A stretch of DNA of 32,264 nt, taken from assembly GCF_016862635.1 (NCBI RefSeq), contig NZ_BONI01000097.1, forward strand, positions 1-32,264, in the 5' to 3' direction. Below, in pieces: positions 1-32,264 of this stretch (position 1 is the first letter of the stretch; each line of letters begins with the position of its first letter). The stretch comes from Catellatospora coxensis (GTDB taxonomy: Bacteria > Actinomycetota > Actinomycetes > Mycobacteriales > Micromonosporaceae). Position numbers and translations under genes: made by a program. The notes under the pieces are model-generated. The model saw only the letters and a list, made by a program, of their open reading frames with translations, searched no databases and was not told where the DNA came from.

Positions 1-2
1 CC

Positions 3-1166
3 AACCTCGCGCTGACCAACCTGCGGCGCTCGCTGCCGCTGGTCGCCGAGGAGGCCGGGCAGTACGCCGACGCGCAGGCCGCCCTGGTCACGGCGCGCCG
101 CAGGAGGTCCCGGCTGGCGGGCGCGGCGACGGCGCTCGTGGCCGTGCCGCTGCTGGGCGCGATCTGGTTCGGCCTGCTCGGCCCCGCCCTCACGCCACCG
201 CCGGTGACCAGCTCGCCGAGCCCGTCCGCCCCGGCCCCGTCGCGCTCGCCGGTGACTCCGCTGCCGACCCGGGTGCCGCCCGGTGCGGCCAAGGCCGACC
301 TGCCTGCCGACCGGGGTGTCCAGGGTGGCGCACTGCTGCTGGCGAAGCGGGTCTCGGACGACCCCGTGTACGAGCTGCTCGGCGGCGACGGCATCCGGTA
401 CCGGCTGCCGCCCAGGCCGACCGGTGGCTTCACCATGGAACCCGTGCTGTCGCCGGACAGCCGGTGGGTGGCCTGGTCGTCGCCGCAGGGCACGGTGGTC
501 CGGGACCTGACCAGGACCCTCGTCCGTGAGCTGCCGTACCCCGTCGGCGAGCCCCGCTGGTCACCGTCCGGGACCTGGCTGCTCGTCTCACGGTTCACCG
601 ATCGCGCCGAGGTGCTCGTCCGGACCGCCGACTGGACCGTCTACGTGCTGCCCACCTCCGAGCGGGCCAGGCCCGTCGCGGCGGTGCTGGACAGCGGGGA
701 GCTGCTGCGGCTCGGCGACCGGATCACCGACACCACGGTCACCCTCGACCGGGTCGATCCGATGAGCTGGGCCGCCCACCGGTTCACCGTGGAGTTGGGA
801 GGCGTGCTCAAGGCGGGCGAGAGCGCGGTCTCTCTCGAGGTCACCTACGGCGACACCGGCGAACGCGACCTGATCGCCTTCGTGCTGCCCGCCGCCGACG
901 GCACGGCGGGCATCGAGATCGTGCAGTCCTCGGGCCCCGGCGACACGGTGTCCGCCGTGGTCAGCTTCTCGCCCGGCGACGGCCGTGTGCTGCACCGGAT
1001 CGGCCTGCGGCCGAGCGGGTACGCCCAGCCGCTGTGCTTCCGCGGCACGGATCTGCTGTGGACCGATGCCGAGGCCGTGCTCGGCGACGGCTACCGGCTG
1101 CCGCTGGACCCGGATTACGGCTACCGGCTGCCCGGCAGCGGCCGTATCGCCAACCTGTGGGGCTGA
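3..1166 (+). CDS. Membrane-anchored beta-propeller (WD40/TolB-like) protein, 5' end missing
   Basis: The reading frame is open from the first bases of the window and ends at TGA 1164-1166, so the gene starts upstream; 387 residues are visible. A basic stretch (TARRRRSR) precedes one hydrophobic segment at about residues 43-60, then a long Pro/Ser/Thr-rich linker. The rest is an extracytoplasmic domain with repeated propeller-like strands such as [12 protein letters not shown] and [11 protein letters not shown]. This layout, cytoplasmic N-terminus, one membrane helix and propeller, is common for actinobacterial proteins encoded next to ECF sigma factors, but no sigma gene is visible here, so that link is only inference. 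A GTG at base 138 is possible as a start but would begin inside the membrane helix, which argues for the upstream start. The ligand or role of the propeller is not recognisable. Confidence 0.75.
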
Positions 1167-1209
1167 GCAGCGGCGGCGCGGTCGTCGGCGAGGCTGCGAG
1201 AATGATCGG

Positions 1210-2175
1210 ATGGGTGGTTCTCTGCCGATCATCGACCTGTCCGCCGACCGCGCCGCGGTGGCCGCCGGGATCCGCGCGGCGTGCCGCGACAGCGGGTTCT
1301 TCTACCTGACCGGGCACGGCGTGCCGGACGAGCTGCTGCGCCGGCTCGACGCGGCGTCGCGGGAGTTCTTCGCGCTGCCCGAGGACGTGAAGGCGGAGAT
1401 CGCCATGGCCCGGGGCGGCCGGGCCTGGCGCGGCTTCTTCCCGGTCGGCGGTGAGCTGACCTCCGGCCGGCCGGACCTGAAGGAGGGCCTGTACTTCGGC
1501 GCGGAGCTGCCCGCCGGCGACCCCCGCGTGGTCGCCGGGCTGCCGCTGCACGGGTCCAACCTGTACCCCCGGCAGGTGCCGGAGCTGGCCGAGGTGGTGC
1601 CGGCGTACCTGGCGGCGCTGACGGCGGTGGCGCAGGAGGTGATGCGCGGTGTGGCGGTGAGCCTGGACCTGCCCGAGGACTACTTCGCGAGCGGGTACAC
1701 GGCCGACCCGACGGTCCTGTTCCGGGTCTTCCACTACCCGCCGTCGCCGGCCGGGGACGACGGCTGGGGCGTCGGCGAGCACACCGACTACGGGCTGCTC
1801 ACGCTGCTGGCCCAGGACGGCAACGGCGGCCTGCAGGTGCGTACGCCCGGCGGCTGGATCGACGCGCCGCCGGTGCCCGGCACGTTCGTCTGCAACATCG
1901 GCGACATGCTGGACCGGCTGACCGGCGGCTGGTACCGCTCGACGCCGCACCGGGTGCGCAACGTCAGCGGCAACGAGCGGCTGTCGTTCCCGTTCTTCTT
2001 CGACCCGGACTTCTCGGCCGAGGTGCCGCCGCTGCCCGGCCCGGCCCGCGAAGGCGCGGACGGCCACCCCCGCTGGGACGGCCAGGACCTGCGCGCTTTC
2101 ACCGGAACGTACGGCGACTACCTGCTGGGCAAGGTGGGCAAGGTCTTCCCGCAACTGCGCGGCGAGGTCCTGTGA
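1210..2175 (+). CDS. 2-oxoglutarate/Fe(II)-dependent dioxygenase, isopenicillin N synthase-like
   Basis: A 321-residue cytosolic enzyme of the IPNS/2OG oxygenase family. The N-terminal DIOX_N-type region has the typical [12 protein letters not shown] motif near residues 28-39. The double-stranded beta-helix core carries the iron ligands H191 and D193 (EHTDYGLLT) and H247 (STPHRVRN), and the co-substrate motif R257-x-S259 ([12 protein letters not shown]). All facial-triad residues are intact, so it should be active. The family oxidises small molecules with O2, but substrate cannot be read from sequence. ATG 1210 is chosen because the conserved family N-terminus begins right there; the open frame continues upstream without homology. 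No biosynthetic neighbours are visible, so it looks like a stand-alone gene. No clear ribosome binding site is seen. Confidence 0.88.
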
Positions 2176-2276
2176 CCGTCTCTTCGCCCAGCCGGGCACA
2201 TGCTGTTCACCGGAAAGCCAGCATCCGTCCATCTTGACGGGAAAAGGTCGAGTGATCGGCTCACCGACCGCTGGAG

Positions 2277-2630
2277 ATGACGTTGACCGCTCGGTTCGAG
2301 TTCTACGAGCGGGCGTGTGCCGGCGTCACCTGGCGGCTGCTGTCCAGCAACAACCGTGACCTCGGCCGGTCCGGGGTGGGTTTCCCCGACGTCGACGCCT
2401 GCCTGCGCGCCGTGGACGAGGTCCGCGCGGCCGCGACCGAGGCCGAACCGGTGATCCATCGGGTGAGCCGGCTGGCCTGGGCCTGGCGGCTGGAGGCGGG
2501 CCCCGGCTCGGTGGCCGTGGCCAGCCGCGCCTACCAGCGCCGCGTCCAGGCCCAGACGGCCTGCGACCTCTTCCTCCGCCTCGCCGTCGAAGCCCCCGTC
2601 AACACCGAGGTCCGCCAGACCCGCGCCTGA
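2277..2630 (+). CDS. Small protein with two YegP/DUF1508-like repeats
   Basis: A 117-residue protein with no signal or membrane segment. It can be read as two similar halves: residues about 5-50 (FEFYERACAGVTWRLLSSNN then CLRAVDEV) and about 60-108 (VSRLAWAWRLEAGPGSVA then ACDLFLRLAVEA). Each half has a beta-strand with W-R-L, a short turn and a helix, which is the pattern of the YegP/DUF1508 fold. The match is by eye and imperfect, so the family call is tentative. Codon use is like that of its neighbours and the frame is well biased, which supports a real gene. ATG 2277 has only a weak upstream GGAG. It converges on arfB, with a strong inverted repeat between them. Confidence 0.6.
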   Translation: MTLTARFEFYERACAGVTWRLLSSNNRDLGRSGVGFPDVDACLRAVDEVRAAATEAEPVIHRVSRLAWAWRLEAGPGSVAVASRAYQRRVQAQTACDLFLRLAVEAPVNTEVRQTRA

Positions 2631-2658
2631 CCCACCGACCTGGTGCTCCCTCACCCGC

Positions 2659-2721
2659 CGCAACTCTTGAAGAGTCGCGGCCACGGGGACGCGCCGAAGC
2701 CGCGACTCTTCAAGAGTTGCG
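2659..2721. repeat. Perfect 22-bp inverted repeat between convergent genes (terminator-like)
   Basis: Arms 2659-2680 and 2700-2721 are exact reverse complements (CGCAACTCTTGAAGAGTCGC and two more bases) with a 19-nt loop. It lies between the 3' ends of the YegP-like gene and arfB, the place of a bidirectional terminator, but there is no T-tract. The arm sequence is related to the hairpin at 23102-23166. Confidence 0.85.
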
Positions 2722-2743
2722 ACCGGGAAGAGTTGCGACCGGG
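2712..2743. repeat. 16-bp exact tandem duplication of the inverted-repeat end
   Basis: AAGAGTTGCGACCGGG occurs twice head to tail, at 2712-2727 and 2728-2743. The first copy overlaps the right arm of the hairpin at 2659-2721, so the repeat end has been duplicated once. Confidence 0.85.
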
Positions 2744-2751
2744 GTGGGTGG

Positions 2752-3177
2752 TCAGTCGGGGGAGCCGCGGCGGAGTTGTTTGATGGCGGAGCGGTGTTTC
2801 TTGGCCTGTAGGCGGCGTTGTTTGGCGCCTTTGCTCATCTTGGTGGGGCGGCGGGGTGGCGGCGGGGGAGCCAGTGCCTCGCGGAGCAGGGTGGCGAGGC
2901 GTTCGCGGGCCGCTTCGCGGTTGGCGAGCTGGGCGCGGTGCTCGCTGGCGGCGATGGTGAGCACCCCGCCGGTCAGCCGGTGGCCCAGCCGGTCGAGGAC
3001 GCGGTCGCGGAGCTCGTCGGGGATGGCGTGGGAGCGCTCCACGTCGTACGACAGCTCCACCCGGCTGTCGCTCGTGTTGACCCCCTGACCACCCGGCCCG
3101 GAGCTGCGCGAGAAGCGTTCGCGCAGCTCGCTGTCGGGTATCACGACCCGATCGGTGATCCTCAAGTCCTCGGCCAC
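2752..3177 (-). CDS. arfB: Alternative ribosome-rescue factor / peptidyl-tRNA hydrolase ArfB
   Basis: A 141-residue stand-alone release-factor domain that frees nascent chains from stalled ribosomes. The catalytic GGQ is at residues 29-31 in [20 protein letters not shown], the classic class-I release-factor signature. The codon-recognition domain is absent, and the C-terminus is a basic tail ([18 protein letters not shown]) like the one that enters the mRNA channel in ArfB. An upstream GTG at 3189 is also in frame, but AAGGAGG at 3195-3189 overlaps it. The GTG at 3177 lies 11 nt after that site and begins the conserved MAEDLRIT N-terminus, so it was chosen. The gene is transcribed divergently from the mannan operon and stands alone. 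Confidence 0.92.
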
Positions 3178-3350
3178 GGTGCCGCGCACCTCCTTCCGGC
3201 GTCCTCGTGCGCCCGCCGATCATGCCGTACGGAGAGCGCGTTCACCGCACGGTTTTCCTCGTTGACCAGTCTAACCATCGATATCAGTCAAGATTACTTA
3301 ATCGGTTTTCATGGTCCACGTCACAGGATCGTCACGAGAACGACGTCCTA

Positions 3351-3379
3351 TTGACACGTTGGGAGCGCGCCCATACCGT
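3351..3379 (+). promoter_or_regulatory. Promoter of the mannan-transport operon (-35 TTGACA, -10 TACCGT)
   Basis: TTGACA at 3351-3356 and TACCGT at 3374-3379 are separated by exactly 17 nt. The spacer is filled by the operator at 3360-3373. The start of the first gene, at 3452, leaves a leader of roughly 65 nt. Confidence 0.7.
3360..3373. promoter_or_regulatory. LacI/CebR-type operator inside the promoter spacer
   Basis: TGGGAGCGCGCCCA differs from the well-known actinobacterial CebR-type operator (TGGGAGCGCTCCCA) at one base. It lies between the -35 and -10 boxes, so bound repressor would block RNA polymerase. The regulator is not in the window. Confidence 0.7.
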
Positions 3380-3418
3380 GTGTGCACTTATCCGGTTCAG
3401 TAGACGCTTCGCTATCTC

Positions 3419-3432
3419 TGGAAGCGCTCCAA
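3419..3432. promoter_or_regulatory. Second LacI/CebR-type operator in the leader
   Basis: TGGAAGCGCTCCAA matches the CebR-type consensus at 12 of 14 positions, 20 bases before the start codon at 3452 and 59 bases downstream of the first operator. Two sites suggest cooperative repression. Confidence 0.6.
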
Positions 3433-3451
3433 GTTGTTTCGGAGGACGTAC

Positions 3452-4732
3452 ATGCGACTGCACAGGTCCGGCTGGGTGGTGGCCACCGCGCTCGTCGCGG
3501 TCGGCGCGCTCACGCTCGCCGGTTGCAAGGGCGGCGGCAGTGACGAGCCGTCGAAGCCCGGCAGCCCGGTCGAGCTGAAGATCGCCTTCTGGGGCGACTT
3601 CGGTCTCGACGAGCTGAAGGCCAAGTACGAGGCGGCCAACCCGAACGTCAAGATCGTCCTCAACTCGGGCGAGTACAACGCCCAGCACGAGGACCTGCAG
3701 AAGAAGCTGATCGCCGGCTCCGGCGCCCCCGACATCGCGGCGATCGACGAGGGCTTCATCGTCAGCTTCCGCAGCCAGGCCGACAAGTTCGTGAACCTGC
3801 TCGACAAGGGCGCGAGCAAGTACCAGGACAAGTACCTGGGCTGGAAGTGGAAGCAGTCGCTGTCGGCCGACGGCAAGACCCAGATCGGTCTCGGCACCGA
3901 CGTCGGCGGCCTGGCCATGTGCTACCGCACCGACCTGTTCAAGGCGGCGGGCCTGCCCACCGCCCGCGACGAGGTCTCCAAGCTGTGGCCGACCTGGGAC
4001 GAGTTCATCAAGACCGGCCAGAACTACACCGCCAAGTCGAAGAAGAAGTTCGTCGACAACGCCACCAACCTGTTCAACCCGATCCTGGGCCAGCAGCCGG
4101 TGGGCTTCTACGACGAGTCCGAGACGCTGAAGATGGACGGCGGCCCGAAGGCGGCGTTCGACCTCACCCTCAAGTCCATCGAGGCGGGCCTGTCGGCCAA
4201 CCTGCCGGCCTGGTCGCCGGAGTGGAACGCGGCCTTCGTCAAGGGCGACTTCGCGGTGCTGGCCTGCCCGGCGTGGATGCAGGGCCACATCAAGAACACC
4301 GCGCCGGACACCGCCGGCAAGTGGGACGTCGCGGCCATCCCCGGTGGCGGCGGCAACTGGGGCGGCTCGTTCCTGACCGTGCCGAAGCAGGGCAAGAACG
4401 TCGACGAGGCGTACAAGCTGCTGGAGTGGCTGATCCAGCCCGAGCAGCAGATCGAGATCTTCAAGAAGGTCGGCAACCTGCCCTCGCAGCCGGCTCTCTA
4501 CAAGGACCCGGCGATCGCCGACTTCAAGAACCCGTTCTTCAGCGACGCCCCGGTCGGCACGATCTTCAGCAAGACCGCCGAGGGCCTGACCCCGCAGTAC
4601 CTGGGCAAGAAGAACGGCCCGACCCGGGTCGCGGTCGAGAACGTCATCAACTCCGTCCAGGCCGGCACCACCAAGCCCGGCGACGCCTGGGCGCAGGCGG
4701 TCAAGGAAGCCGAGAAGGCGTCCAAGGCCTAG
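3452..4732 (+). CDS. CUT1 sugar ABC transporter substrate-binding lipoprotein
   Basis: A 426-residue solute-binding protein (SBP_bac_1 type). It has a short basic N-terminus, a hydrophobic h-region and a lipobox LAGC with C25 as the lipidated cysteine, so it is tethered to the outer face of the membrane. The mature part carries family features such as KIAFWGDFGLDELKAKYEA near the start and LLEWLIQPEQQIEIFKK near residue 330. ATG 3452 is preferred over an upstream TTG at 3434 because GGAGG at 3441-3445 is 6 nt before it. It heads an operon with two permeases and a beta-mannosidase, so manno-oligosaccharides are the likely ligand (inference from context). The operators at 3360 and 3419 indicate repression by a LacI-family protein. 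Confidence 0.92.
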   Translation: MRLHRSGWVVATALVAVGALTLAGCKGGGSDEPSKPGSPVELKIAFWGDFGLDELKAKYEAANPNVKIVLNSGEYNAQHEDLQKKLIAGSGAPDIAAIDEGFIVSFRSQADKFVNLLDKGASKYQDKYLGWKWKQSLSADGKTQIGLGTDVGGLAMCYRTDLFKAAGLPTARDEVSKLWPTWDEFIKTGQNYTAKSKKKFVDNATNLFNPILGQQPVGFYDESETLKMDGGPKAAFDLTLKSIEAGLSANLPAWSPEWNAAFVKGDFAVLACPAWMQGHIKNTAPDTAGKWDVAAIPGGGGNWGGSFLTVPKQGKNVDEAYKLLEWLIQPEQQIEIFKKVGNLPSQPALYKDPAIADFKNPFFSDAPVGTIFSKTAEGLTPQYLGKKNGPTRVAVENVINSVQAGTTKPGDAWAQAVKEAEKASKA

Positions 4733-4790
4733 CAGGCAGTGACATGCGGAGCCCGCCACGCGGACTCCTGGCGCGTTGCGGTGCGGATCG

Positions 4791-4827
4791 GAAGGGGTGG
4801 GCGTCTCCCTACGGCGTCCACCCCTTC
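4791..4827 (+). terminator. Intercistronic hairpin after the binding-protein gene
   Basis: GAAGGGGTGG (4791-4800) pairs with CCACCCCTTC (4818-4827), with further pairs possible inside. It sits in the 151-nt gap between the binding protein and the first permease. Such hairpins often keep the binding-protein mRNA more abundant than the permease mRNA. Confidence 0.6.
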
Positions 4828-4883
4828 ACCCGCCGCGCCACGTTCCGCATCATATCGACCGTCCTCGGTAAACGGAGGTAATC

Positions 4884-5807
4884 GTGCGCGGGCTATCGCA
4901 CCGGCTGCACCGATTCGACGTGAAGCAGATGCCTTACGTCCTGATCGCACCGTTCTTCATCCTCTTCGCGATCTTCGGGCTGTTCCCGCTGATCTTCAAC
5001 GGCGTGGTGGCCCTGCGCACCTGGCGGCTGGACGACCCGGCCCAGGACGGCTGGGCGGGCCTGGCCAACTTCGAGAAACTGCTGACCGACGAGGACTTCT
5101 GGAACGCGCTCTACAACACCTTCGGCATCTTCGTGCTGTCCACGGTGCCGCAGCTGCTGCTCGCCCTGTGCGTGGCGTTCCTGCTCAACCGCAGGCTGCG
5201 CGGGCAGACCTGGTTCCGGGTCAGCATGCTGCTGCCGTACATCACCCCGCTGACCGCGTCCACGCTGGTCTTCCTGGTGGTGTTCGGGCGCGACTACGGC
5301 GTGGCCAACTGGGTGCTGTCCGTCTTCGGCATGGACGACCCGATCGACTGGCGGGCGGGCAAGCTGCAGTCCTGGGTCGCCATCGCCACGATGGTCAACT
5401 GGAAGTGGATCGGCTACAACGCGCTGCTCTACCTGTCGGCGATGCAGACCATCCCGCGCGACATCTACGAGGCGTCCGCCCTCGACGGCGCGACCTCGTG
5501 GAAGCAGCTGTGGCGGATCACCGTACCGATGATCCTGCCCGTCGTGATCTTCACCGTCGTGCTGTCCACCATCGGCGGCCTGCAGCTGTTCACCGAGCCG
5601 ATGCTGCTCGACGCCAACCCCGCGTCGGCCAGCGGCGGCTCCAACGGCGAGTGGCAGACCATCGCCCAGCTCATCTACAAGGTCGGCTGGAAGAACCTCA
5701 ACCTGGGCTACGCGGCCGCGATGTCCTGGGCCCTGTTCCTGATCATCGTCATCGTCGCGGTCGTCAACACCCTGGTCACCAGCCGGCTCGGAGGAGGAAA
5801 GCGATGA
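4884..5807 (+). CDS. CUT1 sugar ABC transporter permease (MalF-like)
   Basis: A 307-residue inner-membrane permease with about six hydrophobic segments, beginning at PYVLIAPFFILFAIFGLFPL. The EAA loop, EASALDGATSWKQLWRITVP near residues 195-214, is the contact site for the ATPase subunit. GTG 4884 is chosen because GGAGG at 4874-4878 lies 5 nt upstream. The gene overlaps the next permease by 4 nt (ATGA), so the two are translationally coupled and form the heterodimeric channel. It belongs to the operon that starts at the operator-controlled promoter near 3351. Confidence 0.93.
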   Translation: MRGLSHRLHRFDVKQMPYVLIAPFFILFAIFGLFPLIFNGVVALRTWRLDDPAQDGWAGLANFEKLLTDEDFWNALYNTFGIFVLSTVPQLLLALCVAFLLNRRLRGQTWFRVSMLLPYITPLTASTLVFLVVFGRDYGVANWVLSVFGMDDPIDWRAGKLQSWVAIATMVNWKWIGYNALLYLSAMQTIPRDIYEASALDGATSWKQLWRITVPMILPVVIFTVVLSTIGGLQLFTEPMLLDANPASASGGSNGEWQTIAQLIYKVGWKNLNLGYAAAMSWALFLIIVIVAVVNTLVTSRLGGGKR

Positions 5808-6745
5808 GCACCACCACCGACACCCGCGCCGCGGCCCCGGCGCAGGCGCGCCCCGACCAGGCGCCGCGCCGCAGGCTGAAGCCCGCGCTGCTGGGCCGCG
5901 CGCCCCAGGACACCCCGGCCGGCAAGTGGACCTACCTGCTGCTCGGGCTGACGTTCCTGCTGTCCATCTACCCGATCTACTGGATGTTCGTCATCGCGAC
6001 GAGCACCGACGCGGCGCTGGCGGAGATCCCGCCGAAGTTCCTGCCGGGCGGCGAGTTCATGAAGAACCTGACCGAGGTCTTCTCGCTGCAGGACGTGTAC
6101 TTCGCCGAGTCGCTGGTCAACAGCGTCATCGTGTCCACTGTGATCACCGTGTCGGTGCTGTTCTTCTGCTCGGTGGCCGGCTTCGCGTTCGCCAAGCTGC
6201 GCTTCCGGGGCAGCCGGATCCTGATGGTGATGGTCGTGCTCACCCTCACCGTGCCCAACCAGCTCGGCATCGTCGCGCTCTACATCCTGATGGGCTACCT
6301 GCCCGGCGAGGGCGGCTGGAACGGCAGCCTGCTCGCGGTCATCGTGCCCGGCCTGGTCAGCGCGTTCGGCGTGTTCTACATGCGGCAGTTCATCCTCGGC
6401 GCGGTGCCCGACGAGCTGATCGAGTCGGGCCGCGTCGACGGCGCGACGACCATGCGCATCTACTGGAGCATCGTGCTGCCCGCGATCCGGCCCGCGCTGG
6501 CCGTGCTGGGCCTGCTGACCTTCGTCGGCAGCTGGAACGACTTCCAGTGGCCGCTCATCACGCTGGGCGGCACGGACTACCCGACCTCGATGGTCGCGCT
6601 GTTCGACCTGGCCAGCGGTAATTATGTGCTGTACCGGCGGGTGCTCGCCGGTGCGTTCGTGGCCACCGTGCCACTGATCATCTTGTTGTTCGTCGGGGGC
6701 AGGCAGATCGTCCGCGGCATCATGGAGGGTGCGGTCAAATCGTGA
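5804..6745 (+). CDS. CUT1 sugar ABC transporter permease (MalG-like)
   Basis: A 313-residue permease and partner of the preceding gene. After an Ala/Pro-rich cytoplasmic N-terminus, six membrane segments follow, the first at YLLLGLTFLLSIYPIYWMFV. The EAA motif is ELIESGRVDGATTMRIYWSI around residues 204-223, followed by the conserved VLPAIRPALAVL. The start ATG 5804 overlaps the stop of the MalF-like gene, and GGAGGAAA is just upstream. The stop overlaps the start of the beta-mannosidase (GTGA at 6742-6745). No ATP-binding subunit follows, so ATP hydrolysis must come from an ATPase encoded elsewhere. Confidence 0.93.
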   Translation: MSTTTDTRAAAPAQARPDQAPRRRLKPALLGRAPQDTPAGKWTYLLLGLTFLLSIYPIYWMFVIATSTDAALAEIPPKFLPGGEFMKNLTEVFSLQDVYFAESLVNSVIVSTVITVSVLFFCSVAGFAFAKLRFRGSRILMVMVVLTLTVPNQLGIVALYILMGYLPGEGGWNGSLLAVIVPGLVSAFGVFYMRQFILGAVPDELIESGRVDGATTMRIYWSIVLPAIRPALAVLGLLTFVGSWNDFQWPLITLGGTDYPTSMVALFDLASGNYVLYRRVLAGAFVATVPLIILLFVGGRQIVRGIMEGAVKS

Positions 6746-9189
6746 TGATGGCGTCTCGGTCCAGGAGCATGGTCCAGCTCCACCACGGCTGGCAGGTGTC
6801 GGCGCGCAACACGCCGGTGCCGGTCGTCCGGGTGCCGGCGGCCGTGCCCGGGTGCGTGCACACCGACCTGCTGGCAGCCGGGCTCATCCCGGATCCGTTC
6901 CTGGACTCCCACGAGAACGAGCTGAGCTGGATCGGGCGCACCCGGTGGACGTACGAGACCAGCTTCGGCTGGTCCGGCCCGGAGGACGACCGGATCGACC
7001 TGGTCTGCGCGGGGCTGGACACCGTCGCCGTCATCTCGCTCAACGGCACCGAGGTCGGGCGCACCGCGAACATGCACCGCGGCTACCGCTTCGACCTGCG
7101 TTCGGCGCTCACCCCCGGCCGCAACGACCTGCGCATCACCTTCGACTCCGCGTACGACCACACGGCGGCGATGGCGCGGCAGGTCGGCTCCCGGCCGGGG
7201 GCCTACGACGAGCCGTACAACCTGATCCGCAAGATGGCCTGCAACTTCGGCTGGGACTGGGGCCCGACCGTGGTCACCGCCGGCATCTGGCAGCCGATCG
7301 GCCTGCACAGCTGGTCGACGGCGCGGCTGGCGCAGGTGCGCCCGCAGGTCACCGTGGACGGCACGACCGGCCTGGTGGACGTGCACGTCGACGTGGAACG
7401 GGCGTCCACCGAGTCGCTGACCGTCACCGTCGAGGTCGGCGGCGTGGTCGGGGTCGCCTCGATCGGGGCCGGCAGCATCGGCGCGACGCTGCGGCTGTCC
7501 GTGCCGGACGTGCGCCGCTGGTGGCCGCGCGGCTACGGCGAGCAGCCGCTCTACCCGCTGCGGGTGGTGCTGGCCACCGAGGGCGGGCGCGAGCTGGACC
7601 GGTGGGAGCGGCGGGTGGGCTTCCGCACGGTACGGGTGGACACGACGCCCGACGAGCACGGCACGCCGTACACGGTGATCGTCAACGACGTGCCGGTGTT
7701 CGTGAAGGGCGTCAACTGGATCCCCGACGACGCCTTCGTCACCCGGATCACCCGGGAGCGGCTCGCCGAGCGCTTCCGCCAGGCGTGCGCGGCGAACATC
7801 AACTACCTGCGGGTATGGGGCGGCGGCCGCTACGAGTCGGAGGACTTCTACGAGCTCGCCGACGAGCTGGGGCTGATGGTCGGGCAGGACTTCCTGTTCG
7901 CCTGCGCGGCGTACCCGGAGGAGGAGCCGTTCGCGGCCGAGGTCGCCGCCGAGGCGCGTGAGCACGTGGTGCGGCTGGCCTCGCACCCGAGCCTGGTGAC
8001 CTGGACCGGCAACAACGAGAACATCTGGGGGTACGCCGACTGGGGCTGGCCGGAGCAGCTCGCCGGGCGCAGCTGGGGCGCGGGCTTCTACCACGAGCTG
8101 CTGCCCTCGATCGTCGCCGAGCTGGACCCGACCCGCCCGTACTGGCCGGGCAGCCCCTGGTCGGGCACGCCCGACATCCACCCGAACGATCCGGCGCACG
8201 GCACCATGCACATCTGGGACGTGTGGAACCAGGTCGACTACACGCACTACCGGGACTACGTCCCGCGGTTCTGCGCCGAGTTCGGGTTCCAGGCCCCGCC
8301 GGCGTACGCGACGCTGCGCCGGGCGCTGAGCGACGAGCCGCTGGCCAGTGACTCGCCCGGCATGCGCCACCACCAGAAGGCCGCCGACGGCGACCTGAAA
8401 CTGCGGCGCGGGCTGGACGCGCACCTGCCCGAACCGCAGGGCTTCGACGACTGGCACTACCTCACGCAGGTCAACCAGGCCCGCGCGATCCGGCTGGCCG
8501 TCGAGCACTTCCGGTCCCACCAGCCCGTCTGCATGGGCGCGATCGTCTGGCAGCTCAACGACTGCTGGCCGGTGACGTCCTGGGCGGCGATCGACGGCGA
8601 CGGCCGGCGCAAACCCCTGTGGCACGCGCTGCGCGACGCGTACGCCGACCGGCTCCTGACGATCCAGCCGCGTGACGGCGGCCTGGTCCTGGTCGCTTCC
8701 AACGACACCGACCGGCCGTGGTCGGCCTCGGCGGACGTGACCAGCCACGATCTCGGCGGCAAGGCGCTGAACGCGACCACGGTCACGTTCGACGTCGCGC
8801 CGCGCTCGGTGACGGTGACGCCGATCCCGGACGGCGTTGCGCTGCCCGACGAACCCCGGTCCGAACTGCTCCGCGCGGTCGGCGGTGAGCAGCAGGCCTG
8901 GTGGTTCCACGCCGAGGACCGCGAGATCGACTACCCGGCCGCACGGTACGAGACGACCGTCGAACCGGCCGCCGGCGGCTACACCGTCACGGTCACCGCC
9001 GGAACCATCCTGCGCGACCTGTCCCTGTTCCCCGACCGCCTCGATCCGGCCGCCACCGTCGACCAGGCCCTGGTCACGCTGCTGCCCGGCGAGTCCGTCA
9101 CGTTCACCGTCCACACCACCGCCCGCCTCGACGCCACCGCACTGGCCGCCCAGCCGGTGCTCCGCTGCGTCAACGACATCACCGCCTAG
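6742..9189 (+). CDS. Beta-mannosidase, glycoside hydrolase family 2
   Basis: An 815-residue enzyme without a signal peptide, so it acts in the cytoplasm on imported manno-oligosaccharides, releasing mannose from the non-reducing end. The N-terminal sugar-binding jelly roll (about 1-180) and an Ig-like domain lead into a TIM barrel. The barrel has the GH2 mannosidase motifs LRVWGGGRYESEDFYELAD and WTGNNENIWG. E426, in that NNE motif, is the expected acid/base, and E513 in FCAEFGFQ the expected nucleophile. NFGWDWGPTVVTAGIW near residue 168 is also typical of beta-mannosidases. GTG 6742, ATG 6745 and ATG 6748 are all possible starts; the first gives a 4-nt overlap with the permease. The operon position supports a role in mannan breakdown. 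Confidence 0.92.
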   Translation: MMMASRSRSMVQLHHGWQVSARNTPVPVVRVPAAVPGCVHTDLLAAGLIPDPFLDSHENELSWIGRTRWTYETSFGWSGPEDDRIDLVCAGLDTVAVISLNGTEVGRTANMHRGYRFDLRSALTPGRNDLRITFDSAYDHTAAMARQVGSRPGAYDEPYNLIRKMACNFGWDWGPTVVTAGIWQPIGLHSWSTARLAQVRPQVTVDGTTGLVDVHVDVERASTESLTVTVEVGGVVGVASIGAGSIGATLRLSVPDVRRWWPRGYGEQPLYPLRVVLATEGGRELDRWERRVGFRTVRVDTTPDEHGTPYTVIVNDVPVFVKGVNWIPDDAFVTRITRERLAERFRQACAANINYLRVWGGGRYESEDFYELADELGLMVGQDFLFACAAYPEEEPFAAEVAAEAREHVVRLASHPSLVTWTGNNENIWGYADWGWPEQLAGRSWGAGFYHELLPSIVAELDPTRPYWPGSPWSGTPDIHPNDPAHGTMHIWDVWNQVDYTHYRDYVPRFCAEFGFQAPPAYATLRRALSDEPLASDSPGMRHHQKAADGDLKLRRGLDAHLPEPQGFDDWHYLTQVNQARAIRLAVEHFRSHQPVCMGAIVWQLNDCWPVTSWAAIDGDGRRKPLWHALRDAYADRLLTIQPRDGGLVLVASNDTDRPWSASADVTSHDLGGKALNATTVTFDVAPRSVTVTPIPDGVALPDEPRSELLRAVGGEQQAWWFHAEDREIDYPAARYETTVEPAAGGYTVTVTAGTILRDLSLFPDRLDPAATVDQALVTLLPGESVTFTVHTTARLDATALAAQPVLRCVNDITA

Positions 9190-9201
9190 CACCACCAGCG
9201 G

Positions 9202-9249
9202 GATCTTGACGGTCTGTGGCCGCCCTGGCCGCCACAGACCGTCAAGATC
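9202..9249. terminator. Perfect 19-bp hairpin after the beta-mannosidase gene
   Basis: GATCTTGACGGTCTGTGGC (9202-9220) and its exact reverse complement (9231-9249) flank a 10-nt loop, 12 nt after the stop codon. There is no T-tract. It likely ends the transporter-mannosidase transcript before the mannanase gene. Confidence 0.75.
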
Positions 9250-9368
9250 GCCGGATTCCCATCCCTTCCACGGATGCCGGCCGGTCTCCGCGCCTGCCCG
9301 ATGCCGTCCTCCTGCGCCACCGGCGGTGTTCGGGCGGGTGCCGGAGCGGCGGCGAGAGGAGCACGCAC

Positions 9369-11351
9369 ATGAACAGACGGATCCTGGCGGTCGCCGCCGG
9401 GGCGCTGATCCTGCTGCTCGGCACCGGTAGCGGCACCGCCGCCGCGGCCGGTGGCCACCCCGACGCGGGGTTCGTGACCCGCAACGGCAGTGACCTGAAA
9501 CTGAACGGTAAGCCGTTCCGGTTCGCCGGGACGAACAACTACTACCTGATCTACCAGTCGCCCACGATGGTCGACGACGTGTTCGCCCGCGCCAAGGGGG
9601 CGGGCCTGACCGTGCTGCGCAGCTGGGGCTGGCTCGACATCGGCGACCAGGACGACTCCGGTTCGGTGTCGGGCAAGAAGAACGGCGTCTACCTGCAGTA
9701 CTGGGACGGCACGCGCCCGGCGTACAACGACGGGCCGGACGGCCTGCAGCGGCTGGACTACGTGCTGTGGAAGGCCGGGCAGACCGGGATCAAACTGGTC
9801 ATCCCGTTCACCAACAACTGGTCCGACTTCGGCGGCATCGACCAGTACGTCCGCTGGGCGGGCGCGGACAACCACGACGACTTCTACACCGACCCGGTCA
9901 TCAAGGGCTGGTACAAGGACTGGATCAGCCACCTGCTGAACCGGGTGAACCCGCTGACCGGCCTGGCGTACAAGGACGACCCGGCGGTGATGATGTGGGA
10001 GCTGGGCAACGAGCCGCGCTGCAAGGGTTCGGGCCTGTACCCGCCCTCGGCGTCGTGCGGCCCGGCCACGCTGACCGCCTGGGCCGACGAGATGACCCGC
10101 CACGTCAAGAGCGTCGACGGCAAGCACCTGGTCGGTGTCGGCGACGAGGGCTTCTACTGCGACGACCCGGCCTCGGCCGACTGGACGACCAACTGCGGCG
10201 AGGGCGTCGACTCGGTCGCGCTCGGCAGGCTGCCGGCGGTGGACGTGGTCTCGTTCCACCTCTACCCGGACGGCTGGGGTAACAAGACCGCCCAGTGGGG
10301 CGCCGACTGGATCAAGCGGCACAACCGCGACGCCAAGCGGGTGGTCAAGCCGTCGATGCTGGGCGAGTTCGGCTGGCGCGACAAGGCCACCCGCAACCCG
10401 GTCTACCAGCAGTGGACCGAAGCCGCCGCGAGTGACGGGGGCGACGGCTTCCTCTACTGGATGATCAACGGCATCCAGGATGACGGCACGATGTACCCCG
10501 ACTACGACGGGTTCACCGTGGCCTGCCCCGGCACGGTCTGCCAGGCCATCACCAACGCCGGGACGATCATCAGCACCGGGCGGCGCACCTTCCCGCCGGT
10601 CGCCGACCACGACACCGTGGTGGTGCCGTACGGCACGACGGCCACGCTGAGCCCGGCGGCCAACGACATCGCGTACCAGACGCACGTGCGGGCCGACAAG
10701 ATCGACCTGGACCCGGCCGCGGACGGGCGGCAGACCGGCGCGACCGTCGCCGGCGGCACGTTCACGCTGGCCGCGTCCGGGCAGCTCACGTTCACCCCGA
10801 ACGAGGGCTTCGCCGGCAAGGCGGCGGTGGATTACACGATCCGCGACACGGCGGCCCGGCTGTCCAACGTGGCCACCGTGACGGTGACCGTGCTGCCCGA
10901 CCCGACCGCCGCCATCCCGCTGGCCTCCTGGGAGACCGGAGTCGAAGGCTGGGCGCCCGGCAACTGGCAGGCCAACGCGGGCACGCTCAGCGGCCAGACG
11001 GCCTTCGCCACCGCCGGCACGGCAGGCCTGCACGCCGACGCCGTCGACGGCGGCTGGTTCGGCGTCAGCTTCCCCGCCCCCGTCGACCTGTCCGGCAAGT
11101 CGTACGTCAAATACGACCTGCGCACCGGCGCCGCCGGCACCTCGACCAGCATCGTCCTGCAGACCGGCCCGTCCTGGACCTGGTGCCAGGGCCCCTTCAA
11201 CTGGGTCAACCAGGACACCGCCCAGACGACCGTCGAAGTCGACCTGAACACCGGCCTGTCCTGCGACCCGTCCTCCCTCACCGAAGTCCACGCCGTCTAC
11301 CTCTGGCTCAGCCCCGGCTCCTTCGACCTCGACAACCTCCGCGCCGAGTAA
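9369..11351 (+). CDS. Secreted modular beta-mannanase (GH5) with Ig/cadherin-like and C-terminal binding domains
   Basis: A 660-residue extracellular endo-beta-1,4-mannanase candidate. Residues 1-27 form a Sec-type signal peptide ending in an Ala-rich region. Residues about 33-400 are a GH5 barrel: E215 in MMWELGNEP is the acid/base and E333 in SMLGEFGW the nucleophile. Residues about 405-505 resemble a cadherin-like/Big_9 repeat (DHDTVVVPYG, LTFTPNEGFAGKAAVDYTI). Residues about 515-660 (SWETGVEGW, FDLDNLRAE) look like a carbohydrate-binding jelly roll of the kind found on mannanases. ATG 9369 has GAGGAG 7 nt upstream. The mannan specificity rests on family resemblance and on the adjoining beta-mannosidase; another beta-glucan is possible. 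A hairpin separates it from the transport operon, so it may have its own promoter. Confidence 0.87.
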   Translation: MNRRILAVAAGALILLLGTGSGTAAAAGGHPDAGFVTRNGSDLKLNGKPFRFAGTNNYYLIYQSPTMVDDVFARAKGAGLTVLRSWGWLDIGDQDDSGSVSGKKNGVYLQYWDGTRPAYNDGPDGLQRLDYVLWKAGQTGIKLVIPFTNNWSDFGGIDQYVRWAGADNHDDFYTDPVIKGWYKDWISHLLNRVNPLTGLAYKDDPAVMMWELGNEPRCKGSGLYPPSASCGPATLTAWADEMTRHVKSVDGKHLVGVGDEGFYCDDPASADWTTNCGEGVDSVALGRLPAVDVVSFHLYPDGWGNKTAQWGADWIKRHNRDAKRVVKPSMLGEFGWRDKATRNPVYQQWTEAAASDGGDGFLYWMINGIQDDGTMYPDYDGFTVACPGTVCQAITNAGTIISTGRRTFPPVADHDTVVVPYGTTATLSPAANDIAYQTHVRADKIDLDPAADGRQTGATVAGGTFTLAASGQLTFTPNEGFAGKAAVDYTIRDTAARLSNVATVTVTVLPDPTAAIPLASWETGVEGWAPGNWQANAGTLSGQTAFATAGTAGLHADAVDGGWFGVSFPAPVDLSGKSYVKYDLRTGAAGTSTSIVLQTGPSWTWCQGPFNWVNQDTAQTTVEVDLNTGLSCDPSSLTEVHAVYLWLSPGSFDLDNLRAE

Positions 11352-11362
11352 CCGATTGGCGA

Positions 11363-11412
11363 AAGGAAGGGCACCTTCACATCGCTATGCGATGTAGAAG
11401 GTGCCCTTCTTA
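11363..11412. repeat. GGGCACCTTC palindromic element A (bidirectional terminator-like)
   Basis: GAAGGGCACCTTC (11366-11378) followed by ACATCGC pairs with GCGATGT and GAAGGTGCCCTTC (11389-11395, 11397-11409), with one bulged A and a 3-nt loop. It lies between the convergent 3' ends of the mannanase gene and ribA. It shares its core with the elements at 15065, 30820 and 32095. Confidence 0.85.
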
Positions 11413-11442
11413 ACGACAGACGAGTGCTGAGCAGGGCCGACG

Positions 11443-12063
11443 TCAGGCGGCGGCGGGGAGGGCGATGGTGTGGCCGGTGTGGGCGACCTTGGCGCGCAGG
11501 TAGCGGAGGTTGTCCGGCTTGGCGTGCACGGCGGTGGGGACCACGTTCGCCACCTCGACGCCGTGGTCGCGCAGCTGGCTGGGCTTGTCGGGGTTGTTGG
11601 TCAGCAGGTCGATGCGGGCCACGCCGAGGGCGGACAGCATCTGCGCGGCGGCGGTGTAGTCCCGCTCGTCGTCGCCGAACCCGAGCGCCCGGTTCGCGGC
11701 GTACGTGTCCAGGCCCGCGTCCTGCAGGGCGTACGCGTCGAGTTTGGCGTACAGGCCGATGCCCCGGCCCTCCTGGCGCAGGTAGAGCAGGTACCCGCCG
11801 CGCTCGGTGATGCGCTGTACGGCCTCGCGCAGCTGCGGCCCGCAGTCGCAGCGGGCGGAGCCGAAGACGTCGCCGGTCATGCACTCCGAGTGGGCCCGCA
11901 CCAGCGGCGTCCCGGCGTGCTCGAAGTCGCCGAGGCCGAGCGCGAGGTGCTCCAGCCCGTCGGACAGGCCGGTGAAGGTGAAGACCTCGGCGGTGGTGGC
12001 GTACCCGTCGGGGAAGCGCAGTGGAACGGTCACCCTCGTGCGTACACCCAGCTGCTCGGTCAT
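11443..12063 (-). CDS. ribA: GTP cyclohydrolase II (stand-alone RibA)
   Basis: A 206-residue cytosolic enzyme that opens GTP to 2,5-diamino-6-ribosylamino-4-pyrimidinone phosphate, the first step of riboflavin synthesis. The zinc-binding cysteines C61, C72 and C74 are present in ECMTGDVFGSARCDCG. The GTP-contact segment LYLRQEGRGIGLYAKLDAY and the C-terminal LLTNNPDK motif are conserved. It has only the RibA domain, unlike the RibBA fusion common in actinobacteria, so it may be a second copy or serve a specialised route; no other rib gene is nearby. ATG 12063 is the natural start. It is divergent from the MFS gene, sharing a 142-nt region. Confidence 0.93.
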   Translation of the reverse strand: MTEQLGVRTRVTVPLRFPDGYATTAEVFTFTGLSDGLEHLALGLGDFEHAGTPLVRAHSECMTGDVFGSARCDCGPQLREAVQRITERGGYLLYLRQEGRGIGLYAKLDAYALQDAGLDTYAANRALGFGDDERDYTAAAQMLSALGVARIDLLTNNPDKPSQLRDHGVEVANVVPTAVHAKPDNLRYLRAKVAHTGHTIALPAAA

Positions 12064-12119
12064 GGCTCACCAGTCTCGTCGTCGGAACGTGCCCGTCTCA
12101 GGTAACGCGCCCGTTGCTA

Positions 12120-12140
12120 CTTGATTGTTGAAGCATCAAG
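12120..12140. promoter_or_regulatory. Possible operator palindrome between ribA and the MFS gene
   Basis: CTTGAT (12120-12125) and ATCAAG (12135-12140) form a perfect 6-bp inverted repeat around a 9-nt centre in the divergent intergenic region. The TTGAT...ATCAA pattern resembles MarR-family sites. No binding protein is assigned. Confidence 0.35.
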
Positions 12141-12205
12141 AACTGTGTGAAATTCCCTCACCTCCCTCTGTGCGCTACGCCACATCCCGCGTACCATCCG
12201 CAGCC

Positions 12206-13600
12206 ATGACCGTGTCGCCCCCCGCATCCTCCGAGGTCACCGCCCCTGACCAGGACCAGCCGCTGACCGGCGGCGTACGCGCCGGATACGCGCTGGGCTC
12301 GCTGGCCACCGGTGCCTTCGGCACCGTGCCCGGCCTGCTCCTGCTGCCGTACCTCACCGACAACCTCGGCGTCGCCGCCGGGCTGGCCGGCCTGCTGGTG
12401 CTGGTGCCGAAGGCGTGGGACGTGCTGATCAACCCGGTCGCGGGCCGGATCTCCGACCGCACCGTCTCGCGCTGGGGCGCGCGCCGGCCGTACCTGCTGT
12501 TCGGCGGCCTGGCCGTGGCGGTGCTGTTCGCGCTGATGTTCGCCGGGCCGTTCGGGGCCGGTTCGGGGTCGGCGATCTACGTCGCGGTGGCCTTCCTGGC
12601 CACCGCCACCGCGTACGCCTTCTTCCAGGTCCCCTACGTGGCGATGCCCGCCGAGATGACCGACGACTACAGCGAGCGCACCCGGCTGATGACCTGGCGG
12701 GTCGCCGTGCTCGCGGTGGCGATCCTGGTCTCCGGCGCGGTCGCCCCGATCGTCGTGCAGGCCGGCGGCGGGGGCGTGCCCGGCCACCGCTGGATGGGCG
12801 TGTTCGTCGCCGCGCTGATCGTGGTCGGGGCGCTGGGCTCGTTCCTGGGCACCCGGCGCGCGCCGGTCGGCCGGGTCACCGAGAGCGAGCCGACGCTGCG
12901 CGCGCAGCTCGCCGTGGTACGCCGGAACAGGCCGTTCACCGTGCTGCTGACCGTGTTCGTGGTGCAGTCGATCGGCGTCGCGACGATGCTGGCCGGGGTC
13001 AAGTACGTCGCCGACCACGTGCTGCAGCGTCCCGAGGACGGCCCGACGCTGCTGTTCGCCTGCTTCGTCGGCCCGGCGCTGCTGGTCATGCCGCTGTGGA
13101 GCCGGGTCGGCGCGCGGGTCGGCAAGACGAAGGCACTGGTCCTGGCCTCGGTGCTGCTGGCCGGGGGCGCGCTGGCGCTGATCGTGGCCGGTTCGGTGCC
13201 GCCGGTGGTCGCGTACGTGATCACGGGCCTGATCGGCGTCGGGTACGCGGGCCAGCAGGTGTTCGCGATGGCGATGCTGCCCGACTGCGTGGCGTACGAC
13301 GCCGCCCGCACCGGCCGCCGCCAGGCGGGCGTGTTCACCGGCCTGTGGACGGCGGGGGAGACGTTCGGCCTCGCACTCGGCCCCGGCCTCTACGCGCTGG
13401 TGCTGCAACTGTCCGGCTACGCCTCCTCGGCGAGCGGCGCGGCGGTGCAGTCCGACGGTGCCCGGCTCGGCGTGCTGCTCGGCTTCAGCGTGGTGCCCGC
13501 GCTGCTGGTCGGCCCGGTGACGCTGCTGCTGCGCAAGTACGACCTGACCCCGGAGCGCCTGGCATCGGTGCAGGTGGAGACGGGTACGGTGACCCGATGA
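12206..13600 (+). CDS. MFS transporter, GPH (melibiose-type) sugar:cation symporter family
   Basis: A 464-residue membrane protein with about twelve hydrophobic segments. The family signature is visible in VLVPKAWDVLINPVAGRISD and the basic loop RWGARRPYLLFGG at about residues 75-107, matching the MFS_2/MelB group. The second half carries a similar loop (SRVGARVGKTKAL). GPH members carry sugars, glucuronides or other polar solutes with a cation. ATG 12206 is preferred over upstream in-frame codons, which give a non-conserved polar extension; no strong ribosome binding site is seen. The stop overlaps the start of the PLP enzyme by 4 nt (ATGA), so transporter and enzyme are co-translated and should act on linked compounds (inference). 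Confidence 0.87.
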   Translation: MTVSPPASSEVTAPDQDQPLTGGVRAGYALGSLATGAFGTVPGLLLLPYLTDNLGVAAGLAGLLVLVPKAWDVLINPVAGRISDRTVSRWGARRPYLLFGGLAVAVLFALMFAGPFGAGSGSAIYVAVAFLATATAYAFFQVPYVAMPAEMTDDYSERTRLMTWRVAVLAVAILVSGAVAPIVVQAGGGGVPGHRWMGVFVAALIVVGALGSFLGTRRAPVGRVTESEPTLRAQLAVVRRNRPFTVLLTVFVVQSIGVATMLAGVKYVADHVLQRPEDGPTLLFACFVGPALLVMPLWSRVGARVGKTKALVLASVLLAGGALALIVAGSVPPVVAYVITGLIGVGYAGQQVFAMAMLPDCVAYDAARTGRRQAGVFTGLWTAGETFGLALGPGLYALVLQLSGYASSASGAAVQSDGARLGVLLGFSVVPALLVGPVTLLLRKYDLTPERLASVQVETGTVTR

Positions 13601-15063
13601 TCGACGCACTTCCGCCCCAGGGCGTGCCCGCTGACCAGGTGCTCGCCGAGCTGCGCGGCATGCGCGCCGCCGACCTGCCAACGCACGGCGGGCGGCTGTT
13701 CGCCTACGTGTACGACCCGGCCAAGGCCGGACTCGACGAGCTGGCGATGTCCGCGTACGCCCTGTCCGCGCACGTCAACGGACTGGACCCGACGGCGTTC
13801 CCGTCGCTGCTGGCCACCGAGAACGCGCTGGTCGCCGCTGCGGCCCGGGTGCTCGGGGCGGGCCCCGGGACCACCGCGCCGGACGTGGTCGGCTCGGTCA
13901 CCAGCGGCGGCACCGAGTCGCTGATCCTGGCCGTGAAGACGGCCCGCGACGCGCACCCGGAGATCGCCGCGCCGCGGCTGGTGATCCCGTCGACCGCGCA
14001 CGCGGCGTTCGCCAAGGCCGCGCACTACCTGGGCGTGGCGCTGGACCTGGTGCCGGTCGACCCGGAGACGTTCACGCCCGACCCGGCCGCGGTCGCCGCC
14101 GCGATCACCGCGGACACGGTGCTGGTGGCGTGCTCCGCGCCGTCGTACGCGCAGGGGGTCGTCGATCCGGTCGAGCAGATCGCCGCGATCGCTCTGGAGC
14201 GGGGCGTGCGCTGCCACGTGGACGCGTGCTTCGGCGGCTGGGCGCTGCCGTTCCTGCGCCGGGTCGGGGTCGCGGTGCCCGCGTTCGACTTCAGCCTCCC
14301 GGGTGTCACGAGCATGTCGGTGGACCTGCACAAGTACGCGTACACCCCGAAGGGTGTCTCGGTGCTGCTGCACCGCGACGCCGGGCTGCGCCGCCCGCAG
14401 TACTTCGCGTTCGCCGACTGGCCCGGCTACACCATGGTCAACCCGGTGATCTCGTCGACGCGGTCCGGCGGGCCGATCGCGGCGGCGTTCGCGACGCTGC
14501 GGCACGTCGGCGACGAGGGCTACCTGGAACTCGCCCGGCAGACCCGCGACGCCGTCGCCGGGCTGGCCAAGGCCGTGGCCGAGGTGGACGGGCTGCGGCT
14601 GCTCGCCCCGGCCGACTTCACGGTCGTGTGCCTGACCTCGGACGACCCGGGGCTGGACCTGTTCGTGCTCGCCGACGAGCTGTCGGCGCGGGGCTGGCAC
14701 ACCCAGCCGCAGCTGCCGTACCAGGGCATCCCGGCCAGCATCCACCTCACCGTCACCGCGTCCGTGCTGCCGCAGGTGCCCCAGTTCGGCCCGGCGCTGG
14801 CCGAGTCGGCCGCCGCCGCCCGCGCCCACGGCCCGGTCGAGCTGCCCGCCGAGCTGCTCGCGATGGCCGCCCACCTCCCACCGGACCAGCTCACCCCCGA
14901 GATGGTCGCCGGCCTGGCCGAGACCTTCGGCCTCACCGGCGGCGAACCCGGCGCGGCCCCCCGCCTGGCCGTCGTCAACGCCGTCCTCGCCGCCGCCCCG
15001 CCCCGCCTGCGCGAACGCCTCCTGGTCGAGTTCGTCAGCCTCCTCCAACGCCCCTCCTGGTAA
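13597..15063 (+). CDS. PLP-dependent lyase/decarboxylase, sphingosine-1-phosphate lyase-like
   Basis: A 488-residue fold-type I PLP enzyme. The PLP-binding lysine is K246 in SVDLHKYAYTPKGVS, which is the motif of the sphingosine-phosphate lyase/glutamate-decarboxylase group. HVDACFGGW near residue 207 provides the aspartate that pairs with the pyridine nitrogen, and GSVTSGGTESLILAVK near 103-118 is the phosphate-loop region. The N-terminal THGGRLFAYVYDP also recalls S1P lyases. True eukaryotic-type S1P lyases have a membrane helix, which is absent here, so this is a soluble form. The substrate is unknown: phosphorylated long-chain base, amino-acid decarboxylation or another aldol cleavage are all possible. 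It is translationally coupled to the MFS gene. The stop lies just before repeat element B. Confidence 0.82.
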   Translation: MIDALPPQGVPADQVLAELRGMRAADLPTHGGRLFAYVYDPAKAGLDELAMSAYALSAHVNGLDPTAFPSLLATENALVAAAARVLGAGPGTTAPDVVGSVTSGGTESLILAVKTARDAHPEIAAPRLVIPSTAHAAFAKAAHYLGVALDLVPVDPETFTPDPAAVAAAITADTVLVACSAPSYAQGVVDPVEQIAAIALERGVRCHVDACFGGWALPFLRRVGVAVPAFDFSLPGVTSMSVDLHKYAYTPKGVSVLLHRDAGLRRPQYFAFADWPGYTMVNPVISSTRSGGPIAAAFATLRHVGDEGYLELARQTRDAVAGLAKAVAEVDGLRLLAPADFTVVCLTSDDPGLDLFVLADELSARGWHTQPQLPYQGIPASIHLTVTASVLPQVPQFGPALAESAAAARAHGPVELPAELLAMAAHLPPDQLTPEMVAGLAETFGLTGGEPGAAPRLAVVNAVLAAAPPRLRERLLVEFVSLLQRPSW

Positions 15064-15064
15064 C

Positions 15065-15250
15065 CGAAGGAAGGGCACCTTCACATCGTCATAGGTAGAG
15101 GAAGGGCACCTTCTTAACCTTCTCCGCCGCTGACCGGCGGGGACACGCCCGGGTGACCGGCTCGGCGTCGCCGTGCCAGGTCAAACCCGGTGCGAGGTTA
15201 AGAAGGTGCCCTTCCTCTACGCATACGGTGGGGAAGGTGCCCTTCCTTCG
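15065..15250. repeat. Nested palindromic element B, GGGCACCTTC family, full form
   Basis: Four arms form two nested perfect inverted repeats: 15065-15082 with 15233-15250 (18 bp) and 15098-15118 with 15197-15217 (21 bp). The inter-arm gaps are 15 nt on each side and the interior is 78 nt (15119-15196). Each half can also fold alone because adjacent arms share the nearly self-complementary core. The interior has CCGCCG/CGGCGG and CGGC/GCCG hairpins and ends in AGGTCAAACCCGGT. It separates the convergent PLP-enzyme and thioesterase genes. Confidence 0.88.
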
Positions 15251-15257
15251 TCAGGGG

Positions 15258-15647
15258 TTACTTGCGGAGGAGGCAGGTCAGGCGGGCGGTGCAGATGCGC
15301 TGGTCGTCCTCGTCGGTGATGACGATCTCGTAGGTGACGATGCTGCCGCCGCGGTGCAGCGGGGTGGCCACGCCGGTGACCAGGCCGGAGCGGGCGGCGC
15401 GGTGGTGGGTGGCGCTGATGTCGACGCCCACGGCGTACGGCCGGCCGATGGTCGAGCCGTGCAGGGTCGCGCCGATCGAGCCGAGGGTCTCGGCCAGCAC
15501 GCAGGACGCGCCGCCGTGCAGCAGGCCGAACGGCTGGGTGTTGCCCTCCACCGGCATCGTCGCGACCAGCCGTTCCGGGGTCGCCTCCAGCAGCTTGATG
15601 CCCATGCGCTCGGCCAGCGCGCCCTGCATGGTCGTGTCGTAAGTCAT
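15258..15647 (-). CDS. PaaI-like hotdog-fold thioesterase
   Basis: A 129-residue single hotdog domain of the PaaI/DUF4442 type, expected to hydrolyse acyl- or aryl-CoA thioesters in the cytosol. The family's catalytic region is seen in GNTQPFGLLHGGASCVLAETLGS, where HGG and the helix with E are diagnostic, followed by VGVDISATHHRAARSG. ATG 15647 was chosen because conserved residues begin just after it; an in-frame GTG at 15662 would add five residues and cannot be excluded. It converges on the PLP-enzyme gene with repeat element B in between. No neighbour indicates the acyl group. Confidence 0.88.
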   Translation of the reverse strand: MTYDTTMQGALAERMGIKLLEATPERLVATMPVEGNTQPFGLLHGGASCVLAETLGSIGATLHGSTIGRPYAVGVDISATHHRAARSGLVTGVATPLHRGGSIVTYEIVITDEDDQRICTARLTCLLRK

Positions 15648-15773
15648 CTCCACCCGCCGCACGTTACCCGCCGGTCACCACGGCAGACAGGGGCCGGAAG
15701 ACGGTTCCGGGGAACCCGCGGCCTCCGGGGGAGCGGAGGGGCGGATTCCCCAGAATCAGCTGGGCCGTGGGGC

Positions 15774-16271
15774 TCAGGGCGTGGAGCCGCGGTAGTGGCC
15801 CAGCGTGGCGACTCCGACGATCCAGCCCACGAACAGGCCGTAGATCGCGCCGGAACCGGCCGCCTGGAAGGCCCCCAGCAGGGAGGCGTCCGAGCGGATG
15901 AAGGCGGTCAGCAGACCCGCCACCGCACCCGCGAAGATGTACCCGGACCAGCCGGCCATCAGCTGGCTGAACGTGCCGCGGGCGCGTCCCAGCTGGGCGT
16001 TGGTCGACAGGGCCAGGAACACCGCCGTGAAGATGATGAGCAGGATCGCCTTGAGGTCGGCGGCGAGCACGTCCTGCACCGAGCTGTCCGCGTCGAAGCT
16101 CCAGGCAGGCCACGTCAGCAGCTTGAGGAACCAGCCACCGGCGGTGTTGGTGTCGGCGTTGTCGTTGGCCCAGTCGACGTAGACGGGGCTGCCGAACACC
16201 AGCACGAGGATGAGTGCGGCGATGACGCCCGCACCGGTCGCGGTGCGGTATCGCGATGCGGTCAGTACCAT
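15774..16271 (-). CDS. Four-helix membrane protein, paralogue of the gene at 21501
   Basis: A 165-residue protein of unknown function with four hydrophobic segments at about residues 13-29, 73-89, 107-125 and 131-153. Between the first two lies the conserved GGWFLKLLTWPAWSFD, and the last two carry AGLLTAFIRSDASLLGAFQA and YGLFVGWIVG. The same blocks occur in order in the gene at 21501-21983, so the two are paralogues. The start ATG 16271 was chosen because the resulting MVLTASRYRTATGAG aligns with the paralogue's MARTRTVTGAG; GTG 16295 would add eight residues. Its 5' neighbour is the GlsB-like membrane protein. No function is assigned. Confidence 0.75.
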   Translation of the reverse strand: MVLTASRYRTATGAGVIAALILVLVFGSPVYVDWANDNADTNTAGGWFLKLLTWPAWSFDADSSVQDVLAADLKAILLIIFTAVFLALSTNAQLGRARGTFSQLMAGWSGYIFAGAVAGLLTAFIRSDASLLGAFQAAGSGAIYGLFVGWIVGVATLGHYRGSTP

Positions 16272-16380
16272 GGCGCTGCGATTGCCGTGCGCCACGGTCA
16301 GTAAACATCTGTGTCCAGTGTGTACTGATTAATCCTGCGTACCCGGGCGCACAGCGGACGTGCGCCCGGCTCTCCGGAGA

Positions 16381-16671
16381 TCAGCGGGTACGCGGCTGCA
16401 CCGCCTGCGTATGGCGTTTGGCGGACATCCTCGCGGCCAGCCAGACGAAGAACATGGCCAGTGCGAGCTGGATGATGTGCCTGATCCAGTCGATCCCTCG
16501 GGTCTCGCCGACGCCGAGCCAGGTGGCGATGATGCCCCCCAGCGTCGCGGCCAGGATGCCCGCGATCACCGTCATCAGCGCGGAGATGTTCTGCCGGCCC
16601 GGCAGCAGCAGCCGGCCCAGGTAACCGACGATCGCGCCGCCGATGATGCCCCAGAGGATCGCCCCGATCAT
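16381..16671 (-). CDS. GlsB/YeaQ/YmgE-family small membrane protein
   Basis: A 96-residue protein of the transglycosylase-associated (PF04226-like) family. The glycine-rich first helix pair (ILWGIIGGAIVGYLGRLLLPGRQN) and third helix region (VIAGILAATLGGIIATWLGVG) match the family; the C-terminal extension has one more hydrophobic segment (IIQLALAMFFVWLA) and a basic tail. Members are linked to envelope stress but have no proven activity. ATG 16671 has GGGAGG 5 nt upstream (16682-16677 on the minus strand). It lies upstream of, and is co-directional with, the four-helix membrane protein, with a 109-nt gap. Confidence 0.87.
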   Translation of the reverse strand: MIGAILWGIIGGAIVGYLGRLLLPGRQNISALMTVIAGILAATLGGIIATWLGVGETRGIDWIRHIIQLALAMFFVWLAARMSAKRHTQAVQPRTR

Positions 16672-16822
16672 GTACGCCTCCCGTGATCATGACTGCTACG
16701 TCGCCAGTATCGGCCGGTCCCGGGAGGGTATGGAGTTCTTTGGGGATATTCGCCGACGTCCCGCACCCCGGCGAGCATCCTGCACGCACCCTCCGGCGCG
16801 ACCCTCGCCCCGCCCCGCCCAC

Positions 16823-16889
16823 CATCGACGTTGGCCTATCTCGTCGAATCCGAGCCTCGAAAATTCGATGTCATAGGCCAACGTCGATG
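16823..16889. terminator. Large inverted repeat downstream of the lactonase-like gene
   Basis: CATCGACGTTGGCCTAT (16823-16839) and its exact reverse complement (16873-16889) form a 17-bp stem. After a 4x4 internal loop it is extended by TCGAAT/ATTCGA (16844-16849, 16863-16868). Outside, CGCCCCGC and GCGGGGCG can pair further. It sits 26 nt after the 3' end of the minus-strand lactonase gene. Bases 16683-16822, upstream of the GlsB gene, hold no recognisable gene. Confidence 0.75.
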
Positions 16890-16914
16890 CAAGAGCGGGG
16901 CGGGCGCAGGGGGA

Positions 16915-17946
16915 TCAGGCGCGGTGCGGGGCGGGTAGGACGCAGGACGGGTTGGGCACCGACACGGTGTCGCCGGTCGGCTCGGGCAGGCCGGTGGCCG
17001 GGTCGCGGCGGTACACGCTCACCGTGTCGCCGTCCTGGTCCGCCACGTACACGAAGTCCCCGAGCAGCGCGAAGTGCCGCGGCCAGCGCCCCGTCGGCAC
17101 GTCAGCGACCGGCCGCAGCGCGGTCCCCTCCACCGCGAACACGGTGAGGCAGTCCGCGCCCCGGTTCGCGACGTAGAGGAAGCGCCCGTCGGGCGAGCAC
17201 TCCAGGTGGCTCGGGTAGTTGCGCTCACTCGGCTCGCCGGCCGTAGCCGCGACGCTCGACACCGGCCGCAGCACGCCGTCCGCGACCGCGCAGGCCACCA
17301 CGGTCGAGTCCAGCTCACCGGCGACGAACACCACCCCGGACGGGTGTACGGCCAGGTGGCGCGGCCCCATCCCGGCGACCAGCGGCGAGGCCGCCACGGG
17401 CCGCAGCCCGTCGGGCTCGACGGCGTAGCTGCGGACCTCGTCGGTGCCCAGGTCGGTGACGTGGAGCAGCCCGTCGGGCGCGAGCAGGGCCATGTGCGCG
17501 TGCGGTCCCTCCTGGCGGTCCGGGTCCGGGCCGCTGCCCTCGTGCGCCACGAGCTGGTGGTACGGCAGCAGCGCGCCGTCGGCGCCGATCGCGAACACGG
17601 CGACGGACCCGCCGCTGTAGTTGGCCGCCACCACGAACCGGCCCCGCGGGTCGACGGCCAGGTGGCAGGGGTCCGCGCCGCCGCTGGGCTGCGCGCCGAG
17701 CAGCTCCAGCCCGTCCCCGGTCACCGCGTACGACAGCACCTGCGCGGCGGACTCGCTGGCCGCGTACAGGTGGGTGCCGGCGGGGTGCCAGGCGAGCCAC
17801 GACGGGTCGACCGCCGCGACGGGGGCGCCCGCCGGTTCCAGCCGCCCGGTGTCCGGGTCCTGCCGCCAGGCGGTTATCGCCTGGGCGGTGCCGGCCTTGG
17901 CCGTGTAGGAGCCGATGTGGACCAGGTCAGGGGGAACCGAAGGCAT
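16915..17946 (-). CDS. Lactonase-family seven-bladed beta-propeller (6-phosphogluconolactonase-like)
   Basis: A 343-residue protein of the Lactonase/YbhE (PF10282) family. Repeated propeller strands are obvious: HIGSYT at the N-terminus, DPSWLAWHPAGTHLYAASE, DPCHLAVDPRGRFVVAANYSGG, GPHAHMALLAPDG, GPRHLAVHPSGVVFVAGEL and YPSHLECSPDGRFLYVANRGAD. The YSGG and NRG motifs are hallmarks of the family. Some members hydrolyse 6-phosphogluconolactone in the pentose phosphate route; others have different or unknown lactone substrates, and no pathway gene lies next to it. There is no signal peptide, so it is cytosolic. ATG 17946 gives the usual short N-terminus before the first strand. Confidence 0.88.
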   Translation of the reverse strand: MPSVPPDLVHIGSYTAKAGTAQAITAWRQDPDTGRLEPAGAPVAAVDPSWLAWHPAGTHLYAASESAAQVLSYAVTGDGLELLGAQPSGGADPCHLAVDPRGRFVVAANYSGGSVAVFAIGADGALLPYHQLVAHEGSGPDPDRQEGPHAHMALLAPDGLLHVTDLGTDEVRSYAVEPDGLRPVAASPLVAGMGPRHLAVHPSGVVFVAGELDSTVVACAVADGVLRPVSSVAATAGEPSERNYPSHLECSPDGRFLYVANRGADCLTVFAVEGTALRPVADVPTGRWPRHFALLGDFVYVADQDGDTVSVYRRDPATGLPEPTGDTVSVPNPSCVLPAPHRA

Positions 17947-18075
17947 GGCAGGCAGCTTAGTGCGCGATCCACGAGGCCCTCCGGATCCGTCCCGCAGGCC
18001 GGACGCCGGGACCGGCCGCGCTGCGGCACGCCGGAGGCCGGCGCCGCCGGAACCGGTGCCGCCCGCGCGTATCCG

Positions 18076-19089
18076 TCAGGCGGATGCGGCGGGCAGGTGG
18101 ACCTCGAACCGGCAGCCGGCGGCGGTGTTCGCCACGTCGACCCGGCCGCCGTGCGCGTCGACGAGCCCCGCGACGATGGCCAGGCCGAGCCCGCCCCCGC
18201 CGCCGTCCGCGTCAGGGGTGCGCGCCTTCGCGCCGCGGAACGCCACGTCGAACACGCGGGGCAGGTCGGGCTCGGCGATGCCGCCGCAGGTGTCGTCGAC
18301 GGCCAGCCAGCCGCCCTCGGCGTCGCGGCCGCCGGTGACCGTCACGGTGCCGTCGGGGGGTGTGTAACGGACCGCGTTGAGCACCAGGTTCGCCACGATC
18401 CGGGACAGTTCGCGCTCGCCCGCCCGGACCACGGGCCAGTCGCCGTCGGCGACCAGGCGTACGCCCCGCGCGGCGGCGACCGGCGCGGCCGCGGCGACGG
18501 CGTCGGAGACCACCTCGCCCAGCGGCACGTCCACCGGGGACAGCTGCAGCGCCCCGGCGTTGATCCGCGACAGCTCGAACAGGTCGTCGACCAGCGCGGC
18601 CATCCGGTCGGTGCCGGTGCGGATGCGGCGGTGGTACTCGGCGACCGTGGCCGGGTCGCTGACCACCCCGTCCTCCAGTGCCTCGGCCATGGCCCGCATG
18701 CCGGCCAGCGGGGTGCGCAGGTCGTGCGACACCCAGGCGACCAGGTCGCGGCGGCTCGCCTCGACCTGGCGCTCGCGCTCGCGGGCGTCGGCGGCCCACA
18801 TCGCCGAGCGAGCCAGCCGCCACGCCACCCAGCCGCCGATCAGCAGGCTGACCAGCCCGGACAGCGGCACCACGATGAGCAGCACCTGCAGGTCGTGCGC
18901 GGAGATGAACATGCCCTCGGCGACCGCGAAGACCCCGGCCAGCATCGCCAGCACCGTGGCCACCAGCAGCACGCACACGTTCAGCGTGATCGAGCGGCGG
19001 TGCAGCAGGCGCAGCAGCAGCGCCGCGGGCAGCCAGACGACCGCCGCGCCGGCCAGCGCGGCGAGCAGGATCAGCAGCAGGTCACGCAC
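18076..19089 (-). CDS. Sensor histidine kinase of a two-component system
   Basis: A 337-residue membrane kinase. Hydrophobic segments at about 4-28, 35-57 and 67-92 are followed by a short linker, the HisKA domain with the phosphorylated H122 in SHDLRTPLAG, and the HATPase domain: N-box NLVLNAVRYTP, G1 box DTCGGI, G2 box GGGGLGLAIV. The G1 box has Cys where Gly is usual, a variant also known in actinobacterial kinases. The extracytoplasmic loop is very short, so the signal is probably sensed in or near the membrane. GTG 19089 overlaps the response-regulator stop by 8 nt, so the pair is co-translated. Confidence 0.92.
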   Translation of the reverse strand: MRDLLLILLAALAGAAVVWLPAALLLRLLHRRSITLNVCVLLVATVLAMLAGVFAVAEGMFISAHDLQVLLIVVPLSGLVSLLIGGWVAWRLARSAMWAADARERERQVEASRRDLVAWVSHDLRTPLAGMRAMAEALEDGVVSDPATVAEYHRRIRTGTDRMAALVDDLFELSRINAGALQLSPVDVPLGEVVSDAVAAAAPVAAARGVRLVADGDWPVVRAGERELSRIVANLVLNAVRYTPPDGTVTVTGGRDAEGGWLAVDDTCGGIAEPDLPRVFDVAFRGAKARTPDADGGGGGLGLAIVAGLVDAHGGRVDVANTAAGCRFEVHLPAASA

Positions 19090-19786
19090 CGTCGCCCGCC
19101 TGCACCGGCTCGTACCGGTAGCCCACGCCCCAGACGGTGTGGATGCGCCGCGGCGCGGCCGGGTCGGGCTCGATCTTCTCGCGCAGCCGTCGCACGTGGA
19201 CGGTGACCGTGGACTGGTCGCCGAAGGTCCAGCCCCACACCGACTCCAGCAGCTGGGCCCGGCGCAGCGCCTCGTTCGGGTGCGCCATCAGGAAGGCGAG
19301 CAGGTCGAATTCGCGTACGGTCAGCGCGAGCTCGCGGCCGGCGAGGTGGGCGGTGCGGCGTACCGGGTCGACGACGAGGTCCCCGTCGGTCAGCACGGCC
19401 ACCGGGGCGGCCTGCGGGCCGGTGCGGCGCAGCACGGACTGGGCGCGCAGCACCAGCTCCCGCGGGGAGAACGGCTTGGTCACGTAGTCGTCCGCGCCGA
19501 CCTGCAGCCCGGCGATGCGGTCGACCTCCTCGCCGAGCGCGGTCAGCATGATGATCGGCACGCCGGGGCCGGGCGCGGCGCGCAGCCGCCGGGCCACCTC
19601 CAGCCCGTCGAGCACGGGCAGCATCAGATCCAGGATGATCAGGTCCGGCCGTTCCCGGGCGTACGCGTCCAGCGCGGCCTGCCCGTCGGCGGCCAGCACC
19701 ACCCGGTGCCCGGCGTGCTCCAGGTAGCGGCGTACCACGTCGCTGACGGTCGGGTCGTCGTCGACGACGAGCACACTGGTGGCCAT
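19082..19786 (-). CDS. OmpR/PhoB-type response regulator
   Basis: A 234-residue transcription regulator. The receiver domain (1-115) has the acidic pocket D9-D11, phosphoacceptor D53 (LIILDLMLPVLDG), T82 and K104 (TKPFSPREL). The C-terminal winged-helix domain shows the typical LTVREFDLLAFLMAHPNEAL and the recognition region STVTVHVRRLREKIEPDP, ending in TVWGVGYRYEP. ATG 19786 is chosen over an upstream in-frame start at 19810 because the receiver fold begins immediately after it. It is the cognate regulator of the overlapping histidine kinase and is divergent from the DM13 gene 112 nt away, a possible target (inference). Confidence 0.93.
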   Translation of the reverse strand: MATSVLVVDDDPTVSDVVRRYLEHAGHRVVLAADGQAALDAYARERPDLIILDLMLPVLDGLEVARRLRAAPGPGVPIIMLTALGEEVDRIAGLQVGADDYVTKPFSPRELVLRAQSVLRRTGPQAAPVAVLTDGDLVVDPVRRTAHLAGRELALTVREFDLLAFLMAHPNEALRRAQLLESVWGWTFGDQSTVTVHVRRLREKIEPDPAAPRRIHTVWGVGYRYEPVQAGDGA

Positions 19787-19898
19787 GCCGCGAGCGTACG
19801 TCGAGATCATCGGCGGTGGCCGGAGGCCGCCGGCATCGGAACCTTACGATCCGCGAACGTGGGTCCCACGGGGTCCCCGCCGGCCTTAGCGTCAGGGC

Positions 19899-20453
19899 AT
19901 GACGAGGATGTTCCGCAAGCCCGCCGTCTGGGCGGTGGCCGCGGTGCTGGCCGTGGGCCTGGCGTTCGGACTGTACTGGTTCCAGCCCTGGAAGCTGCTC
20001 ACCTCGAAGACCGTCAACGACGCCGCCCCGGCGGTCGTGTCCACGGGCGTGACGCCGTCGCCGGGCTCCCCGAGCGGGGGCGCGCCCTCGCCGTCGGCCG
20101 TCGCGGTGCTGCTGGCGGAAGGCAAGCTGGTCACGCACGAGCACGACAGCTCCGGGACCGCGCAGCTGGTGCGGCTGCCCGACGGCCGCCACCAGGTGAT
20201 CCTGCGCGACCTGGCCACATCGGACGGCCCCGACCTGCGGGTATGGCTGACCGACCAGCCCGTGCTGCCCGGCCGCGCCGGCTGGCACGTCTTCGACGAC
20301 GGCAAGCACGTCGAGCTGGGCCGCCTCAAGGGCACCCACGGCACCCAGGTCTACGACGTGCCCGCGAACGTCGACCCGACGCAGCTGCGCAGCGTCACCA
20401 TCTGGTGCGCCCGCTTCAAGGTCTCCTTCGCCGCCGCCCCGCTGGAGGCCTGA
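19899..20453 (+). CDS. DM13-domain protein, membrane-anchored
   Basis: A 184-residue protein with one N-terminal membrane segment (about 9-29), a Pro/Ser/Gly-rich linker and an extracytoplasmic DM13-like domain from about residue 72. Typical elements are the start LLAEGKLVTHEHDSSGTAQLVRL, the middle DGPDLRVWLTDQP and the end SVTIWCARFKVSFAAAPL, whose cysteine is conserved in the family and proposed to act in redox chemistry. Function is not established. ATG 19899 has only AGGG as a ribosome binding site. It lies divergent from the two-component pair and converges on the DUF1835 gene with just 9 nt between stops. Confidence 0.82.
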   Translation: MTRMFRKPAVWAVAAVLAVGLAFGLYWFQPWKLLTSKTVNDAAPAVVSTGVTPSPGSPSGGAPSPSAVAVLLAEGKLVTHEHDSSGTAQLVRLPDGRHQVILRDLATSDGPDLRVWLTDQPVLPGRAGWHVFDDGKHVELGRLKGTHGTQVYDVPANVDPTQLRSVTIWCARFKVSFAAAPLEA

Positions 20454-20462
20454 CGGCGCCGC

Positions 20463-21386
20463 TCAGGCCGGGACGGGGCGGGCCGCGTCGGGGTCCCACC
20501 GCCAGCCGGGCAGCAGCACCCCGCCGGCCCAGCGCGGGAACGTCTGCCAGGTCGCGTCGCCGTGCAGGATCCGCTGGCCGTACGCGGTGAGCTGGTATTC
20601 ACCGCCGCGCAGCGCCAGCGCCGGGCGCTCCGCGTCGTGCAGCCGCCGCAGCACCGGCAGCAGCATCACGTCACCGAGGTACGGCAGCGGATCGGCGTCC
20701 TGGTGCGCCCGGTAGACGGCTGCGAACGGCAGCGGCCCGGGGCTGACCGCGCGCAGGCACAGCCGCTCGGACAGCGACAACCCGTCCGTGGTCCACGGCA
20801 GCTCGGCGAGGTGCCGGCGGACCGCCCGGGGCAGGTATGGCAGCGCGTCGCCACCGGTCGCGGCCAGCGCGGCGGGGTCCGGCGCGGCGAGCGCGGCCCA
20901 GGCCCGTTCCGCTTCGGCGAACTGCTCGGCGGTGACCGGCCGCTCCCGCCCGGCGAGCGTCGCCAGCTGCGGCGCGGACAGCTGCCCGAACCCGATGAAC
21001 GGGTCCTCGCCGGGGAACATGTCGATCGACAGCAGGGACAGCCGCCCGTGCAGCGCGGGCCGGTGGGCCAGCAGCGCGAGCAGCCGGATCAGGACGGCCT
21101 GGTCGAACCAGTCGTGCTCGAACCAGAGCAGCACCCGGTCGTACGCGTCCAGGGTGTCGAGGCCGGCCCGCTCCTGTGTCAGGCGCTCCCGTACGGGCGC
21201 GGTGTCCAGGTCGTACGCCCCGGCGAGCCAGTCCGCTCGGATCGCGTCGAACTCGGCCGGGTCAGCCGTGCGGGGGACGGGACCCTGGCACACCGGGTCC
21301 GTGAACGGCACGAAATCACCCGGGAAGCCGGCCGGCCCGAGGGTCTCCCGGAGGTCGTCGCCGCAGCGTACGTGGGCGGTGCGCAT
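20463..21386 (-). CDS. DUF1835-domain protein
   Basis: A 307-residue cytosolic protein. The N-terminus HVRCGDDLRETL, then DFVPFTDPVCQGPVP, and the central YDRVLLWFEHDWFDQAVLIRLLALL are the recognisable blocks of the DUF1835 family. The C-terminal half is helical, ending in a winged-helix-like LRGGEYQLTAYGQRILHGDATWQ. No enzymatic activity is known for the family. ATG 21386 begins directly at the conserved block. It is a single-gene unit between the DM13 gene (convergent) and the four-helix membrane gene (divergent). Confidence 0.82.
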   Translation of the reverse strand: MRTAHVRCGDDLRETLGPAGFPGDFVPFTDPVCQGPVPRTADPAEFDAIRADWLAGAYDLDTAPVRERLTQERAGLDTLDAYDRVLLWFEHDWFDQAVLIRLLALLAHRPALHGRLSLLSIDMFPGEDPFIGFGQLSAPQLATLAGRERPVTAEQFAEAERAWAALAAPDPAALAATGGDALPYLPRAVRRHLAELPWTTDGLSLSERLCLRAVSPGPLPFAAVYRAHQDADPLPYLGDVMLLPVLRRLHDAERPALALRGGEYQLTAYGQRILHGDATWQTFPRWAGGVLLPGWRWDPDAARPVPA

Positions 21387-21465
21387 GGCCGTCAGTCTAG
21401 GTGCGACAGCCGCCGGCGACCGGTCGACGGGCGGGAAAGGCAGGTGTTACCAGCGGTATGACCCA

Positions 21466-21495
21466 TCGACATATGCAGGCTTAGGAAACTATCAT
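21466..21495 (+). promoter_or_regulatory. Promoter for the four-helix membrane gene, leaderless transcript likely
   Basis: TCGACA (21466-21471) and TATCAT (21490-21495) are 18 nt apart. The -10 box ends only 5 nt before ATG 21501 and no ribosome binding site is present, so transcription should start at or next to the start codon. Confidence 0.5.
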
Positions 21496-21500
21496 TAGTC

Positions 21501-21983
21501 ATGGCGCGAACTCGTACGGTGACAGGTGCCGGGATCATCGCAACCGTGGCGCTCGTCCTTCTGTTCGGTAATCAGCCCTTCGTGGAGTGGGTGTCGAGGC
21601 ACACCAGCTCCGACAGTGCCTGGGGCTGGTTCCTGCGTGTGCTGACCTGGCCCCGGTGGGCCTTCGGTCCCGTCGACGGATCCAGCGGCGCGATGCGCCG
21701 GCTGCTCGCCGACGACCTGCGCGCGCTGTTGCTCGTCCTCTTCGTGGCCCTCATCCTCGGCGTGGTCAGCAAGGCGGTCACCGGCGGCGCCGGCGGCTTC
21801 CTGCTGGGCTGGTCGGCACTGATCTTCGGATCGGCGCTGGCGGCCTTCATCACCGCGTTCATCATCAGTGACCCCACGTTCGTGGGGGCGCTCCAGGCCG
21901 CTGCCGCGGGCTCGGCCTACGGGCTGTTCGTCGGCTGGGTGGTCGGCGCGCTGACCGGCACGGCCAAGGGCGCGGGCTCCTAG
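21501..21983 (+). CDS. Four-helix membrane protein, paralogue of the gene at 15774
   Basis: A 160-residue protein of unknown function. Four hydrophobic segments occur at about residues 9-24, 74-93, 100-123 and 130-152. It shares with the 15774-16271 product the order TVTGAGIIA, WGWFLRVLTWPRWAFG, LLADDLRALLLVLF, GWSALIFGSALAAFITAF and YGLFVGWVVG, so they form a small family. The invariant WFL-x-LTWP-x-W-x-F segment in the first loop is the most striking part and may line a binding face. The downstream hairpin at 22002-22030 ends the transcript. The gene has its own promoter and lies alone between a DUF1835 gene and a MarR gene. Confidence 0.78.
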   Translation: MARTRTVTGAGIIATVALVLLFGNQPFVEWVSRHTSSDSAWGWFLRVLTWPRWAFGPVDGSSGAMRRLLADDLRALLLVLFVALILGVVSKAVTGGAGGFLLGWSALIFGSALAAFITAFIISDPTFVGALQAAAAGSAYGLFVGWVVGALTGTAKGAGS

Positions 21984-22001
21984 CTCCCTGTTCCACACCA
22001 C

Positions 22002-22030
22002 GCGGTGCCCGCGGCCGAGGCGGGCACCGC
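22002..22030 (+). terminator. 11-bp hairpin after the four-helix membrane gene
   Basis: GCGGTGCCCGC (22002-22012) pairs perfectly with GCGGGCACCGC (22020-22030) around a 7-nt loop, 18 nt after the stop codon. No T-tract follows. Confidence 0.65.
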
Positions 22031-22063
22031 ACGGTGCGGCCGTACGAGGGAACGTGCACGTTG

Positions 22064-22100
22064 TTCATAAAATTGTGAATACTCCTAAGCTTGTTATGAT
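22064..22100 (+). promoter_or_regulatory. Promoter of the MarR-type gene with an overlapping palindrome
   Basis: TATGAT (22095-22100) with TTGTGA (22073-22078, 16-nt spacer) forms a promoter. The -35 box lies in the imperfect palindrome TTCATAAAATTGTGAA (22064-22079), a plausible autoregulatory MarR site. The start codon follows 8 nt after the -10 box, so the mRNA should be leaderless. Confidence 0.5.
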
Positions 22101-22108
22101 CGTCCTTG

Positions 22109-22606
22109 ATGAGCGACGAGGTTGCCGCGGTCGTGCCGCGTGATGAGGACGGTGTGCGCCGGTCGGTGGAGCACATGGCGATGATGCTGGCCGACATGGG
22201 TTTCCCCCGGATGCCGTCCCGGGTGCTGATGACCATGATGAGCGCCGAGGAGACCTCGCTGACCGCCGGTGACCTCGCCGAACGGCTGGGCGTCAGCGCC
22301 GCCGCCATCTCCGGCGCCGTCCGCTACCTGATGCAGATGGGCTTCGTCGTACGCGAACCCGCGCCCGGTTCCCGCCGCGACCGCTACCGCCTGCCCGACC
22401 AGCCCTGGTACGGCGTGACCACCGCCAAGCGCGGCTTCTACGGCCAGTTCTCCGACGAGGCCGACGTCGTCATCAAGGCCGCCGGCGGCGCGCGGACCCT
22501 GGCGGGCGAACGCATGGCCGACCTGCGCGACTTCTTCCGCTTCGTCGAGGAGCAGGTCGGCGGCGCGATGCAGCGCTGGCAGGAGCAGCGCCTCCCGCGC
22601 GCCTGA
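22109..22606 (+). CDS. MarR/GbsR-type winged-helix transcription regulator
   Basis: A 165-residue regulator. The winged helix-turn-helix lies at about residues 45-95: LTAGDLAERLGVSAAAISGA is the HTH, followed by VRYLMQMGFVV and a wing with REPAPGSRRDRYRL. The C-terminal half (YGQFSDEADVVIKAAGG to FFRFVEEQVGGAMQRW) is helical and serves for dimerisation or ligand binding, as in GbsR-like proteins. ATG 22109 is preferred over the TTG immediately before it; the promoter spacing fits a leaderless start. No transporter or other target gene follows; the next 720 bp are non-coding, so the target may be its own promoter or elsewhere. Confidence 0.87.
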   Translation: MSDEVAAVVPRDEDGVRRSVEHMAMMLADMGFPRMPSRVLMTMMSAEETSLTAGDLAERLGVSAAAISGAVRYLMQMGFVVREPAPGSRRDRYRLPDQPWYGVTTAKRGFYGQFSDEADVVIKAAGGARTLAGERMADLRDFFRFVEEQVGGAMQRWQEQRLPRA

Positions 22607-22652
22607 CCCCGCGCCCCACCGGTCCCGCCCGCCGCCCCGCCGCGCGGCGCTT

Positions 22653-22733
22653 CATGATCGCTCGACTTGCCTGGCACCTGTGCGTATCTTGAGCGCACTT
22701 TCGCCCACCTGCCGGGCAAGTCGGACGATCATG
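22653..22733. repeat. Imperfect 23-bp inverted repeat after the MarR-type gene
   Basis: Arms 22653-22675 and 22711-22733 match at 20 of 23 positions (CATGATCG, two mismatches, CGACTTGCC, one mismatch, GGC). The loop is 35 nt. It may terminate the MarR transcript or be a dispersed palindrome. Confidence 0.75.
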
Positions 22734-23101
22734 CGTGGGGGCGCGCCGTCGGAAAGGGGCGTGCTGTGAACGAGGGCGACTTTTCGCGATGCCTGGCGTG
22801 AATCGGGGGCGTTCACTCGCGTGGCCGCGCCGTCCCGGCGGGGTCGCGTGGCGTCCGCCGGCCGGACCGTCCGAGGGTTCCGGCGCGACATGAACAGTCC
22901 CCTGCCGTCGCGCGCGGACGTCTTTTCCACCCGCCGCCGACGCCTTCGGGCCGCCTTTCGGCCATCGCCGACCCGAAACGCGCCAGACGCGGTCGTCGTC
23001 GCCGAACGCGCATCCGCCACCACACGGACCCCCCGTCCTCCTGATCAAGCCCGCCCTACCTGCGACGACGCCTCGCCCCGCGCGCCCGCCCCGGATCGGG
23101 G

Positions 23102-23166
23102 GCGCAAGTCTGACGGAGTCGCGGTCTGGAGACCGTTATGAGACCGCGACTTTTTAAGACTTGCGC
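23102..23166. repeat. Interrupted inverted repeat related to the one at 2659
   Basis: GCGCAAGTCT (23102-23111) pairs with AGACTTGCGC (23157-23166), and AGTCGCGGTCT (23117-23127) with AGACCGCGACT (23141-23151), separated by a 5x5 internal loop. The right arm contains TTTTT. The right-arm complement resembles the arm at 2659-2680 along its whole length. Confidence 0.8.
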
Positions 23167-23200
23167 AGTAGGGGAGGGGGTGTTCTGGATGGTCATGGCT

Positions 23201-23226
23201 AACTTCTGCTAGATCAAACAAAAGTT
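23201..23226. promoter_or_regulatory. Candidate operator upstream of the ROK gene
   Basis: AACTTCTG (23201-23208) and CAAAAGTT (23219-23226) form an inverted repeat with 7 of 8 matches and a 10-nt AT-rich centre, about 23 nt upstream of the -35 box. ROK regulators often bind such sites at their own promoters. Confidence 0.35.
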
Positions 23227-23248
23227 TCGCGGATTCGGCGAGAAGCTA

Positions 23249-23277
23249 TGGACACGATTGTCGAAAGCTCGTAACCT
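23249..23277 (+). promoter_or_regulatory. Promoter of the ROK-CUT2 cluster
   Basis: TGGACA (23249-23254) and TAACCT (23272-23277) are separated by exactly 17 nt. The predicted leader is about 45 nt and ends with GGAGGAA 7 nt before ATG 23328. Confidence 0.6.
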
Positions 23278-23327
23278 GTGCGACACACCACATCGGTGGA
23301 GTCCTATCAGGTCGGAGGAACGAGCGG

Positions 23328-24515
23328 ATGAGCCTTGCGCGGACGCTCTGGGACCCGCTGCACGTCAGAGTGCTGCGGCTGCTGCGAGACGAGGGTGCGC
23401 TGTCGCGTGCCGAACTCGCCGACCGGCTGGACATCCCCCGTCCGCGACTGCTCGGCGAGCTCGACCGGCTCGTCGCCGGTGGCCACGTCGCCGAGGCGGG
23501 CCCGGCGGAGTCGCGCGGCGGTCGCCGGTCCACGCTGGTGGAGCTGAACCCCGGCATGCGTTTCGCGGGCGTCGACCTCGGTGCGACGTCGATCGACGTC
23601 GAGGTGACCAACGGCCGGCTGGAGCCGGTCGCGCACTACAGCGAGCCGGCCGACATCCGCAGCGGCCCGAAGGTCACCCTGCAGCGGGTCAACGAGCTGC
23701 TCGCCAAGGCCAAGGTGGAGGGCGCGTTCACGCACCTCGACGGCATCGGCATCGGCGTGCCCGGCCCGGTCAGCTTCCGCGACGGCGTGCCCGTCTCGCC
23801 GCCGATAATGCCCGGCTGGGACCGCTTCCCCGTGCGCGAGCTGCTCACGCGGGAGCACGGGTGCCCGGCCGTGGTGGACAACGACGTGAACATCATGGCC
23901 GTGGGCGAGCGCAACGCGGGCGTGGCGCACTCGGTCGACAACTTCCTGTTCGTGAAGATCGGCACCGGCATCGGCTGCGGCGTCTTCCTCGGCGGCGAGG
24001 TCTACCGGGGCACCGACGGCTGCGCCGGCGACATCGGCCACATCCAGGTCGACAGCCACGGGCCGGTCTGCACCTGCGGCAACGTCGGCTGCCTGGAGGC
24101 CGTGTTCAGCGGGGCCGCGCTGGCCCGCGAGGCCACCGCGGCGGCGCGCTCGGGCACCTCGCCCGCGCTGGCCGAGCGGCTGGCGACCAACGGCGCGGTG
24201 ACCGCGATGGACGTGGCGATCGCCGCGGTCGAGGGCGACGTGGTCTGCGTCCAGCTGATCCGCGACGGCGGCCGCCGCATCGGCACCGTGCTGGCCGGGC
24301 TGGTCAGCTTCGTGAACCCTTCGATGATCGTCATCGGCGGCGGGCTGGCCCAGCTGGGCCACATCATGCTCGCCGAGATCCGCAGCGTGGTGTACCGGCG
24401 GTCGCTGCCGCTGGCCACCGGCAACCTGCCCCTGGTGCTGTCCGAGCTGGGCCCCCGCGCCGGCGTCGCCGGCGCCGCGGTGCTGGCCAGCGAGATCGCC
24501 TTCGAGCAGGCCTGA
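23328..24515 (+). CDS. ROK-family transcription regulator
   Basis: A 395-residue protein. Residues about 12-62 form a winged HTH (LRDEGALSRAELADRLDIPR), which marks it as an NagC/XylR-like regulator rather than a sugar kinase. The ROK domain follows, with the phosphate-binding VDLGATSIDVEV, the substrate loop GIGIGVPGPVS and the aspartate of VVDNDVNIMAVGE. The zinc site is complete: H238 in GHIQ and C248, C250, C255 in CTCGNVGC. It probably binds the sugar or phosphate of the downstream pathway and controls this cluster. The start has GGAGGAA at 23314-23320. The ABC ATPase begins 25 nt after the stop, so they are likely co-transcribed. Confidence 0.92.
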   Translation: MSLARTLWDPLHVRVLRLLRDEGALSRAELADRLDIPRPRLLGELDRLVAGGHVAEAGPAESRGGRRSTLVELNPGMRFAGVDLGATSIDVEVTNGRLEPVAHYSEPADIRSGPKVTLQRVNELLAKAKVEGAFTHLDGIGIGVPGPVSFRDGVPVSPPIMPGWDRFPVRELLTREHGCPAVVDNDVNIMAVGERNAGVAHSVDNFLFVKIGTGIGCGVFLGGEVYRGTDGCAGDIGHIQVDSHGPVCTCGNVGCLEAVFSGAALAREATAAARSGTSPALAERLATNGAVTAMDVAIAAVEGDVVCVQLIRDGGRRIGTVLAGLVSFVNPSMIVIGGGLAQLGHIMLAEIRSVVYRRSLPLATGNLPLVLSELGPRAGVAGAAVLASEIAFEQA

Positions 24516-24540
24516 GCTTCAGATGACCGAGGAGTCGAGC

Positions 24541-26091
24541 ATGAGCGAGCAGGCGGCGGACACCGGTGAGGTGGTCCTGCGGCTGTCGGGTGTGGTCAAG
24601 ACCTTCCCGGGCGTACGGGCCCTCGACGGCGTCGAGCTGGAGGTGCGCGCGGGTGAGGTGCACTGCCTGCTGGGCCAGAACGGCGCGGGCAAGTCCACGC
24701 TGATCAAGGTGCTGGCCGGCGTGCACCGCCCCGACGCGGGCGACGTGCAGTGGCTGGGGGAGCGGGTCGAGTTCAGCGGGCCGCAGGCCGCGATGAAGGC
24801 CGGCATCGCCACCATCTACCAGGAGCTCGACCTCGTCGACTACCTGTCGGTGGCGGAGAACATCTACCTCGGGCACGAGCCGCGCAGCCTCGGCTTCGTA
24901 CACAAGGGCCAGGCCGCGCGCCAGGCCGGCGAGCTGCTGGGCCGGCTGGGCCACGGCGAGATCCCGGCGCAGCGGCTGGTCAAGTCGCTGCCCGCCGCGG
25001 GCAAGCAGATCGTCAGCATGGCCCGCGCGCTGTCGCACTCGGCCAAGCTGATCATCATGGACGAGCCCAGCGCGGTGCTCGCGCACGACGAGGTCGGCAA
25101 CCTGTTCCGGATCATCCGGGAGCTGACCGCGCAGGGCATCGCGGTGGTCTACATCTCGCACCGGCTGGAGGAGATCCGCGAGATCGGTGACCGGGTCACC
25201 GTGCTCAAGGACGGGCGCACCTCGGCGGTCAACCTGCCGGCCCGCAGCACGCCGACCCGTGACCTGGTGAGCCGGATGACCGGCCGCTCCATCGAGTACG
25301 TCTTCCCGCCCCGGCCGGACACCGCCCCGGGCGAGACGCTGCTGGAGGTGCGCGGGCTGGGCCGCTCCGGCGAGTTCACCGGCGTGGACGTCGACGTGCG
25401 CGCGGGGGAGATCGTCGGCATCGCGGGCCTGGTCGGTTCCGGCCGCTCCGAGCTGCTGGAGACGATCTTCGGCGCTCGGCAGGCCGAGGCGGGCACCGTG
25501 GTGATGAACGGCAAGGCACTGCCGCCCGGCAGCGTCGCCGCGGCGGTGCGGGCCGGCATCGGCATGGCCCCGGAGGAGCGCAAGAGCCAGGCGCTGCTGC
25601 TGGGCCAGCCGATCTACCGCAACATGACGCTGACCAACTTCAGCTCGTACGCCAGCGCCGGGTTCACCAACGCCGGCAAGGAGCAGGCCGCGGCGATGCG
25701 GGTGGCCGACCAGCTGGAGCTGCGCCCCCGCGACGTCAACCGCGCGGTGCGCACGCTGTCCGGCGGCAACCAGCAGAAGGTGGTCGTGGGCCGGTGGCTG
25801 CTGGGCGACACCCGGCTGCTGATCCTCGACGAGCCGACGCGCGGCGTCGACGTCGGCGCGCGGGCGGAGCTCTACCAGGTGATCCGCGACCTCGCCGCGA
25901 ACGGCGTCGGGGTGCTGCTGGTCTCCAGCGAGGTGCCCGAGGTGCTCGGCCTGGCCGACCGGGTCCTCGTCATGCGCGAGGGCCGGGTGGTGCGCGAAGC
26001 GCCCGCGGCCGAGATCAACGAGGAAGACGTACTCGATCTGGTTATGGCGGGATCGCTGACCGCCGCGACGACTGAAGAGGTGGCCGCGTGA
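24541..26091 (+). CDS. CUT2 sugar ABC transporter ATP-binding protein (RbsA/XylG-like, two domains)
   Basis: A 516-residue fused ATPase. Domain 1 has Walker A GQNGAGKST at 45-53 and Walker B LIIMDEPS, with a degenerate signature SLPAAGKQIVSMA. Domain 2 has a degenerate Walker A (GLVGSGRSELL), a proper signature LSGGNQQKVVVGRWL and Walker B LLILDEPTRGVD. This asymmetry is typical of the CUT2 family, which imports monosaccharides and polyols. ATG 24541 is preferred to ATG 24523 because GAGGAG lies 6 nt before it (24529-24534). Its stop overlaps the permease start (GTGA). Located after the ROK regulator and before the permease and binding protein. Confidence 0.94.
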   Translation: MSEQAADTGEVVLRLSGVVKTFPGVRALDGVELEVRAGEVHCLLGQNGAGKSTLIKVLAGVHRPDAGDVQWLGERVEFSGPQAAMKAGIATIYQELDLVDYLSVAENIYLGHEPRSLGFVHKGQAARQAGELLGRLGHGEIPAQRLVKSLPAAGKQIVSMARALSHSAKLIIMDEPSAVLAHDEVGNLFRIIRELTAQGIAVVYISHRLEEIREIGDRVTVLKDGRTSAVNLPARSTPTRDLVSRMTGRSIEYVFPPRPDTAPGETLLEVRGLGRSGEFTGVDVDVRAGEIVGIAGLVGSGRSELLETIFGARQAEAGTVVMNGKALPPGSVAAAVRAGIGMAPEERKSQALLLGQPIYRNMTLTNFSSYASAGFTNAGKEQAAAMRVADQLELRPRDVNRAVRTLSGGNQQKVVVGRWLLGDTRLLILDEPTRGVDVGARAELYQVIRDLAANGVGVLLVSSEVPEVLGLADRVLVMREGRVVREAPAAEINEEDVLDLVMAGSLTAATTEEVAA

Positions 26092-27176
26092 GCGTGTCCA
26101 GTGAAGAGAAGGTGGAAGCGCCCGGCGGGCACCCGCCCCACACCGCCCCGGCCGTCGCCAAGACGAGCTGGTGGAAGGACGAGGCGCAGGAGCCGATGCG
26201 GCGCAACCTGGGCCTGGTCGGGGTGCTGCTGGCGCTGTTCGCCATCGGCGCGTTCATCCGGCCCGACCTGTATTCCAACCCGGACTGGGTCATCAACAAC
26301 ATCATGGTCATCCTGACCCAGGCGGCCGCGATCGGCGTGGTCACCGTCGGCATGACCTTCGTGATCATCGGTGGCGGCATCGACCTGTCCGTCGGCGCGC
26401 TGATCGCGCTGTCCGGCGTGTGGGCCACGACGCTGGCCACGCAGAGCTTCGGCCCGGTCGGCATGATCTTCACGGCGGTCGCCGTCGGCGTCGGCGCGGG
26501 CCTGGTCAACGGCGTGCTCATCGCATACGGCAAGCTGGTGCCCTTCATCGCCACCCTGGCGATGCTGGTCGCGGCACGCGGCCTGGCGGCGCAGATCTCC
26601 GGCAAGCAGACCCAGATCTCCGCCGACCAGTTCATCAACAGCCTCGCCACCACGCGGATCGTCGGCATCCCGCTGCTGGTCATCATCCTGCTGGCGGTCG
26701 CCGGGCTCGGCTGGGTGCTGCTCAACCGCACCACCTTCGGCCGGCGCACCGTCGCCATCGGCGGCAACGCCGAGGCGGCCCGCCTGGCCGGCATCAACGT
26801 CCGCGGCCACACCATGCTGCTGTACGCCCTCTCGGGCCTGTGCTGCGGCATCGCCGCGATCATGCTCACCTCGCTCGCCACCTCGTCCCAGGCGGCCGCG
26901 GCCGAACTCTACGAACTCGATGCGATCGCCGCGGCGATCATCGGCGGCACGCTGCTGTCCGGCGGCCGCGGCACCATCATCGGCTCGCTGTTCGGCGTGA
27001 TCGTGTTCTCCGCGATCACCAACCTGTTCGCCATCGCCAACCTGCCCACCGAGGTCCAGAACATGGTCAAGGGCGCGATCATCGTGGTCGCGGTCCTTCT
27101 CCAGCAGGTGCGGTTCTCGTCCGTCACGCAGTTCGCCCGGAGGCACGGTCTTACCCGGGCGAAACCGCAGACCTGA
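26088..27176 (+). CDS. CUT2 sugar ABC transporter permease (RbsC-like)
   Basis: A 362-residue membrane protein with about nine to ten hydrophobic segments after a polar N-terminus. The BPD_transp_2 motif is clear: GMTFVIIGGGIDLSVGALIAL near residues 87-107, and later AIAAAIIGGTLLSGGRGTIIGSLFG near 280-305. AIGGNAEAARLAGINV, the loop that contacts the ATPase, is present near residue 223. A single permease gene is normal for CUT2 systems because the channel is a homodimer. The GTG start overlaps the ATPase stop by 4 nt. A 136-nt gap with a GC-rich hairpin separates it from the binding-protein gene. Confidence 0.94.
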   Translation: MSVSSEEKVEAPGGHPPHTAPAVAKTSWWKDEAQEPMRRNLGLVGVLLALFAIGAFIRPDLYSNPDWVINNIMVILTQAAAIGVVTVGMTFVIIGGGIDLSVGALIALSGVWATTLATQSFGPVGMIFTAVAVGVGAGLVNGVLIAYGKLVPFIATLAMLVAARGLAAQISGKQTQISADQFINSLATTRIVGIPLLVIILLAVAGLGWVLLNRTTFGRRTVAIGGNAEAARLAGINVRGHTMLLYALSGLCCGIAAIMLTSLATSSQAAAAELYELDAIAAAIIGGTLLSGGRGTIIGSLFGVIVFSAITNLFAIANLPTEVQNMVKGAIIVVAVLLQQVRFSSVTQFARRHGLTRAKPQT

Positions 27177-27183
27177 CCCGCCG

Positions 27184-27212
27184 CGGGGCGGGCGCCCGAT
27201 CGGCCCGCCCCG
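27184..27212 (+). terminator. GC-rich hairpin between permease and binding-protein genes
   Basis: CGGGGCGGGC (27184-27193) pairs perfectly with GCCCGCCCCG (27203-27212) around a 9-nt loop, just after the permease stop. It may be an mRNA-processing or partial termination signal, allowing separate expression of the binding protein. Confidence 0.55.
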
Positions 27213-27312
27213 GCTTAGGTTCCATCACCGCACAGCCCGCTCCACCTGGGGTGACCGTCGATCGCGACGGCCGCCAGACCGAACACACCCTCGCGACGAC
27301 CAGGAGGTCGTG

Positions 27313-28368
27313 ATGACCAACTCGATTCCGGACACGTCCCGCCGCCGGCTCCTCTTCGGTGGCACGGCGATCGCCGCCGGCGCCCTGCTCACCGCCTGCA
27401 CCAGCAACGAGCAGACGCCGACCCCGGCGCAGACCAAGGGCGAGGACACGTCCAACCCGAACGCGGCCGCCGGCAAGGCGGTCACGATCGGCTTCTCCGC
27501 CCCGGCCGCCGACCACGGCTGGATCGCGGCGATCACCAACAACGCCAAGGCGCAGGCCGGGGCGTACAAGGACGTCACGTTCAAGCAGGTCGAGGCGGGC
27601 AAGGACGCCGCGGCGCAGCGTGCCGCGCTGGACACCCTGATCGCCGAGAAGCCCGACGTGATCGTGCTGCTGCCGCACGACGGCAAGGAGCTCAACGCGT
27701 TCGGCCTCAAGGCGATGGAGGCGGGCATCCCGGTCGTGAACCTGGACCGCGCCTTCCCCGACGCGCTGGCGTACCGCCTGCAGATCAAGGGCGACAACTA
27801 CGGCATGGGCGTGGCCGCCGGTCACTACATCGGCAAGGCGCTCAAGGCGAAGAACGTCGCCAGCCCGGTCATCGGCGAGATCGCCGGCATGGACGAGCTG
27901 GAGCTGACCCAGGAGCGCAGTGCGGGCTTCAAGGCCGCGCTGGCCACCTACGGCTTCACCGTGGCCAACCGCCGCGCGGCGCGCTTCACCGCCGACTCGG
28001 GCCAGAAGGAGGCGCAGAACCTCCTGCAGGCGCTGCCGAAGATCGACGCCATCTGGAACCACGACGACGACCAGGGCATCGGCGTGCTGGCCGCGATCAC
28101 GGCCGCGAACCGCAGCGAGTTCTTCATGGTCGGCGGCGCCGGCTCGAAGAAGGCGATCGAGGACATCGCCGCCGACAAGACCGTGCTCAAGGCCACGGTC
28201 ACCTACAGCCCGTCCATGGCGTCGTCGGCGATCTCGCTGGCCCGCCTGATCGCCCAGGGCCGGGGCATGTCCGACCTGGTGGAGCTGCAGGTGCCGAAGG
28301 AGGTCATCCTGGCCTCCGAGACGATCACGAAAGAGAACGCGAGCACGTACCTCAAGCTCGGTTTCTAA
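27313..28368 (+). CDS. CUT2 substrate-binding lipoprotein, Tat-type signal
   Basis: A 351-residue periplasmic-binding-protein-4 type protein. The N-terminus SRRRLLFGGTAIAAGALLTAC combines an RR motif at 10-12 with a lipobox LTAC and lipidated C29, indicating export by the Tat system followed by lipidation. The mature part starts with the fold's first strand (VTIGFSAPAADHGWIAAITN) and has a typical ligand-contact KPDVIVLLPHDGKEL region. ATG 27313 is chosen over GTG 27310 because AGGAGG lies 5 nt before it. The ligand is a monosaccharide or polyol, not determined. The gene is followed closely by a dehydrogenase gene, suggesting oxidation of the imported sugar. Confidence 0.9.
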   Translation: MTNSIPDTSRRRLLFGGTAIAAGALLTACTSNEQTPTPAQTKGEDTSNPNAAAGKAVTIGFSAPAADHGWIAAITNNAKAQAGAYKDVTFKQVEAGKDAAAQRAALDTLIAEKPDVIVLLPHDGKELNAFGLKAMEAGIPVVNLDRAFPDALAYRLQIKGDNYGMGVAAGHYIGKALKAKNVASPVIGEIAGMDELELTQERSAGFKAALATYGFTVANRRAARFTADSGQKEAQNLLQALPKIDAIWNHDDDQGIGVLAAITAANRSEFFMVGGAGSKKAIEDIAADKTVLKATVTYSPSMASSAISLARLIAQGRGMSDLVELQVPKEVILASETITKENASTYLKLGF

Positions 28369-28421
28369 GCCCGACATGGTTCGCCCGCACCAGCGGGCTC
28401 GGTAACGGAGGAGCCCACCCC

Positions 28422-29633
28422 GTGTCCACAAACGACAAACAGGAACTGCGGGTCGGCATGGTCGGCTACGCGTTCATGGGCGCCGCGCACTCACAGGCGT
28501 GGCGCACCGTGAACCGCGCATTCGACCTGCCCCTGCGGGTCCGGATGGCGGCGGTCTGCGGCCGTGACGAGGCCAAGGTGTCCGAGGCGGCCGACAAGCT
28601 CGGCTGGGACGGCTACGTCACGGACTGGCGGGAGCTGATCGCCCGGGACGACATCGACGTGATCGACGTCTGCACGCCCGGCGACAGCCACGCCGAGATC
28701 ACCATCGCCGCCCTCGCGGCGGGCAAGCACGTCATGTGCGAGAAACCGCTGGCGAACTCCGTGGCGGAGGCCCGGGCGATGGTCGATGCCGCAGCCGCGG
28801 CGCGGGAGTCGGGTATTCGTACCCTGTGCGGGTTCAACTACCGGCGCGTGCCGGCGGCGGCGCTGATGCGTCAGATGATCGCCGCCGGCAGGCTCGGAGT
28901 GATCCGCCACGTGCGTGCCGTGTACCTGCAGGACTGGATCACCGACCCTCAGTTCCCGCTGGTCTGGCGCCTTCAGCAGGAGCGGGCGGGGTCGGGCGCG
29001 CTCGGCGACATCGGCGCGCACATCATCGACCTGACCCAGTACGTCACCGGCCAGCGCATCACCGGCGTGAGCGGGCTGACCGAGACGTTCATCAAGGAGC
29101 GGCCGATCCCGAGCGAGATGAGCGGCCTGGCCGCCTCCGCCAACGGGGACGGCCAGGCCGTCGGCCAGGTGACCGTCGACGACGCCGCGGTGTTCACGGC
29201 GCGGCTGTCCGGCGGGGCGATCGCCACGTACGAGGCCAGCCGCTTCGCGATGGGGCGCAAGAACGGCCTCCGCGTGGAGATCAACGGCTCGCTCGGCTCG
29301 CTGGTGTTCGACCTGGAGCGCCTCAACGAGCTGGAGTTCTACGACGCGACCAAGCCGGCCGCCGAGCAGGGCTTCAACCGGATCCTGGTCACCGAGCCGG
29401 AGCACCCGTACCTGTCGGCGTGGTGGCCGCCGGGCCACATCATCGGCTACGAGCACTCCTTCACCCACCAGATGCGCGACTTCGTGCAGGCCGTGGCGGA
29501 GGGCCTCGACCCTCACCCCTCCTTCGAGGAGGCGCTCGGCGTGCAGCTCGTGCTAGAGGCGGTGCAGCAGTCCGCCGCGTCCGGGTCCGCCTGGACGCAG
29601 GTGGCGCAGCCCGCCATCCCGGTCGCGGCCTGA
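28422..29633 (+). CDS. Gfo/Idh/MocA-family NAD(P)-dependent sugar dehydrogenase
   Basis: A 403-residue cytosolic oxidoreductase. The Rossmann domain starts with RVGMVGYAFMGAAHS (GYAFMG replaces the usual G-x-G-x-x-G), followed by DVIDVCTPGDSHAEIT. The family signature K108 is in MCEKPLANS. The second domain carries the catalytic GDIGAHIIDLTQYV block. Length and motifs are normal. Members oxidise free sugars or cyclitols at a ring carbon; the substrate cannot be told from sequence. GTG 28422 has GGAGGAG 8 nt upstream. It is part of the CUT2 cluster, 53 nt behind the binding-protein gene, with a small 6-bp hairpin (28383-28398) in the gap. Confidence 0.93.
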   Translation: MSTNDKQELRVGMVGYAFMGAAHSQAWRTVNRAFDLPLRVRMAAVCGRDEAKVSEAADKLGWDGYVTDWRELIARDDIDVIDVCTPGDSHAEITIAALAAGKHVMCEKPLANSVAEARAMVDAAAAARESGIRTLCGFNYRRVPAAALMRQMIAAGRLGVIRHVRAVYLQDWITDPQFPLVWRLQQERAGSGALGDIGAHIIDLTQYVTGQRITGVSGLTETFIKERPIPSEMSGLAASANGDGQAVGQVTVDDAAVFTARLSGGAIATYEASRFAMGRKNGLRVEINGSLGSLVFDLERLNELEFYDATKPAAEQGFNRILVTEPEHPYLSAWWPPGHIIGYEHSFTHQMRDFVQAVAEGLDPHPSFEEALGVQLVLEAVQQSAASGSAWTQVAQPAIPVAA

Positions 29634-29650
29634 CCGCACCGGCACTGAAC

Positions 29651-29691
29651 GTGGGAGGGCCGGTCGGACGCCGACCGACCGGCCCTCTCAC
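29651..29691 (+). terminator. 17-bp hairpin after the dehydrogenase gene
   Basis: GTGGGAGGGCCGGTCGG (29651-29667) pairs with CCGACCGGCCCTCTCAC (29675-29691) with a single G-T wobble and a 7-nt loop, 18 nt after the stop codon. No T-tract is present. It could end the transcript or process it before the isomerase gene. Confidence 0.7.
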
Positions 29692-29748
29692 CCATGACTT
29701 CCGCTCGACGCACCCCGGCAGTCCCGCACACGATCGGAGAGCGAACAC

Positions 29749-30753
29749 ATGCCCCGACCCATCACCCTGTTCACCGGCCAGTGGGCGGACCTCCCGTTCG
29801 AGGAGGTCTGCCGACTGGCGTCCGAGTGGGGCTACGACGGCCTGGAGATCGCCTGCTGGGGCGACCACTTCGAGGTCGACAAGGCGCTGTCGGACGAGAC
29901 CTACATCCCGCGTAAGCGCGCCCAGCTCGACAAGTACGGGCTGAGCGTCTACGCGATCTCCAACCACCTGGTCGGCCAGGCGGTCTGCGACAACCCGATC
30001 GACGAGCGGCACAAGGGCATCCTGCCCGCCCGCATCTGGGGTGACGGCGAGCCCGAAGGCGTACGCCAGCGCGCCGCCGCCGAGATGGCCGACACCGCTC
30101 GCGCCGCCGCCAAGCTCGGCGTGGACGTCGTCGTCGGGTTCACCGGCTCGCCGATCTGGCACTTCGTGGCCATGTTCCCGCCGGTGCCGCAGTCGATGAT
30201 CGACGCCGGGTACGAGGAGTTCGCCCGCCGCTGGCACCCGATCCTCGACGTGTACGACGAGGTCGGCGTGCGCTTCGCGCACGAGGTGCACCCCAGCGAG
30301 ATCGCGTACGACTACCACACCACCCGCCGCACCCTGGACGCGCTGGGCAACCGGCCCGCGTTCGGCCTGAACTGGGACCCGTCGCACATGGTGTGGCAGG
30401 GCTGCGACCCGGTCGGTTTCATCCTCGACTTCGCCGAGCGCATCTACCACGTGGACTGCAAGGACACGAAGGTGCGCATGGGCGACGGCCGCCGCGGCAT
30501 CCTGTCGTCCCACCTGCCCTGGGCGGACCTGCGCCGGGGCTGGGACTTCGTGTCCACCGGCCACGGCGACGTGCCGTGGGAGGACTGCTTCCGCGCCCTG
30601 AACTCGATCGGCTACACCGGCCCGATCTCGATCGAGTGGGAGGACGCGGGCATGGACCGGCTCGTGGGGGCTCCCCAGGCGTTGGAGTTCGTGCGTGGCC
30701 TGCTCTTCGACCCGCCGACCGCCTCGTTCGACGCGGCTTTCAGCTCGGACTGA
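29749..30753 (+). CDS. Sugar phosphate isomerase/epimerase (AP endonuclease 2-type TIM barrel)
   Basis: A 334-residue cytosolic TIM-barrel protein of the xylose-isomerase-like/IolE group. The N-terminus ([35 protein letters not shown]) is the standard first strand and helix. Metal ligands expected for this fold are E179 (HEVHPSE), D210 and H213 ([11 protein letters not shown]) and E296 ([10 protein letters not shown]). Together with the dehydrogenase it should convert the imported sugar or its oxidised keto form; isomerase and Gfo/Idh pairs occur in inositol and rare-sugar pathways. ATG 29749 has an upstream GAGAGCGAAC region but no strong ribosome binding site. A hairpin after the dehydrogenase makes partial uncoupling likely. 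Confidence 0.9.
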
Positions 30754-30762
30754 GCCACGGCC

Positions 30763-30798
30763 CCCGCCGGCCGCTGCTCCCACGTGACGGCCGGCGGG
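30763..30798 (+). terminator. 11-bp hairpin after the isomerase gene
   Basis: CCCGCCGGCCG (30763-30773) pairs perfectly with CGGCCGGCGGG (30788-30798) around a 14-nt loop, 9 nt after the stop. Palindromic element C follows directly. Together they end the CUT2 cluster. Confidence 0.65.
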
Positions 30799-30819
30799 CC
30801 CGCACCACCCCCGTACCGA

Positions 30820-30868
30820 AACAAGGGCACCTTCTTCAACGCGGAGCGTTGAAGAAGGTGCCCTTGTT
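30820..30868. repeat. GGGCACCTTC palindromic element C (perfect 23-bp hairpin)
   Basis: Arms 30820-30842 and 30846-30868 are exact reverse complements with a GGA loop. The left arm begins AACAAGGGCACCTTCTTCAA. The central CAACGCGGAGCGTTG is shared, in slightly altered form, with the end of element D. It lies downstream of the isomerase stop. Confidence 0.88.
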
Positions 30869-31085
30869 CACGTCGCAGGGCTGCTGCCGCGGCTTCGGGC
30901 CGGGTTCCGGCGTACTGGGCATGATCGCCGTTTCTGGCCGGAATCTGGGGCCGGACCTCACCTTCTGACCGCAAACGGCGATCTCTTCCCGCTCGCCCGG
31001 TGGCGGCGCGTCGGTGCGCCGTGCCTAGGATCGTGCTTTGGCCTGCGCGTACGTGCGCGCGGCGGGGTGCGGGGGAGCGGCGGCA
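30869..31085. other. Non-coding stretch before crtB
   Basis: With the two hairpins just before it, this completes a 332-nt gap. It holds GATCGCCGTTT (30923-30933) and AAACGGCGATC (30973-30983) as an 11-bp inverted repeat with a 39-nt loop, and TAGGAT at 31026-31031 as a weak -10 candidate for crtB. No gene is seen. Confidence 0.5.
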
Positions 31086-32129
31086 GTGCGGCAGGTGGGT
31101 ACGGCGGCCGGGCGTGTCCCGGCAGACGCGGACCGGCCCCGCGGGGCGTCGGCGGGTTTCGTCGCGGGCAGCCGCGAGGCGATCGCCTCGATCCCAGTGG
31201 AGCTTGCGCAGGCATACCGCCGCTGCCCGATCCCCACAGAACTCGCGGAGGCGTACCGCCGCTGCCGGGACCTGCACCGCCGGCACGGTCGCAGCTACTT
31301 CCTCGCCACCCGGCTGCTGCCCGCCGGGAAACGCCCGCACGTGCACGCCCTGTACGGTTTCGCCCGGTACGCCGACGAGATCGTCGACCGCACCGACACC
31401 GGCACCCCCGAGGACCGCGCCCGGCGGCTGCGCGACTGGTCCGACCGCTTCCTCGCCGGGCTGCACGGCGAACCCGTGGACGACCCGCTGCTGCCCGCCG
31501 TGCTGCACACCGTCGGCGTCTTCGACCTGGACCTCGCCGACTTCGCCGCGTTCCTGGACAGCATGGCGATGGACCTCACCGTGCGCCGGTACGCCGACTA
31601 CTCGGCACTTCTGTCGTACATGGAGGGTTCCGCGGCGGTGATCGGCACCCTGATGCTGCCGATCCTCGGCCCCGCCGACCCGGCCGCGGCCCGCGAGCCC
31701 GCGCGGCAGCTCGGCCTGGCGTTCCAGCTCACCAACTTCCTGCGCGACGTCGCCGAGGACCTCGCCCGCGACCGCGTCTACCTGCCCCAGGACGACCTCG
31801 CCCGATTCGGCGTCACCACCGCCGACCTGCGCGCCGCCGCCGCGGCCGCCCGAGCCACGCCACAGATCAAGAGCCTCATCGCGCACGGGATCACCCGCGC
31901 CCGCACCCACTACGCCGCCGCGCTACCAGGCCTCGACCTGCTCCCCGGCACCTCCCGCACCTGCGTACGCACGGCCTACCTGGTCTACGCCGCGATCCTC
32001 GACGAGATCGAGCGCGCCGACCACGACGTCTTCGCCCGCCGCGCCGTGGTCCCCGCCCACCGCCGCGCCCGCCTCCTCACCCAAGCCCTCCTGACGAAAG
32101 GAAGGGCACCTTCACATCGCCCCGCGTAG
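31086..32129 (+). CDS. crtB: Phytoene/squalene synthase
   Basis: A 347-residue trans-isoprenyl diphosphate synthase that joins two prenyl diphosphates head to head, the first step of carotenoid or squalene synthesis. Both Mg-diphosphate motifs are intact: D97-E-I-V-D101 in YGFARYADEIVDR, and D221-V-A-E-D225 in NFLRDVAEDLARDRVYLP. GTG 31086 is chosen because GGGGGAG lies 8 nt upstream. The first ~37 residues are low-complexity and GTG 31197 remains possible. Residues 36-61 are a 13-residue tandem duplication (IPVELAQAYRRC, IPTELAEAYRRC). The last residues (TKGRAPSHRPA) are encoded by repeat element D. No other carotenoid gene is in the window. Confidence 0.88.
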   Translation: MRQVGTAAGRVPADADRPRGASAGFVAGSREAIASIPVELAQAYRRCPIPTELAEAYRRCRDLHRRHGRSYFLATRLLPAGKRPHVHALYGFARYADEIVDRTDTGTPEDRARRLRDWSDRFLAGLHGEPVDDPLLPAVLHTVGVFDLDLADFAAFLDSMAMDLTVRRYADYSALLSYMEGSAAVIGTLMLPILGPADPAAAREPARQLGLAFQLTNFLRDVAEDLARDRVYLPQDDLARFGVTTADLRAAAAAARATPQIKSLIAHGITRARTHYAAALPGLDLLPGTSRTCVRTAYLVYAAILDEIERADHDVFARRAVVPAHRRARLLTQALLTKGRAPSHRPA

Positions 32130-32264
32130 AGGAAGGGCACCTTCTTAACCCTCACAGGCCCGCGACCCGGGCCGATGCGGTCCGTGCGGCGGTGCCGAGC
32201 GGCACCGCAGGTCAAAGCCGGTCAGACGTTAAGAAGGGCACCTTCTATAACGCGGAGCGTTAAG
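32095..32264. repeat. Palindromic element D, GGGCACCTTC family, cut by the window end
   Basis: Left arms 32095-32113 and 32129-32149 match those of element B, with the same 15-nt gap. The interior (32150-32227) is again 78 nt and ends in AGGTCAAAGCCGGT, and contains GGCCCG/CGGGCC and CGGTGCC/GGCACCG hairpins. A right arm GTTAAGAAGGGCACCTTC starts at 32228. It then passes into AACGCGGAGCGTT, the loop sequence of element C, and runs out of the window. Confidence 0.85.

Follow-up and report, generated by a model that had tools for sequence, protein, structure and literature searches.

What is a 186-nt, near-perfect inverted repeat doing between two convergent genes of Catellatospora coxensis? 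The window analysed here is a 32,264-nt stretch of DNA (contig NZ_BONI01000097.1, positions 1 to 32,264), and the repeat occupies positions 15065-15250, starting one base past the stop codon of a PLP-dependent decarboxylase-like gene (13639-15063, + strand) and finishing 7 bases short of where a 4HBT thioesterase gene ends on the opposite strand (15258-15653). A preliminary description had seen in it two nested perfect palindromes framing a structured interior of fixed length. The evidence assembled below identifies it as a member of a dispersed family, which is best read as nearly symmetric 3'-end or terminator hairpins of Micromonosporaceae that lack a U-tract.

Architecture of the composite

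The arms of the inverted repeat, 15065-15120 and 15195-15250, are 56 nt each, are 86% complementary and have 74 nt between them. The sequence itself shows an outer perfect arm of the 18 bp first described (15065-15082 with 15233-15250) and an inner one that is 26 bp long (15095-15120 with 15195-15220) and not 21 bp; the earlier figures of 21 bp and 78 nt arose because the arm was ended at TTAAC, and that 78-nt interior, from TTAAC to GTTAA, occupies 15119-15196 (no strand assigned). Within the arms lie four 13-bp near-palindromes of the form GAAGG-GCA-CCTTC, here called cores, two in each orientation, starting at 15070, 15101, 15202 and 15233.

The left half (15065-15157, + strand, three times 31 nt) lies at the 3' end of the + strand gene. 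It contains core 1, GAAGGGCACCTTC, at 15070-15082 (+), core 2 at 15101-15113 (+), displaced by 31 nt with its orientation unchanged, and a further module, M, with the sequence TGACCGGCGGGG at 15131-15142 (+), which starts at +61 from core 1 and was assigned from the sequence and from family statistics. The right half (15158-15250, - strand) lies at the 3' end of the - strand gene, with core 1 at 15233-15245 and core 2 at 15202-15214, both recognised as core matches on the - strand, and module M at 15172-15183, which reads TGACCTGGCACG on the - strand and includes the AGGTCA remarked on in the preliminary description. As core 1, core 2 and M fall on one 31-nt grid, the half-element comes to ~93 nt and the composite (no strand assigned) to 186 nt, which is 2 x 93 or 6 x 31; one half matches the other at 56 of 93 positions. 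The composite is therefore two elements with like-oriented cores (type D, below), placed head to head as gene-end elements, tail to tail with respect to the genes, one for each convergent gene.

A dispersed family with a strict core spacing

The core pattern GAAGGNNNCCTTC has 9 matches in the window against 0.04 expected, and the 14-mer GGAAGGGCACCTTC has 352 exact copies across the genome of 9.35 Mb, where its reversed control has 0, so that chance is excluded and the suspected dispersed repeat is confirmed. Elsewhere, exact 14-mers number 414 in genome G007, the richest, and 382 in G002, and core pairs number 244 in G002, the richest by that count, and 165 in G009. Further measurements were made on a 2.37-Mb sample from six Catellatospora genomes, comprising 1.2 Mb of the window's own genome (G000) together with G003, G006, G001, G010 and G009 stretches picked for holding elements. 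In this sample, the spacing is exactly 31 nt in 115 of the 121 core pairs found at 24-40 nt. The basic element is ~54 nt long and consists of GTAAG/AAAGG, a core, an 18-nt spacer, a second core and TTAAC. Type S elements carry the complementary centre (TGC) in their second core, and the whole unit therefore folds as one long hairpin; in type D, the type of the composite itself, the two cores point the same way (29 exact cases genome-wide, 15 elements in the sample).

Several further copies lie in the window. A single type S element, a long hairpin, is found at 11366-11414 (+) between convergent genes at 9369-11351 (+) and 11443-12063 (-), with module M at 11428, and a variant hairpin, AACAAGGGCACCTTCTTCAACG..CGTTGAAGAAGGTGCCCTTGTT, is found at 30820-30868 (no strand assigned) after the open reading frame 29749-30753 (+). 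A second composite (32096-32264, no strand assigned; cores at 32101, 32132 and 32233) is cut by the contig end, and the sequence AGGTCAAANCCGGT occurs at only two places in the genome, here and in the first composite. The preliminary description had noted that this second copy shares its left arms and 78-nt interior length with the first, and these do agree; its right core, however, is reversed (GCA, not TGC), and the copy is cut off at 32264. The window's contig and contig C24 of the same genome end inside repeat copies, and contig C8 begins no more than 20 nt from one, as would be expected if such hairpins break short-read assembly.

When the centre may be any three bases (NNN), the paired core is present in 34 of 150 Micromonosporaceae genomes and in 10 of 44 genera, and 20 of the 150 have at least 10 core pairs (maximum 244, as above). 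Some genera have a single NNN-centre match, and both single matches of one of them (g37) resemble coding sequence. The GCA centre in core 1 was found in 11 of 11 Catellatospora genomes (genus inferred) and in 8 Micromonospora-like genomes among 300 searched, and named records of Catellatospora and Micromonospora contain a related pattern. Head-to-head copies exist in the Micromonospora spelling too, at L127 and L134 (Micromonospora sp. CP22 and M. lutea), and locus L140 has three tandem cores ~30-31 nt apart.

Core spelling is mostly uniform inside one genome and differs between species. The centre is GCA/TGC in 99 of 101 cores of our own sample, whereas the G009 core is GAAGGGNCCCTTC with few exceptions, its centre being nearly always GNC among the copies examined; the G009 element also has sharp limits, with GTAAG at -5 and AAC at +48, and its 6-bp dyad GAAGGGNCCCTTC is nearly invariant. 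Both spellings are mixed in G005.

Interiors of the composites

Head-to-head interiors of about 77-78 nt recur at four independent loci: 78 nt in the first composite, 78 nt in the composite at 32.1 kb, 77 nt on contig C73 and 77 nt on contig C7. Three of these, the D-based composites of our own genome, came from a search up to ~310 nt without restriction on length, and the fourth from a 62-92 nt window; a search for interiors of 93-123 nt returned only three of the four loci (orthologs counted once), read one core further out. The ortholog of the 32.1-kb composite in G003 has an interior of 77 nt and that of the C73 composite in G004 one of 78 nt. Other head-to-head interiors measure 37 nt (L182), 48 and 70 nt (G009) and 90 nt (C36), and at the gene pair of the first composite they measure 175 nt in G002 and 189 nt in G007. 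The interior of 77-78 nt is thus recurrent, but its length is not fixed. Nor are the interiors unrelated to one another: composites align end to end, for example at 77.6% over 210 nt (E 1.6e-36), which identifies their interiors as homologues that have diverged.

Following the preliminary description, the interior itself could be a distinct structured RNA, with the palindromes as its frame. Four independent loci with detectably homologous interiors of this length would suit such an RNA, as would the interior of the first composite, which folds far below its shuffles (z -5.3). Across seven interiors, however, the fold z-scores are -5.3, -1.7, +0.4, -2.0, -1.0, -2.8 and +0.2 with no common fold, ortholog b' of the second composite standing at +0.36, and the paired hairpins described near the start and near position 45 are not conserved. 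Interior length varies, including at the same gene pair in G002 and G007, and no Rfam family matches at its gathering score, the sole match at E <=1 being the microRNA family MIR1314, which scores 23.7 bits where its cut-off is 108 bits. The interior was accordingly rejected as a conserved structured RNA, and we consider that reading highly improbable.

The loop and 3' side of the supposed interior hairpin are instead a sequence module, M (YGASCWGCGG). In tails of the GCA-spelled species, M lies 12-13 nt past TTAAC in 35 of 82 cases, against a mean of 0.5 and a maximum of 4 in shuffled tails; in G009, scored with YGASCWS, it lies at offsets 12-13 in 0 of 30 tails. Counted from core 1, the start of M falls at +61 or +62 in 24 of 74 elements, and in 4 of 74 the module is inverted in place, in phase. 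The reverse-complement control was not clean, with 9 of 82 tails matching at offset 18, which we read as the module probably inverted in place. A stem around the M loop was tried and rejected: the best-stem mean was 6.26 against 5.73 for permuted tails (2/300) but included one 16-bp outlier, and with stems capped at 9 bp (38/1000) or required to enclose GASC (195/1000) permuted sets reached the observed value.

The strict spacing and the species-specific spellings go beyond what a plain hairpin requires, and they raise an explanation at the level of DNA. Here, a dedicated protein would bind the cores and M, set at intervals of three helical turns so that all lie on the same face of the DNA at gene ends. 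The array would serve as a roadblock, an insulator or a nucleoid site, and the hairpin potential would be a by-product of palindromic sites. A DNA-binding reader would explain both the 31-nt grid, which is kept even in the type D and G009 elements whose spacers do not covary (below), and the spellings. The recurrence of M at +61/+62, its inversion in phase, and the sharp bounds and nearly invariant dyad of the G009 element are likewise consistent with bound sites. Against it, the mixture in G005 shows that spelling is not strict, and the covariation between core 1 and core 2 reported in the next section is not expected of independent binding sites. We regard a DNA-level array as an unlikely explanation.

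Gene-end position and pairing

Where the elements lie was determined against gene calls from a crude codon-based caller made for this analysis, with 1390 intergenic regions of at least 45 nt as background. Among the 116 elements in the 2.37 Mb, 106 could be classified: 57 are between convergent, 42 between co-directional and 7 between divergent genes, whereas the background regions divide into 266, 745 and 379. This is an enrichment between convergent genes (57/106 vs 266/1390, Fisher p 4e-14) and a depletion between divergent ones (7/106 vs 379/1390, p 2e-7). A stop codon lies within 40 nt of 91 of the 99 convergent and co-directional elements, at a median of 11 nt. Only 6 of the 116 elements are inside called genes, and 4 are at gene edges.

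Pairing was examined within the core-spacer-core unit. In type S elements, spacer pairing in the bulged register reaches 82.5% (n=57), compared with a mean of 74.3% when the 3' halves are re-dealt, and 0 of 1000 shuffles reach the observed value. Spacer covariation is absent in type D (n=15; 325/1000 reach the observed value) and in G009 spacers (n=35; 323/1000). In G009, a single core base varies, and its state in one core covaries with that in the other: the two are complementary in 15 of 35 elements, a count reached in 6 of 5000 permutations. These tests include some type S elements that are mutually orthologous, and orientation was assigned by likeness to the consensus. Compensatory changes in the core stem are also apparent by eye at some orthologous sites (GGGCACC..GGTGCCC, GGGCGCC..GGCGCCC and GGGGCACC..GGTGCCCC), and at one such site the hairpin of one species reads, again by eye, as the reverse of the other's. 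Fold z-scores are -8.9 for type S (66 elements), -5.7 for G009 (35) and -3.9 for type D (15). On these comparative grounds, pairing in the core-spacer-core hairpin is under selection in the family. The selection on structure that the preliminary description placed in the interior is thus found in this hairpin, and in the interior it is not.

Like a canonical Rho-independent terminator, the element is a G+C-rich hairpin directly past the gene end. What follows the stem is no U-tract, however, but a conserved TTAAC or CCAAC, or at most CTTT, and the element is therefore not a terminator of the canonical kind. A sense-strand bias of the stem was looked for and is not clear: stability is about equal in the two directions, with the sense stem more stable in 24 of 42 cases and less stable in 17 of 42.

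We consider it probable that the dispersed repeat is the 3' end, whether terminator or message-end hairpin, of Catellatospora genes, with other spellings in other Micromonosporaceae. The element, in which 31 nt separate the two core starts, is placed a few bases past the stop codon. Once transcribed, core 1 would pair with core 2 and the spacer halves with each other, so that a long stem forms, interrupted by a one-base bulge and closed by a loop of 3-5 nt. Such a stem may stop or pause RNA polymerase and protect the message end in spite of having no U-tract. As the stem is nearly symmetric, one copy could serve two convergent genes, and where both have their own extended copy (~93 nt, with M at +61/62) a tail-to-tail nested palindrome would arise, often with an interior of 77-78 nt. 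Convergent enrichment, nearness to stop codons, covariation in type S spacers and G009 cores, and the exchange of hairpins described below support the 3'-end reading; the missing U-tract, the near equality of sense and antisense, and the type D and G009 spacers without covariation speak against it, and it leaves the strict spacing and the species spellings unexplained.

A further reading would have gene-end modules throughout the family, with species-specific spelling on a strict 31-bp (three-turn) grid and dyad-symmetric six-module arrays, on which a dedicated trans-acting protein acts through both the DNA and the nascent hairpin, ending transcription without a U-tract, while spelling and reader co-evolve. 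We offer this as speculation, to which we attach little credence.

Replacement at orthologous sites and mobility

The two convergent genes flanking the first composite are also adjacent in G010, G003, G006, G001, G004, G007 and G002. In the first five of these, an unrelated GATCGC hairpin (GTGATCGCCGTTTCGTGTCAGAA and its partner) replaces the composite, and this replacement belongs to the second gene-end hairpin family of the window (GATCGCYGTTTCGTGTCAGAA .. TTCTGACACGAAACRGCGATC). In G007 and G002, two elements are present with a GATCGC hairpin between them, and the pair in our genome therefore need not be a new insertion. The element pair may be old, in which case our genome has lost the middle hairpin and the five relatives have lost the elements, or it may have been gained. 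In G009, G008 and G005, another gene seems to separate the two, and inspection by eye shows neither hairpin family there; the thioesterase gene end of G009 and G008 (L163, L164) has, also by eye, a third kind of short hairpin, of the GGTGTGAGCGC type.

The second family has a copy of ~65 nt in the window at 30921-30988 and is also present at loci of G003, G006, G001, G010, G002 and G007. A strict pattern for it matches 9 times in the sample of 2.37 Mb, and 6 of these copies lie between convergent genes.

Across 53 orthologous comparisons, in which reciprocal ones are counted twice and G009 sites are not included, the core is kept in 44 (4 with one mismatch) and absent in 9, of which 7 carry the GATCGC hairpin. 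A gene-end hairpin is therefore often kept while its sequence family changes. That copies are exchanged with at least one further hairpin family suggests a conserved role filled by replaceable sequences. A search for orthologous regions by means of one poorly conserved gene on contig C6 found none.

Replacement at orthologous sites, hundreds of near-identical dispersed copies and the homologous interiors of composites at four non-orthologous loci could also be explained by a REP- or MITE-like repeat, mobilised in trans, whose gene-end position marks where insertion is tolerated. REP sequences carry a GTAG-like tetranucleotide, and type D copies have one before core 2. The usual retention of the element at orthologous sites argues against mobility, as does the presence of two elements at the composite's gene pair in G002 and G007, and no target-site duplication was recognised. 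The palindromes are short, intergenic and of high copy number, as in REP/RAYT systems, but the Y1 (TnpA-REP) transposase domain, PF01797, is present in only 6 of the 11 Catellatospora genomes. The other five (G002, G005, G006, G008 and G009) have no match at E 0.001, and they include G002, the richest in core pairs, and G009. G007, the richest in exact 14-mers, has one PF01797 match. The single Y1 transposase matches of our own genome (G000:C10:62235-62555) and of G003 (G003:C3:79497-79859) contain an internal stop. Terminal inverted repeats around a recurring interior, as in MITEs, are a property of the composites only, and at the site of the first composite, where a MITE would leave a clean empty site, relatives carry another hairpin. 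No match to phage was found, and matches to plasmids were limited to five weak, partial ones at E 0.01 or worse. Spread through Y1 transposase, or REP/RAYT mobilisation, is not supported, and we judge a mobile repeat to be quite unlikely; the dispersal of homologous composites nonetheless means that copies do reach new places by some route.

Relation to known systems

Enterobacterial REP/BIME sequences are dispersed palindromes at gene ends, often in inverted pairs, that avoid divergent promoters. The Catellatospora repeat shares the dispersed gene-end palindromes, the inverted pairs and the scarcity at divergent promoters, and differs in its 31-nt tandem phase, in a core spelling that changes between species and in having no RAYT/Y1 transposase that tracks it. 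Simple integron attC sites have the form RYYYAAC ... GTTRRRY, which TCTTAAC / GTTAAGA do not fit by eye, and the copies are on many contigs.

The nearest parallel, by mode of working, may be found in Neisseria and Pasteurellaceae, where DNA uptake sequences, a 9-11-nt word with ~1000 or more copies, form terminators when paired (Kingsford et al. 2007, PMC1852404). The likeness consists in a high-copy short word whose copies, paired as complements, fold into hairpins past genes. The Catellatospora repeat departs from that description in copy number (352 in 9.35 Mb) and in being rarely located in genes (6/116), so that it would not count as an uptake sequence by either measure, and also in its strict 31-nt spacing, third module, composites and absence of a U-rich tail. 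As a repeated intergenic stem-loop, it may also be likened to the families of stem-loop repeats known from bacterial genomes (PMC1590033, PMC2267715). It may likewise resemble the hairpin clusters described as terminators (PMC8355165) in placing hairpins after stop codons, where two cores or halves would form a cluster; its own hairpins differ in being one recognisable repeated sequence.

Among the results of searches in an open-access library, no paper describes the repeat, and searches on Micromonospora or Micromonosporaceae repeats yielded nothing relevant. The exact core GAAGGGCACCTTC appeared there in two papers on human genes, and GAAGGGGCCCTTC in none.

To our knowledge, it is not settled how high-GC actinobacteria end transcription with hairpins that lack a U-tract. 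Gene-end hairpins that share one sequence, are naturally replaced at orthologous sites and are spelled differently by species would make termination of this kind testable. In addition, the 31-nt phase and the spellings provide a handle for seeking a trans-acting reader or mover of the family.
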